Below are positions 1 through 64,000 of a DNA stretch of 64,000 bases, one piece after another; position 1 is the first letter of the stretch, and each line of letters begins with the position of its first letter. The position numbers and the translations under genes are program-made. Under the pieces are notes generated by a model. It was not told where the DNA came from. It did no database searches and saw only the letters and a list, made by a program, of their open reading frames with translations. The stretch comes from Propionibacteriales bacterium (GTDB lineage Bacteria; Actinomycetota; Actinomycetes; Propionibacteriales; Nocardioidaceae). The DNA lies in NCBI GenBank assembly GCA_026392455.1, contig JAPLCB010000008.1:186001-250000 (forward strand), read 5' to 3'.

Positions 1-2
1 TC

Positions 3-281
3 GGCTTCCTGTACGTGATCGCGTCCCTGATCAAGCCGCTCTTCGACGAGCCGGTCCCGAACCGGCTCGCCTTCATGGGCGTCTCCTACGCCGTGTTCGC
101 GATGCTGGGACCGACCCTCTACGACCGGGTCCTGTGGGGAGCGCTGGCGCTGACCTTCGCGCTGCACCACCGGCCCGAGGACGAGGTCGACGAGAGCGAG
201 ACCCGGATCCGGCGCAGTGTCGAGAAGCCGGCAGCGGTGGCCGCGCCAGAGCCGACCCGCACCGGTCGTCTCGCCCGCTGA
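3..281 (+). CDS. C-terminal end of a membrane protein (partial, 5' end outside window)
   Basis: The frame is open from base 3 and stops at 279-281, so this is the tail of a gene that starts before the window. The visible part has a hydrophobic stretch (about residues 20-55, GVSYAVFAMLGPTLYDRVLW then ALALTFAL) that would give one or two membrane segments. A charged, Pro/Ala-rich cytoplasmic tail ending in Arg follows. No catalytic motif is visible. The nearby glycan cassette makes a Wzy or ligase-type polymerase possible, but that is only a guess. It converges on the next gene with 6 bases between stops. Confidence 0.6.
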   Translation, partial: GFLYVIASLIKPLFDEPVPNRLAFMGVSYAVFAMLGPTLYDRVLWGALALTFALHHRPEDEVDESETRIRRSVEKPAAVAAPEPTRTGRLAR

Positions 282-287
282 GCTCCG

Positions 288-1124
288 TCAGACCGCCGCG
301 GCGACGACCACGGAGCTGATCGCCGTGGTGTTACGGGGTCCGCGCTGCACGCTACGGATCTCCACGGTGACCTCGCTGGTCGCGGTCCGTGGCACCCTGA
401 TCAGCTGAACGGACCGGTCCGCACGATCCGGGTCGAGCACTTGGTCCACCACCACGCCGTCGGCCAGGAACCACCGGACCCGGGTGATCCGGTTGTTCTC
501 GGCGTACCGGTCGGTGCCGCTGATCGGATCAGTCTTCGCGTAGCCCGGGACGAGCCCGACCTCACCTACCTCGACGGAGCCCGGAAGGGTGAGGGTGATC
601 GTCTCTCCGCGCGCCCGCCCGTTGCACCGCCAGGCCGTCGACGGGTCGTCGTCGATGGCGTTCTCGCTCGCGTAGCTGACGGGTCGGTTCGCGGAATCGA
701 CTCCGGCCGGAGCTGTGCACGAGGCCAGGGCGGACTCGATCGCGACCGGCTCCACGGGCCCGTCCCACACCGGGCCGAGAGCGATCCTCGGCGTGGGGGT
801 CGACGAGGGGGTCGGAGCCACCGGCGACCCGGTGACCGCCGACGGCTGGGACTGCGGGACCGGAGGCGACTCGTCGTCACCGGAGAGCAGGTCCCCGACG
901 AGATAGGCAGCAACGATCAGGACCAGCGCCACACCGGCCAGGAGCAGCCAGAGCCGTGCTGAGCTGTCAGAGGATCGATCCTCGGCCTCGTCGAGCTCGG
1001 ACCCGGCCGGAAACTGGGTCACGGGCTCACCTTCCGCCAGCGCACGCAGGTAGGCGTCCCGGTAGACGTCCGCGTACTCCTCGGGGAGCTCGGGGGGTGC
1101 GCCCGGGTCGTCGATGCCTGACAT
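288..1124 (-). CDS. Single-pass membrane protein with NADase-type glycan-binding (discoidin-like) domain
   Basis: 278 residues: an acidic cytoplasmic N-terminus, one membrane segment at about 58-78 (LWLLLAGVALVLIVAAYLV), a Pro/Ser/Thr-rich linker (about 85-115), then an extracellular beta-sandwich. The last domain has the signature of the NADase-type glycan-binding fold: SYASENAIDDDPSTAWRC, then GLVPGYAKTDP, then DRYAENNRITRVRW. That fold is found C-terminally in actinobacterial surface and kinase proteins and is thought to bind sugars. Here no enzyme domain is attached. A TAGGCT -10 box lies 8 bases before the ATG. Position next to a glycan cassette fits surface binding, but the ligand is unknown. 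Confidence 0.8.
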   Translation of the reverse strand: MSGIDDPGAPPELPEEYADVYRDAYLRALAEGEPVTQFPAGSELDEAEDRSSDSSARLWLLLAGVALVLIVAAYLVGDLLSGDDESPPVPQSQPSAVTGSPVAPTPSSTPTPRIALGPVWDGPVEPVAIESALASCTAPAGVDSANRPVSYASENAIDDDPSTAWRCNGRARGETITLTLPGSVEVGEVGLVPGYAKTDPISGTDRYAENNRITRVRWFLADGVVVDQVLDPDRADRSVQLIRVPRTATSEVTVEIRSVQRGPRNTTAISSVVVAAAV

Positions 1125-1132
1125 GACCGTTG

Positions 1133-1138
1133 AGCCTA
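1133..1138 (-). promoter_or_regulatory. -10 box TAGGCT, near-leaderless promoter
   Basis: On the minus strand TAGGCT is followed by 8 bases and then the ATG at 1124. With the usual 6-7 base distance to the start site, the transcript would begin within two bases of the start codon. The same hexamer occurs at the same distance in front of several other genes of the window. Confidence 0.5.
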
Positions 1139-1191
1139 CCCAACCGGGGCAGCGGCGACGACCACACTCCAGAGGTCCGCGGCCGTGAACA

Positions 1192-1230
1192 GGTTCGCCC
1201 CCGGAGCCTCGAGGGCTGCGGGGGCGAACC
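1192..1230 (-). terminator. Hairpin terminator of the sulfur operon
   Basis: An 11-bp perfect stem, GGTTCGCCCCC (1192-1202) with GGGGGCGAACC (1220-1230), encloses a 17-base loop. It lies 37 bases beyond the stop of the DUF1416 gene on the minus strand. There is no clear U-tract, as is common in high-GC actinobacteria. Confidence 0.65.
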
Positions 1231-1266
1231 GGGCGCTGCCCGGAGCTGGTCCGGGTCAGCCAGGAC

Positions 1267-1563
1267 TCAGAGAGCGATCTCCAGCTCGGCGACGACGCCC
1301 TTGGCGGCCGTCACCACGTTGTCGACCGGCTCTGCCTGCGGGGCAAGCGTGCGCAGCGTCCACTCGCCGGGCCCGGCGAAGAAGCGGAAGTGCCCGGTAG
1401 CCGAGGTCGGGACCTCGGCGGTGAACTCACCGCTCTTGTCGAGCAGCCGGACGTAGGCGGTACCGACAGGCTCGCCACCCCTGGTCACCTGGCCCTGGAT
1501 GATCGCTTCCTTCGCCACGTCGATCCCGGCGAGGGAGAGCCCGCCGGCAGTCGCTCCGCACAT
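1267..1563 (-). CDS. DUF1416 protein (SseC-like, sulfur operon)
   Basis: 98 residues matching the DUF1416 family, called SseC in mycobacteria where it follows the rhodanese cysA2. The fold is probably a small beta-sandwich (GQVTRGGEPVGTAYVRLLD, then FRFFAGPGEWTLRTL). The N-terminus MCGATAGG carries a conserved-looking Cys and Gly-rich start. The ATG at 1563 overlaps the stop of the sulfurtransferase by one base (TGATG), so translation is coupled. The biochemical role is not known to me. Operon membership points to sulfane-sulfur metabolism. Confidence 0.88.
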   Translation of the reverse strand: MCGATAGGLSLAGIDVAKEAIIQGQVTRGGEPVGTAYVRLLDKSGEFTAEVPTSATGHFRFFAGPGEWTLRTLAPQAEPVDNVVTAAKGVVAELEIAL

Positions 1564-2411
1564 CAGGCTTCGCCCGGCTCGTCGCCCAGCGCGATCGGAA
1601 CACCGACGAGGGACCCGTACTCGGTCCAGGAGCCGTCGTAGTTCTTCACGTTCTGGTGGCCGAGCAGCTCCTTGAGGACGAACCAGGTGTGGCTCGAGCG
1701 CTCGCCGATCCGGCACAGCGCGATGGTGTCCTTGGAGTCGTCGAGACCGGCGGCGCCGTAGATCTCACGGAGCTCGTCGTCGCTGCGGAAGGTGCCGTCG
1801 TCGTTGGCAGCCTTGCTCCACGGGACGTTGATGGAGGTCGGGACGTGACCGGCACGCTGCGACTGCTCCTGCGGAAGGTGCGCCGGGGCCAGCAGACGAC
1901 CGGCGTACTCGTCGGGGCTGCGGACGTCGACCAGGTTGTGCACGCCGATCGCAGCGACAGCCTCGTCGCGGAAGGCCCGGATGCTGAGGTCCTGCTCGGT
2001 CGCCGTGTACGACGTGGGGTCGAGCTTGACGACCTCGTCACTCAGCTCGCGGGCGTCGAGCTCCCACTTCTTGCGGCCGCCGTCGAGCAGCTTGACGTCG
2101 GAGTGGCCGTACAGCTTGAAGTACCAGTACGCGTAGGCGGCGAACCAGTTGTTGTTGCCGCCGTACAGGACGACGGTGCTGTCGTTGCTGACGCCCTTCT
2201 CGGAGAGCAGGGCCTCGAACTGGGACTTGCTGACGAAGTCGCGGCGGACCTGGTCCTGCAGGTCGGTGGTCCAGTCGAGCTTGATCGCGCCACGGATGTG
2301 GCTGCGGTCGTAGGAGGTGGTGTCCTCGTCGACCTCGATCAGGACGACCTTCGGGTTGTCGAGGTTCTCGGCTACCCAGTCGGCGTTGACGAGTGCGGAT
2401 TCGCGGCTCAT
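1563..2411 (-). CDS. Thiosulfate/3-mercaptopyruvate sulfurtransferase (CysA2/SseA type)
   Basis: 282 residues, two rhodanese domains (about 10-135 and 150-275). The catalytic loop of the second domain is CRIGERSSHTW with the active Cys at residue 233. The first domain has lost the Cys, as is normal. Family members move sulfane sulfur from thiosulfate or mercaptopyruvate to a thiol acceptor or sulfur-carrier protein in the cytoplasm. It overlaps DUF4395 upstream by 4 bases and DUF1416 downstream by 1. Closest in look to the actinobacterial CysA2 group. The donor substrate cannot be read from sequence. Confidence 0.92.
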   Translation of the reverse strand: MSRESALVNADWVAENLDNPKVVLIEVDEDTTSYDRSHIRGAIKLDWTTDLQDQVRRDFVSKSQFEALLSEKGVSNDSTVVLYGGNNNWFAAYAYWYFKLYGHSDVKLLDGGRKKWELDARELSDEVVKLDPTSYTATEQDLSIRAFRDEAVAAIGVHNLVDVRSPDEYAGRLLAPAHLPQEQSQRAGHVPTSINVPWSKAANDDGTFRSDDELREIYGAAGLDDSKDTIALCRIGERSSHTWFVLKELLGHQNVKNYDGSWTEYGSLVGVPIALGDEPGEA

Positions 2412-2905
2412 GCGGTTACTTCTTCCTTGGTCGCTTCATTAATGGTGGAGTCGTGGGTGGTGCTGGTTCCCCGGTTTCGTACCCGTTGCCCGATCAGGTA
2501 CAGCTCACAGCCGAGGCAGAAGCCGAAGACCGAGTTGAGGAGGGCTGCTGCCAGCGCGAAGGCGGAGAAGACCAGCCCCAGGGTGTCCAGGCCGGTGGCG
2601 AAAGCGCTGAGCGCGACGACGGCAAAGACCAGTCCGACGGTCTGCGCGAACCGGGGCGGGCGGGCGTCCTCGGTGTGCGTCGGCGCGGCCAGCCGGGGGC
2701 GGACCAGCGTGCGGAACACGAACGAGGTCGGGGTGTGCTGCACGCCGCGCCCGGCACCGATCGCGAAGAACAGCGTCTGGATCGAGAGCAGCACCAGCGC
2801 CGTCGTGCTCGGTGCCGTCAGCAGCACCGCAGCGAAGACGAGCAGGGTGATGCCGGCAGTGAACCGCGGACCACGTGGGTCGATCTGCGGGGGGGTCGTG
2901 CTCAT
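2408..2905 (-). CDS. DUF4395 membrane protein
   Basis: 165 residues with three or four hydrophobic segments (about 14-45, 84-105, 108-130). A CLGC motif sits in FGFCLGCELYLIGQR, two cysteines at a membrane edge. This is the DUF4395 family, which in actinobacteria precedes the rhodanese. I infer a membrane partner for thiol or sulfane-sulfur exchange, because a membrane thioredoxin is its usual neighbour. First structural gene after the leader peptide at 3064-3129, and it overlaps the rhodanese start by 4 bases (ATGA). An AGGAG site lies a few bases before the ATG. Confidence 0.85.
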   Translation of the reverse strand: MSTTPPQIDPRGPRFTAGITLLVFAAVLLTAPSTTALVLLSIQTLFFAIGAGRGVQHTPTSFVFRTLVRPRLAAPTHTEDARPPRFAQTVGLVFAVVALSAFATGLDTLGLVFSAFALAAALLNSVFGFCLGCELYLIGQRVRNRGTSTTHDSTINEATKEEVTA

Positions 2906-3063
2906 GGGCCTGCTCCTGGGACGTGGTTTCGGGATCCTGGACGGGGAGTACGGGACGCCCGAGTGCCCACCCGCAGGGGTGTCGCACGGAGCTGGTCAGG
3001 CTCGGAGACCACAGGCTCTGCGAAGGCGCAGAGCGGAGTTCTCACACGAGCTGAGGCGTCCCG

Positions 3064-3129
3064 TCAGGACATTCGACACAGCGACGAGTGCACGCGGCAG
3101 TGGTCCACTGCGCGGCGCTTCGTCAGCAT
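3064..3129 (-). CDS. Cysteine-containing leader peptide upstream of sulfur operon (21 aa)
   Basis: A short minus-strand frame of 21 codons with the core RRAVDHCRV followed by SSLCR and ending RMS. This matches the actinobacterial putative leader peptide pattern RRAVDLCRV...CLCR that I know from upstream of cysteine and sulfur genes. In mycobacteria, polycysteine leader ORFs of this kind act as cysteine-responsive attenuators. It lies 158 bases before the DUF4395-rhodanese-DUF1416 operon. Between them is a perfect hairpin, CTCTGCG-CTTCGCAGAG (3016-3033 region), and a second GC-rich stem. Attenuation by ribosome stalling at Cys codons is inferred. Confidence 0.75.
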   Translation of the reverse strand: MLTKRRAVDHCRVHSSLCRMS

Positions 3130-3148
3130 GGTCGTAAACACAAGAGGA

Positions 3149-3154
3149 AGCCTA
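3149..3154 (-). promoter_or_regulatory. -10 box TAGGCT of leader peptide / sulfur operon
   Basis: TAGGCT on the minus strand predicts a start near 3142, about 13 bases before the leader peptide ATG. That would give a leader RNA of roughly 240 bases before DUF4395. No clear -35 element is visible. Confidence 0.4.
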
Positions 3155-3191
3155 GGCCGAAGATCCGAACCCTCGGTAACCGTCTGTCCAC

Positions 3192-3222
3192 ATAGCAAGA
3201 CGAATGTTCATATAGTAAGACG
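3192..3222. repeat. Short AT-rich direct repeat in intergenic gap
   Basis: ATAGCAAGACG (3192-3202) and ATAGTAAGACG (3212-3222) differ in one base and are 20 bp apart in a conspicuously AT-rich patch. The patch lies between the sulfur operon leader and the end of the glycan cassette. It could be a pair of binding sites for one regulator, or the scar of an insertion. Confidence 0.4.
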
Positions 3223-3228
3223 CCGCGG

Positions 3229-4419
3229 TCAGCGCCGGACCCGGACGAGGATCTCCTCGAACCGGTCCGCGCATCCTTCCAGGGCGAATTCACGCTCAGC
3301 CAGCGCGCGGGAGGCCTTCCCCAACCGGTTCAGCTCCTCGGGGTCGGCGAGCACCCTGCTGACCCAGGCTGCAGCCGCGGGCAGGGAGTCCTCGTTCGGG
3401 GGCAGCACGCAGCCCTCGACGTCCCCGACCAGCTGCGAGGCCAGGTTCTCGGCCGGCATGAACCCCAGCACCGGCCGTCCGGCACACAGGTAGGACAGCG
3501 TCTTGGACGGGACCGAGAACGCACCGGCGTCCTGCTCGAGCAGCACCACCAGGACGTCGCCGGACCCAAGGACCTCGGGCAACCGCTCGTACGGCTGGAA
3601 CGGCCTCAGCACCAGCGGTACGTTCAGCCGCGCCGCCTCGTCGCGCAGCACCTGCTCGGCCGGCCCGGTGTTGACCACCACGAGCTGCACCGGCGTACCG
3701 GCGTCCCGCACCGCGGCCGCGAGACCGACCAGGAGCGCCGGGTTGTGCTTGAGACCGAGCGTGCCCGAGTAGAGCAGGGTCTGGACCCCGTCGAGGTCGT
3801 GCTCGGCGGACCAGGCGTTGTGCCGCGGGACCGGGAAGATCTCGTCCAGCGGAGCCCAGTTCGGGATCACCGTCGTCTTCGCCGCGGTCCCCCACTCCCG
3901 GTGCACCGCGACGAACGAGTCGGCGATCACGACCACCGCGGCTGCCCGCCGGGAGATCCACCGTTCGGCGACGGTGAACAGTCCCGCCACCACCCGGAAG
4001 CCGCGACCCAGCTTCTCGCCGGCGAAGGCCTTGATGGCGACGGCGTAGACGTCCTGGTGCCAGAGCACCCAAGGCTTCCGCAGCAGCATCATCCCCAGTG
4101 CGAAGACGACCAAGGTGGGAATCTGGGCATTGGACAGCATCGCCACGTCCGCCCGGGTGCGCCGGACCTGACCGAGCAGCTCCAGCCCCAGCCGTGCCTC
4201 GACCACCAGGCGCTTGACGAACCGGTCCTTCTCGATCGGCTCGCTGGGACCGACCGGCTCGATCACCAGGCTGTCGCCGGCCTCGGACTCCAGCCGACCC
4301 TTCCCCGAGACCCAGGCCGGGCAGTAAGAGTGCGTGACCTGGTGACCCCGACGGGCCAGCTCACGACTCAGCTCGACCTGGAACGGGTGACCGGAGAAGT
4401 CGTGGACCAGGATCCGCAT
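3229..4419 (-). CDS. Glycosyltransferase family 4-like
   Basis: 396 residues from the ATG at 4419. A TTG 30 bases upstream would extend it into the preceding gene, but the sequence MRILVHDFSGHPFQ is the typical start. The N-terminal Rossmann half (HPFQVELSRELARRGHQVTH) and C-terminal GT-B half (TLLYSGTLGLKHNPALLVGL, then VPSKTLSYLCAGRPVLGF with its KTLSYL nucleotide-binding segment) are both complete. Retaining GT4 enzymes of this kind use GDP- or UDP-sugars at the membrane to build polysaccharides. A GDP-hexose donor is likely from the neighbours. It follows the epimerase with a 22-base gap. Confidence 0.85.
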   Translation of the reverse strand: MRILVHDFSGHPFQVELSRELARRGHQVTHSYCPAWVSGKGRLESEAGDSLVIEPVGPSEPIEKDRFVKRLVVEARLGLELLGQVRRTRADVAMLSNAQIPTLVVFALGMMLLRKPWVLWHQDVYAVAIKAFAGEKLGRGFRVVAGLFTVAERWISRRAAAVVVIADSFVAVHREWGTAAKTTVIPNWAPLDEIFPVPRHNAWSAEHDLDGVQTLLYSGTLGLKHNPALLVGLAAAVRDAGTPVQLVVVNTGPAEQVLRDEAARLNVPLVLRPFQPYERLPEVLGSGDVLVVLLEQDAGAFSVPSKTLSYLCAGRPVLGFMPAENLASQLVGDVEGCVLPPNEDSLPAAAAWVSRVLADPEELNRLGKASRALAEREFALEGCADRFEEILVRVRR

Positions 4420-4441
4420 CAGCGGCGCGCTCGACCGCGGC

Positions 4442-5419
4442 TCAGCCAAGCGAGCGCTTGACCTCGTCGTAGACCCACGCGTAGGTCTTCGCGAGGCCGT
4501 CGGCCAGCGTGATCGACGGAGCCCAGTCGTAGATCTCCTTGATCAGGGTGTTGTCGGAGTTGCGACCGCGCACCCCCTGGGGTGCCGTCAGGTCGTACTT
4601 CCGCTCGCACTTGATCCCGGCGATGCCCTCCACGATGTCGACGAGCTGGTTGATCGTCACCAGCTCGTCGCTACCCAGGTTCACCGGCTCGTTGCTGTCG
4701 CCCTTGAGGATCATCTGGGATCCCTTGACGCAGTCGTCGATGTACATGAACGAGCGGGTCTGCTCGCCGTCGCCCCAGATGTCGATCGTGTGGTCACCGG
4801 TGATCGCGGCCGTGGCGATCTTGCGGCAGGTCGCGGCGGGCGCCTTCTCGCGGCCACCGGTCCAGGTGCCGTTCGGGCCGTAGACGTTGTGGTAGCGCGC
4901 CATCCGCGTGGTCAGACCGAAGTCCTCCTCGAAGTGGCGGCACATCCGCTCGGTGAAGAGCTTCTCCCAGCCGTAGCCGTCCTCCGGCATCGCCGGGTAG
5001 GCGTCGGCCTCGACCAGCGCGGTGACGTCCGCGTCGGTCTGCTTGCCGGCTGCGTAGACACAGGCGGAGGAGGAGAAGAAGAGGCGCTCCACGTTCTGGT
5101 CGCGCGCGGCCTCCAGCAGGTGCGTGCTGGTCAGCACGGTCAGCATGCAGAGGGCCTTGTTGTTCTCGATGAAGCCCATCCCACCCATGTCGGCAGCCAG
5201 CAGGTAGACCTCGCTGGCCCCCGCCGTCGCTTCCTGGGCGTTGTCGAGCTTCGACAGGTCGGCGACGACGTTCTCGACGCCTTCGTGGACCTGGTACCAC
5301 TCCTCCATCGGCTTCACGTCGACGGAACGGACCGTCAGGCCCTGACTCAGCAGATCGGCAACCAGGTGCCCCCCGATGAAGCCACCGCCGCCGGCAACCA
5401 ACACATCGACCTTGCTCAC
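4442..5419 (-). CDS. GDP-mannose 3,5-epimerase-like NAD-dependent epimerase (SDR)
   Basis: 325 residues from a GTG at 5419, which has a perfect AGGAGG (5427-5432) 7 bases upstream. The upstream TTG/ATG options lack this. NAD-binding GGGGFIGGHL is at the start, SSSACVY carries the Cys that acts as acid/base in GME, and YGWEK gives the Tyr/Lys pair. HNVYGPNGTWTGGREKAPAA is nearly the plant GME signature including the catalytic Lys. GME converts GDP-mannose to GDP-L-galactose and GDP-L-gulose. The bacterial product may differ. Divergent from gmd, which uses the same substrate. Confidence 0.82.
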   Translation of the reverse strand: MSKVDVLVAGGGGFIGGHLVADLLSQGLTVRSVDVKPMEEWYQVHEGVENVVADLSKLDNAQEATAGASEVYLLAADMGGMGFIENNKALCMLTVLTSTHLLEAARDQNVERLFFSSSACVYAAGKQTDADVTALVEADAYPAMPEDGYGWEKLFTERMCRHFEEDFGLTTRMARYHNVYGPNGTWTGGREKAPAATCRKIATAAITGDHTIDIWGDGEQTRSFMYIDDCVKGSQMILKGDSNEPVNLGSDELVTINQLVDIVEGIAGIKCERKYDLTAPQGVRGRNSDNTLIKEIYDWAPSITLADGLAKTYAWVYDEVKRSLG

Positions 5420-5590
5420 AGCGGATCCTCCTGAGATCGCGATCAAATACGGCCCTGGTGACTGGACTAGACGGAACCACAGCGGCTCAGGGCCATGCTG
5501 CTATGCGATGCACAACTCTACGGTCCAGACTTTCCCGTCGCTGCCGAATCCAACAACACGGGCGCGGCGCCGCGTACGGCGGGGTGCCGA

Positions 5591-5596
5591 TAGGCT
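5591..5596 (+). promoter_or_regulatory. -10 box TAGGCT of gmd
   Basis: TAGGCT is followed by TCGCGGATC and the ATG at 5606. No ribosome-binding site is visible, so the transcript is probably leaderless or nearly so. The 186-base gap 5420-5605 must hold the divergent promoter of the epimerase as well. I see no clear operator in it. Confidence 0.45.
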
Positions 5597-5605
5597 TCGC
5601 GGATC

Positions 5606-6580
5606 ATGAAGCGCGCATTCATCACGGGGATCACCGGCCAGGACGGCTCCTACCTCGCCGAGCTCCTTCTCTCCAAGGGCTACGAGGTGCACGGCCTGGT
5701 CCGACGCTCGTCCTCGATGAACCGGGGTCGGATCGACCACCTGCACACCGACCCGGCCCTGAAGCTGCACTACGGCGATCTGACCGACGGCGTCGGACTG
5801 GTGAACCTGATCCGGTCGATCCTCCCCGACGAGGTCTACAACCTCGGGGCCCAGAGCCACGTCAAGGTCTCCTTCGACATGCCGGACTACACGGCCTCGA
5901 CCAACTCGATCGGCACCCTGAACCTGCTCGAGGCGATCCGGGCCGCCGGGCTGGAGTGCCGCTTCTACCAGGCGTCCACCTCCGAGATGTTCGGCTCGAC
6001 GCCCCCTCCGCAGAGCGAGGACTCCAAGTTCCACCCGCGATCGCCGTACGGCGCTTCCAAGCTGCAGGCGCACTGGGTCACGGTCAACTACCGCGAGGCC
6101 TACGGACTGTTCGCGGTCAGCGGCATCCTGTTCAACCACGAGTCACCGCGCCGGGGCGAGAACTTCGTGACCCGCAAGATCACCAAGGCCGTCGCCGCGA
6201 TCGCCGCCGGCATCCAGGACCACGTCGAGCTCGGCAACCTCGATGCCATCCGCGACTGGGGTTTCGCGCCCGAGTACGTGGAAGGAATGTGGCGGATGCT
6301 CCAGGCCGACGAGCCGGACGACTACGTGCTGGCCACCGGCGTCGGCCACACGGTCCGCGACTTCTGCGAGGCTGCCTTCGCCCACGTCGACCTCGACTGG
6401 CGCGACTACGTCAAGTACAACGACGGGTTCGAGCGGCCGTCGGAGGTCGACGCCCTGATCGGGGACTCGACGCGAGCCTTCGAGTCCCTCGGCTGGAAGG
6501 CGCAGACGACCGCCCTCGACCTGGCCCGGCTGATGGTCGACTCGGACCGCAAGGAAGTCGCCCGCTTCCTGCGGGACTGA
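5606..6580 (+). CDS. gmd: GDP-mannose 4,6-dehydratase
   Basis: 324 residues. [16 protein letters not shown] is the NADP-binding start typical of Gmd. [14 protein letters not shown] is the NADP phosphate-binding loop, STSEMFG carries the catalytic Thr/Ser and Glu, and [12 protein letters not shown] gives the Tyr-x3-Lys pair. [18 protein letters not shown] is the Gmd hallmark. It makes GDP-4-keto-6-deoxymannose, the precursor of GDP-fucose, GDP-rhamnose or GDP-perosamine. No reductase or aminotransferase for the second step is in the window, so the final sugar is unknown. It faces the rest of the cassette and ends 15 bases from the methyltransferase stop. Confidence 0.93.
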
Positions 6581-6595
6581 ACCGGTCGGTCCGCC

Positions 6596-7567
6596 TCAGC
6601 GGGTCCGCTGCAACCACAGCGACGACGGCGGGTTCCGGTCCTGCGAGAGCGGCGTGTAGTCGGCGAACCGGTCGGTCAGGAACTTCTCGTCGTGGTGACG
6701 CACCATCGGCGTCGACAGCAGCACCTCGAAGGAGTCGTTGAACGCGAGGAACGCCTGCACGACCATGACTTCCTGCCAGTAGACCGGCCAGCGCTCCCCG
6801 AAGAGCCAGAAGTCCGCCGGGAACGGGTGGTTGTACGGGAAGTGGATGTCGTGGATGTGGACGAGCACTCCCGGCGCCACCCGGGGCAGCGCCTCCATGA
6901 AGAGGAAGGCGACGTCGCTGTCGATCTTGAGGGCGTGCGAGGAGTCGATGAAGAGGACGTCGCCGGCCTCCAGCTCCTCGAAGCGCTCCAGCGGGACGTC
7001 CTGGACGAATCCCTCGACCAGGTCGAAGCCTTCGATCGTGCGCAGAGCGTCGAACGGGTACGGCTCGATGCAGGTGATCTGCAGCGGCGAGCCCTCGGCG
7101 GCGTTCTGCTTCGCGGCCAGGCTGGTGTAGTACGTCGACAGCCCCGACCCGACCTCCAGGTAGCGCTTCGGCTTGTGCTCGCGGAGCATGTAGTAGAGCG
7201 TGCGCGCGTCGAACTGCGGGTATCCCGGGCCGAAGCCCTTCTGGGTGTTCGCGAGGTAGTCGCCGGTCACCCGGCTGAACTCGTCCTCCCAGGCGTCCGC
7301 CAGAGCACCGAGGTTCTTCTCCAGACCGGCGACGTCGATGTCGAGGCCGGTCAGGGCGCTCGGCTTCTCCCAGCGTGACCTGGTGGCCTCGATCTCCTCG
7401 AGGACCGGCAGCACCGAGTAGTAGTCGGCCTTCTTGACGATGTTGTAGCCGAAGAGACCGAAGAACTTCCGGGCTCCCCGGATCCGGGCCTTGCGGAACG
7501 TGAAGACGACTCCGTCGAGGAAGGTGATCACGACTGCGGGCAGGAACCGCCCGGCGAACTTCTTCAC
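6596..7567 (-). CDS. Class I SAM-dependent methyltransferase
   Basis: 323 residues from a GTG at 7567. An N-terminal region rich in Phe, Lys and Arg (about 1-50) could associate with membrane. YLEVGSGLSTYYT (about 137-150) is motif I for SAM, with GDVLFIDSSHALKIDSDV and VHIHDIHFPYNHP following. The pattern fits the Methyltransf_24 class found in polysaccharide clusters, where such enzymes methylate sugars or cap chains. The start codon overlaps the stop of an 11-codon upstream frame (GTGA), so translation may depend on it. Confidence 0.8.
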   Translation of the reverse strand: MKKFAGRFLPAVVITFLDGVVFTFRKARIRGARKFFGLFGYNIVKKADYYSVLPVLEEIEATRSRWEKPSALTGLDIDVAGLEKNLGALADAWEDEFSRVTGDYLANTQKGFGPGYPQFDARTLYYMLREHKPKRYLEVGSGLSTYYTSLAAKQNAAEGSPLQITCIEPYPFDALRTIEGFDLVEGFVQDVPLERFEELEAGDVLFIDSSHALKIDSDVAFLFMEALPRVAPGVLVHIHDIHFPYNHPFPADFWLFGERWPVYWQEVMVVQAFLAFNDSFEVLLSTPMVRHHDEKFLTDRFADYTPLSQDRNPPSSLWLQRTR

Positions 7568-7599
7568 GCTACGTCCCGAGTGGTGAGGTGGCTGGCCAT
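7564..7599 (-). CDS. Leaderless 11-codon upstream ORF coupled to methyltransferase
   Basis: MASHLTTRDVA then TGA, read on the minus strand. A TAGGAT -10 box (7607-7612) ends 7 bases before the ATG, the spacing of a leaderless transcript. The TGA overlaps the GTG start of the methyltransferase as GTGA. That start itself lacks a good ribosome-binding site. I infer the tiny frame delivers ribosomes to the methyltransferase. The peptide itself need not have a function. Confidence 0.45.
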   Translation of the reverse strand: MASHLTTRDVA

Positions 7600-7622
7600 G
7601 GCCGCGATCCTACGCAACCAGA

Positions 7623-8447
7623 TCAGTCCGCGGAGGTGGTTCCCGGAGTCGTGAGATGAGGCTGCGTCGCAGCCCACCGGGCGATCTCGTCGGTCAGTTT
7701 CTCCCCGATGGCGCGGTGCAGCCCCGGGCTGTAGTGGAACCCGTCCGGGGTCGCCAGCTCGAGGTCGCCTCCGAAGTCCCGCTCGACCAGGTCGGACGTC
7801 GTGAACCAGAGGACGTTCGGGAGGGCGACGCGCTCGACCATGGACCGGTTGGCCTCGTTCATCAGCGCGATCCGGGCCGGCATTCCCGGGAACCAGGTCC
7901 GCTGACGCTCCGCCGGCGGCAGCACCTCCATCACGATCACCAGCGGGCTCGCGACCCTCTGGACGTGCTTGATGTAGGTCTCCATGTCCAGGGGAACGGT
8001 CCGGACGCGGGACCGCTTGAACGACGGCTTGAGCCGCGCGTCGACCTTCGACTGGACCTGGGCCAGCGACTTCCACACCGGCTTGACCAGCGTCTTGCGG
8101 TAGAACCGCGAGACCGGGCGCTGGCGGGCCCGGAGGCTGTTCGCGTGTCGCTCCAACCACCGTGGCAGGAACAGGTGCACCGACTCGAACTGGCCGTAGG
8201 ACAGCACGATCACGTCGGGCGAGAACCCCAGGACCTCGCGCTGCCAGGTCAGCGGGAGCTTCTTGGCCTGCTCGGAGGTCATCGTGATCGCCTGGACGTG
8301 CGACGGCATCCCGCGGGCACCGAGCTGCTCCTCGATGACTCGCGGGAACGTGAAATCGGTTCGCGGTCCACCCATCCAGGAGGTCCAGTTCACGATCGAC
8401 GGCCCCTTGACCAGGACGCGGATCGGCAGGCGCAGCGGGGTGGGCAT
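7623..8447 (-). CDS. SGNH/GDSL-like hydrolase or acyl-transfer protein
   Basis: 274 residues. The N-terminal KGPSIVNWTSW holds the Ser of block I, LSYGQFESV is the Gly/Gln region of blocks II-III, and PDGFHYSPGLH supplies the Asp-x-x-His of block V. This is the catalytic layout of SGNH enzymes, which hydrolyse esters or move acetyl groups on sugars. In a glycan cassette a role in O-acetylation or deacetylation is likely, but no acceptor can be named. The middle third is Arg/Lys-rich. It sits 29 bases after the FkbM gene and 55 bases before the methyltransferase start, with a new promoter between. Confidence 0.7.
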   Translation of the reverse strand: MPTPLRLPIRVLVKGPSIVNWTSWMGGPRTDFTFPRVIEEQLGARGMPSHVQAITMTSEQAKKLPLTWQREVLGFSPDVIVLSYGQFESVHLFLPRWLERHANSLRARQRPVSRFYRKTLVKPVWKSLAQVQSKVDARLKPSFKRSRVRTVPLDMETYIKHVQRVASPLVIVMEVLPPAERQRTWFPGMPARIALMNEANRSMVERVALPNVLWFTTSDLVERDFGGDLELATPDGFHYSPGLHRAIGEKLTDEIARWAATQPHLTTPGTTSAD

Positions 8448-8476
8448 CAGATCTCCAGGTTTCCGGGGGTCATCGG

Positions 8477-9190
8477 TCAGTCACGGAAGAAGATGCCGTC
8501 GGCCTGGAGCATCTGACCGGTCTGGGACGCCCAGCCCGACTCGATGACCTCGAGGTGGAAGCCAGCGGCGTACGCCATCGAGATTGCTTCATCAGCCAGC
8601 ATCCCGCCCTCGTAGAGAGGGACGAAGGACAGCTCGAGCTGGAGCCCGACGCTCCGGGCCACCGTCTCCGGACCGCCGGCGAGGACCTGCCGCTCGAAGC
8701 CCTGGGTGTCGATCTTGAGGAAGACCGTGTCCGCAGTCCCGACGATCTCGGCAGCAGCGTCGTCGAGGCGCTCGACCCGGATGGTCTCCTGGCCGACGAT
8801 GCCGACCCGCGGGTCGGCCTCCCGGTGGGAGTCCTTCATCGGCAGCAGGGAGGAGCTGGTGCTGTTGCTCGCCACGTGGATCTGGGCCTCACCGGCAGCG
8901 TCCCCGAGCGCGTGGTTGCGTGCGGTCCACCGCGGGTCCGCCGCGATGTTGCGGGACAGCTCGGCGTACGACGCCGCCAGGGGCTCGAACGAGACGATCC
9001 GACCGGCGTAGCCGAACTGGCGCAGCGCCCGCCCGTACCCGCCGTCCGCACCGCCGACGTCGAGGACCAGGTCGACTCCTCGGGAGGCGAACATCTTCTG
9101 GCGCCGCCCGGCCGGGTGCCGCCGGATCTCGAACCCGCGCTTGTACGCCGCCATCAGTGCGGTGTTGACCGCTCGGCGCTTCACCGACAT
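8477..9190 (-). CDS. FkbM family methyltransferase
   Basis: 237 residues from the ATG at 9190, which overlaps the SDR stop by one base (TGATG). LVLDVGGADGGYGRALRQFG is SAM motif I, IVSFEPLAASYAEL follows, and VFLKIDTQGFERQVLAG is the FkbM-specific DxQGFE box. FkbM enzymes O-methylate hydroxyls of sugars or polyketides. The neighbourhood makes a sugar hydroxyl the likely target. Upstream extension of the frame runs into the SDR and is not used. Confidence 0.85.
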   Translation of the reverse strand: MSVKRRAVNTALMAAYKRGFEIRRHPAGRRQKMFASRGVDLVLDVGGADGGYGRALRQFGYAGRIVSFEPLAASYAELSRNIAADPRWTARNHALGDAAGEAQIHVASNSTSSSLLPMKDSHREADPRVGIVGQETIRVERLDDAAAEIVGTADTVFLKIDTQGFERQVLAGGPETVARSVGLQLELSFVPLYEGGMLADEAISMAYAAGFHLEVIESGWASQTGQMLQADGIFFRD

Positions 9191-9930
9191 CAGGAGGTCA
9201 GTCCGCCGTCGACCACGATCACCTGTCCGGTGAGGTAGCTGTTGCGCGGGTCGGTCAGGAACTGGCACACCCGGGCGATGTCCTCCGGGTCACCGAGACG
9301 CCCCGCCGGGGTCCGACGGATGATCTGGTTCAGCTGGTCCTCGTCGAGACCGTGGCTCATCTCGGTCCGCAGGTAGCCGGGCGCGATCCCGTTCACCGTC
9401 ACGCCGATGCTGCCCAGCTCCCGGGCCAGCGCGCGGGTCAGGCCGTCCAGCGCCGCCTTGGTGGCGCTGTAGGTCGCCAGACCCCGGTAGCCCGAGAGCC
9501 CGACGATCGACGAGATGTTGACGATGCTGCCGCTGCGGCGGGCCAGCATCCGTCGGCTGACCGCCCGGGACACGTACAGGGTCCCCTTGATGTTGAGGTC
9601 CACCACCGTGTCGATGTCCTCGTCGGAGAACATCGAGTGGATCCCGTCGCGCGCCACTCCGGCGTTGTTGATCAGCACGTCGACCCGACCCCAACGGTCG
9701 ATGACCGCCTTCACGAAGGCGTTCGCATCCGCGACCTTCGCGAGGTCGGCGGGGGCCCAGAGGAACCGGTCGGCCGTCGCCGGATCGGCCATCCAGGCCT
9801 CCACCTCCGGCGTCACCGATCGGGCACAGGTCGCGACCAGGTCGCCGGATTCGAGGTACGAGCGGACGATGCCTGCACCCAGGCCACGGCTGCCGCCGGT
9901 GACGATCACCACGCGGGGTTCGGTAGTCAT
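9190..9930 (-). CDS. SDR family oxidoreductase (FabG-like)
   Basis: 246 residues, classical short-chain dehydrogenase. TGGSRGLGAG binds the cofactor, NNAG, then Ser in NISSIVG and YSATKAALDG with the Tyr-x3-Lys pair. It ends with the usual VVDGGLTS. First gene of the leftward glycan operon, behind a TAGTCT -10 box at 10004-10009. It could reduce a keto-sugar or a lipid-linked keto group. Substrate not readable. Confidence 0.85.
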   Translation of the reverse strand: MTTEPRVVIVTGGSRGLGAGIVRSYLESGDLVATCARSVTPEVEAWMADPATADRFLWAPADLAKVADANAFVKAVIDRWGRVDVLINNAGVARDGIHSMFSDEDIDTVVDLNIKGTLYVSRAVSRRMLARRSGSIVNISSIVGLSGYRGLATYSATKAALDGLTRALARELGSIGVTVNGIAPGYLRTEMSHGLDEDQLNQIIRRTPAGRLGDPEDIARVCQFLTDPRNSYLTGQVIVVDGGLTS

Positions 9931-10003
9931 GGGTCAGTTCCGGTTCTGTGAGAAGGCCAGGAGGCGCCGCGTCCGCCCGGGGGACGGGGTCGACGACGAC
10001 GTG

Positions 10004-10009
10004 AGACTA
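10004..10009 (-). promoter_or_regulatory. -10 box TAGTCT for the leftward glycan operon
   Basis: On the minus strand TAGTCT lies about 74 bases before the SDR ATG, leaving a leader of roughly 65 bases. The gap 9931-10073 holds nothing else I can name. Confidence 0.35.
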
Positions 10010-10073
10010 GCCGAATCACCTTCGCCTGCTGGAAGGTTCGCCGAATGTGGGCAGTGCCCTTCCCCGGACCTCC

Positions 10074-10526
10074 TCACAGAGCGCCGAGAGCCGCGTACAC
10101 CTGCTGCTTGGTGGGTGCACCGGTGGCCCGGGTGATCTCGGCCCCGGTGCTGTCGAGGATCACGGTCGTCGGCGTGCGGAGGATCCCGAGCGCACGGACC
10201 AGGTCCAGGTGGTGCTCGGCGTCCACCTCGAGGTGCGCGACCCCGGGGAGCGCGGTGGCCACGTCCTGCAGGACCCGCCTGGTCGCCCGGCAGGGCGCGC
10301 AGAACGCCGAGGAGAACTGCAGCAGCGTGTAGGACCCGCCGAGCTGGTCTGCCCACGGAGTCCCGCCCAGCAGCGAACCGCTCGCGACCGGCCCGGACGC
10401 CGGGTCGTCGGCGCCACCACGGACCTGGTGGGTGCCACGGAAGCGACCGTCGGTGACTGCCCGGAACAGACCGAAGGCGAGGGCCAGCACGAGGGTGGCG
10501 ATCAGGAACCAGGCACCGGTACTCAT
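10074..10526 (-). CDS. Membrane-anchored thioredoxin-like protein
   Basis: 150 residues from the ATG at 10526. The N-terminal segment [19 protein letters not shown] (about 6-24) is one membrane anchor. The thioredoxin domain follows with the redox motif CAPC (Cys76, Cys79) in [10 protein letters not shown] and the cis-Pro in RTPTTVIL. It probably faces the cell exterior or the membrane. In many actinobacteria this gene stands directly before DUF4395 and the rhodanese, but here those lie 7 kb away. It follows the ThiS-like gene with a 70-base gap. Confidence 0.82.
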
Positions 10527-10596
10527 GGTTGTCCCAACAACCAGGCCACGCAGGCATTCCACCCGTGGATCCGAACTGGACCAGTCGACATCAGGG

Positions 10597-10899
10597 TCAT
10601 CCTCCAGCGAACGGTGGCAGGAACTCGACCGACTGGCCTGCGACGACGGTCACGTCCGCTCGCTCCAGCGTTCCGACCGGCTGGTCCCCGAGGAGCACCG
10701 AACAGCTCGCCAGCACCTCGGCCAGGCGGTTCCCGGCCCCGTGCCGCTCCACCGCACCGTCGACCAGGACCGCCAGCGAGACCGGCCCGGAGACCGCGAC
10801 CGACTCCTCGCCGACGCCGACCAGCGCCCGCGCCGAGGCCCAGTAGCGCAACGTGATCTGTCCGACCTGTGGCCGATCTTGCACCGGGGAGCTGCTCAT
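10597..10899 (-). CDS. MoaD/ThiS family sulfur-carrier protein
   Basis: 100 residues with beta-grasp features ([20 protein letters not shown], then [23 protein letters not shown], then [18 protein letters not shown]). It ends in Gly-Gly, the end that is adenylated and thiocarboxylated in this family. It could accept sulfur from the rhodanese at 1563-2411 for molybdopterin, thiazole or cysteine synthesis. No activating E1-like enzyme is in the window. It shares a 60-base divergent promoter region with the glnR-like gene. Confidence 0.82.
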
Positions 10900-10959
10900 G
10901 TTGGATATCCTCGCTCATTGGCCCACCCGGCACCCGCCGCGACTGAGGGGAGCGAGCAC

Positions 10960-11679
10960 ATGAGTACGTTGCTGATGCTCACGAGCGCGCTGCAGCCGTC
11001 GGCCGACGTCCTGCCCGGTCTCGCTCTGCTGCCCCACCAGGTCAAGATCCTCCCGGCCGAGGGCAGCGCCCTGCTGGAGGCGCCCGCCTCCGACCTGGTG
11101 CTGATCGACGGCCGACGCGACCTGGCGCACGCCCGCGACCTGTGCCGCCTGATCAGGACCACCGGCTCGGACCAGCCAGTGCTCCTGATCCTCACCGAGG
11201 GCGGCCTCGCCGTGGTCGCGGCGGACTGGGGCATCGATGACGTCCTGCTGGTCACCGCAGGCCCGGCCGAGATCGACGCCCGGATCCGGATCGCGCTCGG
11301 CCGGCTCGACGGCTCCCGGGACCCGAACGACCCGGAAACGCACATCATCCGCGGCGGCGAGGTGGTGGTCGACGAAGCCACCTACACGGCCAAGCTCGGC
11401 CGCAGGACCCTGGACCTCACGTTCAAGGAGTTCGAGCTCCTCAAGTACCTGGTCCAGCACCCCGGCCGGGTCTTCACCCGCGAACAGCTGCTCCAGGAGG
11501 TCTGGGGCTACGACTACTTCGGGGGAACGCGTACGGTCGACGTGCACGTGCGACGACTGCGCGCGAAGCTCGGGCCCGAGAACGAATCCTTGATCGGGAC
11601 CGTGCGGAACGTCGGCTACCGCTTCGTGCTTCCCCCGAAGGACAAGAGCCGAGAACTCGAGGACGTGCCAGCAACGTGA
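10960..11679 (+). CDS. glnR: OmpR-family winged-helix response regulator (GlnR-like)
   Basis: 239 residues. The N-terminal receiver-like domain is degenerate: the phosphoacceptor region reads [15 protein letters not shown] and I see no partner kinase. The C-terminal domain (about 135-230) is a typical OmpR winged helix, [29 protein letters not shown] to [10 protein letters not shown]. The layout and place next to mshD match GlnR, the global nitrogen regulator of actinobacteria. A GAGGGGAG ribosome site precedes the ATG. An orphan regulator of another kind remains possible. Confidence 0.78.
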
Positions 11680-11689
11680 GGCTTTACAG

Positions 11690-12583
11690 ATGAGCTTGGC
11701 CCTGATCGACCCGTCCGACTTCATCGCCGACAGCAGCACCGGGCCGGCGGCCGAGGTGCGACGCATCGCCGAGGCGTGCGACGCCGCCGACCAGGTGATC
11801 ACCCTCAACGAGCAGGCCTGCCTGCAGCTGAAGTACCGAGGCCTTCGCGACGCGAGCCTCTGGCTCGGCGACGGCGGCTTCGCCCTGCTGCACGGCCAGA
11901 TCCTCGACCTCGCCGTGCACCCCGACTCGCGCGGCAACGGCGTCGGCACTGCCCTTGCCAGCCTGGCCCTGGCCGGCACCAGCCGGGTCGAGGCCTGGTC
12001 GCACTCCGACCACCCCGCCGCCGCCAGGATCGCCGCCCGCCTGGGCATTCCGCGCGAGCGCGAGCTCCGCATCATGAGCCGGCCCACCTCGCTGCCGCTG
12101 GCAGAGCAGCAGGTCCCGGACGGCGTCCGGATCCGGACCTTCCGCCCGAGTGACGAGGCCGCCCTCCTGGAGGTCAACGCCCACGCCTTCGCGCACCACC
12201 CCGAGCAGGGGCACATGACGTCGGAGGACTTCCGCGAACGCGTCAACGAGAGCTGGTTCGACGCGAACGGGCTCTTCCTCGCCGTTCCGGAGGACCCCAC
12301 CGACACCAGCATCCTCGGGTTCCACTGGACCAAGGTCCACCGCGACGAGAACCCGCCGTACGGCGAGGTGTACGTCGTCGCGACCAACCCGAAGGCCGCC
12401 GGCCGCGGGCTGGGAAACCTGCTGACCAACGTCGGCCTCCGCCACCTCGCCACCCAAGGCGTCGAGGACGTGATCCTCTACGTCGACGGCGACAACCCGG
12501 GCGCGCTCGCGGTCTACGACCGACAGGGCTTCACCACCGTCCGGACCGAGGTCCAGTACCGCGGCGCGGCCCGGGCGCACTGA
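11690..12583 (+). CDS. mshD: Mycothiol synthase
   Basis: 297 residues with two GNAT acetyltransferase domains. The first (about 1-135) has ILDLAVHPDSRGNGVGTALA and the second (about 140-297) has GEVYVVATNPKAAGRGLGNLL, both the acetyl-CoA loop pattern. VEDVILYVDGDNPGALAVYDRQGF is typical of MshD. It acetylates Cys-GlcN-Ins, the last step of mycothiol synthesis in the cytoplasm. It lies 10 bases after glnR and is probably cotranscribed. Mycothiol links the region to the sulfur genes upstream. Confidence 0.93.
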   Translation: MSLALIDPSDFIADSSTGPAAEVRRIAEACDAADQVITLNEQACLQLKYRGLRDASLWLGDGGFALLHGQILDLAVHPDSRGNGVGTALASLALAGTSRVEAWSHSDHPAAARIAARLGIPRERELRIMSRPTSLPLAEQQVPDGVRIRTFRPSDEAALLEVNAHAFAHHPEQGHMTSEDFRERVNESWFDANGLFLAVPEDPTDTSILGFHWTKVHRDENPPYGEVYVVATNPKAAGRGLGNLLTNVGLRHLATQGVEDVILYVDGDNPGALAVYDRQGFTTVRTEVQYRGAARAH

Positions 12584-12586
12584 GCC

Positions 12587-13636
12587 TCAGGCCAGGGCAG
12601 CGCGCAGCGTCTCGGCGATCTCCCGGTTGTAGGACACCGCTTCACGTCCCGCACCGACGATGTTGAAGAACCCGTGCACCATGCCCGGGTACCGCTTCGC
12701 CTGCACCGGCACCCCGTGCTCGGCCAGCAGTCCGGCGTACGCCTCGCCCTCGTCGCGCAGCGGGTCGAACCCGGCCGTGATCACGTACGCCGGCGCGAGG
12801 CCCTCGGGGAACGAGGTCCGCAACAGCACCGAGGTGAGCGGGGCGGCATCCTGGGCGACGTCCGGGAGGTACCAGCGGTGCAGCTTGTCCATCGCGGGCT
12901 TCTCGAGGATGAAGCCGCCTCCGTCGAAGTGCTTCCGGCTCGCGGACCGGTTCACGAAGTCGGTCACCGGGTAGATCAGCAGCTGGAACGCCAACGGCAA
13001 CCCGGCTTCGGCGGCCTGGATCGCCGTGGTCGCGGCGAGGTTGCCGCCGGCCGAGTCGCCGCCGACCGCGAGCCGCTCCGGATCAGCGTTGAGCACGCCG
13101 GTGTTGGCCACCATCCACCGGTACGCAGCGAAGCAGTCGTCGACCCCGGCCGGGAACGGGTGCTCCGGCGCGAGCCGGTAGTCCAGCGAGAGCACCTGGA
13201 CACCGGACACCTCCGCGAGCACCCGGCAGGCCGCGTCGTGGGTGTCCACGCTGCCGAGCGCGTGCCCGCCGCCGTGCAGGAAGAGCAGGGTCGGCACCGG
13301 CTCGGACCCGACCCGCGAGGACGGGATAAAGAGCCGGGCCGCGAGCGGACCGTCCGCACCGTCGACGGTGATCTCGCGCAGCGCCCCGATCGGCTGGCTA
13401 CCGCCGATCACGGTGGTCTGCTTCTCCATCGACGCGCGGGCCTGCGGCAACGCCTCCATGCCGAACGCGGGCAGCTTGGCGATCCCCTGGAGCTTGAGCA
13501 TCATCTGGATCTCGGTCGACAGGGTCAGCCCGTCGATCACGACCGGTCGGCGCAGCAGCGCCCGCTGCGCCGCCTCGGGCAGGGCGAGGGCAGCACGGAG
13601 GAGGAGCGTCTCGACGGACGTCTGGAGAGAGGACAT
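12587..13636 (-). CDS. Alpha/beta hydrolase (HSL/LipH-type esterase)
   Basis: 349 residues. [13 protein letters not shown] is the HGGG oxyanion motif, [10 protein letters not shown] the nucleophile elbow, [12 protein letters not shown] the Asp and YPGMVHGFF the His. This is the hormone-sensitive-lipase family of serine esterases acting on short acyl esters. It is convergent with mshD (3 bases apart) and divergent from ppk across a 51-base gap that contains a PHO box. Confidence 0.87.
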
Positions 13637-13648
13637 TGCGACAAACTA

Positions 13649-13670
13649 CTTCACCACCTGTTCACCGGGG
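13649..13670 (+). promoter_or_regulatory. PHO box (PhoP site) upstream of ppk
   Basis: Two 11-base direct units, CTTCACCACCT (13649-13659) and GTTCACCGGGG (13660-13670), match the actinobacterial PHO-box design of GTTCACC repeats every 11 bases. The site ends 17 bases before the ppk ATG, near where a -35 would lie. It also sits in the divergent promoter region of the esterase. Confidence 0.7.
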
Positions 13671-13687
13671 ACTGTCAGACTGCATCC

Positions 13688-15856
13688 ATGAGCGCCGACA
13701 CCTTCCCCTCAGAAGCCGAGGACGGACCCCTGGAGTCGGGCCTGCACGCCGTCGCATCGTTCGATGTCGATCCGCCGTACTCCCCGGAGCTCGACGACCT
13801 CGACACCGGCGAGTTCGACGACCGGTTCCTGGACCGTGAGCTGTCGTGGCTGCGTTTCAACCAGAGGGTGCTGGAGCTCGCCGAGGACCCCCGCACCCCC
13901 CTGCTCGAACGAGCCAGGTTCCTGGCGATCTTCACCAGCAACCTGGACGAGTTCTTCATGGTCCGCGTCGCCGGCCTCAAGCGGCGCATCGCCGCCGGGG
14001 TCGCCGTCCGGTCCGCCTCCGGCCTGATGCCGAAGGAGGTCCTGCGGCAGATCTGGGTCGAGGCCGCCGTCCTGATGCAGCGGCACGCCCGGGTCTTCCG
14101 GGAGCAGCTGATCCCGGACCTCGCCGACGAGGGGATCACCCTGGTCCGCTGGGAGGACCTGGACCGCGACGAGCAGCGGGAGTGCAAGAAGATCTTCAAG
14201 GAGCGGGTCTTCCCGGTCCTGACCCCGCTGGCGGTCGACCCTGCGCACCCGTTCCCCTACATCTCCGGCCTGTCGCTGAACCTCGCCGTCCTGGTCGCCA
14301 ACCCCAAGACCGGCAAGGAGCACTTCGCCCGGGTCAAGGTCCCGCAGATCTTCAGCCGCTTCGTCCCGCTCGGGAACCAGCGGTTCGTGCCGCTCGAGGA
14401 CGTTATCGCCGAGCACCTGCGGCGGCTCTTCCCCGGCATGGAGGTCCGCGCGGTCCACTCCTTCCGGGTCACCCGCAACGAGGACCTCGAGGTCGAGGAG
14501 GACGACGCCGAGAACCTGCTGAAGGCTCTCGAGAAAGAGCTCCTCCGACGCCGGTTCGGACCCCCGGTCCGGCTCGAGGTCGAGGAGACCATCGACGACC
14601 GGGTGCTCAACCTGCTGGTCTCCGAGCTCGGCGTCACCGAGGAGGAGGTCGTCCGGCTCTCCGGGCCGCTGGACCTGCGCGGCCTGCACGACATCGCCGA
14701 CCTCGACCGCGGCGACCTGAAGTTCGACACGTTCCTGCCTTCGACCCACCGGCTCCTGGCTCCGGTCGAGTCCGCCTCCCCGGTGGACGTCTTCAAGGCC
14801 GTCAGCCGCAACGACATCCTGCTGCACCACCCGTTCGACTCCTTCAGCACCTCGGTGCAGCGGTTCATCGAGCAGGCGGCCGCCGACCCGCACGTGCTGG
14901 CCATCAAGCAGACCCTGTACCGGACCTCCGGCGACTCCCCGATCATCGACGCACTCGTGGACGCGGCCGAGGCCGGCAAGCAGGTCCTGGTGATCGTCGA
15001 GATCAAGGCGCGCTTCGACGAGCAGGCCAACATCCGGTGGGCCCGCAAGCTCGAGCAGGCCGGGTGCCACGTCGTCTACGGACTGGTCGGCCTCAAGACG
15101 CACTGCAAGCTGGCGATGGTGGTGCGCGAGGAGCCCGACGGGATCCGGCGCTACACCCACATCGGCACTGGCAACTACAACCCGAAGACCGCGCGGATGT
15201 ACGAGGACTTCGGCCTGCTCACCACCAACGAGACGATCGGCGAGGACGTCGCCCACCTCTTCAACAACCTCTCCGGCTGGTCGCGCAACGCCCGTTACGA
15301 CCAGATCATGGTCGCGCCCGACTCGGTGCGCTCGGGCTTGATCGAACGGATCCGGGGCGAGATCGCGAATCACGCCGCCGGCCTTCCGGCACGGGTCCGG
15401 ATCAAGGCGAACTCCGTGGTCGACGAAGCCGTCATCGACGAGCTGTACCGCGCGTCGCGCGCGGGCGTGCCGGTGGACCTGCTGATCCGGGGCATCTGTG
15501 CCGTGCGGCCCGGCGTGCCCAACCTCAGCCAGACCGTCCGGGTCCGCTCCGTCCTCGGCCGCTTCCTGGAGCACAGCCGGATCTTCTGGTTCGAGAACGG
15601 CGGCAACCCGGAGGCCTACCTCGGGTCTGCGGACATGATGCACCGCAACCTCGACCGCCGGGTCGAGGTCCTGGTCAACCTGCCGCACCCCGATCTCGTT
15701 GCCGAGGTCGGGAAGGTGTTCGACCTGGCGTTCGACCCGGGCACAGCCGCCTGGGAGCTGGACGCGACCGGGACCTGGACGGCCGCAGCGCCCCTGGACG
15801 ACGCCCCGCTCACGAATCTTCAGGAGATCCTGATCCAGGCACGAAAGCGGCGCTGA
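13688..15856 (+). CDS. ppk: Polyphosphate kinase
   Basis: 722 residues, full-length PPK1. The N-domain starts [19 protein letters not shown] and contains [16 protein letters not shown]. The catalytic His is His491 in [19 protein letters not shown], and KTHCKLAM carries the second conserved His. [14 protein letters not shown] and [11 protein letters not shown] are other family signatures. It reversibly polymerises ATP gamma-phosphate into polyphosphate. A PHO box just upstream predicts induction by phosphate starvation. It converges with the sulfotransferase, 4 bases apart. Confidence 0.96.
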
Positions 15857-15860
15857 GCAG

Positions 15861-16916
15861 TCAGCCGACCATCTCGGGCCGGTACCCCGACCAGTTCGGC
15901 AGCACCGAGGACGGGGAGTACACGGTGACGTCGAATGCGTCGAGCACCCGCCCGACCTCGCGCACCTGCTCGGAGTCGATCTTCGACTGCCAGCCACCCG
16001 CGAGCACGCCCTGGTCCTGCCCCGCGATCGCATCCCGGGTGTTGCTGACCGACAGGCCGGACGACCGGGAAGCCCGGTCCGCGGCACGACGCATCCGGTC
16101 CAGGTCCTGCAGACCCAACCGCTCGGAGACCTCGGAGAAGACCCGCTCCCGGTCGGTCACGACCTCCTCGTAGGCGATGGTGAGCCACGAAGGACGGTCG
16201 GCCAGGACCCGGAGGGGGTAGAGGTTCTCCAACGTCCAGTTGAGCACCATCTGCTCCAGGTCCGACCCGTGATCAGCGATCCGTCGGGCGAAGTCGACGG
16301 CAGCAGGACTGGCGATCACCTCCTCGACGAACCACTCGTTGCGCAGGTACGCCTTCGAGCTGGTGCCCCATCCGTTGCGGATGCACGAGAGCGACTGGGG
16401 CACCGGGTGCCGGAGCAGGTAGACCACGTCGAGGCCGTAGGTGGCCTCGAACCAGTCCATCATCGGCTTCGCGCTGAGGATCTTGAAGACCATCCGCGAC
16501 GTCCGCCACGAGAAGTCCCGGCGCCAGAACGCGTGCGGGGCGTTGACCCGCATTCGTCCCGCTGCGAGCTCGTCGGTGTACGCACGGAGCTCGCGCAGCT
16601 CCTGGGCGTCAGGGTGGATGATGGCACCCCGGTCGAACGCCGGCAGCCGGCTGTACTGGTACGGCGTCAGGTTCGGGGTGAAAGCCTCGACCGGCTGGTT
16701 CAGCGGCAGCATCCCCCGGTTCGCACCGATGATCTCCATGAGCCAGGTGCTACCTCCCCGGCGGGAGCAGAAGAGCCCGATGTTCGGCTGCGGCCCCTGC
16801 TCGAAGCGCACGCCGAGCCAGATCGTCTCCTTGATCGTGGCCCGCAACGCCTCGCGGAGGCCCTGGGTGGCACGGACCTGCGGGCGCGGCGCACCCAGCA
16901 CGGGTTCAGCGGTCAT
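15861..16916 (-). CDS. Sulfotransferase (Stf0/NodH-like)
   Basis: 351 residues. LFCSRRGGSTWLMEIIG near residue 50 is the 5'-phosphosulfate binding loop, and VVYLLRHPVPQSLSCIRNGWG is the 3'-phosphate loop. Both bind PAPS. Enzymes of this type add sulfate to sugars or lipids, such as trehalose in mycobacteria. It is a single gene between ppk and DUF3352. It may act on the glycan made by the 3-10 kb cassette. The leader up to the next start is 119 bases with a TAGGAT box near 16971-16976. Confidence 0.82.
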   Translation of the reverse strand: MTAEPVLGAPRPQVRATQGLREALRATIKETIWLGVRFEQGPQPNIGLFCSRRGGSTWLMEIIGANRGMLPLNQPVEAFTPNLTPYQYSRLPAFDRGAIIHPDAQELRELRAYTDELAAGRMRVNAPHAFWRRDFSWRTSRMVFKILSAKPMMDWFEATYGLDVVYLLRHPVPQSLSCIRNGWGTSSKAYLRNEWFVEEVIASPAAVDFARRIADHGSDLEQMVLNWTLENLYPLRVLADRPSWLTIAYEEVVTDRERVFSEVSERLGLQDLDRMRRAADRASRSSGLSVSNTRDAIAGQDQGVLAGGWQSKIDSEQVREVGRVLDAFDVTVYSPSSVLPNWSGYRPEMVG

Positions 16917-17035
16917 CTGGGTACCCCCACGGTTGTCACCGGACCGGTCGCGTCCAGATCACCCGCATCCTAGCCTCAGCACGCTGCGCCGAGGGGGCTA
17001 ATCAGAGCAGCCCGCAGACCGGCGGAACCACCGGG

Positions 17036-18148
17036 TCAGCAGGTGGCGAACAGGACCGGACCCTGGTTCAGCGCGCCGAGGAGGAAGCCGGTCTCCGAGC
17101 GCGGCCGGAGGACCAGCTGCACCGTCGCGCCGTCCGTCTTCGAGGACGTCAGGGTCAGGGTGTCGCTGAACGAGCCACCCATCCCGGGTGCCTCGCCGAC
17201 GATCAGCCGGGCCCGGGCCTCGAGGTTCGCCTTCGCCTGGTCGTCACTCTCGAACAGCTCGGAAACGGTGAACGTGCGGTCGGCCGCCATCGACATCACC
17301 AGCCCGGTCAGCGGTGAGACCTTGCCCGCCTCACGCACCAGACCGGCCGCCTGGGCCTTGTCCTGCTCCGACGCCTTGCTCATCGAGAGGTCACTGCACG
17401 CGAAGTCGCCGACCCAGAACTCCGCGCTCGCCGGTTCGTCGACCGAGTCGACGATCTCCCGGGCGGAGTCGGACTCCCCCAGGGACCGCTTCTTGCCGCG
17501 GACCACGTCGACGGCGTGCTGGACGTACTCGTGGCTCTCGCTGGTGACCACGAGGTGCTCGTCGTCGAGGACGGCGGCGTACTGAAGCTTCGGGGTCAGG
17601 GTGCCGTCCAGGGCGGCGATCAGGTCGATCCCGCCGTCCCAGACACCGTTCGCACCGGAGGGCTTGGTGAAGCCGATGTCGGCGAGATGGTCCCGGACCG
17701 TGTCGAGGTCGAGGTCGTCGGGGAGCCGGACCACCATGGCGGCGCCGTCCGCGGCCTGGGAGTAGGCCTCCCACTCGATGGTCGCCGGGGAGAAGCCGAA
17801 GTACTTCTGCAGCGCCACCGAGGAGTCCTCGATGCTCGAGGACGCCGAGAGATCGGTGTCGTAGGCCCGGGTGATCATGTCGTCGATCTGCGCCGGGTCG
17901 GGGTCCGCGCCGAGGTCGGCGCCCAGCGCCCCGCGCACCTTCGCCCAGTCGGTGAACGAGACCCGGTCGACCTCACCGGGGACGACGTCGAGCGCCTCGC
18001 TGAACCGGGTCCGGTTCTCCAGCAGGGGCGCGATCCCGACCGCGTTCAGGACCGGTGCCGCCGGACCGCCGAAAAGCACCGTGCCCGCCAGCGCCACCAG
18101 TGCCGTTGCACCAGCGACGTATCCAACGACACGTCCACGATTGACCAC
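17036..18148 (-). CDS. DUF3352 secreted/membrane-anchored protein
   Basis: 370 residues from a GTG at 18148. One N-terminal membrane segment (VVGYVAGATALVALAGTVLF), then a large external domain with no catalytic motif that I recognise. Two cysteines near the end (FACSDLSM and the terminal ATC) might pair. The pattern of VPGEVDRVSFTDWAKV, then FGFSPATIEWEAYSQ, then SREIVDSVDEPA matches DUF3352, a family of unknown function. It is divergent from the Nudix gene across 50 bases. Confidence 0.78.
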   Translation of the reverse strand: MVNRGRVVGYVAGATALVALAGTVLFGGPAAPVLNAVGIAPLLENRTRFSEALDVVPGEVDRVSFTDWAKVRGALGADLGADPDPAQIDDMITRAYDTDLSASSSIEDSSVALQKYFGFSPATIEWEAYSQAADGAAMVVRLPDDLDLDTVRDHLADIGFTKPSGANGVWDGGIDLIAALDGTLTPKLQYAAVLDDEHLVVTSESHEYVQHAVDVVRGKKRSLGESDSAREIVDSVDEPASAEFWVGDFACSDLSMSKASEQDKAQAAGLVREAGKVSPLTGLVMSMAADRTFTVSELFESDDQAKANLEARARLIVGEAPGMGGSFSDTLTLTSSKTDGATVQLVLRPRSETGFLLGALNQGPVLFATC

Positions 18149-18199
18149 GACGACTACCCCAATTGCTCGACTCCCGGTGAGACTAGCGTCATGGCCTCG

Positions 18200-19096
18200 A
18201 TGGACCAGCCCGATTCCAGCCCACCGCTGGCTGCCGGCCCTGATGTGACAGCTGCTGGCGCCGTCGTCGTCCGCAAGGCGGGCGGCGCCGAGGTCCTCCT
18301 GGTGCACCGTCCCAAGTACGACGACTGGTCGTGGCCGAAGGGCAAGCAGGAACCCGGCGAGCACGTCACCACCACGGCCGTCCGCGAGGTCCTCGAGGAG
18401 AGCGGGGTCGAGATCCGGCTGACCCGGCCGCTGGCGCCGCAGGCGTACGTCGTGTCCGGCGGCCGGATGAAGAAGGTGCACTACTGGGTCGGACGGGTGG
18501 TCGGGGACGCCGACGTCACCGGCTACCCACCGAACGCCGAGATCGACGACCTCGGTTGGTTCAGCTTCGACAAGGCCAGGGAGCGGCTGACCTACGCCGA
18601 CGACGTGGACCTGCTCGACCAGGCCGAGGCCCGGCACAAGAACACCGCGACCCTGGTCGTGCTGAGGCACGCCCGGGCCGTCAAGCGCGGGACCTGGCAG
18701 GGCCACGATGACGATCGGCCGCTGACCACCGTCGGCCGGGAGCAGGCGCGCAGCCTGATCCCGGTGCTCTCGGCGTACGGGATCACCCGGGTGGTGACCT
18801 CGGACAGCCAGCGCTGCCTGCGCACGGTCAGTCCCTATGCCCGCGACCACGTCCTGTCCCTCGAGGCCGACCCGGGCCTCAACGAGGTCGACGCGACCCC
18901 GGTGACCATCAGGAACGCGATCAAGAGCCTGCTCGGGTCCCGGGAGAACGCCGTGCTCTGCAGCCACCGACCGGTGCTGCCGCAGGTCTTCGACGTGCTG
19001 GGGATCGCGGAGGAACCGCTCGGTCCCGGAGAGATGGTCGTCTGCCACCACCGCAAGGGCGCCGTGGTCGCGACGGAGCGCTACCTTGTTCGTTAG
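18200..19096 (+). CDS. mutT1: Nudix hydrolase fused to histidine phosphatase (MutT1-like)
   Basis: About 298 residues. The Nudix box GKQEPGEHVTTTAVREVLEESGV is complete. The C-terminal domain starts LVVLRHARAVKRGTWQ, the RHG-type phosphatase motif, with a later CSHRPVLPQV. The same fusion in mycobacteria (MutT1, also next to ppk) degrades 8-oxo-GTP and diadenosine polyphosphates. Two ATGs are possible. A TAGCGT box at 18184-18189 leaves only one base before the first ATG (18191), so I prefer 18200 as a leaderless start. Confidence 0.85.
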   Translation: MDQPDSSPPLAAGPDVTAAGAVVVRKAGGAEVLLVHRPKYDDWSWPKGKQEPGEHVTTTAVREVLEESGVEIRLTRPLAPQAYVVSGGRMKKVHYWVGRVVGDADVTGYPPNAEIDDLGWFSFDKARERLTYADDVDLLDQAEARHKNTATLVVLRHARAVKRGTWQGHDDDRPLTTVGREQARSLIPVLSAYGITRVVTSDSQRCLRTVSPYARDHVLSLEADPGLNEVDATPVTIRNAIKSLLGSRENAVLCSHRPVLPQVFDVLGIAEEPLGPGEMVVCHHRKGAVVATERYLVR

Positions 19097-19173
19097 ATCC
19101 AGGACCTGCACGACGTGACGGGCGTCTCCTCCCCCGTGGTTTACGCTCAGCCACGACTACATAGCCGTTTCTC

Positions 19174-19195
19174 GTTCACCTTCCGTTCACCTGCG
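19174..19195 (+). promoter_or_regulatory. PHO box (PhoP site) upstream of pstS
   Basis: GTTCACCTTCC (19174-19184) and GTTCACCTGCG (19185-19195) are two perfect 11-base direct units, the standard actinobacterial PhoP-binding arrangement. It lies 72 bases before the pstS start. The rest of the 19097-19266 gap holds the promoter and an AGGAG site at 19256-19260. Confidence 0.85.
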
Positions 19196-19266
19196 ACCGA
19201 CGGACGTGTCACTTCGCATTCCTAGGTTCCGAAGTGACAAACTGTCAAAGACAACAGGAGATTCAA

Positions 19267-20325
19267 GTGAACCGCTCCCTTCGACGCGTCGCCGTGTCCG
19301 GCATCGCAGTCCTCACCCTCGGTCTCGCGGTGTCGGCCTGCGGCAGCGAGGACACCACCACGCTGAACGGCGCCGGCTCCAGCGCGCAGGACTCCGCCAT
19401 GAAGGCCTGGCGTGCCGGCTACCAGAAGAGCAACGACACGGTCACCGTGAACTACAACCCGGCAGGCTCCGGCGCCGGCGTCGAGCAGTTCATCGGCAAC
19501 TCGGTCGACTTCGCCGCCTCGGACTCAGCACTCGACGCCGACAAGGGCGAGATCGACAAGGCCAAGGAACGCTGCGGCGGCGTCAACGCCCTCGAGGTGC
19601 CCAGCTACGTCAGCCCGATCGCCGTCGTCTTCAGCCTCGACGGCGTGACCGACCTGAACCTGTCGGCCTCGACGATCGCCAAGATCTTCGACCTCAAGAT
19701 CACCAAGTGGAACGACCCGGCGATCGCCGCGGACAACGCCGGGGTCACCCTGCCGGACCTGGCGATCACCCCCGTCCACCGCTCGGACGAGTCGGGTACC
19801 ACCAAGAACTTCACCGACTACCTGAGCAAGGTGGCGCCGAAGGACTGGACCTACAAGGCCGACAAGGTCTGGCCGACCACCGAGGGTGAAGCCGCCAAGG
19901 GCACCTCCGGCGTCATCGCCGCGATCAAGTCCGGCAGCATCGGGTACGCCGACGAGAGCCAGGCCGGCGACCTGTCGCAGGCCAAGATCAAGGTCGGCGA
20001 CGCGTTCGTCGCCCCCAGCGCCGAGGGTGCAGCCATCGCGCTCGAGGCCTCTCCGGTCGACGACACCCGCGCCGAGGGCGACCTCGCCATCAAGGTGGAC
20101 CGTGAGACGACCGTCGCCAACGCCTACCCGCTGTTCCTGGTCTCGTACGTGATCGCGTGCCCGACCTACGACAGCGCCAAGGCCGACCTCATCAAGGGCT
20201 TCCTGAGCTACGTGGTCAGCGCCGACGGCCAGACCGCCGCTGCTGGTACCGCCGGCTCCGCCCCGCTCCCGGCCTCCCTGCAGACCAAGGCGGCCAGCAT
20301 CATCAACACCATCGCGGCCAAGTAA
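19267..20325 (+). CDS. pstS: Phosphate ABC transporter, substrate-binding lipoprotein
   Basis: 352 residues from the GTG at 19267 with AGGAG six bases upstream. A lipobox VSAC puts the lipidated Cys at residue 25. TTLNGAGSSAQDSAMKAW and YNPAGSGAGVEQF are the phosphate-binding loops, and TPVHRSDESGTTKNFTDYL the second lobe loop. It binds phosphate outside the membrane and delivers it to PstC/PstA. First gene of the pst operon. Confidence 0.95.
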   Translation: MNRSLRRVAVSGIAVLTLGLAVSACGSEDTTTLNGAGSSAQDSAMKAWRAGYQKSNDTVTVNYNPAGSGAGVEQFIGNSVDFAASDSALDADKGEIDKAKERCGGVNALEVPSYVSPIAVVFSLDGVTDLNLSASTIAKIFDLKITKWNDPAIAADNAGVTLPDLAITPVHRSDESGTTKNFTDYLSKVAPKDWTYKADKVWPTTEGEAAKGTSGVIAAIKSGSIGYADESQAGDLSQAKIKVGDAFVAPSAEGAAIALEASPVDDTRAEGDLAIKVDRETTVANAYPLFLVSYVIACPTYDSAKADLIKGFLSYVVSADGQTAAAGTAGSAPLPASLQTKAASIINTIAAK

Positions 20326-20348
20326 GACACGAGGGAAGTCACCTACTC

Positions 20349-21284
20349 GTGAGCACCACGACGACGAAGTCCGGATCGCCCAAGCGACGCTTGGGCGATC
20401 TGGTCTTCGCCAACCTGACCCGCGGCGCCGGCCTGATCATCCTGGTCGCGCTCGCCGGAGTCGCGGTCTTCCTGACCCTCGAAGGAGCCCCGGCGTTCTC
20501 GGCCGGTCCCAACGATCTCGGCGGCAAGTCCAACCTGCTCGCCTATGTCGCACCCCTCGTCTTCGGGACGCTGCTGGCTGCGGTGATCGCCCTGCTGATC
20601 GCGGTTCCGCTGGCCCTCGGGGTGGCACTGTCGATCTCGCACTACGCGCCCAAGCGGATCGCGTCGGTCATCGGCTACCTGGTCGACCTGCTGGCAGCAG
20701 TTCCGTCGGTCGTCTACGGCCTGTGGGGCATCGGTTTCCTCGGCCCCAAGATGGTCCCGATCTACGAGTGGCTCGCGGAGCACCTGAGCTGGATCCCGTT
20801 CTTCGCGGGTCCGGCCTCGAACACGGGCCGCACCATCTTCACCGCCTCCATCGTGCTGGCCCTGATGGTGCTGCCGATCGTCACCGCCATCACCCGCGAG
20901 ATCTTCGCGCAGACCCCGCGACTCAACGAGGAAGCGGCCCTGGCCCTCGGCGCCACCCGGTGGGAGATGATCCGGATGGCGGTCCTCCCGTACGGCCGTT
21001 CCGGGATCGTTTCCGCCGCGATGCTCGGCCTCGGCCGAGCTCTCGGCGAGACGATGGCGGTCGCGCTGGTGCTGTCGGCCAGCGGGGTCGTCACCTTCAA
21101 CCTGATCTCGTCGACGAACCCGTCGACCATTGCCGCCAACATTGCACTGACCTTCGCCGAGAGCAACGGCCTGGCCCGCAACGCGTTGATCGCGTCCGGC
21201 CTGGTGCTCTTCGTGATCACCTTCGTCGTCAACTTCTCGGCACGCGCGATCGTGGCCCGGTACGAACCTGGGAGCAAGAAGTGA
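20349..21284 (+). CDS. pstC: Phosphate ABC transporter permease PstC
   Basis: 311 residues from a GTG at 20349. Six membrane segments. The permease coupling motif is EEAALALGATRWEMIRMAVLP with the usual EAA...G spacing. It pairs with PstA and ends in GTGA overlap with it. Confidence 0.94.
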   Translation: MSTTTTKSGSPKRRLGDLVFANLTRGAGLIILVALAGVAVFLTLEGAPAFSAGPNDLGGKSNLLAYVAPLVFGTLLAAVIALLIAVPLALGVALSISHYAPKRIASVIGYLVDLLAAVPSVVYGLWGIGFLGPKMVPIYEWLAEHLSWIPFFAGPASNTGRTIFTASIVLALMVLPIVTAITREIFAQTPRLNEEAALALGATRWEMIRMAVLPYGRSGIVSAAMLGLGRALGETMAVALVLSASGVVTFNLISSTNPSTIAANIALTFAESNGLARNALIASGLVLFVITFVVNFSARAIVARYEPGSKK

Positions 21285-22354
21285 CCACCGAGCTCAGCGC
21301 CCCCCCGACCTCGAAGCCGCTGCGGTCGATCAAGCAGCCACGGCTGCCCAAGCAGGCTCCGCTGATCGCCGTTGCCGTCGCCGTCGCAGCAGGGGCCCTG
21401 CTCGGGCTCAGCCTCGGTTGGGGCCTGGCCCCGATCGTCGTCCTGGCCGGGCTGCTGTACGTCATCGGGCTGACCGTCTGGTCACGGATCGTCGAAACGC
21501 CCCGGGCCGCGACCGACCGGCTGATCACCTCGCTGGTCTGGGTCTCCTTGATCATTGCCCTGATCCCGCTGGTCTCGCTCCTGACCACGGTGATCACCAA
21601 GGGCGCACCGGCCATCACCGGCACCTTCCTGAGCACCTCGATGCGCGGCGTCATCTCCGGTCCGGGCGGGATCAACCACGCCATCATCGGGACCTTGCTG
21701 ATCACCCTCGGCGCGACGGTGATGGCAGTCCCGATCGGCCTGCTCACGGCCGTGTACCTGGTGGAGTACGGCCAGGGCTCGCGGCTGGCCGGGGCGATCC
21801 GCTTCCTCATCGACGTGATGACCGGCATCCCGTCCATCGTGGCCGGCCTCTTCGCCTACGCCCTGTTCTCCCTGATCCTGGGGCCGGGAACGTTCTTCGG
21901 CTTCGGGGGCAGCGTCGCGCTGACCATCCTGATGATCCCGATCGTGGTCCGGTCGTCCGAGGAGATGCTGAAGCTGGTCCCCTCGGACCTGCGGGAGGCG
22001 TCGTACGCCCTCGGTGTCCCGAAGTGGCGGACGATCCTGAAGGTCGTCGTCCCTACCGCGATGGCCGGCATCATCACTGGTATCACCCTGGCGATCGCCC
22101 GGGTGATCGGCGAGACCGCACCGCTGGTGATCGCTGCCGGTGTCACCGACTCGATCAACACCAATCTCTTCAGCGGCCAGATGACGAGCCTTCCGGTGTT
22201 CGTCTACAACAGCTACTCCAACCCGGGGAGCGAGGTCGACGTCGCCGTCCAGATGGCGTGGGGCGCGGCGCTCGTGCTGATCGTGATCGTCATGGGCCTG
22301 AACATCCTGGCGCGCGTCCTGGGCAAGATCCTCTCCCCCAAGACCGGACACTGA
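21281..22354 (+). CDS. pstA: Phosphate ABC transporter permease PstA
   Basis: 357 residues from the GTG at 21281 that overlaps the pstC stop. A longer than usual N-terminus adds two extra hydrophobic segments (about 25-70) before the conserved core. REASYALGVPKWRTILKVVVP is the coupling loop, and MTGIPSIVAGLFAY is typical of PstA. It ends 42 bases before pstB. Confidence 0.94.
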   Translation: MTTELSAPPTSKPLRSIKQPRLPKQAPLIAVAVAVAAGALLGLSLGWGLAPIVVLAGLLYVIGLTVWSRIVETPRAATDRLITSLVWVSLIIALIPLVSLLTTVITKGAPAITGTFLSTSMRGVISGPGGINHAIIGTLLITLGATVMAVPIGLLTAVYLVEYGQGSRLAGAIRFLIDVMTGIPSIVAGLFAYALFSLILGPGTFFGFGGSVALTILMIPIVVRSSEEMLKLVPSDLREASYALGVPKWRTILKVVVPTAMAGIITGITLAIARVIGETAPLVIAAGVTDSINTNLFSGQMTSLPVFVYNSYSNPGSEVDVAVQMAWGAALVLIVIVMGLNILARVLGKILSPKTGH

Positions 22355-22396
22355 GACAAGACCGTGCACCCACGAAACCAGCGAGGCTGAACACCC

Positions 22397-23176
22397 ATGG
22401 CCAAGAGCATCGACGTCTCTGACCTGAACATCTACTACAGCGACTTCCTGGCAGTCGAGGGCGTCAACATGACGATCAAGGCGCGGTCGGTGACTGCCCT
22501 GATCGGGCCGTCTGGCTGCGGCAAGTCGACCTTCCTGCGCACCCTGAACCGGATGCACGAGGTGATCCCCGGCGCTCGGGTCGAGGGCAAGGTGATGGTC
22601 GGCGGCCAGTCGCTCTACGACAGTGACGTGGACCCGGTCGAGGTTCGCCGGATGGTCGGGATGGTCTTCCAGCGGCCGAACCCGTTCCCGACGATGTCGA
22701 TCTACGAGAACGTGCTGGCCGGTGTCCGCCTGAACAGCAAGCGGATCTCCAAGAGCGATGCCGACGCACTGGTCGAGAAGTCCCTGCAGGGCGCCAACCT
22801 CTGGAACGAGGTCAAGGAGCGCCTCAACAAGCCGGGCATGGGCCTGTCCGGTGGCCAGCAGCAGCGGTTGTGCATCGCCCGCGCGATCGCCGTCGAACCG
22901 GAGATCCTGCTGATGGACGAGCCCTGCTCGGCACTGGACCCGATCTCGACCTCGGCCGTGGAGGACCTGATCCACGAGCTCAAGGAGCAGTACACGATCG
23001 TGATCGTGACCCACAACATGCAGCAGGCCGCCCGGGTCTCCGAGGACACCGCGTTCTTCAACCTCGCGGCCACCGGCAAGCCCGGCAAGCTGATCGAGAT
23101 GAACCCGACCAAGAAGATCTTCAGCGTTCCCGACGAAGAGGCCACCGAGGCGTACATCTCGGGTCGGTTCGGCTAG
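22397..23176 (+). CDS. pstB: Phosphate ABC transporter ATP-binding protein PstB
   Basis: 259 residues. Walker [10 protein letters not shown], signature LSGGQQQRL, Walker [13 protein letters not shown] and the His switch VTHNMQQA are all present. [17 protein letters not shown] is the PstB-specific Q-loop. It drives phosphate import with PstC/PstA. Last gene of the operon. I see no clear terminator in the 84 bases that follow. Confidence 0.96.
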
Positions 23177-23260
23177 GTCTGCGCGCTCGGTCCTGCTGCT
23201 CGGTCGGCGCCGAACGCTGCAAATGTCGCAGCCGGGGCTGGTGGGCCGTTCATCAGCCCC

Positions 23261-24139
23261 TCAGACGACATGTGCAGCCGCCCGGGCCCTCGTCACTGCC
23301 GCGGCCAGCACCTCGAGCACGTACGCAGGCCGGAACATCACCTGGGGCCAGCTGAATCGGACCACCACGAACCCGAGCGTGACGAGCAGGTTGTACCGCT
23401 CACAGTCCCGCGTCAGCGCAGAGCTGTCCCCGTGCCAGGCGAAGCTCTCGGCCTCGATCACGATTCCGGCCTCCAGGTCGACGAAGTCCGGTCGGACAGT
23501 GCGACCGTCGGGCAGTCGGATCCGGACCTGAGGTCGGACGTTCAAGCCTGGCACCGTCGCCGCCAGCGCATGCAGGACGGATTCGTACGCGTTCGCCGTG
23601 TCCTTGCTCGCCATCGCCGCGACGCCACGGGCGCGCGCTCGGCCCCGTCCGCGCATCTCCTCAGCGATCTCGCGCAGACCCCGACTTGAGACATCACCGC
23701 ACCGAAGCGCGCTCTCCACGATCGGAAGCGACTCCTCCAGTGGCAGCATCCGCATGCAGTCGACCAGGGTCCTACGCTTCGACGTGACCCCGTCATCGAC
23801 GTCGTGGTGCCGGAGGTCCGACCAGTGCGGAACCACGATCTCGCGCTCGGCCGCCGAGATGTGGCGGGTACGGGCAACAGTGACGTCCGGGAGTCGGGGA
23901 ACGGCCTTCTGCGCCCACCCGTGGACCTGGGCGGCGCTCCGCATCGAGAGCACGCCCTGGACCACGGCGGCCCTTCGGCGTACGTCCGACATGCCCGCGA
24001 TGACGTACCGTCCACGACCGACCCGCTCGATCGCGCCGGATCGATGGGCCCGTTCCACCGCCGTACGCCCGAAACGCCGCACCAGGTCAGCCCTCCGGCC
24101 GACCCCGCCGAGCGCATCGAGATGTCCAGTCAGGTCCAC
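23261..24139 (-). CDS. AbiEi-like winged-helix protein with DUF559 (Vsr-like) nuclease domain
   Basis: 292 residues. The first 120 residues look like the AbiEi antitoxin N-terminal winged helix (GGVGRRADLVRRFGRTAVERAHRSG, then VQGVLSMRSAAQVHGW). The C-terminal 110 residues are DUF559: RPDFVDLEAGIVIEAESFAWHG has the Asp, Glu and Glu of a PD-(D/E)XK-type fold, and NLLVTLGFVVVRFSWPQV closes it. Such genes are frequent orphans in actinobacteria. No toxin neighbour is seen. It interrupts the phosphate block between pst and pitA. Confidence 0.72.
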   Translation of the reverse strand: MDLTGHLDALGGVGRRADLVRRFGRTAVERAHRSGAIERVGRGRYVIAGMSDVRRRAAVVQGVLSMRSAAQVHGWAQKAVPRLPDVTVARTRHISAAEREIVVPHWSDLRHHDVDDGVTSKRRTLVDCMRMLPLEESLPIVESALRCGDVSSRGLREIAEEMRGRGRARARGVAAMASKDTANAYESVLHALAATVPGLNVRPQVRIRLPDGRTVRPDFVDLEAGIVIEAESFAWHGDSSALTRDCERYNLLVTLGFVVVRFSWPQVMFRPAYVLEVLAAAVTRARAAAHVV

Positions 24140-24270
24140 CCCGGGATGGTGGTCCCCGCCATGCCTGCGGCGTACCGCCCGATCGGGACCTGTGGTTAAC
24201 GGCCCCAGCGCCTGCGAATGTGGACACCGGCAGCCATGGGCCGAGCATCTTCATCACCAGCGACATTCGC

Positions 24271-24350
24271 CGTGACTGGGGCCTTCGCCGTAGCCGGGGC
24301 CGTGACCGGGGCCGTCGCCGGGGCCGTGACCGGGGCCGTCGCCGGGGTCA
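24271..24350. repeat. 12-base tandem repeat downstream of pitA
   Basis: GCCGTGACCGGG and GCCGTCGCCGGG alternate for about five units. They start with a degenerate unit at 24271 and end about 20 bases before the pitA stop. Apparent short frames across it (Ala-Val-Gly repeats) are by-products. It fills most of the 231-base gap 24140-24370. It could fold as a GC-rich termination region for pitA. Confidence 0.65.
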
Positions 24351-24370
24351 CCGGGACGACCCGCAGCAGG

Positions 24371-25390
24371 TCAGGGCAACTGGAGCACGAAGTGGCAGAA
24401 CCAGTAGACCAGGGCCGCTGCCAGACCGGCCGCCGGAAAGGTCAGCACCCATCCGGTGACGATCGTGCGGGCTACTCCCCAGCGCACCGCCGAGAAACGC
24501 TTGGTCGCGCCTGAGCCCATGATCGCCGAGGTGATCGTGTGGGTGGTCGAGATCGGTGCGTGGAAGACGAAGGCCGTCGTGTAGAGCACGCTGGCTCCGA
24601 CCGCCTCGGCCGCGAAGCCGCGGGCCGGGTCGAGGTGGATGATCTTGCGGCCCAGGGTGCGCATGATCCGCCATCCACCGGCGTACGTACCGGCCGAGAT
24701 GGCGCCGGCCGCTGCGATGATCACCCAGAGCGGGAGGTCGTCGCCATCGCTGGCATAACCGCCGGCGACCAGGGCCAGGAAGATCACGCCCATCGTCTTC
24801 TGGGCGTCCTGGAGACCGTGGCCGAGCGCGAGGGCGGCTGCCGAAACCGTCTGGGCGAGCCGGAAGCCCCGGAACACCTTGTGCGGGCTGCGACGCCGGA
24901 AGATCCACATGATCGAAAGCATCACGCCGAAGGCCGCGGCGAACCCGAACAGCGGCGACAGGAGCATCGGGATGACGACCTTGTCCAGGATCGTCTGCCA
25001 GTGCACCGCGATCCCGTCGGAGGAGAAGGCCGCAGCAGCAAGCGCGGCGCCGACCAGGCCACCGATCAGGGCGTGCGAGGACGAGGACGGCAGTCCGAAG
25101 TACCAGGTGATCAGGTTCCAGGTGATCGCGCCGAGCAGACCGGCCATCACGATGATCAGGCCGTGGCTGCCATCGGGAACGTCGATCGTGTCACTCACCG
25201 TGTGGGCGACCTGCTGCCCGAGCAGGGCCCCGATGAAGTTCATGACCGCAGCGAGGGTCAGGGCCACCCGGGGAGTCAGCGCCCGGGTCGAGACCGAGGT
25301 GGCGATCGCGTTGGCGGCGTCGTGAAACCCGTTCGTGTAGTCGAACGCCAGGGCCACCACAACCACCGCGATGACGATGGCAAGCTCCAC
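24371..25390 (-). CDS. pitA: Inorganic phosphate transporter (Pit family)
   Basis: 339 residues with about ten membrane segments. FDYTNGFHDAANAIATSVSTRAL is the N-terminal Pit signature and GASVLYTTAFVFHAPISTTHT the C-terminal repeat. A low-affinity cation-coupled phosphate carrier. It follows the DUF47 gene by 3 bases, the standard Pit partner arrangement. No PHO box is visible in front of the pair, unlike pst. Confidence 0.93.
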   Translation of the reverse strand: MELAIVIAVVVVALAFDYTNGFHDAANAIATSVSTRALTPRVALTLAAVMNFIGALLGQQVAHTVSDTIDVPDGSHGLIIVMAGLLGAITWNLITWYFGLPSSSSHALIGGLVGAALAAAAFSSDGIAVHWQTILDKVVIPMLLSPLFGFAAAFGVMLSIMWIFRRRSPHKVFRGFRLAQTVSAAALALGHGLQDAQKTMGVIFLALVAGGYASDGDDLPLWVIIAAAGAISAGTYAGGWRIMRTLGRKIIHLDPARGFAAEAVGASVLYTTAFVFHAPISTTHTITSAIMGSGATKRFSAVRWGVARTIVTGWVLTFPAAGLAAALVYWFCHFVLQLP

Positions 25391-25393
25391 CGG

Positions 25394-26011
25394 TCAGGAC
25401 TCCTTGACGTGGATCTGCTCAATAATGTTGGCGACCTTCTCGAACGCATCGATCGCGTGCTCGAGGGAGTCCACGATGTCCTTGAGCTTCATCACCTCGA
25501 GCGCCTCGTACTTGCCGCTGAACAGCTTGGCGAGGATGCGCCGGTAGGTCTTGTCGCCGGCGTTCTCCAGACGGTTGATCTCGATCCAGTACTCCTCGAG
25601 ATCCTTCATGCTCTGCAGCCGCGGCATCGACTCCGCCGTCAGCTCGGCGCACCGCTGGATGACCTCGATCTGCTCGGTCACACCCTCGGGGAGGTCGGTG
25701 ACCTCGTAGAGGTGCACCAGATCGACGACCTCCTCCATGTAGTCCATGACGTCGTCGAGACCGGAGGACAGCGAGTAGATGTCCTCGCGGTCGAAGGGGG
25801 TGACGAAGGTGCTGTTCACCCGGCGGACGACTTCGTGGGTGGTCTCGTCGGCCTGGTGCTCGGCCTCCCGCATCCGCACGGACAGCTCGGCGCGGTCCTT
25901 GCCCTCGTCGAGAAGTTCGGCGAGCAGGGCCGCACCGTTGACCAGGTGCGTCGCCTGCTCGGTGAGCAACGCGTAGAACGCGGTGTCGACAGGCTTGAAG
26001 CTGAACGCCAC
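25394..26011 (-). CDS. DUF47 PhoU-like phosphate transport regulator
   Basis: 205 residues from a GTG at 26011, with GGAG six bases before it. All-helical: AEHQADETTHEVVRRVNSTFVTPFDREDI, then LDDVMDYMEEVVDLVHLYEV. These are the metal-binding DUF47 signatures. DUF47 proteins act on or with Pit carriers in the cytoplasm. Cotranscribed with pitA. Confidence 0.9.
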   Translation of the reverse strand: MAFSFKPVDTAFYALLTEQATHLVNGAALLAELLDEGKDRAELSVRMREAEHQADETTHEVVRRVNSTFVTPFDREDIYSLSSGLDDVMDYMEEVVDLVHLYEVTDLPEGVTEQIEVIQRCAELTAESMPRLQSMKDLEEYWIEINRLENAGDKTYRRILAKLFSGKYEALEVMKLKDIVDSLEHAIDAFEKVANIIEQIHVKES

Positions 26012-26179
26012 AGTGAACTCCAGGAGAGCAGGATCGGAACGGCACACATGCTAGGTGCTGATCATGGCGGCAACGCAAGCCAGCGCACCACCCCGGTGCC
26101 CAGGGCGGACGTGCTGAGCGCAACCCGCGCCCGCACCGTAACCGGCGTCACGGGGACCTAGACCTTCCGGCCGGTCAGG

Positions 26180-26326
26180 TCAGGTCAGGCCGAGAAGCCG
26201 GTCGATCTCGTTGCTCGCCAAGGGCCCGTCGGACTCGTTCGCCGCCGCGATCAACGTGGCGGTCAGCTCGACCTCGACCAGCAGGTCAGCGTCCTCGAGC
26301 TCGACGTCGAGCGGGTCACCACTCAC
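26180..26326 (-). CDS. Small acidic protein, 48 aa
   Basis: A 48-codon frame starting at GTG 26326 with a strong CGGAGG six bases upstream. It begins MSGDPLDVELEDADLLVEVE and ends in NEIDRLLGLT. It is acidic (about 13 Asp/Glu) and probably forms two short helices joined by a loop (ANESDGP). I recall similar small proteins in other actinobacteria, ending in a short LLG helix, but know no function. The excellent ribosome site and the start-to-stop reading frame support a true gene. Confidence 0.65.
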   Translation of the reverse strand: MSGDPLDVELEDADLLVEVELTATLIAAANESDGPLASNEIDRLLGLT

Positions 26327-26392
26327 AGCTGACCTCCGAGAACGATGTTCGGGCACCGGCGGGTACCTGACGTCGAATTTAGACCCAATTGC

Positions 26393-26426
26393 CTGAGGGC
26401 TCCGACCAAATGGTCGAAGCCCTCAG
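26393..26426 (-). terminator. Hairpin terminator of the cold-shock gene
   Basis: CTGAGGGCT (26393-26401) pairs with AGCCCTCAG (26418-26426), and the loop CCGACCAAATGGTCGA pairs again, so almost all of it is stem. It begins 26 bases past the csp stop. An outer ACCCA/TGGGT pair extends it. Confidence 0.8.
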
Positions 26427-26451
26427 AACTGGGTGGAACGTTGGTGCTCGG

Positions 26452-26655
26452 TCAGACCGGGCGAACGTTCTCCGCCTGCGGGCCCTTCGGACCCTGCGTG
26501 ACGTCGAACTCGACCTTCTGGTTCTCATCGAGCGACTTGTAGCCGTTGGTCTGGATCGCGGAGTAGTGGACGAAGACGTCGTCGCCGCCGTTCTCCTGCG
26601 CGATGAAGCCGAAACCCTTTTCAGCGTTGAACCACTTAACGGTGCCCTGTGCCAT
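26452..26655 (-). CDS. cspA: Cold-shock protein (CspA family)
   Basis: 67 residues. [18 protein letters not shown] with RNP1 (KGFGFI) and RNP2 (VFVHYSAI), a single OB-fold cold-shock domain that binds single-stranded RNA/DNA. AAGGAG lies 10 bases before the ATG. The gap upstream is long and could give a structured 5' leader, as in other csp genes. Confidence 0.95.
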
Positions 26656-27091
26656 GCTGGTAATTCTCCTTATTGGGGCGAGAGACGACCACCTCGGTTG
26701 CCTCTTCGCAGATGCGGTGAATACGTCGTCCCGCCTCGCAAAGAGAAGAAACGCCGTTGGATCACAAACTCCAACTGCGTTGGTGTACCGCTGGAACTTG
26801 CACCTGCTGGGTCAAACACTACCAAGTAAGCGCGTTCTGTCACCCCCCACCAAGGGTCAGACGGGGAATGTTTGCCAACACGTGGACGTGCGTTCGCCGA
26901 CGTACGCGCTGGGTCGACTGCTGGTCGGGTCCGTCGCGTGTTGACCCGTACTCTGGTTGGTTGGGAATAAGGTAGGAACCGCTGCGACAATTCATTGCGA
27001 AGTGCGGCATTCGCACAGCAAACATGTAAGGGTTCAGTCTGGCTGCGCGCTCACTTCGCCAGTCAGAATCGGCTCACGGAAGGGGTGGCTC
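26656..27091. other. Divergent 436-base intergenic region between csp and giant protein gene
   Basis: It must hold the csp leader and promoter (minus strand) and the promoter of the 27092 gene (plus). A TTGACC at about 26939 and TAAGGT at about 26970 are possible elements for the plus strand, but the 21-base spacing is too wide to be sure. The region is less GC-rich than its flanks. I see no RNA gene in it. Confidence 0.4.
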
Positions 27092-30000
27092 GTGGCACGT
27101 GGACGCCGCGCGGGCTCCGTCGACCCTGACGAGGAGCCGACCACCAGCCCCACCGCACCCTCGAGCGCCGGCGACGACGACGACCGGATCGACCCGCTCC
27201 GGGTCGCCTTCGAGGGCCTGGAGGGTGTCGCCGTCCCATCGGCCGTCCCGGGCGCGAAGGTCGAGCTTCCGGAGGCCTACGACCCGCTCGCCGTCCTGGA
27301 CACCTCGATCGGCGAGGGCGCGGGCTTCGGGACCTTCGAGGAGGACCCGGGGCAACGACGGGGCCGATTCGGTCGCCGTGGCAAGGCCAAGGAATCCGCC
27401 GAGCAGCCGACGTCCGGTCCTGCGGACGCGACCCCGGCGCCACCACCCGTGGCGTCGGAGCTGTCGTCCCCGGACACCACGCTCTCGGTAACGGAGTCGG
27501 CCACCGATCTGCCGCGGGTCACCACCTGGGCGGACGACCTCGCTGACGACACCTTCAGCATGGAGCCCTGGGCGACCGGCGAGATTCCCAGGATCAAGGA
27601 CCCCGTGGACGACGGCCCCATCCCGGTCGAGCCACCCGCTGCGCGCCGAGGGGCTGCCGGTCGACGGCGGAAGTCCGAGATCACCGAGCCAACCCCTGCG
27701 GCGCCGTTCGACAACGAGCCGGGCGAGTCGCCGATCGACTTCCTCGGCTCCTACCTCGAAGAGACCGCACCCGTACGCGATGCCGCTGCCGACCAGGTGC
27801 GCCGCGACGATGCCCACCTCGCCGCCGAACGCGCTGAACAGGTTCGCCTGGACCGGGAGCGCACCGCAGCCGAAGAGGCCGAGTCGAACCGGTTGGCCGA
27901 GGCCCGCAAGGCCGCAGACCTGGCCGAGACCACTCGAGCAGCCGCCGAAGAAGCCGAGGCCGCCCGACTGGCCGAGGAGCAGCAGGCAGCCGACGAAGCC
28001 GAGCGGGCCCGCCTCGCCGCCGAGCAGGCCGAAGCCGACCGCATCGCCGATGCTGCTCGTCTCGCCGAGGAACAGCGTCTCGCCGACGAGCAGGCCGAAG
28101 CCGACCGCATCGCCGAAGAAGCCGAGGCCACCCGCCTCGCCGCGGAAGCACGCGCTGCCGAAGAAGCAGAAGCCGCCCGACTCGCCGAAGAACAGCGCCT
28201 CGCCGACGAGGCCGAAGCCACCCGCCTCGCGCAGGAGAAGGCCGAAGCAGACCGCCTCGCCGCCGAGGCACGCGCCGCCGAAGAAGCCCGCGCCGCCGAA
28301 GAAGCCCGCGCCGCTGCCGAAGAAGCAGAAGCCGCCCGACTCGCCGAAGAAGCACGCGCCGCCGAAGAAGCAGAAGCCGCCCGACTCGCCGAAGAACAGC
28401 GCCTCGCCGCTGAAGCCGAAGCCGCTCGCCTCGCTGCCGAACAGGCCGAAGCAGACCGCCTCGCCGCAGAAGCACGCGCCGCCGAAGAAGCAGAAGCCGC
28501 CCGACTCGCCGAAGAACAGCGCCTCGCCGACGAGGCCGAAGCCACCCGCCTCGCCCAGGAGAAGGCCGAAGCAGACCGCCTCGCCGAGGAACGACGCATC
28601 GCCGAAGACGCCGAGCGGGCTCGCCTCGCCGAAGAACAGCGTCTCGCCGACGAGGCCGAAGCCGCCCGCCTCGCCGAGGAGAAGGCTGAGGCCGACCGGA
28701 TCGAGGCCGAGCGGGCAGCAGCCCAGCAGGTCGAGCTCGAGCGCCAAGCAGCGGAGCAGAAGCGAATCGCGGATGCTGCACTGGCCGCCGAAAAGGCCGA
28801 ACGGGATCGTATTGCTGCCGAGAAGGCCGAGGCCCAGCGGATCGCGGCCGAGCTGAAGGCTGCCGAGGAGGCGGAGATCGCACGCATCGAAGCCGAGCGC
28901 GCGGCTGCGGAGGAAGCAGCGCGTCTCGAGGCCGAACGCCTTGCGGCCGTACGCGCCGAAGCAGCCCGCAAGGCTACCGAGAAGATCGAGCAGGACCGAC
29001 TGGCCGCGGAGGCCGCCGAGCGTCAGCGGCTCCAAGCGATCCGGGAAGCCGCCCAGCGCCGGGAGGCGTCTCGGCTGGCCGCGCTGCAGGCTGAGGAGGA
29101 TCGGCGTGCGGCCGAGGAAGCCGAGCGTGCCCGCCTCGAACGCGAACGCCTCGAACGCGCCCGTCAGGAAGCCATCGAGCGCGAGAAGGAACGTCGCGCA
29201 GCCCTTCAGGCCGAGCAGCAACGACTCGCCGCCGAGGCCGCGGAAGCCAAGCGGCTGGCCGAGGAACGACTCGAGCGGGAGCGCGAGGAGGAACGGCAGG
29301 CCGAGATCGCTCGCCTCGCCGCGATCAAGACCGAGGAAGTAAGACTCCAGGCCGAAGCCGAGGAAGCCGAGCGTCTCGAGAGCGAGCGGATCGCGGCCCA
29401 GGTGGCCGAGGAAGGTCGACTCGAGGCGTTGCGCCTCGCCGCCATCGAGGCGCACGAATCGTGGCTCAGGGACGAGGCTGCGGAAGCCTTGCGGATCGAG
29501 ACCGAACGCCTCACCGCCCAGGAGACCGAGGCCGGTCGGCTCGAGGGCCTGCAGCTGGCGATCCGGAAGACCGAGAAGAAGCGGCTCGCTGCCGAAGCTG
29601 CCGAAGCTGCCCGGATCGAGACCGAACGTGTTGCCGCCCAAGCCGCCGAGGCCACCCGGCTCGAGAACGTCCGACTAGCAGCCATTGCCGCCGAAGAGGC
29701 GCGCCTGGAGGCAGAGAAGGACGAAGCAGCGCGACTGGAGGCCGAACGGATCGCGGCCCAGCAAGCAGAGGTAGCTCGGCTCGAAGCCATCCGGGTCGAG
29801 GACGAGCGTCTTGCTGCGGAGCAGGCCGAGTACGACCGGATCGTGGCTGAGCAAGCCGCAGCACAGCTGGTCGAGGCCGAGCGCCTCGAGGCAGTCCGCC
29901 TCGAGGAAGAGCGGCTCGCCGCGATCAAGGCGGAGGAGGAGCGGCTCGCCGCGGAGGCCGCCGAGGCTGCCCGACTGGAAGCAGCCCGGGCCGAAGCGCA

Positions 30001-31894
30001 GCGCCTCGAGCTCGAGCGCCTCGAGCTCGAGCGGCTCGCCGCGGAAGAGGCCGAACGGGTCCGGATCGTCGCTGCGAAGGCCGAGGAGCGTCGCCTCGCC
30101 GCTGAGCTCGCCGAAGCCGTCCGGTTGGAGAACGACCGGGTCGCCGCCCAGCAGGCCGAGGCCGAGCGCCTCGAAGCGGCCCGGATCGAGGCCGAACGCC
30201 TCGCCGTCGAGCTGGCCGAGGCCGAACGCCTCGCCGCCGAGCAGGCAGAGGCCGAACGCCTCGCCGCCGAACGCGCCGAAGCCGAACGCCTCGAGAACGA
30301 GCGTCTGGCAGCGATCCAGGCCGAGGCAGAACGTGCCGAGGCGGAACGCATCGAAGCCGAACGCGCCGAGGCCGAGCGGCTCGCCGCCGAGGCCGCTGAG
30401 GCTGCTCGGATCGCAGCAGCCGAGGCTGAGGCCCAGCGGTTGGCCATCATCGCTGCGCGCCGCGAGGCAATCATGCTGGAGAAGGAAAGGATCGCGGCCG
30501 AACGCGCCGAGCTCGAACGGGTCGCAGCCGAAGAACGCGACCGACGCCGGGCCGCGGCGATGCGTGAGCAGCAGGAGCGGATCGCTGCACAGCGGGCCGA
30601 GAAGGAACGGCTCGCGGCCGAACGTGCCGAGTGGGAGCGGTTGGCGTCGGAGCGTTCCGCGCGGGCCGTCGCTCCGATGGCTCCGGCCCGAGGGGCCGCC
30701 ACCGCAGCACTGGCCGACATCACCGGCAAGCCGGTCCCGACCGCCAAACGAACCACCGTCCCGAGCGTCGCGGTCGCGACCGGCGAAGCCGACGACTCGG
30801 AGGCAGATCATGCTCCTGACGAGTACGGCGACGACTACGTAGAGCACGACGCGTACGTCGAGGCCGAGAGCGACGAGTCCGATCAGTTCGAGGACGACGA
30901 CGCGGACGAGGACGAGGACGCGGACGACACCGAGGACGCGGACGACACCGAGGACGCGCGGGTCGAGCTCGAGGGCAACGACCCGGACGACCACTTCGAA
31001 GCCGAAACCGGGGACGACGACCTGGACGACCAGTTCGAATCCGAGAGCGGGGACGACGACGCCGAGGCCGTCCCGGAAGCCGTGGAGACCGACCCGGTCG
31101 TGGCCGACCTCGACGAGGCGGCAATCGAGGTCGAGTGGACCGATCCGCTGGGCACCGGCAGCCTGGCGGCCGTCCCCGCGGAGGACCACCAGGCCGAGCC
31201 CGAAGCCGAGCCCGAGCCCGAGGCCGAGACCGAGCCCGAGGCCGAGGCCGAGCCCGAGACCGAGCCCGAGACCGAGCCCGAGGCGGACGAGTTCACCGAA
31301 GACTGGACCGGGGTCAGCGACGAGGTCCGGACCGCGATCGAGGAGTCTCGCGAGGCCGAGGACGTGATCGACCTCCCGTCGTACGACGACGTCCTGGCAG
31401 TCCGACCGGAACCCGAGCACGCCGACGACCAGGCCGACCAGCGCCAGGATCGTCCGGCAAGCACCGAGCCGATCCCCCGGTTCGTCGAGTTCAGGCCGGG
31501 AGCGAGCTTGAACTACCTGTTCGGCACGCTGTTCATCATCTTCGCCGTCGGGGCGGTGCCCGCGATCTTCTGGGCGGTGTCCGCAGGTGGGACGACTGCC
31601 GTGGCGTCTGCCGTCGGCCTCACGGTGCTCGCGATGGCCACCTGGTGGGCGTTGCTCAACTGGACTCCGGCGATCGTCTCGGTCAGCAACGGCACCCTGG
31701 AGATCTCCCGCGGGACCCACGCCGTCTCGTGGGACCTGACCAGGCCGGACACGAAGATCGTCCTGTCCGGCAAGCTCGACTCCCGGGCCTGGAAAGCTGT
31801 CCTGACCGACGACGCCGGTAAGACCCACACGATCACGCCCTCGACCGTGGAACCGGCCCAGTTCGTCGCGATCCTGGACCACTACCGGCCCTAG
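27092..31894 (+). CDS. Giant Ala/Glu-rich coiled-coil protein with C-terminal membrane hairpin
   Basis: 1600 residues from the GTG at 27092 (GGAAGGGG upstream). An earlier in-frame start would only add an unlikely tail. Residues 1-228 are Pro/Asp-rich and disordered. About 230-1190 is one continuous helical array of AARLAEEQ/EAERLAAE type heptads with nearly no breaks. About 1230-1460 is strongly acidic with Asp/Glu and Glu-Pro repeats. Two membrane segments lie at about 1473-1525 (LFGTLFIIFAVGAVPAIFW, then VLAMATWWALLNW). A final 75-residue beta-rich domain (VSVSNGTLEISRGTHAVSWDL) resembles a PH-like or bPH fold. A cytoskeletal or cell-envelope tether is inferred. No family recognised. Confidence 0.85.
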   Translation: MARGRRAGSVDPDEEPTTSPTAPSSAGDDDDRIDPLRVAFEGLEGVAVPSAVPGAKVELPEAYDPLAVLDTSIGEGAGFGTFEEDPGQRRGRFGRRGKAKESAEQPTSGPADATPAPPPVASELSSPDTTLSVTESATDLPRVTTWADDLADDTFSMEPWATGEIPRIKDPVDDGPIPVEPPAARRGAAGRRRKSEITEPTPAAPFDNEPGESPIDFLGSYLEETAPVRDAAADQVRRDDAHLAAERAEQVRLDRERTAAEEAESNRLAEARKAADLAETTRAAAEEAEAARLAEEQQAADEAERARLAAEQAEADRIADAARLAEEQRLADEQAEADRIAEEAEATRLAAEARAAEEAEAARLAEEQRLADEAEATRLAQEKAEADRLAAEARAAEEARAAEEARAAAEEAEAARLAEEARAAEEAEAARLAEEQRLAAEAEAARLAAEQAEADRLAAEARAAEEAEAARLAEEQRLADEAEATRLAQEKAEADRLAEERRIAEDAERARLAEEQRLADEAEAARLAEEKAEADRIEAERAAAQQVELERQAAEQKRIADAALAAEKAERDRIAAEKAEAQRIAAELKAAEEAEIARIEAERAAAEEAARLEAERLAAVRAEAARKATEKIEQDRLAAEAAERQRLQAIREAAQRREASRLAALQAEEDRRAAEEAERARLERERLERARQEAIEREKERRAALQAEQQRLAAEAAEAKRLAEERLEREREEERQAEIARLAAIKTEEVRLQAEAEEAERLESERIAAQVAEEGRLEALRLAAIEAHESWLRDEAAEALRIETERLTAQETEAGRLEGLQLAIRKTEKKRLAAEAAEAARIETERVAAQAAEATRLENVRLAAIAAEEARLEAEKDEAARLEAERIAAQQAEVARLEAIRVEDERLAAEQAEYDRIVAEQAAAQLVEAERLEAVRLEEERLAAIKAEEERLAAEAAEAARLEAARAEAQRLELERLELERLAAEEAERVRIVAAKAEERRLAAELAEAVRLENDRVAAQQAEAERLEAARIEAERLAVELAEAERLAAEQAEAERLAAERAEAERLENERLAAIQAEAERAEAERIEAERAEAERLAAEAAEAARIAAAEAEAQRLAIIAARREAIMLEKERIAAERAELERVAAEERDRRRAAAMREQQERIAAQRAEKERLAAERAEWERLASERSARAVAPMAPARGAATAALADITGKPVPTAKRTTVPSVAVATGEADDSEADHAPDEYGDDYVEHDAYVEAESDESDQFEDDDADEDEDADDTEDADDTEDARVELEGNDPDDHFEAETGDDDLDDQFESESGDDDAEAVPEAVETDPVVADLDEAAIEVEWTDPLGTGSLAAVPAEDHQAEPEAEPEPEAETEPEAEAEPETEPETEPEADEFTEDWTGVSDEVRTAIEESREAEDVIDLPSYDDVLAVRPEPEHADDQADQRQDRPASTEPIPRFVEFRPGASLNYLFGTLFIIFAVGAVPAIFWAVSAGGTTAVASAVGLTVLAMATWWALLNWTPAIVSVSNGTLEISRGTHAVSWDLTRPDTKIVLSGKLDSRAWKAVLTDDAGKTHTITPSTVEPAQFVAILDHYRP
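28145..28586. repeat. Long internal DNA repeat in the coiled-coil gene
   Basis: A block of about 118 bases at 28145-28262 recurs at 28469-28586, offset 324 bases (108 codons), with only about two mismatches visible. A shorter third copy of the GAAGAAGCAGAAGCCGCCCG core is at about 28319-28380. The frame is kept, so the repeats add whole heptad blocks. Likely recent slippage or unequal exchange. Confidence 0.75.
31190..31290. repeat. Hexanucleotide repeat encoding Glu-Pro/Glu-Ala/Glu-Thr
   Basis: GAGCCC, GAGGCC and GAGACC units alternate for about 90 bases, giving EPEAETEPEAEAEPETEP-type sequence just before the membrane segments. A related 18-base unit (GAGGACGCGGACGACACC) is duplicated at about 30916-30957. 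Such runs vary easily in length. Confidence 0.65.
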
Positions 31895-31954
31895 CGCCGG
31901 CACCCGGCCCGGGTGCGTCATACTTCGGTGCGGACGCGGGCAGCCCGGCGTCGC

Positions 31955-32030
31955 GGGCCTCTAGCTCAATTGGCAGAGCAGCGGACTTTTAATCCGCGGG
32001 TTGTGGGTTCGAGTCCCACGGGGCCCACCA
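31955..32030 (+). tRNA. tRNA-Lys (TTT anticodon)
   Basis: A 73-base tRNA with encoded CCA. Acceptor GGGCCTC pairs with GGGGCCC (one G-U), D-arm AGCTCAATTGGCAGAGC, anticodon loop CTTTTAA and T-arm GTGGGTTCGAGTCCCAC are all present. Confidence 0.97.
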
Positions 32031-32278
32031 ATCGCAGCCGTTGACACCAGCCCGTCCGGGCCACCGACGTGCCCACCCGTGGTCGACGCATGCCCGAGGT
32101 CTCCTGAACGGTCCTCCCGAAGGCGCTCGACGGCCCGGGACGCAGGCCATCGGCATCGGAGCGCGGTCCAGACCTGACAGGTGACACTGTCACATTTGTC
32201 GACGACACGACGCTGAAGGGGGATGAGCGCTCCCACGTCACCCAGCGGTCGCCGGACCCCGTCTCACCGGAAGCCCTC
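32031..32278. other. Intergenic region with overlapping palindromes
   Basis: No gene seen: frames on both strands here read through the tRNA and are not credible. It contains TGACAG(N6)CTGTCA (32175-32192) overlapping GTGACACTGTCAC (32181-32193), a possible operator about 100 bases before the SRPBCC start. Nothing else recognisable. Confidence 0.35.
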
Positions 32279-32284
32279 TAGGCT
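32279..32284 (+). promoter_or_regulatory. -10 box TAGGCT, leaderless promoter of SRPBCC gene
   Basis: TAGGCT ends exactly 7 bases before the ATG at 32292, and no ribosome site is visible. The 14 bases TAGGCTTCGCGGxx resemble the gmd promoter at 5591 base for base. Confidence 0.55.
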
Positions 32285-32291
32285 TCGCGGC

Positions 32292-32741
32292 ATGACCGAC
32301 CTCAACGAATCCGCCAGCATCTCGATCAACGCTCCGGCGTCGGTCGTGTTCGCGATCCTGACCGACCCCAGCCAGCACGCCCGGATCGACGGTTCCGGGA
32401 CGGTGGGACAGACCTACGCGGCACCGGAGCGGCTCGAGCTCGGTTCCCAGTTCGGCATGGCGATGAAGATGGGCGCGCCGTACAAGATCAAGAACAAGGT
32501 CGTCGAGTTCGAGCAGGACCGGCTGATCGCCTGGCGACACATGGGGGCGCACCGCTGGCGCTACGAGCTGACCCCGAACGCGGCCGGCGGCACCGACGTC
32601 ACCGAGACCTGGGACCTCAGCCACTACGGGGCCCTCGGGAAGAAGGTCCTGCACCGTCTGTTCGGGGCGAAGACCGCGGCCGCCCTGAAGGCCACCGTGG
32701 CCAAGCTCAAGGCAGCCGCCGAGGCAGACGCAGCCGCTTAA
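32292..32741 (+). CDS. SRPBCC (polyketide cyclase/START-like) family protein
   Basis: 149 residues. ISINAPASVVFAILTDPSQHARIDG is the typical start of the SRPBCC helix-grip fold, YKIKNKVVEFEQDRLIAWRH and GGTDVTETWDLS the later strands. These proteins bind hydrophobic ligands in a deep pocket. Which ligand is unknown. It is convergent with the dehalogenase-like gene and overlaps its stop by 4 bases. Confidence 0.85.
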   Translation: MTDLNESASISINAPASVVFAILTDPSQHARIDGSGTVGQTYAAPERLELGSQFGMAMKMGAPYKIKNKVVEFEQDRLIAWRHMGAHRWRYELTPNAAGGTDVTETWDLSHYGALGKKVLHRLFGAKTAAALKATVAKLKAAAEADAAA

Positions 32742-33712
32742 CCGAGGCCGACGACCTCGACGACGACCTGGGCGAGCCGGTCGCCTGCCTCCTCCTGGAG
32801 GAAGTGACCGGCACCGGCGATGGTGTGGTGCTGGCGACCTCGGGCACCGGGTACGCGGTCCTGGAACACCGCCTCCCAGCCGCGCGTCGCCGGGTCCCCG
32901 TCCGAGTACGCCGTCACGAACGGTCGGTCGAACTGCTCCAGCGCGCGCATGGTCCGGCGCCCGATCCGCGCCCCGACGTCGTTGCGGGTCAGCGGCAGCA
33001 GGGCAGTCATCTGCCGCATCCCGGCCATGTGCCGGTCGTCGGGGAAGGGTGCGTCGTAGGCCGCCAGGACCTCGGGAAGCAACGGCACCGACGCCGTCGC
33101 TCCCACGAAGTCACTCGCCCGCAGCTGCGGTGCCCGTTGGGTGTAGAGCAGGTAGTCGACCAAGGCCTCCTCCAGCACCACCCGGGATTCGTCCAGCCCG
33201 TGCACCGCCCAGTTGAGCCGACCTGCCAGTGCCGGGTCGGCCGTGTGCAGGATGGTGTTGGCCGCCACCACACTGGCAAACCGGTCGGGATCACCGGCGA
33301 GCACGCTGAGCCCGATCGGCCCGCCCCAGTCCTGGCCGACCAGCGTGATCCGGCGCAGGTCCAGGCCCTCGACCAGGCTGGCCACCCACCCGATGTGGCG
33401 GGCGAAGGTGTAGTCGGTCCCCCGGGTCGGCTTGTCCGATCGGCCGAACCCGATCAGGTCCGGCGCGATCACCCGGATCCCGGCGTCGACCAGCACGGGG
33501 ACGACGGACCGGTAGAGGTACGACCAGGTCGGCTGCCCGTGCATCAGCAGGGCCACCGGCCCGTCCGCCGGCCCCTCGTCGAGGTAGTGCATCCGCAGCG
33601 GCGCGAGGCCGTCGGCCACCACGTCCGCGTAGTGCGGCGCGAAGCCGAAGCCCGGCAGTGCATCGAAGCGGGCCTCAGGAGTCCGCAGTACCTCCAGGAC
33701 GGTTCCGGTCAT
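32738..33712 (-). CDS. Alpha/beta hydrolase, haloalkane dehalogenase-like
   Basis: 324 residues. MHGQPTWSYLYR is the oxyanion region with the dehalogenase-type Trp, LVGQDWGGPIGL the nucleophile elbow with Asp instead of Ser and a following Trp, and GAGHFLQEEAG the His. This Asp/Trp pattern marks haloalkane dehalogenases of the DhmA/DhlA branch, which hydrolyse carbon-halogen bonds. Natural substrates in actinobacteria are mostly unknown. A TAGGCT box ends 6 bases before the ATG (leaderless). Divergent from the beta-lactamase-fold gene. Confidence 0.82.
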   Translation of the reverse strand: MTGTVLEVLRTPEARFDALPGFGFAPHYADVVADGLAPLRMHYLDEGPADGPVALLMHGQPTWSYLYRSVVPVLVDAGIRVIAPDLIGFGRSDKPTRGTDYTFARHIGWVASLVEGLDLRRITLVGQDWGGPIGLSVLAGDPDRFASVVAANTILHTADPALAGRLNWAVHGLDESRVVLEEALVDYLLYTQRAPQLRASDFVGATASVPLLPEVLAAYDAPFPDDRHMAGMRQMTALLPLTRNDVGARIGRRTMRALEQFDRPFVTAYSDGDPATRGWEAVFQDRVPGARGRQHHTIAGAGHFLQEEAGDRLAQVVVEVVGLG

Positions 33713-33718
33713 CGCGCC

Positions 33719-33724
33719 AGCCTA
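33719..33724 (-). promoter_or_regulatory. -10 box TAGGCT, leaderless promoter of dehalogenase-like gene
   Basis: On the minus strand TAGGCT is followed by GGCGCG and the ATG at 33712. The predicted first base is the A of the ATG. The gap to the divergent gene is only 79 bases, so regulation may be shared. Confidence 0.6.
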
Positions 33725-33766
33725 GAGGCCACCGGACCGACACCCGGCGAACCTGTTCTGCTTTTC

Positions 33767-33784
33767 GAGAACACGTTCTACAGT
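33767..33784 (+). promoter_or_regulatory. KstR-like operator overlapping a leaderless -10 box
   Basis: GAGAACACGTTCTA (33767-33780) matches TnnAACnnGTTnnA, the KstR consensus, except for the first base. The last two bases begin a TACAGT -10 (33779-33784), which ends 7 bases before the GTG start at 33792. A second inverted repeat, TGTTCT(N8)AGAACA (33754-33773), overlaps it. A repressor here would block the promoter. Confidence 0.55.
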
Positions 33785-33791
33785 GACGTCC

Positions 33792-34934
33792 GTGGCCGAC
33801 GGAACCTGTGCTGACGCGTTCAGCCCCTTGCGAGAATTGTTCGAGTGCAACCTGGCAGACGGCACCGACCGCGGTGCCAGTGTCGCGGTGGTCCACGACG
33901 GCGAGCTCGTCGTCGACCTGTGGGGAGGCGAGGCCCGTCCCGGAGTTCCCTGGGAGCGCGACACCATCACCCAGGTCTGGTCGGTCACCAAGACGATGGC
34001 GGCACTGACGCTGCTGACCCAGGTCGAGAAGGGGCTGATCGACCTCGACGCCCCGGTCTCGGCGTACTGGCCGGAGTTCGGGTCGGCCGGCAAGGAGGGT
34101 GTCCTGGTCCGGCACGTGCTCGGCCACACCAGTGGCGTACCGGGCTGGGAAGCGCCGGTGACGATCGAGGACATCCTCGACCTGGAGAAGTCCGAGGCGA
34201 TCCTGGCCGGCCAGGCGCCCTGGTACGAGCCGGGCTCGGCGCCGGCGTACCAGATCGTCTGCCACGGGCACCTGATCGACGGGATCGTCCGCGGCGCCAC
34301 CGGGCGCAGCGTTGCCGAGATCCTGCACGACGACATCATGGCCCCGCTGGGCGGCGGCTTCCGGCTCGGCGTCCCGACCGACGAGCTCGGCCTGGTCGCG
34401 GACCTGTCGAACCCGCCGCCGTCGAGCATCGACTACGGGCAGCTGGGTCCCGACCACTTCCTGCTCCGCACCATCATGAACCCGTTGCTGCTGCCCGAGG
34501 ACGTCTGCAACACCGAGCAGTGGCGCCGCGGGGCCGTCGGTGGTGCAGGCGGGCACGGCAACGCGCGCGGCATCGCCTGGGCTCAGGCCCTGGTCTCCCA
34601 CGGCGGTGAGGTCAACGGGGTCCGGCTGCTGTCGCCCGAGACGATCGCCCGGATCTTCGAGGTGCAGTCCGAGGGCGCGGACCTGCTGCTCGGCGTACCG
34701 GTGAAGTACGGCATGGGCTACGCCCTGCAGATGTCGTCAGCCCCGGCGATCGGCGAGTCGAACCCGGACGGCCGCGTCTGCTGGTGGACCGGGTACGGCG
34801 GCGCGATCGTCGTCAACGACCTCGACACCCGGACCACCTTCGCGTACGCCGAGAACAAGCTGGCCGACCACATGGTCTCCTCGCCCCGGACCGACGCCTA
34901 CGTCCGAGCGGCTTTTGCGGCGGTGCGCCCGTGA
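33792..34934 (+). CDS. Beta-lactamase-fold serine hydrolase (EstB/LipL-like esterase)
   Basis: 380 residues from a GTG at 33792, chosen from the -10 spacing rather than the upstream GTG at 33783. The SxxK motif is SVTKTM near residue 61, the YxN-like motif is in APAYQIVCHG, and WWTGYGGAIVV is near the HxG position of class C folds. Family members hydrolyse esters or lactones rather than beta-lactams. It is translationally coupled to the FMO (GTGA), so the two may act in sequence: Baeyer-Villiger oxidation, then ester cleavage. Confidence 0.82.
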   Translation: MADGTCADAFSPLRELFECNLADGTDRGASVAVVHDGELVVDLWGGEARPGVPWERDTITQVWSVTKTMAALTLLTQVEKGLIDLDAPVSAYWPEFGSAGKEGVLVRHVLGHTSGVPGWEAPVTIEDILDLEKSEAILAGQAPWYEPGSAPAYQIVCHGHLIDGIVRGATGRSVAEILHDDIMAPLGGGFRLGVPTDELGLVADLSNPPPSSIDYGQLGPDHFLLRTIMNPLLLPEDVCNTEQWRRGAVGGAGGHGNARGIAWAQALVSHGGEVNGVRLLSPETIARIFEVQSEGADLLLGVPVKYGMGYALQMSSAPAIGESNPDGRVCWWTGYGGAIVVNDLDTRTTFAYAENKLADHMVSSPRTDAYVRAAFAAVRP

Positions 34935-36265
34935 ACGACGCTGCGACCAAGGTCTGCATCATCGGCGCCGGATGCTCGGGCATCACCACGGCCAAGCGTC
35001 TCGCCGAGTACGGGATCGACTACGACCAGTTCGAGCTGTCCGACGACGTCGGCGGCAACTGGTACTTCAAGAACCCCAACGGTCGCTCCGCGGTCTACGA
35101 GTCGCTGCACATCGACACCTCGACGGCGCGACTGCAGTTCGAGGACTTCCCGGCCCCGGCGGACTACCCGGACTTCCCGCACCACACCTTGATCCACGAC
35201 TACTTCCGGGCGTACGTCGACCACTTCGACCTGCGCGACGGCATCACCTTCAACACCGGGGTGGAGCGCGCGACGCGCAACGCGGACGGCGGCTGGGACG
35301 TGACCCTGTCCACCGGGGAGACCCGGAGCTACACCGACCTGGTCGTCGCCAACGGCCACCACTGGAAGCCCCGGTTCCCCGAGTACGAGGGCACCTTCGC
35401 CGGCGACCTGATCCACAGCCATGCCTACATCAACCCGTTCGAGCCGGTCGCGATGCGCGGCAAGCGGGTGATCGTGGTCGGGATGGGCAACTCGGCGATG
35501 GACATCGCCTCGGAGCTGAGCAGCCGCTGGATGGCCGAGAAGCTGTACGTGTCAGCCCGTCGCGGCGTCTGGGTGCTGCCGAAGTACCGCAACGGCATCG
35601 CCGCCGACAAGGTGATGGCACCGCCGGACATCCCTCGTGAGGTGGGTCTGGCGGCGGGTCGGGCGCTGATCAAGGAGCTCGTCGGCAGCATGAGCAACTA
35701 CGGGCTGCCCGAGCCGGACCACGAGCCGCTCTCCGCGCACCCGTCGGTCAGCGCCGACTTCCTGACCAGGGCTGGGTCGGGCGACATCAGCTTCCTCGCC
35801 GCGATCAAGGGCTTCGACGGGCACACGGTGCACCTGACCGACGGCACCTCGGTCGAGGCCGACGTGGTCATCTGCGCGACCGGCTACTCGATGGAGTTCC
35901 CGTTCTTCGACGAGGGCGAGGCGGACCTGCACCCGGACTCCGACCACCAGTACCCGCTGTTCAAGCGGATGATCAAGCCTGGCGTCGACCACCTCTACTA
36001 CCTGGGTCTGGCGCAGTCCTCGCCGACGATCGTGAACCTGGCCGAGCAGCAGTCCAAGCTGCTGGCCCGGTTGCTGACCGGCAGCTACGTGCTGCCCAGC
36101 ATCGAGGAACAGGTCCGGATCACCGAGGCCGATCAGGCCGAGCACACCGCGCAGTACTACGACGCCCCACGGCACACGATCCAGATCGACTTCGCCCGGT
36201 ACGTGGTGGACCTGCTCCAGGAGATCGAGGCCGGCGAAGCGCGGGCTGCTGCCGGCGCCGCCTGA
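34931..36265 (+). CDS. Flavin-containing monooxygenase (FMO/BVMO-type)
   Basis: 444 residues. KVCIIGAGCSGITTAKRL binds FAD, FAGDLIHSHAYINPF is close to the FMO fingerprint FxGxxxHxxxY, and RVIVVGMGNSAMDIASEL binds NADPH. CATGYSMEFPF is the conserved ATGY box. Such enzymes oxygenate heteroatoms or ketones. The esterase just upstream suggests ketone-to-ester chemistry. Substrate unknown. Confidence 0.87.
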   Translation: MNDAATKVCIIGAGCSGITTAKRLAEYGIDYDQFELSDDVGGNWYFKNPNGRSAVYESLHIDTSTARLQFEDFPAPADYPDFPHHTLIHDYFRAYVDHFDLRDGITFNTGVERATRNADGGWDVTLSTGETRSYTDLVVANGHHWKPRFPEYEGTFAGDLIHSHAYINPFEPVAMRGKRVIVVGMGNSAMDIASELSSRWMAEKLYVSARRGVWVLPKYRNGIAADKVMAPPDIPREVGLAAGRALIKELVGSMSNYGLPEPDHEPLSAHPSVSADFLTRAGSGDISFLAAIKGFDGHTVHLTDGTSVEADVVICATGYSMEFPFFDEGEADLHPDSDHQYPLFKRMIKPGVDHLYYLGLAQSSPTIVNLAEQQSKLLARLLTGSYVLPSIEEQVRITEADQAEHTAQYYDAPRHTIQIDFARYVVDLLQEIEAGEARAAAGAA

Positions 36266-36310
36266 CCCAGGGGCGTCGCGGGCCCTTCTCGAGCGCGCGG
36301 CGGGCCCGTC

Positions 36311-37228
36311 TCAACGACTCAGGGCGCGGCGCAGAGCGGCCACGTTCTCGGCCTCCATCCGCTGGACGACCTCGGCCTCGCGGACCAGGGCGGAGCCGTG
36401 GAACGTGCCCGGGTACTGGTGCAGCTCGACCGCGACGCCCGCCTGCAGCAGCCGCAGCGCGTAGGCGATCCCCTCGTCGCGCAAAGGGTCGTACTGGCAG
36501 GTGACCACGTACGCCGGCGGGAGCCCGGAGAGGTCGTCGGTCCGGGCAGGAGCCGCATACCCGTCGGCAGGCTTGCCACCGAGGTAGTGCTCCCAGGACT
36601 TGATCGCCTGGACCCGGCTCCACATCGGGGTGTCGACGTACGCCGTCATCGACGGGGTCTCCAGCCGGTCGTCGAGCTCGGGGATGCCGAGCGACTGGAA
36701 GGCGAGCGCCGGACCGCCGCGGTCCCGGGCCAGCAGCGCGGTGGCTGCCGCGAGCCCGCCGCCCGCACTCTGGCCGTGCACGGCGAGCCGGGAGGCGTCC
36801 ACGCCGTCGAGGGCAGCCAGGTACGCCAGTCCGGCGTAGCAGTCCTCGAGCCCAGCCGGGTACGGGTGCTCCGGCGCGAGCCGGTAGTCGACGTTGACCA
36901 CGACCGCGTGCACGGCGTTCGCGAGGGCCACGGCGCCGCCGTGCTCGGTGTCGATGTCGCCGATGCAGAACCCACCGCCGTGCAGGTAGAGGATCCCCGG
37001 CAGGTCCGCGCCGGCCTCCTTCGGCCGGTAGACCCGGAGCGGGACGCCGTCGACGATCACGTCCTCGATGTCGAGGCGGTCCTCACCAGGAACCGGGCCG
37101 TCGGGCAGGAAGAGCCGGAACATCTCGCGGGCCGCGGGGATGTCGTCGAACGCCGTGGTGGTGTCCGGCAGCATCTCGACGATCGGGAGGAACGCCGGGT
37201 CGAGGCCCGGGAAGCGGCTGACGTCCAC
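36311..37228 (-). CDS. Alpha/beta hydrolase (HSL/LipN-type esterase)
   Basis: 305 residues. LYLHGGGFCIGD (HGGG), HGQSAGGGLA (nucleophile Ser), VTCQYDPLRDEGIAYA (Asp) and YPGTFHGSAL (His). The same family as the gene at 12587 but a separate branch. It follows the DapB-like gene by 3 bases and is convergent with the FMO across 45 bases that contain a GC-rich hairpin (GGGCCC arms near 36278 and 36302). Confidence 0.87.
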   Translation of the reverse strand: MDVSRFPGLDPAFLPIVEMLPDTTTAFDDIPAAREMFRLFLPDGPVPGEDRLDIEDVIVDGVPLRVYRPKEAGADLPGILYLHGGGFCIGDIDTEHGGAVALANAVHAVVVNVDYRLAPEHPYPAGLEDCYAGLAYLAALDGVDASRLAVHGQSAGGGLAAATALLARDRGGPALAFQSLGIPELDDRLETPSMTAYVDTPMWSRVQAIKSWEHYLGGKPADGYAAPARTDDLSGLPPAYVVTCQYDPLRDEGIAYALRLLQAGVAVELHQYPGTFHGSALVREAEVVQRMEAENVAALRRALSR

Positions 37229-37231
37229 GAG

Positions 37232-38287
37232 CTAGCGCGCCAGGTCCGGGTGCGCCCGACCGGCCACCAGCGGCAGGTCGACGAACGTGAGGATGCCCGG
37301 TTCGGCAGCGCAGACGTAGGGGATCGAGTTCACGCAGTGCGCCGCGGTGACCACGATCCCGGGGTTGCGTTCCAGGCCGGCCGCCACGGTGCTCGGGTGC
37401 CACCCGTGGATGACGACCTCGCAGTCCGGGTCGCCCTTGACCTCGACCTCGAACCGCTTTCCCTTCGGCCCGAACTCCCACGGCGGATCCAGGTGCTCGT
37501 CCCCCATCAGCCAGTTCACCGCCACCCGGACGACCTTGGTGTCCCCGACGAAGGCCTCCCAGGCGAACTGCTGGGCAGCGACCTGGCCGGGCTCGATCAC
37601 GCCGATGGGCGAGTCGATCGGCGCGGTCGCGACCGCGACCTCCCGCACGCTGCGGATCTCCGCATCGGCGAAGCCGAGGGTGTCCAGGCACATCTGCACC
37701 GACTGGGTGAACCCGTTGGTCAGCAGCGCCAGCATCGGGCCGGTCATCGCTTCGTCCGGCGTACCGCCGAAGCCCATGATGTGCCGGACCACGTCGGGAG
37801 CGTTGTAGGTCCGGAGGTCGGAGTACTCCTCACCGCGGACGTAGGTGATCGCCGACGACAGCCCGGAGAAGAAGAGCGGCTGCTGCTCGGTCGCGCCGCC
37901 CGGGTCGATCCCGGTGCCGTGCAGGGTGACGCCACCGGCGATCGCGTGCGGCTCCATCCGGGTCCGGTCCTCCTCGCTGGGCCAGAACCAGCCGAGCGGG
38001 GTGACGACGTTCTTCCCGGACTTCAGGAGCGCGGCCACCTCCTTCGGGTTCGGCATCAGCGGCGAGTACAGGACGCAGTCAGCCTCCAGGGCGAGGATCT
38101 CCTCGATGCTGTTGGTGGCGACCACGCCGATCGGCTCGCCGCCGAGGATCTCGCCGACGTCCTTGCCGGCCTTGGCCTCGGAGTGCACCCAGCACCCGAC
38201 GAGCTCGAGGTCGGGGTGCAGCAGGATCTGCCCGATCGCGGCCTGTCCGACCCCACCGGTGGCCCACTGAATCACTCGCAACGTCAT
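37232..38287 (-). CDS. Dihydrodipicolinate reductase-like NAD(P)-binding protein
   Basis: 351 residues from the ATG at 38287. MTLRVIQWATGGVGQAAIGQIL is a Rossmann start with the GxGGVG type loop, and ALEADCVLYSPLMPN and GKNVVTPLGWFWPS follow. It resembles the 2,4-diaminopentanoate dehydrogenase/DapB-like family common in mycobacterial steroid regions. A GTG nine bases upstream lies inside the operator and is less likely. The promoter carries a perfect KstR-like palindrome. Confidence 0.75.
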   Translation of the reverse strand: MTLRVIQWATGGVGQAAIGQILLHPDLELVGCWVHSEAKAGKDVGEILGGEPIGVVATNSIEEILALEADCVLYSPLMPNPKEVAALLKSGKNVVTPLGWFWPSEEDRTRMEPHAIAGGVTLHGTGIDPGGATEQQPLFFSGLSSAITYVRGEEYSDLRTYNAPDVVRHIMGFGGTPDEAMTGPMLALLTNGFTQSVQMCLDTLGFADAEIRSVREVAVATAPIDSPIGVIEPGQVAAQQFAWEAFVGDTKVVRVAVNWLMGDEHLDPPWEFGPKGKRFEVEVKGDPDCEVVIHGWHPSTVAAGLERNPGIVVTAAHCVNSIPYVCAAEPGILTFVDLPLVAGRAHPDLAR

Positions 38288-38288
38288 G

Positions 38289-38302
38289 TAGAACACGTTC
38301 TA
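38289..38302 (-). promoter_or_regulatory. Perfect KstR-like operator TAGAACACGTTCTA
   Basis: A 14-bp perfect palindrome that fits TnnAACnnGTTnnA in every fixed position. It ends one base before the ATG at 38287, in the 32-base gap after the LLM gene, so the start region itself is the operator. No clear separate -10 can be assigned. Confidence 0.65.
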
Positions 38303-38319
38303 GTAAACGAGCGGTGCCG

Positions 38320-39207
38320 TCAAGACCTCGAAGCGACGACCTCCGCGGCTGCTTCGAGGAACGCCAGGTCCGTGGTGGCAGGGACGAGGATGAACTCGTC
38401 GCAGCCGGCACCATCCGCGTCGGCAAGGACCTCAGCGAGGACGTCGGCCGAGGAGACCCGGGCCGTGGCGGCAACCGCCTCGGCGAGCTCCGGGCCGAGG
38501 AACCCGAGGTAGCGCTCGGTGAAGGACCGCACCACCTCGCCGCTGTTCGGTACGCCGACCGCGACGAAGCAGCCACTGACCTTGCGCGGCGGCGTGGTCC
38601 GGCCCGCCTCGATCCAGCAGGTGTCGGCCAGGGCGTTGCCGCGGGCGATCTCGTCCGGATCGCCGGCAATGCTGAACCCGCTGATCCCGTCGGCCCAGCG
38701 CGCCGCCCGTCGCATCGACTTCGGCCCCATCGCACCCGCCAGGATCCGGACACCGGCCGGGTCGCTCAAGGCCGGGCCCACCGGGGCGGCGCCGTCGAAC
38801 GGGGGGTCACCGGCGAGCAGGCTCTTCAGCTCGGCAACGCGGTCGTCCAAGCGCTGGTGCCGGCCGCCGAAGTCACTGCCCAGCGCCCGGTAGTCGTGCT
38901 CGCGTCCGCCGACCCCGACGGCCATCTCGAAACGGCCGGGCGCCAGGTTCTCCAGCGTCCCGACCTGCTGCGCCACCATCGGCATCGCCAGCGGCGGCAG
39001 CACCCACAGGTTCGCGAACACCCGGGCCCGGGTGGTTGCGGCCGCGACCGCGCCGAGGGTCGCGACCATCTCCGGGTTGGTGAAGGTGACACGCTCGCCC
39101 GCCGAGATGCTGGAGAACGGACCGGAATCGATCCTCCGGGCCCAGTCGAGGGTCGTGCCCGGGCCGTAGCCGGGGGCCATCTGCGGAAGTGCGACACCGA
39201 TCTCCAT
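38320..39207 (-). CDS. LLM class (F420-dependent) oxidoreductase
   Basis: 295 residues, luciferase-like TIM barrel. MEIGVALPQMAPGYGPGTTLDWARRID at the start, LAPGRFEMAVGVGGREHDYRALG and ILAGAMGPKSMRRAARWADG are family signatures. Such actinobacterial enzymes mostly use F420. The hydride acceptor is unknown. Leaderless promoter TACGGT immediately upstream. Confidence 0.85.
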   Translation of the reverse strand: MEIGVALPQMAPGYGPGTTLDWARRIDSGPFSSISAGERVTFTNPEMVATLGAVAAATTRARVFANLWVLPPLAMPMVAQQVGTLENLAPGRFEMAVGVGGREHDYRALGSDFGGRHQRLDDRVAELKSLLAGDPPFDGAAPVGPALSDPAGVRILAGAMGPKSMRRAARWADGISGFSIAGDPDEIARGNALADTCWIEAGRTTPPRKVSGCFVAVGVPNSGEVVRSFTERYLGFLGPELAEAVAATARVSSADVLAEVLADADGAGCDEFILVPATTDLAFLEAAAEVVASRS

Positions 39208-39213
39208 GGCGAC

Positions 39214-39219
39214 ACCGTA
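39214..39219 (-). promoter_or_regulatory. -10 box TACGGT, leaderless promoter of LLM gene
   Basis: TACGGT on the minus strand is followed by six bases and the ATG at 39207, so transcription should begin at the A of the start codon. Confidence 0.5.
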
Positions 39220-39315
39220 CTGAGCGCGCAGAAAGTTCGGCAGGAAACCCTCAGGTACGCGGCCGCGATGCCGATGGACCCTGGAACGACACTCCTAGCT
39301 GGGGAGATCAAGACC

Positions 39316-40818
39316 ATGACGGTTCTCGGGACATCGCCACGGACGGCGGCAGCAACAACAACGACGCCGGTGACGACCTACCCGGCGACGAAGGTCCTCG
39401 ACCTGCGTTCGCTGCACATCATCAACCGCTTCACCGGTGGCTGGACCCGGGGCCTCGGCGCCCAGGTGACGGCGATCGGCGGAATCGACAAGTGGTTCGC
39501 CAGACAGCTCACCCCGAGCCTGATCTCGGACACCTACTACACCAGCAGCGGCGCCTGGTGGCCGTCCAACCTGGCCGACTCCCTGACCACGATCGAGCGC
39601 GCCAACGCCGACATCGAGCCGCTCTGGGAGGTCAGTGCGCACTACCAGACCTGGTCGATGGTCCGGCGGATCGGCTCCCAGCGCCAGGTTCTGGAGACGA
39701 TGGCCGCGTTCTGGGAGCACCACTTCCACGTCCCCACCGACGGCAGCGAGAGCGCCGGCTACCGCCAGGACTACGGCCGGACCATCCGCAAGCTCGCCCT
39801 CGGGCGGTTCGACACCCTGCTGAACGCGGTCAGCACGCACCCGGCGATGGGTGCGTACCTCGGCAACGCCACCTCGTCGAAGTACTCCCCCAACGAGAAC
39901 CAGGGCCGCGAGCTGCTCGAGCTGCACACCGTCGGGACGGCGGCCGGGTACACCGAGAACGACGTCAAGGCGTCGGCGCGGATCCTCACCGGCTGGAGCG
40001 TCGATCTCTGGGACACCTGGGTGCCGTCGTACCGGACCGACTGGCACTGGACCGGACCGGTCAAGGTTCTCGGGTTCACCCACCCGAACACCTCGACCGA
40101 CGGCCGCGCGGTGACCAAGGCCTACCTCGACTACCTCGCCCGACACCCCGCCACGGCGCGCCGGATCGCCCGCAAGCTGGCCGTCCACTTCGTCTCGGAC
40201 AACCCCAGCAACGCCCTGGTCCAGCACCTGGCGACGGTCTACCTCGCCAACAACACCGCGATCGCGCCGGTGCTCAAGGCCCTGATCGCCACCACCGAGT
40301 TCCGCTACGCCGGTGGCAGGAAGGTCCGTACCCCCGAGGAGGACATCATCGCGACCTACCGAGCCCTGGGGGTGGGCATCGCCCGCCCGACCCAGGACAA
40401 CGCGGCCGCGAACGCCATGCTCTGGCAGTGCGACCAGATCGGGCTCACCCCGTTTGGCTGGACCCGGCCCGACGGACGCCCCGACACCGCCGACGCCTGG
40501 ACGTCGGTGTCCCGGATGCTCGGCTCCTTCGACGTCCACTACTCGATGGCGGGCCGGTGGTGGCCCACCGTCGGAGCGACGTACAAGAGCCCGGCGGCCT
40601 GGCTGCCGCAGACCTCGCTGCGGTTCGACCGCTTCGTCGACCATCTGTCCCGCAGCATCCTGGGCCGGCCGGCGAGCGCGCTGATCCTCAAGGTCGCCAG
40701 CCAGGCAACCGGCTTCGGTGCCGCCGCGATCATCACCAAGGACCACGAGCTGATCAAGTGGCAGATGCCGCGCCTGCTCTCGGTCTTCCTCGACAGCCCC
40801 CAGCACCTGGCTCGGTGA
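39316..40818 (+). CDS. DUF1800 protein
   Basis: 500 residues from the ATG at 39316, with GGGGAG nine bases upstream. LHIINRFTGGWTRGLGAQV, then MAAFWEHHFHVPTDG, then NENQGRELLELHTVG, then ASARILTGWSVD: these are DUF1800 hallmarks. There is no signal peptide, though partners of this family are often exported. Its function is not known. It is paired with the DUF1501 gene 4 bases downstream, as in most bacteria that have either. Confidence 0.87.
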   Translation: MTVLGTSPRTAAATTTTPVTTYPATKVLDLRSLHIINRFTGGWTRGLGAQVTAIGGIDKWFARQLTPSLISDTYYTSSGAWWPSNLADSLTTIERANADIEPLWEVSAHYQTWSMVRRIGSQRQVLETMAAFWEHHFHVPTDGSESAGYRQDYGRTIRKLALGRFDTLLNAVSTHPAMGAYLGNATSSKYSPNENQGRELLELHTVGTAAGYTENDVKASARILTGWSVDLWDTWVPSYRTDWHWTGPVKVLGFTHPNTSTDGRAVTKAYLDYLARHPATARRIARKLAVHFVSDNPSNALVQHLATVYLANNTAIAPVLKALIATTEFRYAGGRKVRTPEEDIIATYRALGVGIARPTQDNAAANAMLWQCDQIGLTPFGWTRPDGRPDTADAWTSVSRMLGSFDVHYSMAGRWWPTVGATYKSPAAWLPQTSLRFDRFVDHLSRSILGRPASALILKVASQATGFGAAAIITKDHELIKWQMPRLLSVFLDSPQHLAR

Positions 40819-40822
40819 CCCG

Positions 40823-42094
40823 ATGACCGAGAACACACCGACCTGCTGCCAGGAGTACGCCGCGAACACCGGGATGTCCCGCCGCAGCCTGCTGAAGTCC
40901 GGACTCGCCGCCGCGGGTGTCGGGGTCAGCACCTCGCTCTTCGGCAGCACCTTCCTGCAAGCCAGCTACGGGGCAACCCGGCAGGCCGGCAACGTGCTGG
41001 TGCTGCTGTCCCTGCGCGGAGCCTCCGACGGCCTCTCCCTGGTGGTGCCGCACACCGACCCGGCGTACTACGCCGCGCGCCCTGGCATCGCCATCCCGAA
41101 GGCGGCCCTGCTCGCTCAGGACGCGACCTTCGGCCTGCACCCGAAGCTGGCACCGCTGCTGCCGATGTGGGACGCCGGCAAGATCGCCGCCGTGCACGCC
41201 ACCGGTCTGCCCGCACCGAACCGTTCCCACTTCGCGGCGATGGAGGAGCTCGAGGACGCCGATCCCGGTTCGAGCGCGCGCGTCGGCTGGATCAACCGGC
41301 TGATCGGCCAGGACACCTACACGCACCCGCTGCAAGCCATCGGGATGGGGATGTCGGTCCCGATCACTGCGCTGTACGGACCGCAGCGGACCGTCAGCGC
41401 CTACTCGGTCGACTCGCTGGCCCTGGCCGGGGACGACCAGTGGGACACCGCCCACCGCCGGCGCACCTCGATGAACACGATGTGGGCCGCGGCCGGTGGG
41501 GTCCTGGGCACCGGAGGCCGGACCGCACTGTCGGCGATCACCGACTTCGGCCCGGTCCGCAGCACCTCGACGACGCCCGCCAACGACGCCTCCTATCCCG
41601 ACGGCGACCTCGGTCGCGCCCTCCAGGCAGCAGCCCGGATCGTCCGTGGCAACGTCGGCACCGACGTGATCGCCGTCGACCACGACGGCGGCTGGGACAT
41701 GCACACCGGCCTGGGCACCCTCGACGACGGCTTGATGATCCGCTGCGCCGACGAGCTCGCCTCCGCACTGGCGGCGTTCTTCACCGACCTCGGCACCCTG
41801 GGCGACAAGGTCACCGTCGTGACGATCTCCGAGTTCGGCCGCCGGGTGCAGGAGAACGGCGACTTCGGGCTCGACCACGGCTACGGCAACGTGATGTTCC
41901 TGCTCGGGGCCGGCGTCAAGGGCGGTCACTACGGGACGATGCCGGCGCTGGAGAACAGCCTGGACGCCGACGTACCGGTCACCACCGACTACCGCAGCGT
42001 GCTCGCCGAGGTGGTCACCAAGCGCCTCAACGCGTCGTCCGCGGCGGTCTTCCCGGGGTTCACGCCCGAGACGATCGGCGCGATCCTGGTCTGA
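40823..42094 (+). CDS. DUF1501 protein with Tat signal
   Basis: 423 residues. The twin-arginine motif RRSLLK (about 20-25) is followed by GLAAAGVGVSTSLFGSTF, so export in folded form is likely. NVLVLLSLRGASDGLSLVVPH, then FGLHPKLAPLLPMWDAGKIA, then VVTISEFGRRVQENG are sulfatase/phosphatase-superfamily features of DUF1501. FGRRVQENG resembles the metal-site loop. It forms one unit with DUF1800. If only this one is exported, the DUF1800 partner may ride along on its Tat signal (inference). Confidence 0.87.
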   Translation: MTENTPTCCQEYAANTGMSRRSLLKSGLAAAGVGVSTSLFGSTFLQASYGATRQAGNVLVLLSLRGASDGLSLVVPHTDPAYYAARPGIAIPKAALLAQDATFGLHPKLAPLLPMWDAGKIAAVHATGLPAPNRSHFAAMEELEDADPGSSARVGWINRLIGQDTYTHPLQAIGMGMSVPITALYGPQRTVSAYSVDSLALAGDDQWDTAHRRRTSMNTMWAAAGGVLGTGGRTALSAITDFGPVRSTSTTPANDASYPDGDLGRALQAAARIVRGNVGTDVIAVDHDGGWDMHTGLGTLDDGLMIRCADELASALAAFFTDLGTLGDKVTVVTISEFGRRVQENGDFGLDHGYGNVMFLLGAGVKGGHYGTMPALENSLDADVPVTTDYRSVLAEVVTKRLNASSAAVFPGFTPETIGAILV

Positions 42095-42134
42095 CGCGTG
42101 TGCGGGCTCACGGACCCGTTCCGTCGCGCAAAAC

Positions 42135-42152
42135 TGGAACTCGTTCTAGTCT
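42135..42152 (+). promoter_or_regulatory. KstR-like operator overlapping a leaderless -10 box
   Basis: TGGAACTCGTTCTA (42135-42148) fits TnnAACnnGTTnnA at every fixed position. Its end is shared with TAGTCT (42147-42152), which ends 7 bases before the ATG at 42160. This is the same layout as at 33767-33784. Confidence 0.65.
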
Positions 42153-42159
42153 GAGGTCC

Positions 42160-42840
42160 ATGAGCCAGCCCCCGTTCGAGTACCGCACCGTCGACATGAC
42201 CGACGAGGAGTTCGCTGCAGAGCAAGCCGTGTACGGCGGACTCACCGACGCCCTGCGGCGCCTCAACGAGGTCAGTCTTCGCACCACCGTCGACCACGCC
42301 ACCATTGCCGAGACCACCCGAGCGGTCGAGGCCATCACCGCCCGGCTCGAGACCGAGATGATCCCCGCGAACTTCGGCGTCGTGGTCACCAACAACGGCC
42401 GGGTCCGCGGCTACGGCAACTCGGTGGTCGGCCTGCGGAACCCGATCGCGCCACCGCTGAGCATCGTGCAGGACCGGGTCAAGGGCGGTGCCAGCTCGGA
42501 GTTCTTCCTCAACGCGCTCTACGAAGGGCCTCCGGGAAAGGTGCACGGCGGGGTGCTCGCGCTCGTGCTCGACCAGATCTTCGGTGAGGCCGCGGCCGCG
42601 GGCGGGACTCCGGGCATGACCGGGACCCTGACGCTGCGCTACCGCAAGCCCACCGCGCTCGGTGCGTGCTCCGCGAGCGCCTGGGTCGACTCCAGCGCGG
42701 GGATCAAGACCATCGTCAAGGGCGAGCTCCGCGACGCCGACGGCGACGTCACCGTCGAGGCCGAGGGCCTGTTCATCCTGCCGCGCTGGGCCCGCGAGCA
42801 GCTCGCCGAGAGCGGCGAGACGCCGCCCCAGTACGAGTGA
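42160..42840 (+). CDS. PaaI family thioesterase
   Basis: 226 residues. The hotdog domain is in the C-terminal half: PPGKVHGGVLALVLDQIFGEAA is the PaaI active-site helix with its HGG, then GTLTLRYRKPTALG. The first 100 residues are a helical extension. It hydrolyses acyl-CoA thioesters in the cytoplasm. Regulated by a KstR-like box, it may belong to a lipid or sterol degradation set. Confidence 0.88.
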   Translation: MSQPPFEYRTVDMTDEEFAAEQAVYGGLTDALRRLNEVSLRTTVDHATIAETTRAVEAITARLETEMIPANFGVVVTNNGRVRGYGNSVVGLRNPIAPPLSIVQDRVKGGASSEFFLNALYEGPPGKVHGGVLALVLDQIFGEAAAAGGTPGMTGTLTLRYRKPTALGACSASAWVDSSAGIKTIVKGELRDADGDVTVEAEGLFILPRWAREQLAESGETPPQYE

Positions 42841-42877
42841 GGACGCCGCACGCTGCACCTCAACCAGCAGGGCAACG

Positions 42878-44317
42878 TCAGGCGGACTTGCCGCGGACGC
42901 CGGCGTCAGTGAGCCGAACCTCCTCGGCAGCGCGCTCCTCGAGGTCCTCGTGGCTCGGCGTCGCGCTCGGTGCGCTGACCAGCTCACCGGTGCCGCCGTC
43001 GAGACGGCTGATCGCCTCGCGGGCGAAGATCTGCTGCTCGGTGGCGGTCCGTTCGGAGCGCTCGTTACCGACGAAGGTGACCAACCAGTGCAGCAGCGCG
43101 GTCACCTGGTTCTTGAACCCGGTGATGTAGAAGAGGTGCACGGCCAGCCACATCAGCCAGGCGACGAAGCCGGTGATCCTGAGCTTGCCGACCGTCGCGA
43201 CCGCGCTGAAGCGCGAGATCGTGGCCATGCTGCCCTTGTCGAAGTACTTGAACGCCGCCTGCGGCGCCTTGCCGCGGATCCGACCGCTGATCTCCCGCGC
43301 GGCGTACTGCGCACCCTGGATCGCGACCTGGGCGACGCCGGGCAGGTTGTCGAGCGCAATCATGTCGCCGACGACGAAGACCTCCGGGTGCCCCGGCAGC
43401 GTCAGGTCGGGGTTCACCGCGATCCGACCGGCCCGGTCCAGAGCAGCGCCGGTCTGCTCGGAGAGTGTCTTGCCCAACGGGCTCGCCTGGACACCGGCCG
43501 CCCAGACCTTGGTGACGGCCTCGATCCGGCGCCGGGTCCCGTCGCGTTCCTGGACCTCCAGCCCGCGCTCGTCGACGGCAACCACCATCGCGCCCAGCTG
43601 GACCTCGACCCCGATGGCGCCGAGCTTCTTCTGCGTCCAGGCTCCGAGCTTGGCACCGAACGGCGGGAGCACCTGAGGGGCCGCGTCGATCAGGATGACC
43701 CGGGCCTTGCGGGTGTTGATCGAGCGGAAGTCCCGCTTCAACGTCTTGTGGGCGAGCTCGGCGATCTGACCGGCCATCTCCACCCCGGTCGGACCGGCAC
43801 CCACGACGACGAAGGTCAGCAGGTGGTCGACGTCCTGACCACGAGCAGCCATCACCTCGGCCAGCTCGAAAGCACCGAAGATCCGCCCCCGGAGCTCGAG
43901 GGCGTCGTCGATGCTCTTCATGCCCGGAGCGAACCGGGAGAAGTGGTCGTTGCCGAAGTAGGACTGGCCGGCGCCAGCGGCCACGATCAAGGAGTCGTAG
44001 GGAGTCACCAGCTCGCGACCCAGCACGTGCGACGTGACCGTCCGGGCGGCCAGGTCGATCCCGGTGACGTCACCGAGCAGGACCGTCGCGTTCTTCTGCC
44101 GGGCCAGCACCTCGCGGGTCGGAGGCGCGATCTCGCCCTCGGACAGGATCCCGGTAGCCACCTGGTAGAGCAGCGGCTGGAACAGGTGGTGGGTGGTCTT
44201 GGCGATCATCGTCACGTCGACCGCGGCACGGCGCAGGGCCTTCGTGCCGAAGAGCCCGCCGAAGCCGGATCCGACCACGACCACCCGGTGGCGCTGGTTG
44301 TCCGTCTTCTTAGCCAT
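42878..44317 (-). CDS. ndh: NADH dehydrogenase type II
   Basis: 479 residues. VVVVGSGFGGLFGTKAL binds FAD, VVVGAGPTGVEMAGQIAEL binds NADH, and ALDNLPGVAQVAIQGAQYAA is the typical C-terminal FAD loop. The last 100 residues have a hydrophobic part (FVAWLMWLAVHLFYITGF) for membrane association. It passes electrons from NADH to menaquinone without pumping protons. GGGAGG lies 8 bases before the ATG. Confidence 0.92.
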   Translation of the reverse strand: MAKKTDNQRHRVVVVGSGFGGLFGTKALRRAAVDVTMIAKTTHHLFQPLLYQVATGILSEGEIAPPTREVLARQKNATVLLGDVTGIDLAARTVTSHVLGRELVTPYDSLIVAAGAGQSYFGNDHFSRFAPGMKSIDDALELRGRIFGAFELAEVMAARGQDVDHLLTFVVVGAGPTGVEMAGQIAELAHKTLKRDFRSINTRKARVILIDAAPQVLPPFGAKLGAWTQKKLGAIGVEVQLGAMVVAVDERGLEVQERDGTRRRIEAVTKVWAAGVQASPLGKTLSEQTGAALDRAGRIAVNPDLTLPGHPEVFVVGDMIALDNLPGVAQVAIQGAQYAAREISGRIRGKAPQAAFKYFDKGSMATISRFSAVATVGKLRITGFVAWLMWLAVHLFYITGFKNQVTALLHWLVTFVGNERSERTATEQQIFAREAISRLDGGTGELVSAPSATPSHEDLEERAAEEVRLTDAGVRGKSA

Positions 44318-44439
44318 ACCTCCATCCTCCCGGATCGGCCGTCAGGCCCACAATTTTCGGGACGTCTTCTCGGTCACACGGTTCGGGAATCCGGGCCGCC
44401 CGTGTGGTTTGATCGTCATGGAGGGATGGGCACCTTCTC

Positions 44440-45447
44440 GTGATTCACGTGCCCGCGAACGACGTCCCCGAACCCGGAGTCCGATCAGTGCCCTGGAACA
44501 AGCGAACCCTGGCCCTCCCGGCCAGTCCGCCGTCCGTGAGGCTGGCGCGCGACTGGGTGACCGGTGTTCTGGTCGACATCGGGCGGCCCGAGCTCGCCGA
44601 GAGTGCCCGGCTCGCGGTCTCCGAGCTGGTCACCAACGCGATCCTGCACGCGGAACCCCCGATGACCGTGCACGTCCGAGGCACGGTGGAGCACCCGCGG
44701 ATCGAGGTCACCGACCAGTCCCTGGTGCCACCGCTGCAACGGCACTCGGCATCCGAGATCGACATCGAGGACGATCTCTCGTGGTCGACGGTCGGACGGG
44801 GCCTGGACCTGGTCGCCAGCTACGCCCTGCGCTGGGGCGCGGACATCGACGCCCGGGGCAGCGGGAAGGTCGTCTGGTTCGAGCCGGCCACCGAGCCGCA
44901 GGAGCGACCCGTGCCGGGCGCCCTCTTCGATCTCGACGAGGCACTGGACGAGCGTGGCGAGGTCCGGTTGGAGCAGGCCGACCTGGCCGAGGTCAGGCTC
45001 GACAACATGCCGGTCGAGCTCTTCGCCCACCTGCGTCGACACTTCAACGAGCTGGGCCGGGAGCTCAGGCTGCTGGCCCTCACCGATCCCGATCGCTACC
45101 CGCTGGCCGTGGAGTTCGCCGAGGTGTACCTGCAGGTCGAGCACGAGCGCCGGCACGTCGTCGGGCTGGAGGAGCTGGACGCGGCGATCCGCTCGGGCGT
45201 CGAGAGCGTCGACCTCACCTACCATTTGCCGCCCGGCGCCCCGGAGACGATGACCCGGCTCTCGAGGCTGCTGGACGAGATCTACGCGACCTTCGGGGAC
45301 GAGCGCCTGCTGGCGGTACGACCCACGGCGGTCCTGCTGGACCTTCAGCACTGGTACCTCGGCGAGTTCACCCGGCAGGACGCGGGCGAGGAACCGCGTC
45401 CGTGGACGGGGCCGACGCGGTTCAGCCGTCGTCACGAGGCCTCGTGA
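44440..45447 (+). CDS. Anti-sigma/HATPase-type regulator with extra C-terminal domain
   Basis: 335 residues. The first half (about 20-145) is a HATPase_c_2 (RsbW-like) domain: SARLAVSELVTNAILHAEPPM is the N-box and VGRGLDLVASYALRWGAD the G-box. The second half is helical and I do not recognise it, although it ends in a segment of the same style. It could be a switch domain that senses a signal. The start may be the GTG at 44440 or one near 44489. Translationally coupled to crcB by GTGA. Confidence 0.75.
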   Translation: MIHVPANDVPEPGVRSVPWNKRTLALPASPPSVRLARDWVTGVLVDIGRPELAESARLAVSELVTNAILHAEPPMTVHVRGTVEHPRIEVTDQSLVPPLQRHSASEIDIEDDLSWSTVGRGLDLVASYALRWGADIDARGSGKVVWFEPATEPQERPVPGALFDLDEALDERGEVRLEQADLAEVRLDNMPVELFAHLRRHFNELGRELRLLALTDPDRYPLAVEFAEVYLQVEHERRHVVGLEELDAAIRSGVESVDLTYHLPPGAPETMTRLSRLLDEIYATFGDERLLAVRPTAVLLDLQHWYLGEFTRQDAGEEPRPWTGPTRFSRRHEAS

Positions 45448-45860
45448 CGGCTCCCCCGCTGAAGGTGGCCCTGGCTGCCGCGGCCGCGGGCGGCGTTCTG
45501 GGGTCGCTGGCCCGGGCCGGTCTGACGGACTGGTTCCCGGTCGGGACCGGGTTCCCGACGACGGTGTTCGTGATCAACGTCGTCGGGAGCTCCCTGCTGG
45601 CCGGCGTCCCGGCACTGGCGGCTGTCCGCCGGACGCCCTGGTTGGGGGTCTTCCTCGGGACCGGTGTCCTGGGGGGCTTCACCACGATGTCAGCCGCTTC
45701 GACCGAGACCGTGGTCCTGCTCGAGAACGACCGACCGGGGGTCGCCCTGGCGTACGCCGGGGGAACCCTGCTCGCCGCGCTGGTTGCGGTGACGTTGGTG
45801 GACCGGTGGACGACCCCGGCCGAAAGGGCCGCGGCGGACGACGCGGAGGTGAACACGTGA
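45444..45860 (+). CDS. crcB: Fluoride efflux channel subunit (CrcB/Fluc)
   Basis: 138 residues, four membrane segments. FVINVVGSSLLAG has the conserved Asn-x-x-Gly, and GTGVLGGFTTMSAAS has the central GxFTTxS break. Fluc proteins are dual-topology dimers that expel fluoride. Here two different subunits are encoded side by side, so the channel is probably a heterodimer. I see no fluoride riboswitch in front. Confidence 0.92.
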   Translation: MTAPPLKVALAAAAAGGVLGSLARAGLTDWFPVGTGFPTTVFVINVVGSSLLAGVPALAAVRRTPWLGVFLGTGVLGGFTTMSAASTETVVLLENDRPGVALAYAGGTLLAALVAVTLVDRWTTPAERAAADDAEVNT

Positions 45861-46183
45861 CCGCGCTCCTGGTCGCGGTGGGCGCGGCGGCAGGCGCACC
45901 GAGCCGGCTGCTCGCTGCCCGCCTCCTGGACGGTCGGACGCACTGGGGCACCCTGGTCGTCAACCTGGTCGGGTCCGCGGTGCTGGGCTGGCTGGTCGGG
46001 CACGGCGTCACCGGGCACCCGCTCGCTCTGGTCGGCACCGGCTTCTGCGGCGCCTTCACGACGTACTCGGCGGTCGCGGTCCAGGCCGTCAACCGCGGCG
46101 GCTGGCCAGGCCTGGCGTACGCGACCGGCACCGTGCTGGGCTGCCTGGGTGCGGCCTGGGCGGGCTACCTGCTGGGCGCCTGA
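45857..46183 (+). CDS. crcB: Fluoride efflux channel subunit (CrcB/Fluc), second copy
   Basis: 108 residues from a GTG at 45857, with GGAGGT six bases upstream, overlapping the first crcB stop. VVNLVGSAVLGWLVG and GTGFCGAFTTYSAVA are the family motifs. It is shorter than its partner, with fewer charged end residues. The pair matches the heteromeric Fluc arrangement known from Gram-positive bacteria. Confidence 0.92.
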   Translation: MTALLVAVGAAAGAPSRLLAARLLDGRTHWGTLVVNLVGSAVLGWLVGHGVTGHPLALVGTGFCGAFTTYSAVAVQAVNRGGWPGLAYATGTVLGCLGAAWAGYLLGA

Positions 46184-46206
46184 CGTCGCCAAGCGGGCCG
46201 TTCGGG

Positions 46207-46554
46207 TCAGCCCCAACCCCACGCGTGCAGCTGGTCGTCCTCGATGCCGAAGTGGTGAGCGATCTCGTGGACCACGGTGATCTCGATCTCCTCGGCCAAT
46301 TCCTCGAGATCCAGGCACATCCGCAGCAACGGACCCCGGAACACGAAGACCTGGTCCGGTGCGTGGAAGGTGTACTCGCTGCCCCGCTCGGTCAGGGGCG
46401 TCCCGACGTAGAGACCGAGGAGGTCCGGCTCGTCAGCCGGAGGTTCGTCCTCGACCAGGACGACGACGTTGTCCATCAGCCGCGCCAGCCCGTCCGGGAT
46501 CCTGTCCAGGGCGTCCGCCACCAGGTCGTCGAAGTCGGTCTCGGGTAGCTCCAC
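46207..46554 (-). CDS. Small zincin-type metallopeptidase family protein
   Basis: 115 residues. ITVVHEIAHHFGIED has HExxHxxG, a zinc-site motif of minimal metallopeptidases (DUF1025/Zincin_1 type). DVVVLVEDEPPADEPDLLGLY precedes. Such proteins are common in actinobacteria but their substrates are unknown. The GTG at 46554 is preceded at 6 bases by TAGGCT (46561-46566), a leaderless start. Confidence 0.88.
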   Translation of the reverse strand: MELPETDFDDLVADALDRIPDGLARLMDNVVVLVEDEPPADEPDLLGLYVGTPLTERGSEYTFHAPDQVFVFRGPLLRMCLDLEELAEEIEITVVHEIAHHFGIEDDQLHAWGWG

Positions 46555-46560
46555 GTCGTG

Positions 46561-46566
46561 AGCCTA
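46561..46566 (-). promoter_or_regulatory. -10 box TAGGCT, leaderless promoter of metallopeptidase
   Basis: Minus-strand TAGGCT then six bases then the GTG at 46554. Spacing and hexamer are the same as in front of the dehalogenase-like gene. Confidence 0.55.
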
Positions 46567-46606
46567 GGGTGCGTGATCAGAGGGCGTTCACGGAGTCCTT
46601 GTCTTC

Positions 46607-47134
46607 GTGAAGCAATCCCTCACCCAGCGCCTGGTCGACGGCCTCGAGGAGATCGGGCGGTCGCTGTACCTCCAGGTCTTCACCGCCCCGAACGGCATCG
46701 CCCTGCTCGACTGGGTGCCCCAGGAGCACCGCGCACTCACCGTCTGGGTTCACGACGCCGGCGCCGACCTGCGGCTGGGTCGCTCCGTGCACGCCGTCCT
46801 GCCGATCGTCGACGCCGCGGGAGTGGACGCCCTGCTCGCGGTGCTGCGGCAAGCGCTGGTGGAGGGGAGCTGGTACGAGACCTACGTGGTCGACGAGGCC
46901 AGCGGCGAGGCCACCGCGTTGAGCTGGCGAGTGGGCTCCGGCGCCGGCGCTCTGCGCAGCGGACCAGGATCAGCCCGACCTGCGGCCGACAGTCCGCGGG
47001 TACGCCGTCCCGGGGTCCGCTGGGGCCCCACCGAAGCACCTCCCGACCAGGATTTGGCCGACCCCTGGGGCGGCCCTATGCTTGACCGGTTCGGAAACGC
47101 CGCGGCGGGACCGGACGAGGCCCCCATCGTCTAG
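46607..47134 (+). CDS. Hypothetical protein running into tRNA-Glu
   Basis: 175 residues from a GTG at 46607. The first 115 residues have a compact alpha/beta look (LYLQVFTAPNGIALLDWVPQ, then LPIVDAAGVDALLAVLRQAL, then YETYVVDEASGEATALSW). The remainder is Pro/Gly/Arg-rich and probably disordered. I do not recognise the family. The last five codons and stop lie inside the tRNA-Glu gene (47120-47134), so transcript processing would cut the mRNA end, unless translation ends earlier in vivo. Confidence 0.6.
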   Translation: MKQSLTQRLVDGLEEIGRSLYLQVFTAPNGIALLDWVPQEHRALTVWVHDAGADLRLGRSVHAVLPIVDAAGVDALLAVLRQALVEGSWYETYVVDEASGEATALSWRVGSGAGALRSGPGSARPAADSPRVRRPGVRWGPTEAPPDQDLADPWGGPMLDRFGNAAAGPDEAPIV

Positions 47135-47192
47135 TGGCCTAGGACGTCGCCCTTTCACGGCGGTAGCACGGGTTCGAATCCCGTTGGGGGTG
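47120..47192 (+). tRNA. tRNA-Glu (TTC anticodon)
   Basis: 73 bases, no encoded CCA. Acceptor GCCCCCA pairs with TGGGGGT (one G-U), D-arm TCGTCTAGTGGCCTAGGA, anticodon loop CTTTCAC and T-arm ACGGGTTCGAATCCCGT. The D-arm contains the stop codon of the preceding frame. Confidence 0.96.
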
Positions 47193-47268
47193 CGATTGTG
47201 AGTGTGGCCGTTGGATGCGTTAGCATTCCCTGCGCTTCGAAAGTTTCACAATCCGAAGCACAGCACCA

Positions 47269-47342
47269 GGCCCCGTAGCGCAGTTGGTTAGCGCGCCGCC
47301 CTGTCACGGCGGAGGCCGCGGGTTCGAGTCCCGTCGGGGTCG
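47269..47342 (+). tRNA. tRNA-Asp (GTC anticodon)
   Basis: 74 bases, no CCA. Acceptor GGCCCCG with CGGGGTC, D-arm GCGCAGTTGGTTAGCGC, anticodon loop CTGTCAC and T-arm CGCGGGTTCGAGTCCCG. Follows tRNA-Glu by 76 bases, probably cotranscribed. Confidence 0.97.
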
Positions 47343-47351
47343 CAAGAGAAG

Positions 47352-47385
47352 AACGAAGCCCGGACCACCAGGTCCGGGCTTCGTT
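47352..47385 (+). terminator. Strong hairpin terminator of the tRNA-Glu/tRNA-Asp unit
   Basis: AACGAAGCCCGGACC (47352-47366), loop ACCA, then GGTCCGGGCTTCGTT (47371-47385): a perfect 15-bp stem 9 bases after tRNA-Asp, followed by GCTTCTCC. The stem would also act on the other strand. Confidence 0.9.
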
Positions 47386-47460
47386 GCTTCTCCGGCCCCG
47401 GGGTCGGCTCAGGGACATACCCGATGGCGTGACGGGCCCCGTGTTGGCATGGTGGACACC

Positions 47461-48297
47461 ATGAGCTTCCGCAGCGCCACCTCGTCCACCCCTGAACCTG
47501 CCGCTGCCACCATCGCCGCGAGCGCGATCGGACTGACCAAGGTCTACGGCTCCGGCGCTTCGGAGGTGCGCGCCCTCGACGGCGTCACCCTGGACCTGCA
47601 CGCCGGCGAGTTCACCGCGATCATGGGGCCCTCGGGCTCCGGCAAGTCGACGCTGATGCACTGCCTCGCCGCGCTCGACACCCCGACCTCGGGGCAGGTC
47701 CTGGTCGGCGGCACCGACGTCGGGCGCCTCAACGACAACGACCTGACCGTGCTGCGGCGTACCCGGATCGGGTTCGTCTTCCAGGCGTTCAACCTGATCC
47801 CCACGCTGACCGCCGAGGAGAACATCCTGCTGCCGCTGTCCCTGGCCGGCAGCACACCGGACCAGCAGTGGTTCGACACGGTGATCGAGACGATCGGACT
47901 GCGCAGCCGGCTGGGGCACCGTCCCAGCGAGATGTCCGGGGGCCAGCAGCAACGGGTCGCCTGCGCCCGAGCTCTGGTCAGCAAGCCGTCGATCATCTTC
48001 GCCGACGAACCCACCGGAAACCTCGACTCGGTCTCCGGGGCCGAGGTGCTCGCGTTCCTGCGCCGGTCGGTCGACGAGTTCGGGCAGACCATCGTGATGG
48101 TCACCCATGACGCCGTCGCCGCCTCGCACTGCGACCGGGTCGTCTTCCTCGCCGACGGAGCGGTCGTCGACGAGCTGAGCCACCCGAGCCGCGAAGAGAT
48201 CCTCGAGCACATCACCGTGCTCCAGGCCGAGGTGACCGCGCGAGCCGCCCAGCGTCACAGCGCTGACGGCGTCCTCGACGCCGGGTCGGGGGCCTGA
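47461..48297 (+). CDS. ABC transporter ATP-binding protein (MacB/LolD type)
   Basis: 278 residues from the ATG at 47461, with GGTGGA upstream. Walker A GPSGSGKST, signature MSGGQQQRV, Walker B IIFADEPTGNLDS and His switch VTHDAVAA. The DEPTGNLDS form is specific to MacB/LolD-type ATPases that drive mechanotransmission rather than import. It lies 3 bases before the permease. Confidence 0.94.
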   Translation: MSFRSATSSTPEPAAATIAASAIGLTKVYGSGASEVRALDGVTLDLHAGEFTAIMGPSGSGKSTLMHCLAALDTPTSGQVLVGGTDVGRLNDNDLTVLRRTRIGFVFQAFNLIPTLTAEENILLPLSLAGSTPDQQWFDTVIETIGLRSRLGHRPSEMSGGQQQRVACARALVSKPSIIFADEPTGNLDSVSGAEVLAFLRRSVDEFGQTIVMVTHDAVAASHCDRVVFLADGAVVDELSHPSREEILEHITVLQAEVTARAAQRHSADGVLDAGSGA

Positions 48298-48300
48298 GCC

Positions 48301-50853
48301 TTGTTCAAGCTGATCCTGCGCAACATCGGGGCGCGCAAGATGCGCCTGGCGATGAGCGCCCTCGCGATCGTCCTCGGTGTCGCGTTCCTCTCCGGCGTCC
48401 TGGTCTTCTCCAACGGCCTGAGCAAGACCTTCGACGGCATCATCCAGGGCACCACGCCCGACGGGGTCGTGCGCGTCGAGGGGGCCGATTCCTTCTCCGC
48501 CGGCGGGGCCGGAACGTCCGCAGCGACGCTGCCGCCCTCGGTGATCGCGAAGCTGAACGCCCTACCCGAGGTGGAGATCGCCGAGGGCAACGTCGACGGC
48601 TACGGGATGTACGTCGTGGACTCCGACGGCGACCTCCTCGGCGGCACCGGAGCCCCGACTCTGGCCTTCAACCGGACCGACGCGCCCAACATGGACGGCG
48701 GGAAGATCCTGGCGCTGCTCGACGGGCGGTGGGGCCAGGGAGCCGACGAGATCGTCCTCGACGAGGGTTCCGCGGAGAAGGCCGGCTACCGGATCGGCGA
48801 CACCGTGAAGCTGCTCTCCCCGGCCGGACAGGTGGAGCGCTCGGCCACCCTGGTCGGCACCGCCGAGTTCAACCAGGGCGGTACGGCGGGCGCGACCCTG
48901 ATCATCTTCGACACCCCCGGTGCCCAGGAGGTCTTCCTGGGCGGCCGGGACGCGTTCACCACGGTCGGCCTGACCGCCGCCGACGGGGTCTCGCAGGCAG
49001 CGCTGGTCGCGGCCGCCCAGACCGTCCTCCCGGACGGCTTCGAGGCAGTCACCGGCGACGCCGTGGTGAAGGAGTCCCAGGACTCGACCGCGGCGTTCCT
49101 CGACGTCATCAAGACCTTCCTGCTGGTCTTCGCCCTGATCGCGGTGATCGTGGGCGCCTTCATCATCGTCAACACCTTCTCGATCCTGGTCGCCCAGCGC
49201 ACCCGTGAGTCGGCCCTGCTGCGGGCCCTCGGTGCGAGCCGCCGCCAGGTCACCCGTTCGATCCTGGCCGAGGCGTTCGTGATGGCGGTGCTCGCGACCA
49301 CGGTCGGGATCGCACTGGGATGGGCGCTCGCCCGGGGGCTGGCCGCGATGTTCGGGAGCGTCGGTCTCGACATCGAGGGCACCTTCCTGACGCTCTCGAC
49401 CTCGACGATCCTCACCAGCTACGCCGTCGGCGTCCTGGTGACCCTCGTCGCCGCCCTGATGCCCGCGCGCCGCGCCGGCAAGGTCTCGCCGATCGCGGCG
49501 ATGCGCGCCGACGACGTCCCCACCAAGGGGTCGTTGCGCCGACGTACGGTGATCGGCTCGGCCGTGCTGGTCATCGCCGCGACTGCCGCCGTCGCCGGTC
49601 TCGCTGACGTGGGCGGGTTGCCAGCCGCCGCGTGGATCGGGGTCGGAGCGTTCACGTCCCTGCTGACCGTCGCCGTGCTCAGCCCGGTGATCGGCCTCCC
49701 GGTCCTGCTGGTCTGCCGCAGCATCTTCGGGCGCCTGTTCGGGCCCTCGGGACGGCTCGCCGGCGAGAACGCGATGCGCGACCCCCGGCGTACCGGGGCC
49801 ACGGCCTCGGCACTGATGATCGGGCTCGCGCTGGTCTCCACCATCGCGGTGATGGCCGGATCGATGAAGGCCTCGATCGACAAGGTCGTCGACGACGAGT
49901 TCGCGCCGGACTTCATCGCCCAGTCGGTGACCTTCGCACCGTTCTCCACGACGGTCGGCGACCAGATGACCAAGGTCCCCGGGGTGCAGACGGTGAGCCG
50001 CCAGCAGATGCTGAGCGTCAAGATCGACGACGAGACGGACAGCGAGCTGATCGGCGCCTCCGACGCGAACTTCGACGACGTCTCCCGGCTCAAGGCGGCT
50101 GCCGGCTCGGTCGACTTCGGCGCGGGCAAGGCGGTCGTGACCCAGGAACGTGCCGACAAGGAGGGCTGGAAGGTCGGGGACGTCCTGACGTTCTCCTTCC
50201 CGGCCGGGAAGAAGATCACGTTGCCCGTCGGCGGCATCATCACCGAGAGCGTGGTGGCCTTCGAGGTGAACGTCCCGATCGAGGTCGTCGCCGAGGCCGG
50301 CATCCAGCGGCAGGACAACTTCCTGAGCATCACGCTGACCGACGGCGCCGATCCGGGCACCGTCCAGACCGCGCTCGACGCGGTGACCAAACCGATCCCA
50401 CTGGTCGAGGTCAACGACAAGGAGGGCTTCGCCGAGTCCGTCCGCGGCCAGGTCAACCAGCTGCTCTACATGATCTACGGGCTGCTGGCCCTGGCGATCA
50501 TCATCGCCGTGATCGGCATCGTGAACACCCTGGGGCTCTCGGTGCTCGAACGCACTCGGGAGATCGGACTGCTCCGGGCGATCGGCATGAACCGGCGCCA
50601 GCTCCGCCGCACGATCACCCTGGAGTCGGTCGCGATCGCCGTCCTGGGAGCGGTGCTCGGCATGGCGCTCGGGCTGATCTACGGCGTGCTGCTGCAGCGG
50701 GTCCTCGAGGAGGACCTCCGGGTGCTGTTCATCCCGTTCGGCCAGCTGGCGGTCTTCGGGGTGATCGCGGTCGTCGTCGGGGTGCTGGCTGCCGTGATCC
50801 CGGCAGCGCGTGCGTCGCGGTTGAACGTGCTGGACGCGATCTCGACGGAGTAG
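48301..50853 (+). CDS. ABC transporter permease (FtsX/MacB superfamily)
   Basis: 850 residues from a TTG at 48301. The first membrane segment (LAMSALAIVLGVAFLSGVLVF) is followed by an outer MacB-PCD-like domain, then a FtsX block at about 275-390 (LLRALGASRRQVTRSILAEAF) and a second at about 720-845 (LLRAIGMNRRQLRRTITLES). Three further segments in the middle make about ten in total. With the ATPase it probably exports peptides, lipids or drugs, or signals at the membrane. Substrate unknown. Confidence 0.92.
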   Translation: MFKLILRNIGARKMRLAMSALAIVLGVAFLSGVLVFSNGLSKTFDGIIQGTTPDGVVRVEGADSFSAGGAGTSAATLPPSVIAKLNALPEVEIAEGNVDGYGMYVVDSDGDLLGGTGAPTLAFNRTDAPNMDGGKILALLDGRWGQGADEIVLDEGSAEKAGYRIGDTVKLLSPAGQVERSATLVGTAEFNQGGTAGATLIIFDTPGAQEVFLGGRDAFTTVGLTAADGVSQAALVAAAQTVLPDGFEAVTGDAVVKESQDSTAAFLDVIKTFLLVFALIAVIVGAFIIVNTFSILVAQRTRESALLRALGASRRQVTRSILAEAFVMAVLATTVGIALGWALARGLAAMFGSVGLDIEGTFLTLSTSTILTSYAVGVLVTLVAALMPARRAGKVSPIAAMRADDVPTKGSLRRRTVIGSAVLVIAATAAVAGLADVGGLPAAAWIGVGAFTSLLTVAVLSPVIGLPVLLVCRSIFGRLFGPSGRLAGENAMRDPRRTGATASALMIGLALVSTIAVMAGSMKASIDKVVDDEFAPDFIAQSVTFAPFSTTVGDQMTKVPGVQTVSRQQMLSVKIDDETDSELIGASDANFDDVSRLKAAAGSVDFGAGKAVVTQERADKEGWKVGDVLTFSFPAGKKITLPVGGIITESVVAFEVNVPIEVVAEAGIQRQDNFLSITLTDGADPGTVQTALDAVTKPIPLVEVNDKEGFAESVRGQVNQLLYMIYGLLALAIIIAVIGIVNTLGLSVLERTREIGLLRAIGMNRRQLRRTITLESVAIAVLGAVLGMALGLIYGVLLQRVLEEDLRVLFIPFGQLAVFGVIAVVVGVLAAVIPAARASRLNVLDAISTE

Positions 50854-50879
50854 CCGCAGGTTCGCGCTTCGTTGCTCTC

Positions 50880-51218
50880 CTAGCTCGACAGCATCCAGAG
50901 CAGCGCCGTCAGGTTGGCCAGCCCGATGACCAGCGGGCCGACGGTCCTGGCACGGTCCCCGGTCCGGGCCCCGATGCCGCCGTCGAGGAGCTGGACCATC
51001 ACCATCAGCAGCGCGATGGCCGCGACGAAGCCCTGGGAGTCGCTGAACAGCGCGCTGGTGGCAACCAGGGCCAGCGCGATGCTGCGTGCCTGCGCGTAGG
51101 CCGACGCCACCCTGACCTCGGCGGTCGAAGCCGCCCGCTGGTCGACGATGGCGTAGCCGAAGCTGACGTAGGCGCTGACGACGGTCAGGGCGGCACAGAC
51201 CCAGGAGGCGGAGCTCAT
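50880..51218 (-). CDS. Small four-helix membrane protein, unknown family
   Basis: 112 residues with four hydrophobic segments (about 5-25, 44-60, 64-82, 92-110) and short polar loops. No motif that I recognise. TAGGGT (51225-51230) ends 6 bases before the ATG, so it is leaderless. It is convergent with the ABC permease. Confidence 0.7.
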   Translation of the reverse strand: MSSASWVCAALTVVSAYVSFGYAIVDQRAASTAEVRVASAYAQARSIALALVATSALFSDSQGFVAAIALLMVMVQLLDGGIGARTGDRARTVGPLVIGLANLTALLWMLSS

Positions 51219-51224
51219 GAGACG

Positions 51225-51230
51225 ACCCTA
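51225..51230 (-). promoter_or_regulatory. -10 box TAGGGT, leaderless promoter
   Basis: Minus-strand TAGGGT, six bases, then the ATG at 51218. No ribosome site. Confidence 0.5.
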
Positions 51231-51328
51231 GTGCGGGTAGCGTCAGTGCCGGTCCCGGGTCTGACTAGCCACCTTCGCAGCCACGCCGTCCTACCTGGCC
51301 ACGAACCCGCTGCGTCGGCGCTGAGTCC

Positions 51329-52555
51329 TCAGAGCACGATCAGCGGGATCGCCGTGCGGTGCTCGAACTCGAAGGCAGCACCCGTGCTGAACCGGGTCAC
51401 CGCGACCTCACCAGCCTCGGCAGCGGCGTCCGCACGCCGTACGACGCGCAGGGTCCACTCCTGCTCGGTGCCGGAGACCTCGACGTCCAGGTAGGGGTCG
51501 ACGGCCCGCACCAGCGCCTGCAACGGGGTGACCCGCTCGGGGCCGACCAGGGTGATCCAGGAACCGTCCTCGTGCGCTGGCCCCGGTGAGACCTGGACGA
51601 GACCGTCCGTGACCGACGCGGTCACGTACGCCGCCGGGTTCAGCAACGGGTGCAGCTCCAGGACCCGCAGCGCGCCCGCCTCGTCCGCGGGCAGGCCGAG
51701 GGCCTTGCGGATCCGATCGGCCGCGATCCCGGCGATACCGGTCAGCTGCTTGGTGGCGATCTCCACGAACTGGTCGGTCTCGGTACGCCGGTCGATCGCC
51801 CGCAGGAAGCTCAGGTTCAGCAGGTGCATCTGCAGGCAGACCTCGTCGGCGATCCGGACCAGGGCCGAGTGCGAGAACTCCGCGAAGTCCAGGTCGGCCA
51901 GAACCTCGCCGGAGTAGTCGGATCGACCCTCCTGCGAGGTGTCGATCGGCGCGAGCCCGGTGAGCGCAGCCTTCGAGCCGCGCAGCGCCGTGCAGTCCGC
52001 GGACTCCGAGACCTCGGGGTAGGCCTCGTCGATGATCACGGTCCAGGCGCAGTGCGGGTTGCGATCAGCCGGCATCCTCGGCGGCCGGTGGATCGGCCGG
52101 ATCTGCGCCTTCGGGTTGGTCGCCACCGCCGTGGCGTCGAAGGTCGGGTCCTCGATGTCGTGGCACATCGACCGGACGTACTCGGGACCCATCGGCTCCA
52201 CGTCCATCAGCGCGCCGCAGTGGTCGAGGTGGAACTCGCCGTTCCAGCGGTCGTGGATCGTGTACCGGAAGTCCATGAACTGCGGCGGAGCACCGATGTC
52301 GAGCTGGAGGCCCTTGAAGATCGTGACGATGTCGTTGCCCTGGTAGCCCAGCGCCTGCTGCATCCGCAGGGTGTAGATCGGACTGGCGCCCATCCACTCC
52401 TCGATCGCGACCTGGGCCATCCCCTCGCGGCCGAACGCGCTGATGCACCAGGCCATCCCGGACCGGTCGATCAGCTGACCGATCAGGAGCAGCTCGGGGA
52501 CCAGGGTGGCGAGCTCGTCGCGGGTGAGCGACTCGTAGCGACTGGCCGTTGTCAC
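51329..52555 (-). CDS. Conserved-looking protein with His/Cys-rich core, last gene of cyp51 operon
   Basis: About 408 residues from a GTG at 52555 (a GTG at 52564 is also possible). I do not recognise the family. Residues about 105-200 hold a dense His/Cys set: FHLDHCGALMDVEP, then MCHDIEDPTFD, then RPIHRPPRMP, then NPHCAWTV. These look like metal or iron ligands. The N-terminal half is mostly helical and the last 130 residues read as beta-rich (WITLVGPERVTPLQALVRAV). It follows the CYP123-like P450 by 5 bases, so a role with that enzyme is likely. Confidence 0.72.
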   Translation of the reverse strand: MTTASRYESLTRDELATLVPELLLIGQLIDRSGMAWCISAFGREGMAQVAIEEWMGASPIYTLRMQQALGYQGNDIVTIFKGLQLDIGAPPQFMDFRYTIHDRWNGEFHLDHCGALMDVEPMGPEYVRSMCHDIEDPTFDATAVATNPKAQIRPIHRPPRMPADRNPHCAWTVIIDEAYPEVSESADCTALRGSKAALTGLAPIDTSQEGRSDYSGEVLADLDFAEFSHSALVRIADEVCLQMHLLNLSFLRAIDRRTETDQFVEIATKQLTGIAGIAADRIRKALGLPADEAGALRVLELHPLLNPAAYVTASVTDGLVQVSPGPAHEDGSWITLVGPERVTPLQALVRAVDPYLDVEVSGTEQEWTLRVVRRADAAAEAGEVAVTRFSTGAAFEFEHRTAIPLIVL

Positions 52556-52560
52556 CGCGG

Positions 52561-53793
52561 TCACCGCGGGGTCACCGTCACCGGCAACGAGGCGTACCCG
52601 CGCACGTTGGCAGAGTAGAACCGCTGCGCCTCGTCGTACTTCGGCTCGATCGAGGAGCACTGCTCGATCAGCTGCCTCAGTGCGATGGTGGCCTCCAGCC
52701 GGGCCAGGTTCGCGCCCAGGCAGAAGTGCCGGCCACCGCCGAAGGCGATGTGCTTGGCCAGCTCGCCCTTGTCACGGTGCAGGTTGAACTCCTCGGCGTC
52801 GGTGAAGACGTCGGTGTCGTGGTTGGCCGCGCCGATGTTGAACAGGATCTGGGAGCCGGCGGGGCAGGTGACGTCGCCGATGGTGACGTCGGCGATGGTC
52901 TGCCGGGCGAGCAGCTGGCTGGAGGCCTCGAAGCGCAGCGTCTCCTCGATCCAGGGCCCGACCAGCTCGGGGTCCGCGAAGACCGCGGCCCGCTGCTCGG
53001 GGTGCCGGCTGATGCTGGCCACGGCGTTGCCGAGCAGCTTGGTGGTGGTCTCGTTGCCGGCGACGACCATCAGGAACAGGAAGGCGGTGAGCTCGCCGTC
53101 GCTCATCCGGTCGCCCTCGTCCTCGGCCAGCATCAGCGCGGTGACCAGGTCGTCCTGGGGGGTCGCCTTGCGGGTCGCCAGGAGCTTGCTGAAGTAGCCG
53201 AAGAGCTCCATCGAGGCGTCCATCCCGGCCTGCGGGACGTCCCGCAGGCCGTCCTCGCGCAGCACCAGCAGGTCGGCGAGCCGACGTACCTCGTCGCGGT
53301 CCTCGGCCGGCACACCGAGCATCTCGGAGATGACGTCCATCGGGAACTTGCCGGCGAAGTCCTTGATCCAGTCGAACTCCGGGCCCAGCGCCAGCGCCCG
53401 GTCCAGGTATTCCTGGCTGATCTTCGCGATCCGCGGCTCCATCTCCGCGACTCGCTTCGGCGTGAAGCCGCGGGAGACCAGCTTGCGCAGCCGGGTCTGC
53501 TGCGGCGGGTCCATGCCGAGGAACGACATCACGATGTGGGCGTTCGGGTTCCACGCGGACTTGTCGAGCGTGACGCCCATCTTGTTGGAGTACACGTCGT
53601 CGACCCGGAACGCCTCCCGGACGTCGGAGTGCCGGGAGATCACCCAGAAGTCGTGCTCCTCGTTGTGGTACAGCGGAGCCTCGTTACGCAGCCGGGCGTA
53701 CGTCGGGTACGGGTCGTCCTGCAACGCGTGGTCGTAGTGGTCGAAATTCAGCGGGCACGTCGCCGGCGCCCCGGGAGTCGTCTCGGTGGACAT
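52561..53793 (-). CDS. Cytochrome P450 (CYP123-like)
   Basis: 410 residues. I-helix AGNETTTKLLGN, K-helix ETLRF and the haem loop FGGGRHFCLGANLAR with its Cys. DPYPTYARLRNEAPLYHNEEHDFW and SNVRGYASLPV are close to what I recall of mycobacterial CYP123, which lies in the same place next to cyp51. Electrons probably come from the ferredoxin at 58565. Start overlaps the TetR stop (TGATG). Confidence 0.87.
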   Translation of the reverse strand: MSTETTPGAPATCPLNFDHYDHALQDDPYPTYARLRNEAPLYHNEEHDFWVISRHSDVREAFRVDDVYSNKMGVTLDKSAWNPNAHIVMSFLGMDPPQQTRLRKLVSRGFTPKRVAEMEPRIAKISQEYLDRALALGPEFDWIKDFAGKFPMDVISEMLGVPAEDRDEVRRLADLLVLREDGLRDVPQAGMDASMELFGYFSKLLATRKATPQDDLVTALMLAEDEGDRMSDGELTAFLFLMVVAGNETTTKLLGNAVASISRHPEQRAAVFADPELVGPWIEETLRFEASSQLLARQTIADVTIGDVTCPAGSQILFNIGAANHDTDVFTDAEEFNLHRDKGELAKHIAFGGGRHFCLGANLARLEATIALRQLIEQCSSIEPKYDEAQRFYSANVRGYASLPVTVTPR

Positions 53794-54380
53794 CAGTGGC
53801 CTTCCATGATCACGGCGACGACGTCGTCGAGCCGCTGGGAGAGTTCTTCGTAGGTCATCAGGCCCATCCCGGCCTGGAGCAGCGCCCCGGCGAAGGCCAG
53901 GGTCAGCGCCTCGACGACCCGTGGGTCCGAGGGTTCGCCGATGGCCTCGCGGAACCGGTTCACGAACTCGGCCCCGATCACCAGCCGGAGCCGCTCGACC
54001 TCGGGGTCGGTACCGAGCAGGGCGATGTTCGCAGCCGTCGCCAGGTGCGGCGACCGGCCGAGCATCGCGGACATGTGGCGGGTGACCACCCGGATCCGGT
54101 CGACAGCGGTGTCGCCCTCGGGCTCGGGGCCGGGCTCGGTGACGATCCGCCGCCAGAACAGCTCCGCGAAGAGGTGGTTCTTGCTGGCCAGGTAGGTGTA
54201 CGCCGTCGCCGGAGACACCCCGGCGCGCTGGGCCACCATCCGGATGGTGAGCGCCTCCGGTCCGACCTCCTCGAGCTCGGCCTCACCGGCAAGCAGGAGC
54301 TTGTCCACGGTCTCGGCCTGACGCGGGTTCAGGCCGAGGCGCAGGTGCGAGGTGACCGGCCCAGCCGGCTCGGTGGCCAC
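53793..54380 (-). CDS. TetR family regulator of the cyp51 operon
   Basis: 195 residues from a GTG at 54380, with GGGGGAGAAG upstream. The helix-turn-helix is LTIRMVAQRAGVSPATAYTYLASKNHLFAELF (about 45-75). The ligand domain is all-helical with no recognisable ligand. As it is encoded inside the operon, autorepression through the 30-bp palindrome at 60941-60970 is the simplest idea (inference). It resembles the mycobacterial regulator between cyp123 and aldA in position. Confidence 0.85.
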   Translation of the reverse strand: MATEPAGPVTSHLRLGLNPRQAETVDKLLLAGEAELEEVGPEALTIRMVAQRAGVSPATAYTYLASKNHLFAELFWRRIVTEPGPEPEGDTAVDRIRVVTRHMSAMLGRSPHLATAANIALLGTDPEVERLRLVIGAEFVNRFREAIGEPSDPRVVEALTLAFAGALLQAGMGLMTYEELSQRLDDVVAVIMEGH

Positions 54381-54382
54381 GG

Positions 54383-54784
54383 TTACTTCTCCCCCTGTGC
54401 GGCCTTGGCACGGGCACGCTCCGCCTTGGCGATGGTCTCCTCGACCAGGGCGTTCAGCCGCGCGCCGATCGGCCACCCGGCGTAGTGGCACAGCAGGATC
54501 ACGACCTCGCGGAGCGCGGCGTCGTCGAGCTCGCCCGCGGCGTACGCGGCGGGGATCTGGATGCCGAGCACGTCCTGGGCGCCCTGCCCGGCGAGCATCC
54601 CGATCAGGATCAACCGGCGGTCCCGGTCGGAGAGACCGGGGCGCTGCCAGATGTCACCGAACAGGTGGTCGGCGGTGTAGCGGAAGAAGTCGCCTTCCAT
54701 GTCGTTCATCTCGAAGCCGTAGACCTGCTCCATCTTCTCCAGGCCCTTGCGGCGGACCTCGGGGAGGTCGTCGAACTTGCCCAT
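54383..54784 (-). CDS. Carboxymuconolactone decarboxylase family protein
   Basis: 133 residues. RRLILIGMLAGQGAQDVLGIQIPAAYAAGELDDAALREVVILLCHYAGWP is the CMD/AhpD helical core, with one Cys before His-Tyr (no CxxC). So it is of the decarboxylase-like, not the redox, type. It follows the dehydrogenase by a 1-base overlap (TGATG) and precedes the TetR by 2 bases. Confidence 0.86.
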   Translation of the reverse strand: MGKFDDLPEVRRKGLEKMEQVYGFEMNDMEGDFFRYTADHLFGDIWQRPGLSDRDRRLILIGMLAGQGAQDVLGIQIPAAYAAGELDDAALREVVILLCHYAGWPIGARLNALVEETIAKAERARAKAAQGEK

Positions 54785-55644
54785 CACTGCTCCTTCGAGG
54801 TCGACTGCTGAGGCAGGCCGAGCGCGGCTGCCAGGTGGTCCTTCGCGAAGTGCGCCATCGGCACGTCGACCCCGAGCCGGTCGGCGAGCTCGATCGCGTG
54901 GCCGAGATCCTTGGCCCCCAGGGCGTGCACGTGCTCGAAGATCGAGAGCCAGAAGTCGCCCGGGGCGATCTCCTTGGCCGTGTCCCGGAGCATGATCGCT
55001 CCGGGTCCTCCGGTGATCGAGTCGGTGTGCCGGACGATCCGCCCGAGCGCCGACAGGTCGATCCCGGCCGCCTCGGCCAGGCGCAGGGCCTCGCCGGTCG
55101 CGGTGAAGGAGACGAAGTGCAGCAGGTTCCGGGCGAGCTTGGCCGCGGTGCCGTTCCCGATCGGGCCGCAGTGCACGACCTCGGTCCCCATCAGGGCCAG
55201 CGGTCCCCCGGCGGCAGCGAACGCTGTCTCGGTCCCGCCGACCATGATGGCCAGCGTTCCTTCCGCGGCACCCATCGGTCCGCCGGAGACCGGGGCGTCG
55301 ACGACCAGCAGGTCGTTGCGTCCCCCGAGGTCCTCCAACCGCGGCGGCAGGTCCGGCGAGATCGTCGAGTGCACCGCCACGACGGTGCCGGGCTTCGCAG
55401 CGCCGAGGATCTCCCCCATCACGTCGCGTACCTGCTCGTCGGTGTTGACCATCACCGAGATGTAGCCGCACTCGGCCGCCAGCTCGCCGACCGACGACGC
55501 GACCCGGGCGCCCGCCTTCTCGGCCTCGGCGAGCGGTTCGGGCGCGAGGTCGAAGACGGTCAGCCCGCCCTCCCACGCGGCGAGGCGGAGGGCCATCGGC
55601 TTGCCGATGTTGCCCAGCCCGATGAATCCAGCCCGGACCGTCAT
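54784..55644 (-). CDS. NAD-binding beta-hydroxyacid dehydrogenase (HIBADH family)
   Basis: 286 residues. RAGFIGLGNIGKPMALRLA is the NAD loop, VVDAPVSGGPMGAAEGTLAIM the substrate loop, and ARNLLHFVSFTATGEALRLAEAAG carries the active Asn/Lys-helix region with Asn where Lys is common. It probably oxidises a 3-hydroxyacid. It overlaps the SDR by 4 bases. Confidence 0.86.
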   Translation of the reverse strand: MTVRAGFIGLGNIGKPMALRLAAWEGGLTVFDLAPEPLAEAEKAGARVASSVGELAAECGYISVMVNTDEQVRDVMGEILGAAKPGTVVAVHSTISPDLPPRLEDLGGRNDLLVVDAPVSGGPMGAAEGTLAIMVGGTETAFAAAGGPLALMGTEVVHCGPIGNGTAAKLARNLLHFVSFTATGEALRLAEAAGIDLSALGRIVRHTDSITGGPGAIMLRDTAKEIAPGDFWLSIFEHVHALGAKDLGHAIELADRLGVDVPMAHFAKDHLAAALGLPQQSTSKEQ

Positions 55645-56390
55645 GCGCGGAAGACCTGCCCGCCGTCGACGTCGAGGATCTGGGCGGTGACCCAGGACGA
55701 CTCGTCGGACAGCAGGAACAGGCAGGCGCCGACCATGTCCTCGGGCTGGCCGATCCGCTTGATCGCGAGGCTGTTCTTCACGATGTCGTGCGCGGCCTGG
55801 CCGGCCTGGGTGCGGGTGGCAGCAGTGTCGACCGGTCCTGGGGCGATCGCGTTGACCCGGATGCCCTGGCCGCCGAGCTCGTGGGCCAGCTGCTGGGTGA
55901 GGCTGTTGGTGGCAGCCTTCGCCAGACCGTAGAAGCCCGAGTACAGCCAGGCAGCGGTCGAGGACTGGTTGACGATCGCTCCACCGCCGCGCTTGGCCAT
56001 GTGGCCGTAGACCGCACGGGTGACGACCAGCGAGCCGTCCATGTTCACGCTCATGAACTTCTTGTAGTACTCCCAGTCGACGCTGATCAGCAGGTCGAAC
56101 GCCATGTCGCCGTAGATGGCGGCGTTGTTGACCAGCAGGTCGATGCCACCGAAGGCCTCGACGGTCGCCGCGGCCATCGCCTGCGCGGAGGCCTCGTCGG
56201 AGACGTCGGTGCGGACGAAGATCGCCGTGCCTCCGGCGGCCTCGATCGCGGCCACGACCTGCTGGCCGGACTCCTCGTTGAGGTCGGCGACGACGACCGA
56301 GGCGCCCTCGGCGGCGAGCGCCTTGGCGTAGGCCTCGCCGATGCCCTGGGCTGCGCCGGTGACGATGGCGACCTTGTTGGTGAAACGCAT
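55641..56390 (-). CDS. SDR family oxidoreductase
   Basis: 249 residues. TGAAQGIGEAYAKALAAEG binds the cofactor, NNAA, NQSSTAAW the Ser, and YSGFYGLAKAATNSL the Tyr-x3-Lys pair. It ends with VDGGQVFRA. Likely acts on the alcohol or ketone product of the P450s. It corresponds to the SDR beside aldA in mycobacteria. Confidence 0.87.
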   Translation of the reverse strand: MRFTNKVAIVTGAAQGIGEAYAKALAAEGASVVVADLNEESGQQVVAAIEAAGGTAIFVRTDVSDEASAQAMAAATVEAFGGIDLLVNNAAIYGDMAFDLLISVDWEYYKKFMSVNMDGSLVVTRAVYGHMAKRGGGAIVNQSSTAAWLYSGFYGLAKAATNSLTQQLAHELGGQGIRVNAIAPGPVDTAATRTQAGQAAHDIVKNSLAIKRIGQPEDMVGACLFLLSDESSWVTAQILDVDGGQVFRA

Positions 56391-56418
56391 GTTCTTCTCT
56401 TCTCAGTTCGTGGATGGT

Positions 56419-56451
56419 GGTTGAGGTGCGAGCGCAGCGAGCCTCGAAACC
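56419..56451. repeat. REP-like interrupted palindrome between SDR and aldehyde dehydrogenase
   Basis: GGTTGAGG (56419-56426), a GC-rich centre of GCGAGCGCAGCGAG type, then CCTCGAAACC ending at 56451 directly at the aldA stop. The arms pair over 8 bases with a 2-base bulge. I recall many near-identical copies in Nocardioides-type genomes, but cannot confirm. It fills the only sizeable gap (61 bases) inside the operon. Confidence 0.5.
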
Positions 56452-57915
56452 TCAGGCGGGTTCGGCGATGGTCTTGGTCTCCAGGTACTCCTCGAACCCG
56501 GCGACGCCCATCTCGCGCCCGATGCCGGACTGCTTGTAACCGCCGAAGGGAGCGTCCGGGCTGAACCAGACTCCCCCGTTGACGGCCAGCGTGCCGGTGC
56601 GGATCCGGGTGGCAACGGCCTTGGCTCGCGCCAGGTCACCGGAGTCGACCGACCCGGAGAGCCCGTACGCCGAGTCGTTGGCGATCCGGACCGCATCGTC
56701 GTCTCCGTCGTGCGGGATGACCACGAGCACCGGCCCGAAGATCTCCTCCTGCGCGAGCCGCGAGGAGTTGTCCAGCCCGGCGACAACGGTCGGCTCGATC
56801 CAGTAGCCGGCCTGGTCAATGACCTTGCCACCGGTGGCGAAGGTGCCGCCTTCCTCGATCGCGAGCTTGAGGTAGTCGGCGACCCGGTCCCGCTGGACCG
56901 CCGAGATCACCGGACCGCAGATGGTGCCGGGGTCGGTCGGGTCCTTCGCGCCGATGGACTCCATCGTGGCGGCGGCGACCTGGACGGCCTCGTCGTACTT
57001 CGCGCGCGGCACCACCAGGCGGGTGGTGATCGCACAGCCCTGACCGGCGTGGATGCAGGCGGCGAAGGCGGTGGCCCCGGCGACCGACGCGACGTCTGCG
57101 TCGTCGAGCGCGATCGCGGCGGACTTGCCGCCGAGCTCGAGGAAGACCTTCTTCAGGGTCGGCGCCGCAGCCGCCATGATCGCCCGTCCGGTGTTGGTCG
57201 AGCCGGTGAACGACACCATGTCGATCCGCGGGTCGGTGGTCAGCACCGCAGCGACCTCGTTGGACAGCGGCGTGACCACGTTGAAGACGCCCGCCGGGAT
57301 GTCGGTGTGCTCGGCCACCAGGCGACCGAGCTCGGCAGCCAACCAGGGCGTGTCGGGCGCCGGCTTCAGGACGACGGTGCAGCCTGCTGCCAGCGCGGGC
57401 GCCACCTTCGCCAGGTTGATCTGGGTCGGCACGTTCCACGGGGTGATCGCGGCGACGACGCCGACCGGCTCTCGGCGTACGGTCCGTCGGCTCGGGATCC
57501 CCATCGGCGAGGCGACCCCGAGGTCGGTCTCCCAGGCGTAGGCCTCGGCGGTGTCCGCGACGAAGGTCAGGCCGTCGACCGGCCCGTCGAAGCCCGCGGC
57601 CCCGATCATGAAGCCGGGCATCCCGACCTCGGCCGTGGTCAGCGCCCTGAAGTCGTCGGCGTTGTCGTAGAGCGCCTTCTGGAGCTGACGGATGCAGCGG
57701 ACCCGGAGCTCGTGATCGGTCGACCAGTCGGACTCGTCGAAGGCACGCCGGGCCGCCGCGATGGCGGCCTCGACGTCAGCGGCGGTGCCGTTGGGCGCCT
57801 GGCCGATCTCGGCACCGGTGGCCGGGTTGAGGATCGGGAAGGTCGCGCCGTCGCTGGCCGGGACCAGCTTGCCGTCGATCAGCTGACGGGGAGCGGGAGT
57901 GTTCAGGGTGCTCAC
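56452..57915 (-). CDS. Aldehyde dehydrogenase
   Basis: 487 residues. FLELGGKSAAIALDDAD supplies the Glu, HAGQGCAITTRLVVP the catalytic Cys, and ITPWNVPTQINLAKVAPAL and SFTGSTNTGRAIMAA the NAD-binding parts. It oxidises an aldehyde to an acid in the cytoplasm, in keeping with P450-made aldehydes (or formaldehyde-level products of demethylation). GTG start overlaps the SnoaL-like stop (GTGA). In mycobacteria the homologue aldA lies beside cyp123. Confidence 0.92.
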   Translation of the reverse strand: MSTLNTPAPRQLIDGKLVPASDGATFPILNPATGAEIGQAPNGTAADVEAAIAAARRAFDESDWSTDHELRVRCIRQLQKALYDNADDFRALTTAEVGMPGFMIGAAGFDGPVDGLTFVADTAEAYAWETDLGVASPMGIPSRRTVRREPVGVVAAITPWNVPTQINLAKVAPALAAGCTVVLKPAPDTPWLAAELGRLVAEHTDIPAGVFNVVTPLSNEVAAVLTTDPRIDMVSFTGSTNTGRAIMAAAAPTLKKVFLELGGKSAAIALDDADVASVAGATAFAACIHAGQGCAITTRLVVPRAKYDEAVQVAAATMESIGAKDPTDPGTICGPVISAVQRDRVADYLKLAIEEGGTFATGGKVIDQAGYWIEPTVVAGLDNSSRLAQEEIFGPVLVVIPHDGDDDAVRIANDSAYGLSGSVDSGDLARAKAVATRIRTGTLAVNGGVWFSPDAPFGGYKQSGIGREMGVAGFEEYLETKTIAEPA

Positions 57916-58538
57916 TTCGTGACCTCCGTCGGTGCCTGCGTCAAGTACTGCCCGGCCTCGACCGGGGGCGGCCAGACCGGCGAGGGGATGTCCTCGTACT
58001 TGTAGTGCCCCGGCACGCCGAGCCCGCTGACCGACATCCGCTTGAGCAACGTCTCCGGGGCCTTGTTGGCCTTGATGATCTCCAGGAAGGTGTGCGCGGT
58101 CGACGGCATGTCGAACCAGTCGCGCTGCCAGGCGAACTTGAGCAGACCCTCGTCGGGACCGGACGTCTGCCGCTCGATGCCGAACCAGGAGCCACCGATG
58201 CCGAGGATCTCGAACTCCTTGCCGGCGTCGTCGAGGATGCCGGACTTCTGCTTCCAGAAACCGACGACCATGCCCTTCTGGTCGTCGATCAGCGAGGCCT
58301 GGTAGTCGTAGTGCCAGCCGTCGAGGCCGTCCATCTCGATGCCGATCGCCCAGTCCCGGATCTGGTCGCGACCGACGGCCATGAAGTGCTCGTCGGGGGC
58401 GTACATCCAGCCGTACGTCGCATCGACGGCGTAGTGCTCGGCCATGATCCGCCAGTCGCCGATCCGCTCGGCCTCCCGGTTGACCTCGAGCCAGGACTCC
58501 CAGAACTCCTCGAGCTCGGCGCGGGTGTAATCAGGCAT
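57912..58538 (-). CDS. SnoaL/NTF2-like protein
   Basis: 208 residues from the ATG at 58538. WLEVNREAERIGDWRIMAEHYAVDATYGWMY is the cone-shaped NTF2-fold start, and MAVGRDQIRDWAIGIEM follows. Such proteins catalyse isomerisation or dehydration or just bind lipophilic ligands. It is 26 bases after the ferredoxin gene. I do not recall this gene at the mycobacterial locus, so it may be an addition. Confidence 0.8.
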   Translation of the reverse strand: MPDYTRAELEEFWESWLEVNREAERIGDWRIMAEHYAVDATYGWMYAPDEHFMAVGRDQIRDWAIGIEMDGLDGWHYDYQASLIDDQKGMVVGFWKQKSGILDDAGKEFEILGIGGSWFGIERQTSGPDEGLLKFAWQRDWFDMPSTAHTFLEIIKANKAPETLLKRMSVSGLGVPGHYKYEDIPSPVWPPPVEAGQYLTQAPTEVTK

Positions 58539-58564
58539 GGGTATCTCGTCTCTCTCGGGTGAGT

Positions 58565-58762
58565 TCAGGCGTCGACCAGCGACAGTGCCATCGCTGGGCA
58601 GTACTTGATCGCGGCGGTGACTTCGTCGCGCAGGTCCTCGGACGGTTCTTCGTCGAGCACGACGACCTTGTCCTCGGCGTCGTTGAGACCGAAGACGGTC
58701 GGCGCCTCGAACTGGCACATCTGGTGTCCCTGGCACAGCTCCAGGTCGGCTACGACCTTCAT
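58565..58762 (-). CDS. Ferredoxin (3Fe-4S type), P450 redox partner
   Basis: 65 residues. LCQGHQMCQFEAP and YCPAMALSL give the CxxHxxC...CP spacing of single-cluster 3Fe-4S ferredoxins; His replaces the second cluster Cys. It donates electrons to P450s. Its start overlaps the cyp51 stop by one base, as in the mycobacterial cyp51-fdx pair. No ferredoxin reductase is in the window. Confidence 0.93.
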   Translation of the reverse strand: MKVVADLELCQGHQMCQFEAPTVFGLNDAEDKVVVLDEEPSEDLRDEVTAAIKYCPAMALSLVDA

Positions 58763-60153
58763 CAGCGGACCCGCTTGCGGTAGCGGACCTTCGCCGGGCT
58801 GGCGAGCTGGATCACCATCTTGGAGGTGTCGTCGCAGTAGGACTCCGACGGCTGCGTCATCTCGAAGGTGTAGTCGCGCAGGATCACCGAGAAGATCGCC
58901 TTGAGCTGCATCATCGCGAAGGCGTTGCCCACGCAGCGGTGCTTGCCGGCGCCGAACGGGATCCAGGTCCAGCGGTTCTGCAGGTCGGCCTGGTTCGGGT
59001 CGAGGTAGCGACCCGGGTCGAACGCGTCCGGGTCCGGGAAGTCCTCGGCGATCCGGTTCGAGACCCGCGGGCTGGCCCCGACCATGGTGCCGGCCGGGAG
59101 CAGGTGACCGCCGATCTCGAAGTCCTCCTGGGCGACCCGGAGCAGCAGGATCAGCGGCGGGTGCAACCGCAGCGTCTCCTTGAGCGTCGCCTCCAGGTTC
59201 GGGATGCTGCGCAGCGCCTGGAAGGACACCTCGCTGCCGTCGGCGTAGAGCTCGTCCAGCTCGGCGACGATGGTGGCCATCGCGTCCGGGTTGCGGAGCA
59301 GCTCGATCAGCGTCCAGGCCGCGGTGCCCGAGGAGGTGTGGTGCCCGGCGAACATCATCGAGATGAACATCCCGGTGATCTGGTCGGTGGTGAAGTGGTC
59401 GCTCCCGTCGGGAGCCTTCAGCGAGATCAGCACGTCGAGCAGGTCGCGCTCCTCGCGGGGGACCTTGCCGCGGGCGTGCCGCTTGTCGATGATCGCCTGC
59501 ACCAGGTCGACCAGCTTGAGCCGGGCCGCGTCGCGGATCTCGAACGACTCCACGCCCTTCATGTACGGGTCGACGTACGCCAGCGCATCGGTCCCGCGCT
59601 CGAGCTCGTGGTAGTACTCGGCGAACCTGCCGTCGAGCTCGGAGCGGAACGGCATCCCGATCAGGCACGCGGACGTCGTGTAGATGGTCAGCTCGGCGAA
59701 GAACGCCAGCAGGTCGATCTCACCGCTCTCGCCCCACTGCGCGACCATCTGGTTGATCTCGTTCTCGATGGTCGCGGCATGGCCGCGCATCATCTCGCCC
59801 TTGAGCGCCTGGTTCTTCAGACCTTCCGAGCGCTGCTCCGGCGTGGTGTCGAAGACGACGCCCTTGCCGAAGATCGGCGTCATGAACGGGTACGCCGCGG
59901 CCTGGTCGAGGATCGAGTCCGGAGCCCGGAAGAACGCCTCGTTGGCCTCGGCACCAGTGACCAGGACGACGTCGCGGTCGGCGAGCCGGAAGCGACCGAT
60001 GTCGCCGCACTCGTCGCGGACCCGGTGCAGCAGGTCGATCGGGTCGTCGCGCAGGTCCTCGAGATGCCCGTGCGCGTCCTCGGGGAAACGCCGGGAGACT
60101 TCCTTGATGCCTTCGACTCCAGCCCCTTCGATCGGGCTCTGCGTGATGGTCAC
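58762..60153 (-). CDS. cyp51: Sterol 14-alpha-demethylase, CYP51
   Basis: 463 residues from a GTG at 60153 (CTGGAG upstream; GTGA overlap with the SDR). Strong likeness to the mycobacterial CYP51 over its length: AYPFMTPIFGKGVVFD, then FFAELTIYTTSACLIG, then MFISMMFAGHHTSSGTA (I-helix), ETLRLHPPLI (ExxR) and FGAGKHRCVGNAF (haem Cys). CYP51 removes the 14-methyl of lanosterol-type sterols in three oxygenations. Bacteria rarely make sterols, so the true substrate may be a host or environmental sterol. Confidence 0.94.
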   Translation of the reverse strand: MTITQSPIEGAGVEGIKEVSRRFPEDAHGHLEDLRDDPIDLLHRVRDECGDIGRFRLADRDVVLVTGAEANEAFFRAPDSILDQAAAYPFMTPIFGKGVVFDTTPEQRSEGLKNQALKGEMMRGHAATIENEINQMVAQWGESGEIDLLAFFAELTIYTTSACLIGMPFRSELDGRFAEYYHELERGTDALAYVDPYMKGVESFEIRDAARLKLVDLVQAIIDKRHARGKVPREERDLLDVLISLKAPDGSDHFTTDQITGMFISMMFAGHHTSSGTAAWTLIELLRNPDAMATIVAELDELYADGSEVSFQALRSIPNLEATLKETLRLHPPLILLLRVAQEDFEIGGHLLPAGTMVGASPRVSNRIAEDFPDPDAFDPGRYLDPNQADLQNRWTWIPFGAGKHRCVGNAFAMMQLKAIFSVILRDYTFEMTQPSESYCDDTSKMVIQLASPAKVRYRKRVR

Positions 60154-60926
60154 TTCGACTCCAGGGGGGCTTCGGGGTTCACTTCGATCAGGTTCAGGTG
60201 CACGCCGCGCGGCGCGCTGACGACGGTCTCGATCGCGTTGGCGAGTGCCGTGGGCTTGAGGAAGTGCGAGTGCCGGGCGAGACCGAACTTGATCCAACCG
60301 GTGAGCACGTCGGCCGCGGCCTCGTCGGCCCAGTCGGTGCCCATCTCGCTCCAGGTCGGGCCGGGCCGGACGATCGAGACTCGAATACCGGAGCCCTCGA
60401 GCTCCATCTGCATCGCGTGCGCCATCCCTTCGAGCCCCCACTTGCCGGCGGCGTACGACGACATGAACGGACGCGCCCGAACTGCGACGTCGGAGCTGAC
60501 GAAGAGCACGTCACCGCGCTGTCGCTCCAGCATCCCGGGGACGAAGGCCCGGACGAGGCGGTGGGCGCCGAGCAGGTTCAGGTCGATCTCGGCAGCGAAG
60601 CGCTCGGTCTCGACCTCGTGGATGATCCCCGGCGAGACGTGGCCGGCGTTCGAGACCAGCACCTCGACAGGACCGAGGTCGTCCTCGACCGACTTGGCAA
60701 AGGCGTCGACCGAGGCCTGGTCGGTGACGTCGAGCGGGTGGGCGACCGCTTCGCCGCCGGCGGCCTTGATCTGGTCGACGATCTCGGCGCACTTGTCGAC
60801 GCGCCGGGCACCCAGCGCCACCGGGAACCCCGCCGCGGCAAGGGTCAGTGCTGTCGTGGCACCGATCCCGGAGGAGGCGCCGGTGACGACGGCCGGGCGG
60901 CGGTCGGGGTGGACGGGCTTGGGCAT
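60150..60926 (-). CDS. SDR family oxidoreductase, first gene of cyp51 operon
   Basis: 258 residues. VVTGASSGIGATTALTLAAAG binds the cofactor, SNAGHVSPG, the Ser in VLFVSSDVAV and YAAGKWGLEG the catalytic pair. It matches the SDR that neighbours cyp51 in mycobacteria. The ATG at 60926 follows a TAAGGT -10 by 9 bases. A 4-base overlap joins it to cyp51. Confidence 0.87.
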   Translation of the reverse strand: MPKPVHPDRRPAVVTGASSGIGATTALTLAAAGFPVALGARRVDKCAEIVDQIKAAGGEAVAHPLDVTDQASVDAFAKSVEDDLGPVEVLVSNAGHVSPGIIHEVETERFAAEIDLNLLGAHRLVRAFVPGMLERQRGDVLFVSSDVAVRARPFMSSYAAGKWGLEGMAHAMQMELEGSGIRVSIVRPGPTWSEMGTDWADEAAADVLTGWIKFGLARHSHFLKPTALANAIETVVSAPRGVHLNLIEVNPEAPLESK

Positions 60927-60935
60927 CAGGCGAGA

Positions 60936-60970
60936 ACCTTACTGGACACTTGATCGGACAGGTGTCCAGT
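60936..60970 (-). promoter_or_regulatory. Promoter and operator palindrome of the cyp51 operon
   Basis: ACTGGACAC (60941-60949), 12 bases, GTGTCCAGT (60962-60970): 9-bp perfect arms. On the minus strand the end of the palindrome touches TAAGGT (60936-60941), the likely -10, so a bound protein would cover the -35 to -10 region. The TetR gene inside the operon is the obvious candidate. Confidence 0.6.
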
Positions 60971-61055
60971 TCTACTCCAATGGCTGTCCACCCGCAAGCC
61001 CTCCCGCAAGTTTTCGCAAACCAACACGCCCCCTCCACTTCTTGGCGATGCCTCA

Positions 61056-62306
61056 TTAAGGCCGCGGATAGAACCTGACCCCATGAGGTCGATACTCGTG
61101 GCCGTAGTGCGGGTCATGAATTCGGCGATGGTGGAAGTGGCAGACCGGCACCGCATCCTCGAGATTGGTCTCGCCGCCGACGCTCCAGGGATCTCGGTGG
61201 TGGAGCTCGGCCCACGCAAGCGGACGATCGCACCCCTCCGCGGCACAGGTTTGGTACGTGAGCCCGACGGCCACCCGTTGAGCTTCGCTGAACAACCTGG
61301 ACGACCGTCCGAGGTCGAGCGGTACGGACCTTCCGCCAAGTACTGCGGGAATGACACCGGCATTGCAGAGCAGTCGCCGCGCCTCGCCAGCGCTGATCTC
61401 AGCGCCGGTGTCGAGCCCTGCAACCTTCATCGAGCCGCGCAGCGACTCCTCGGTCATCGTGACCACGATCGTGGCTGCGGTCTTGGGTGACAGGTGGTCG
61501 ACCGGCAGCTTCTCCAGGAGCTCACAGAAGGCCTCACCGCGAGCCCGATCCCAGTCCTTGCGCAAGCCGACGTTGTCACCCACCTGCGCCCGCGATGCGC
61601 CGAGCCGACCACGACGCGGAGCGCTGATCGTCTGCAGCACCTTGCGCAACAGGTGCCCCTGCAAGGTCGGCACCGTGAAGTGCCCGCTCACGGTGCCGTC
61701 GTCGTTGTCGTGCATCGTCAGTCGCGTCTTGGCCCACGCCGCAGTCTCTTCATCGACCACGAGAGAGTTCTCCTGGGCATCGACGGCGGCAGGGTCAGGC
61801 TCGATCGCCGCCAGGGCACGTCGGGCCCGTCGTCGCAGCAGCTGAGGCGAGAGCGAGCCAGCCTCCACTATGAGCGTCTGCTCGACCAGCGCTCGCTGCA
61901 CCGCCGTGGCGCTGGCTGGTAGCTGCGCCGTGGCCCGGACGATCACCTCAGCATGCTCGACGGACAGCTCGCCAGCAGTCAGCGCCTCCTGGGTCGCAGC
62001 ACGCTCCTCAAGGCCCACCGCCAGACGTGCGTGCCGCGACGTGACAGCAGGGTCAGCATGCGTCGCCGCCGCTGCCCACTGGCCGACGTTTGCCTTACCT
62101 GAAGCGACTGCCGCTCGGGAGCGCTCCGCCTCGGCCAGAATTCTGAGCTTGAAGGCGGCCAGCATCGCCTCCATCCGCGCGAGCCGTCGAACCATGGCCT
62201 CCAACCCGCCTGCGGCGATCCCGGCGAGATCAACCTGGCTGAGATCTCCGAGGCAGACCTCGGCAGCATCCACCGGGGTGGTCACCAGCTCGGAGGTCAA
62301 CGTCAT
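61056..62306 (-). CDS. HNH endonuclease with DUF222 (13E12 repeat family)
   Basis: 416 residues. DUF222 fills about 20-300 (MEAMLAAFKLRILAEAERSRAA, then YELSVEHAEVIV-type helices). The C-terminal HNH is CAAEGCDRPLAWAELHHRDPW then NLEDAVPVCHFHHRRIH. This is the 13E12 family, abundant in actinobacteria and often part of selfish elements. The ATG is leaderless, and an SOS box lies in its promoter, so DNA damage should induce it. Confidence 0.92.
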   Translation of the reverse strand: MTLTSELVTTPVDAAEVCLGDLSQVDLAGIAAGGLEAMVRRLARMEAMLAAFKLRILAEAERSRAAVASGKANVGQWAAAATHADPAVTSRHARLAVGLEERAATQEALTAGELSVEHAEVIVRATAQLPASATAVQRALVEQTLIVEAGSLSPQLLRRRARRALAAIEPDPAAVDAQENSLVVDEETAAWAKTRLTMHDNDDGTVSGHFTVPTLQGHLLRKVLQTISAPRRGRLGASRAQVGDNVGLRKDWDRARGEAFCELLEKLPVDHLSPKTAATIVVTMTEESLRGSMKVAGLDTGAEISAGEARRLLCNAGVIPAVLGGRSVPLDLGRSSRLFSEAQRVAVGLTYQTCAAEGCDRPLAWAELHHRDPWSVGGETNLEDAVPVCHFHHRRIHDPHYGHEYRPHGVRFYPRP

Positions 62307-62312
62307 GAGTCC

Positions 62313-62341
62313 ATCCTTGATCGAACATATGTTCGAGTCAA
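62313..62341 (-). promoter_or_regulatory. LexA (SOS) box inside a leaderless promoter
   Basis: TCGAACATATGTTCGA (62321-62336) is a perfect 16-bp palindrome of the actinobacterial LexA type (TCGAAC-N4-GTTCGA). On the minus strand TTGACT (-35, 62336-62341), 17 bases and AAGGAT (-10, 62313-62318) frame it. The -10 ends 6 bases before the ATG at 62306. Confidence 0.85.
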
Positions 62342-62457
62342 ACGTTAATCCACAGGCTCTGCGCCGCCTTCGTAGCCCAGCTCTGCAGGCTGCGCTCCCT
62401 CACCGGGCCGTCCCGATTCGGCGCCCCGTTTCGATGCCGGTATGCTTCTGCGCTGTT

Positions 62458-62534
62458 GGCCAGGTAGCTCAGTTGGTACGAGCGTCCGACTGAAAATCGG
62501 AAGGTCGGCGGTTCGACCCCGCCCCTGGCCACCA
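62458..62534 (+). tRNA. tRNA-Phe (GAA anticodon)
   Basis: 74 bases with encoded CCA. Acceptor GGCCAGG with CCTGGCC, D-arm AGCTCAGTTGGTACGAGC, anticodon loop CTGAAAA, T-arm GCGGTTCGACCCCGC. Genes next to such tRNAs are frequent targets of integrating islands. Confidence 0.97.
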
Positions 62535-62538
62535 CCCC

Positions 62539-62589
62539 GCAGGTCGATGACCTGCAGCAAGACCCCCGTCGGAGTCCGGCGGGGGTCTT
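62539..62589 (+). terminator. Two tandem hairpins terminating tRNA-Phe
   Basis: GCAGGTC-GAT-GACCTGC (62539-62555), then AAGACCCCCG (62559-62568) paired with CGGGGGTCTT (62580-62589) and a T-rich end. The second is a classic intrinsic terminator. Confidence 0.88.
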
Positions 62590-62849
62590 TGCGTTTCGGG
62601 CCTAGCTGCAATTTTGGTTGCAGTTTGATCTGGCGAGGTCCTTCTGCATGGTCGACCCGACAGGCCCCGTAGGTAGCTCAACCCGCCCAGATTGACGCGC
62701 TCTTTCTCGGAGGCTGAATGCTCAAGACCTGCATGGGATCGCGCGTCTCATTCGCGGCTAGATCTCGCGTCTAGTTGGCCGCGTAGGGCTGGTGCCCTAC
62801 GCTCCGGACCTGACACATCCACACGGGGCTCAGAGCAAGGCAGGCAGCG
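62590..62849. other. Intergenic gap between tRNA-Phe and hamA
   Basis: No gene. It includes CTGCAA-TTTTGG-TTGCAG (62606-62623), a small palindrome with a T-rich loop 20 bases after the terminator, and the promoter of hamA. The base composition turns less GC-rich here. No integrase or second tRNA fragment is visible in this window. Confidence 0.5.
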
Positions 62850-63701
62850 ATGAAGTCACTGGGTCTTGACCTTGGTGAGCTCGCCAAGAGGTTCTCCGAG
62901 CAAGCGGTCGGAACCAAGCCTCACGGGTACGTTCTCGTCGAAGCCAACCCCGACAGTGCGCAAAAGTGGGCCGAACTTCTAGGCGTGCCCGTGCGCCGCT
63001 GCCACTTCAGCGACTCAGACCTGGAAGCACGCGCAGCCGCTGGCATCTCGGCCAACGACTTCGCCGAGGCTTTCCTGCCGCCGCCAGGGCCTACCCGGTC
63101 AGGGAACTTCGGCGAAATGCTCGCCGCTCTCTATCTCGCCGCGAAGAAGCATCCGACCGAGGTCCTCGACCCGCTCAAGTGGCGCTTCATCAACGACAAG
63201 CTCAAACCGGCGCCGAAGTCCGACGTCGTGCAGCTGGAACTCCCGGAGTGGCCGGATCCAAGTCCCGAGGACCTGGTTACCTGCGCCGAGGTAAAGGCGA
63301 GGGCCACCAAAGGGCCCAAGGGCAAGCCGACATCGGTCGAAAATGCGCTCGCGGGTTCGATCGATGACCGCGACGGGCGTCTTGATAAGACCTTGAACTG
63401 GCTCAAAGACATGGCGATCCGAGCAGGAGTGGAGGGGATCACCATTGAGCAGCTCGACCGGTTCATCTCCCCTACGGACTTCGGCGCCTACCGGAAGGAC
63501 TACAAGGCGATCGCGGTGATCGAGGCCAAGCTCGTCGCGGACGAGACTGCCAGCATTCCCGAGATCCACGACGGGTGCACCCTGATCGTCGTGTCGTTCA
63601 CCGGCCTCAAGGATGCTTACACCGCAACGTACGCCGAAATGATCGCTAGCGCGCAGGTTCACATCGACGCAAAGGGCGACGCGAACGAGGAAGCCTCATG
63701 A
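62850..63701 (+). CDS. hamA: Hachiman anti-phage nuclease HamA-like (DUF1837)
   Basis: 283 residues. The segment TRSGNFGEMLAALYL (GE motif, about 90), DVVQLELP (Asp) and CAEVKARAT (ExK) give the PD-(D/E)XK-like set of HamA. VENALAGSIDDRDGRLDK and TLIVVSFTGLKDAYTATYAEM agree with the HamA sequences I recall in layout. HamA is a DNA nuclease kept inactive in complex with HamB. The start codon overlap (ATGA) couples it to hamB. Family call rests on motif recall, not on a search. Confidence 0.75.
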   Translation: MKSLGLDLGELAKRFSEQAVGTKPHGYVLVEANPDSAQKWAELLGVPVRRCHFSDSDLEARAAAGISANDFAEAFLPPPGPTRSGNFGEMLAALYLAAKKHPTEVLDPLKWRFINDKLKPAPKSDVVQLELPEWPDPSPEDLVTCAEVKARATKGPKGKPTSVENALAGSIDDRDGRLDKTLNWLKDMAIRAGVEGITIEQLDRFISPTDFGAYRKDYKAIAVIEAKLVADETASIPEIHDGCTLIVVSFTGLKDAYTATYAEMIASAQVHIDAKGDANEEAS

Positions 63702-64000
63702 GGGACGTCCTGCGCGAGTGGATCGCGGACGCCGAAACCCGAGGCAATGTTGCCGCATTCGGTATCGCTGAACTTTTGCCCGACCTGGCTTACCAGGAAG
63801 GCAGGAACTCGGACCTCCGCTCGTCTCTGGTCGGGGAGCTGTTCGACCTGCTGCGAAATGGAACATCTGAACCACGCGACTGGGCCACGGTGGGCAGCGG
63901 CCTCGCCCGAGCCGCTCGCCCGCTGACCGAGGCCGCACGGTCCGAAACTTTGTTCTACGCCGCGGCTGCCTACTATCTCGGTGGGTACTCAGCTTCTGCC
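63698..64000 (+). CDS. hamB: Start of a HamB-like helicase (partial, 3' end outside window)
   Basis: 101 codons, running off the window end with no stop. It begins MRDVLREWIADAETRGN and reaches LFYAAAAYYLGGYSASA. The latter looks like the N-terminal helical repeat found in HamB and related Ski2-like helicases. Helicase motifs are beyond the window, so the call depends on the HamA-like neighbour and overlap of 4 bases. Confidence 0.6.
   Translation, partial: MRDVLREWIADAETRGNVAAFGIAELLPDLAYQEGRNSDLRSSLVGELFDLLRNGTSEPRDWATVGSGLARAARPLTEAARSETLFYAAAAYYLGGYSASA

Follow-up and report, generated by a model that had tools for sequence, protein, structure and literature searches.

Mycobacterial leader peptides have reportedly been recognized as cysteine-responsive attenuators, a result ascribed to Canestrari et al. 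in 2020. The subject itself is older. In 2005, leaders carrying runs of Cys codons were described before the cys operons of Mycobacterium, and the available part of that paper calls the mode of regulation unknown, reports hairpins and terminators to be missing, and offers Rho as one possibility (PMC1262725). In 2015 came a Cys-rich small open reading frame (ORF) before cysA2, together with ribosomes on the orthologous M. smegmatis locus (PMC4633059). It is from these two papers, as far as their accessible sections go, that the proposal of mycobacterial leaders before cys/cysA2-type operons stems (PMC1262725, PMC4633059). Two NCBI family models now cover leaders of this kind, NF042933 (leader_Ms5788A) and the wider NF042934 (cis_reg_atten), while searches of the literature for Ms5788A, and for DUF4395 together with rhodanese, found nothing. 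The trp and ilv attenuators are also relevant here: as in the leader described below, the last part of their leader peptide contains codons for the amino acid under regulation, but our leader has two Cys codons only, and a consensus scan of its minus strand (2400-3400) finds no terminator-like site.

The locus occupies the minus strand of the window, by which we mean the whole 64,000-nucleotide stretch analyzed, and its host is a soil actinobacterium. An Rfam scan of the window at gathering scores returned four tRNAs and nothing else. Our preferred reading, which we consider somewhat better than evenly supported, is that a leaderless leader heads the transcript of DUF4395, rhodanese and DUF1416 genes as a cysteine-responsive translation attenuator. 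An earlier note on this DNA had proposed that a Cys leader controls the sulfur operon; this idea survives as the best reading, although parts of the anatomy (the start codon, the replaced residue and the supported stem) had to be redrawn. Codon positions are numbered from a conserved Val, so that V+10 is the Cys ten codons after it. The leader and operon are laid out as follows.

3149 to 3154, minus strand: -10 element TAGGCT, 7 nt before GTG 3141, a leaderless geometry read from the sequence and found family-wide
3064 to 3141, minus strand: leader ORF with its probable GTG start, 25 codons, (M/V)FTTMLTKRRAVDHCRVHSSLCRMS, stop TGA at 3066-3064, placed by sequence, NF042933 score, promoter geometry and ortholog context
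3097 to 3111, minus strand: possible in-leader hairpin GCAGTG-GAC-CACTGC, 93.5% of cells paired, with a GCA bias at the Ala codon
3097 to 3099, minus strand: first Cys codon (V+3), TGC
3076 to 3078, minus strand: second Cys codon (V+10), TGT, at which sensing and stalling are proposed
2913 to 2917, minus strand: Shine-Dalgarno AGGAG of DUF4395, read from the sequence
2408 to 2905, minus strand: DUF4395 gene, the operon's first, from ORF and domain match
1563 to 2411, minus strand: rhodanese-type sulfurtransferase gene, from ORF and domain match
1267 to 1563, minus strand: DUF1416 gene, its probable start ATG 1563 placed from the domain span

Between DUF4395, rhodanese and DUF1416, each stop codon overlaps the next start (1563-2411, minus strand), an arrangement that suggests translational coupling.

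The leader had been drawn in the earlier note as a 21-codon frame, and that frame is real: from ATG 3129 to TGA 3066-3064, the minus strand encodes MLTKRRAVDHCRVHSSLCRMS. Upstream of this ATG, the same frame stays open to GTG 3141, which is placed 7 nt downstream of TAGGCT (3154-3149), the -10 element that had also been pointed out correctly. An ATG or GTG with TANNNT 6 or 7 nt upstream is present in 79/83 operon leaders of the bacterial family (57 ATG and 22 GTG), vs. 6 of 2490 shifted control positions at the same loci, which makes the leaderless 25-codon ORF from 3141 the better reading; the score against NF042933 likewise rises from 37.4 bits with the ATG start to 40.1 bits with the GTG start. 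The leader thus very probably starts at GTG 3141, is leaderless, and counts 25 codons rather than 21. As far as the sequence alone can tell, the window's promoter geometry is compatible with a leaderless transcript, as in the mycobacterial polycysteine attenuator. Downstream, the 158 nt to the DUF4395 ATG (2905) and the identities of the three genes agree with the earlier description.

How close is this leader to the described ones? It shares with the Ms5788A type its position before the same genes, its leaderless geometry, the KRRAVDxCR core and the UGU at V+10. It differs in having two single Cys codons where a polycysteine tract would stand (there is no run of contiguous Cys codons in the window's leader), in having His (His or Asn in most of its family) for Leu before the first Cys, and in scoring 40.1 bits vs. 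a curated cut-off of 45, a value reached in none of the 100 genomes of its family. With the cis_reg_atten leaders it has in common the VDxxR..S..C pattern and a V+10 Cys encoded by TGT, several of these leaders also preceding sulfur genes, but it scores 24.6 bits vs. a cut-off of 27, and 48 of the 55 anchored leaders of that kind lack the first Cys. The genomic context is nonetheless that of NF042933, with the leader directly before DUF4395, rhodanese and DUF1416, as for the matches that exceed the cut-off. In a profile search at E<=0.01, 83/100 genomes of the family match this model at 88 places in all, of which 83 have DUF4395, rhodanese or DUF1416 genes behind them (the five exceptions being L082, L086, L087, L094 and L095). 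The class yields matches at E<=0.001 in 169/246 genomes, 34 of them above the curated cut-off; the window's own genome holds a single match. Named loci were collected around the closest relatives of the rhodanese, the best matching coming from Nocardioides and other Nocardioidaceae, and a regular expression found an upstream leader at 78 of these 80 and none at L185 and L193. These counts go beyond chance. The leader cannot, as in the earlier note, be called unannotated, NCBI having a family model for its type. Its positional ortholog in mycobacteria is the Ms5788A-type cysteine leader, and it is a genuine, probably functional leader of known kind in a two-Cys variant below the curated cut-off.

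The most constrained part of this leader is a codon. After removal of duplicate sequences (191 to 182), the V+10 Cys is TGT in 180/182 distinct leaders, and the V+3 Cys is TGC in 167/182. As a background, TGT accounts for 49 of the 502 Cys codons (9.8%) in the operon genes at these loci and for 7/120 in 34 long ORFs of the window. When leaders with masked Cys codons are clustered at 80% identity, 37/38 clusters are wholly TGT at V+10. The codon is retained whether the following one begins with CG, CC, CA or TG, and with or without an upstream CGAC. TGC takes its place in two leaders only, both from Nocardia (L196 and L207), where a run of three Cys residues has TGT at its first position. Two pairings were considered as the reason for UGU. 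That of CGAC (codons 3-4) with GUCG (UGU CGN) is not general, UGU occurring in 72 leaders without the upstream CGAC; that of GUGUCG with a downstream CGACAC exists in the window but, judged by eye and not counted, is not obviously shared by the relatives. A tRNA-Cys is found at one place in the window's genome, with anticodon GCA, among 44 tRNA matches, and UGU should therefore be decoded by a G-U wobble pair. Slow decoding, we infer, may be what fixes the codon; a wobble codon kept in 180/182 leaders looks like a synonymous choice held by regulatory need. In the literature examined on these leaders, as far as its available parts go and with Canestrari et al. (2020) outside the comparison, the invariant UGU is not mentioned.

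The same rule extends beyond the operon. A second set of 60 regions was found with NF042934 and stands mostly before other genes, an operon protein being present in the stretch taken for 3/60 (L247, L264 and L280). Anchoring required a Cys at V+10 in any codon, and TGT was found in 54 of the 55 leaders anchored, L278 being the exception. Of the five regions left, L240-L242 were read later, all with TGT (giving 57/58), and L270 and L287 were not placed. In a separate set of 30, which overlaps the operon leaders, 27 read TGT and two more, placed later, did so too, L231 not being placed. A Pfam scan of 20 downstream proteins identified sulfite reductase types (L003 and L243), PAPS reductase (L238 and L239), a PLP-dependent (PALP) enzyme (L237) and a TauE/SafE-type sulfite exporter (L295), as well as solute-binding or transport proteins; the names of five (L261, L273, L283, L288 and L296) do not clearly point to sulfur, and no match was obtained at L246, L253 and L255. 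One of these wider-family leaders, L003 (G000:C2:172540-172590), belongs to the window's own genome; its V+10 is TGT, and it precedes a nitrite/sulfite reductase type gene (ORF at 1613-3049).

These neighbors count against the simplest explanation, namely an ordinary upstream ORF that senses nothing, its peptide merely loading ribosomes or coupling translation. A leaderless start and a conserved operon would be compatible with such an ORF, but it leaves unexplained the nearly invariant UGU and conserved peptide, as well as the related leaders before sulfite reductase, PAPS reductase, the PALP enzyme and the TauE/SafE exporter, and we hold it very improbable. At the other extreme, a single UGU at a fixed distance past the peptide core could serve as sensor throughout a large family of actinobacterial sulfur leaders, the polycysteine tracts being a mycobacterial add-on and UGU being fixed by G-U wobble with the only tRNA-Cys (GCA), slow decoding, perhaps a sulfur-containing tRNA modification, and some aid from the nascent peptide. 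This generalization is offered tentatively, with the odds against it. If it is true, the UGU leader would be a single-codon sulfur sensor. With leaders of further sulfur genes following the UGU rule as well, a single mechanism could be put to the test over much of sulfur assimilation in actinobacteria.

The peptide around the codon varies. Cys runs are seen at L100, L102-L107, L110, L111 and L127, which are presumably mycobacterial, and shorter ones at two Nocardia loci; three Cys residues are usual in Micromonospora and others (VDLCR..TCLCR), two in the family of the window (VD[HN]CR..S[SA]LCR). The residue before the first Cys is His in the window and mostly Leu in relatives outside the family, whereas the Ser or Ala of the family stands where many of those relatives carry Cys. 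Where Ser-Ser had been read as replacing further Cys, the comparison thus shows one Cys replaced by Ser or Ala, and the His that had been read as a replaced Cys turns out to replace Leu instead. All 83 leaders of the family carry L(-6), R(-3), V(0), D(+1), C(+3) and C(+10), with codons that vary except for the Cys at V+10. The last Ser codon is TCC in 33/35 family leaders, and the Ala(-1) codon is GCA in 59/80 and GCC in none, GCC being the commonest Ala codon in the window. Over all leaders, this Ala codon (3109-3111, minus strand) ends in A or G in 172/182 and is GCC in one, and the bias persists where the in-leader hairpin cannot form. For that hairpin (GCAGTG/CACTGC, Ala to Cys codons), no clear covariation beyond shuffles was seen despite the high share of paired cells.

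Such conservation recalls TnaC-type arrest peptides, in which conserved residues occupy about ten positions before the stall site. The likeness is that the window's leader is also conserved over some ten positions before its proposed stall site; the differences lie in sequence and codon. The peptide L-T-K/R-R-R-A-V-D...S-L, sitting in the exit tunnel, might then pause the ribosome at the single UGU in addition to any shortage of Cys-tRNA, cysteine status setting the length of the pause. That the peptide before UGU is conserved while its codons change freely is what such an arrest would predict, and the second set points the same way in keeping a VDL.R..S..C type pattern with a V+3 Cys in just 7/55 leaders; yet peptide conservation could also reflect overlapping RNA constraints, of which the GCA bias at Ala may be a sign. 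As a full explanation, arrest by the nascent peptide is possible but doubtful, whereas a contribution of an arrest peptide to the regulation is plausible from the sequence pattern.

How could a codon near the end of the leader act on a gene 158 nt away? The translation attenuator that we favor would use the following RNA elements.

3065 to 3069, minus strand: putative anti-Shine-Dalgarno TCCTG at the leader end, a complementarity enriched over 173 loci
3054 to 3064, minus strand: 5′ arm ACGGGACGCCT of the candidate stem P1, 0/30 shuffles being as good
2950 to 2960, minus strand: 3′ arm GGGCGTCCCGT of P1, pairing with 3064-3054 over 11 bp
3015 to 3034, minus strand: first hairpin, GCTCTGCG/CGCAGAGC, inside the P1 domain, read from the sequence and folded
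2963 to 2987, minus strand: second hairpin, GTGC..CACCC/GGGTG..GCAC, inside the P1 domain, read from the sequence and folded

The two hairpins had already been noticed, and both can form, but the stem that relatives support is P1 (3064-3054 with 2960-2950) instead. A stem starting around the leader stop, with its 3′ arm in the spacer, is within the top 3 of 30 shuffles in 30/68 loci (about 9 expected) and the best one of 30 in 18/68 (about 4 expected); 38/68 loci fall outside the best 3, and the arm sequences differ widely between loci. Complementarity in the P1 zone reaches p<=0.05 in 29/139 loci (7.0 expected), the coding-sequence control giving 8/173. When stems are counted from UGU over 165 loci, 35 are equalled by at most 1/25 shuffles (about 13 expected), and the first base of UGU precedes the start of the 5′ arm by 12-17 nt in 25 of these 35. 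Where the downstream genes start was estimated with tblastn and start codons, and the pairing, stem and folding tests cover loci whose spacer is neither long nor short and whose start was found.

Besides P1, complementarity between the leader end (UGU+3 to +19) and the first gene's Shine-Dalgarno window is in excess over shuffles, at p<=0.05 in 25/173 loci (8.7 expected) and at p<=0.01 in 12/173 (1.7 expected). The controls give 3 against coding sequence and 10/171 against positions -45 to -25, and two other leader segments give 9 and 2 against the Shine-Dalgarno window. The window's own match, TCCTG/CAGGA, is 5 bp long with a shuffle p of 0.26. When leader ends were swapped between species, pairing with the Shine-Dalgarno window was not weakened; a species-specific pairing was accordingly rejected, the complementarity is generic, and the anti-Shine-Dalgarno claim rests on the shuffle test. 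Judged apart from Canestrari et al. (2020), the parts that seem new are the fixed UGU and both of the enriched pairings. Together, the fixed UGU, the stop-region stem and the anti-Shine-Dalgarno complementarity are concrete, testable elements for a regulation that the available part of the 2005 paper called unknown (PMC1262725).

These parts fit together in a simple geometry: a ribosome at UGU would cover the end that can sequester the Shine-Dalgarno and leave P1 free to form just ahead, which is what suggests translation attenuation. Ribosomes would load at the 5′ GTG of the leader transcript. With ample Cys-tRNA, they would pass the UGU Cys codon, finish the leader and leave, and the end of the emptied leader around its stop (UCCUGA) could then pair with the operon's Shine-Dalgarno, lowering translation. 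When Cys-tRNA is short, a ribosome would stall at UGU with its footprint covering the leader end, and P1 could form ahead of it, keeping the leader off the Shine-Dalgarno and thereby allowing translation of the sulfur genes. In this model, we infer transcription, translation, stalling, the cysteine signal and its direction, the last three by analogy with the mycobacterial reports.

The main rival is Rho-dependent termination: once the leader has been finished, Rho would load on the C-rich spacer and stop RNA polymerase before DUF4395, and a ribosome stalled at the Cys codon would alter Rho access or the spacer structure (P1). A spacer made of 40% C and 30% G and the lack of any terminator-like site (minus strand, 2400-3400) would suit it, and Rho was already put forward for the mycobacterial leader in the accessible part of the 2005 paper (PMC1262725). 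A stall at UGU, on the other hand, leaves most of the spacer naked, so that Rho is not obviously blocked, and Rho control has no need of a complementarity between leader end and Shine-Dalgarno that exceeds shuffles. We regard it as unlikely.

Translation attenuation was further modeled by moving a 29-nt ribosome footprint along the leader at 167 loci. With the A site at UGU, the start region opens by a mean of -1.05 kcal/mol (85 loci more open and 24 less, by >0.5, n=167), and one codon past UGU by -1.13 kcal/mol (84 more open, 25 less), the change being near zero with the ribosome 5-6 codons before UGU. Rho control would not need an opening peak at UGU or the next codon. At UGU+4 codons, near the stop, the start region still opens by a mean of 0.64 kcal/mol, and the contrast between a stalled and a terminating ribosome is small (mean -0.58, p=0.012; 33 more open, 20 less, n=76). 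Shuffling the leader end or the spacer reduces the effect at UGU to -0.49 and -0.44, respectively, so about half remains, and real minus shuffled gives p=2e-4 for the leader end and 1.6e-3 for the spacer; these folding p values ignore the relatedness of the sequences and are hence optimistic. Taken separately, the family set (47 more open, 7 less, n=75) and the class set show a significant effect at UGU, and the named set does not (p=0.24), its p value one codon later being 0.013. For the window alone, the predicted opening cost falls from 8.50 in the free RNA to 7.26 with a ribosome at UGU when the ends of the scan are used, but a first accessibility test with other RNA ends gave 7.33 free and 9.06 with the ribosome, against the model; in such folding, the outcome for this single locus is dependent on the RNA ends chosen. 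For the family, the scan lends the mechanism moderate support.

A last feature lies 5′ of the leader promoter.

3186 to 3221, minus strand: two tandem operator-like repeats, GTCTTACTATATGAAC and GTCTTGCTATGTGGAC, 16-mers with a period of 20

A pattern derived from this site itself had 0 matches in 100 shuffles. In Streptomyces coelicolor, NdgR binds 5′ of the cysA, cysM and cysI units, at a 15-bp GTCCAC..GGAC-type palindrome, according to the available part of the report (PMC4340878), and the tandem repeats resemble this motif. Over 147 loci, GAGAC sites before the leader start cluster at 45-48 nt (42 sites) and at 64-68 nt (14 sites).
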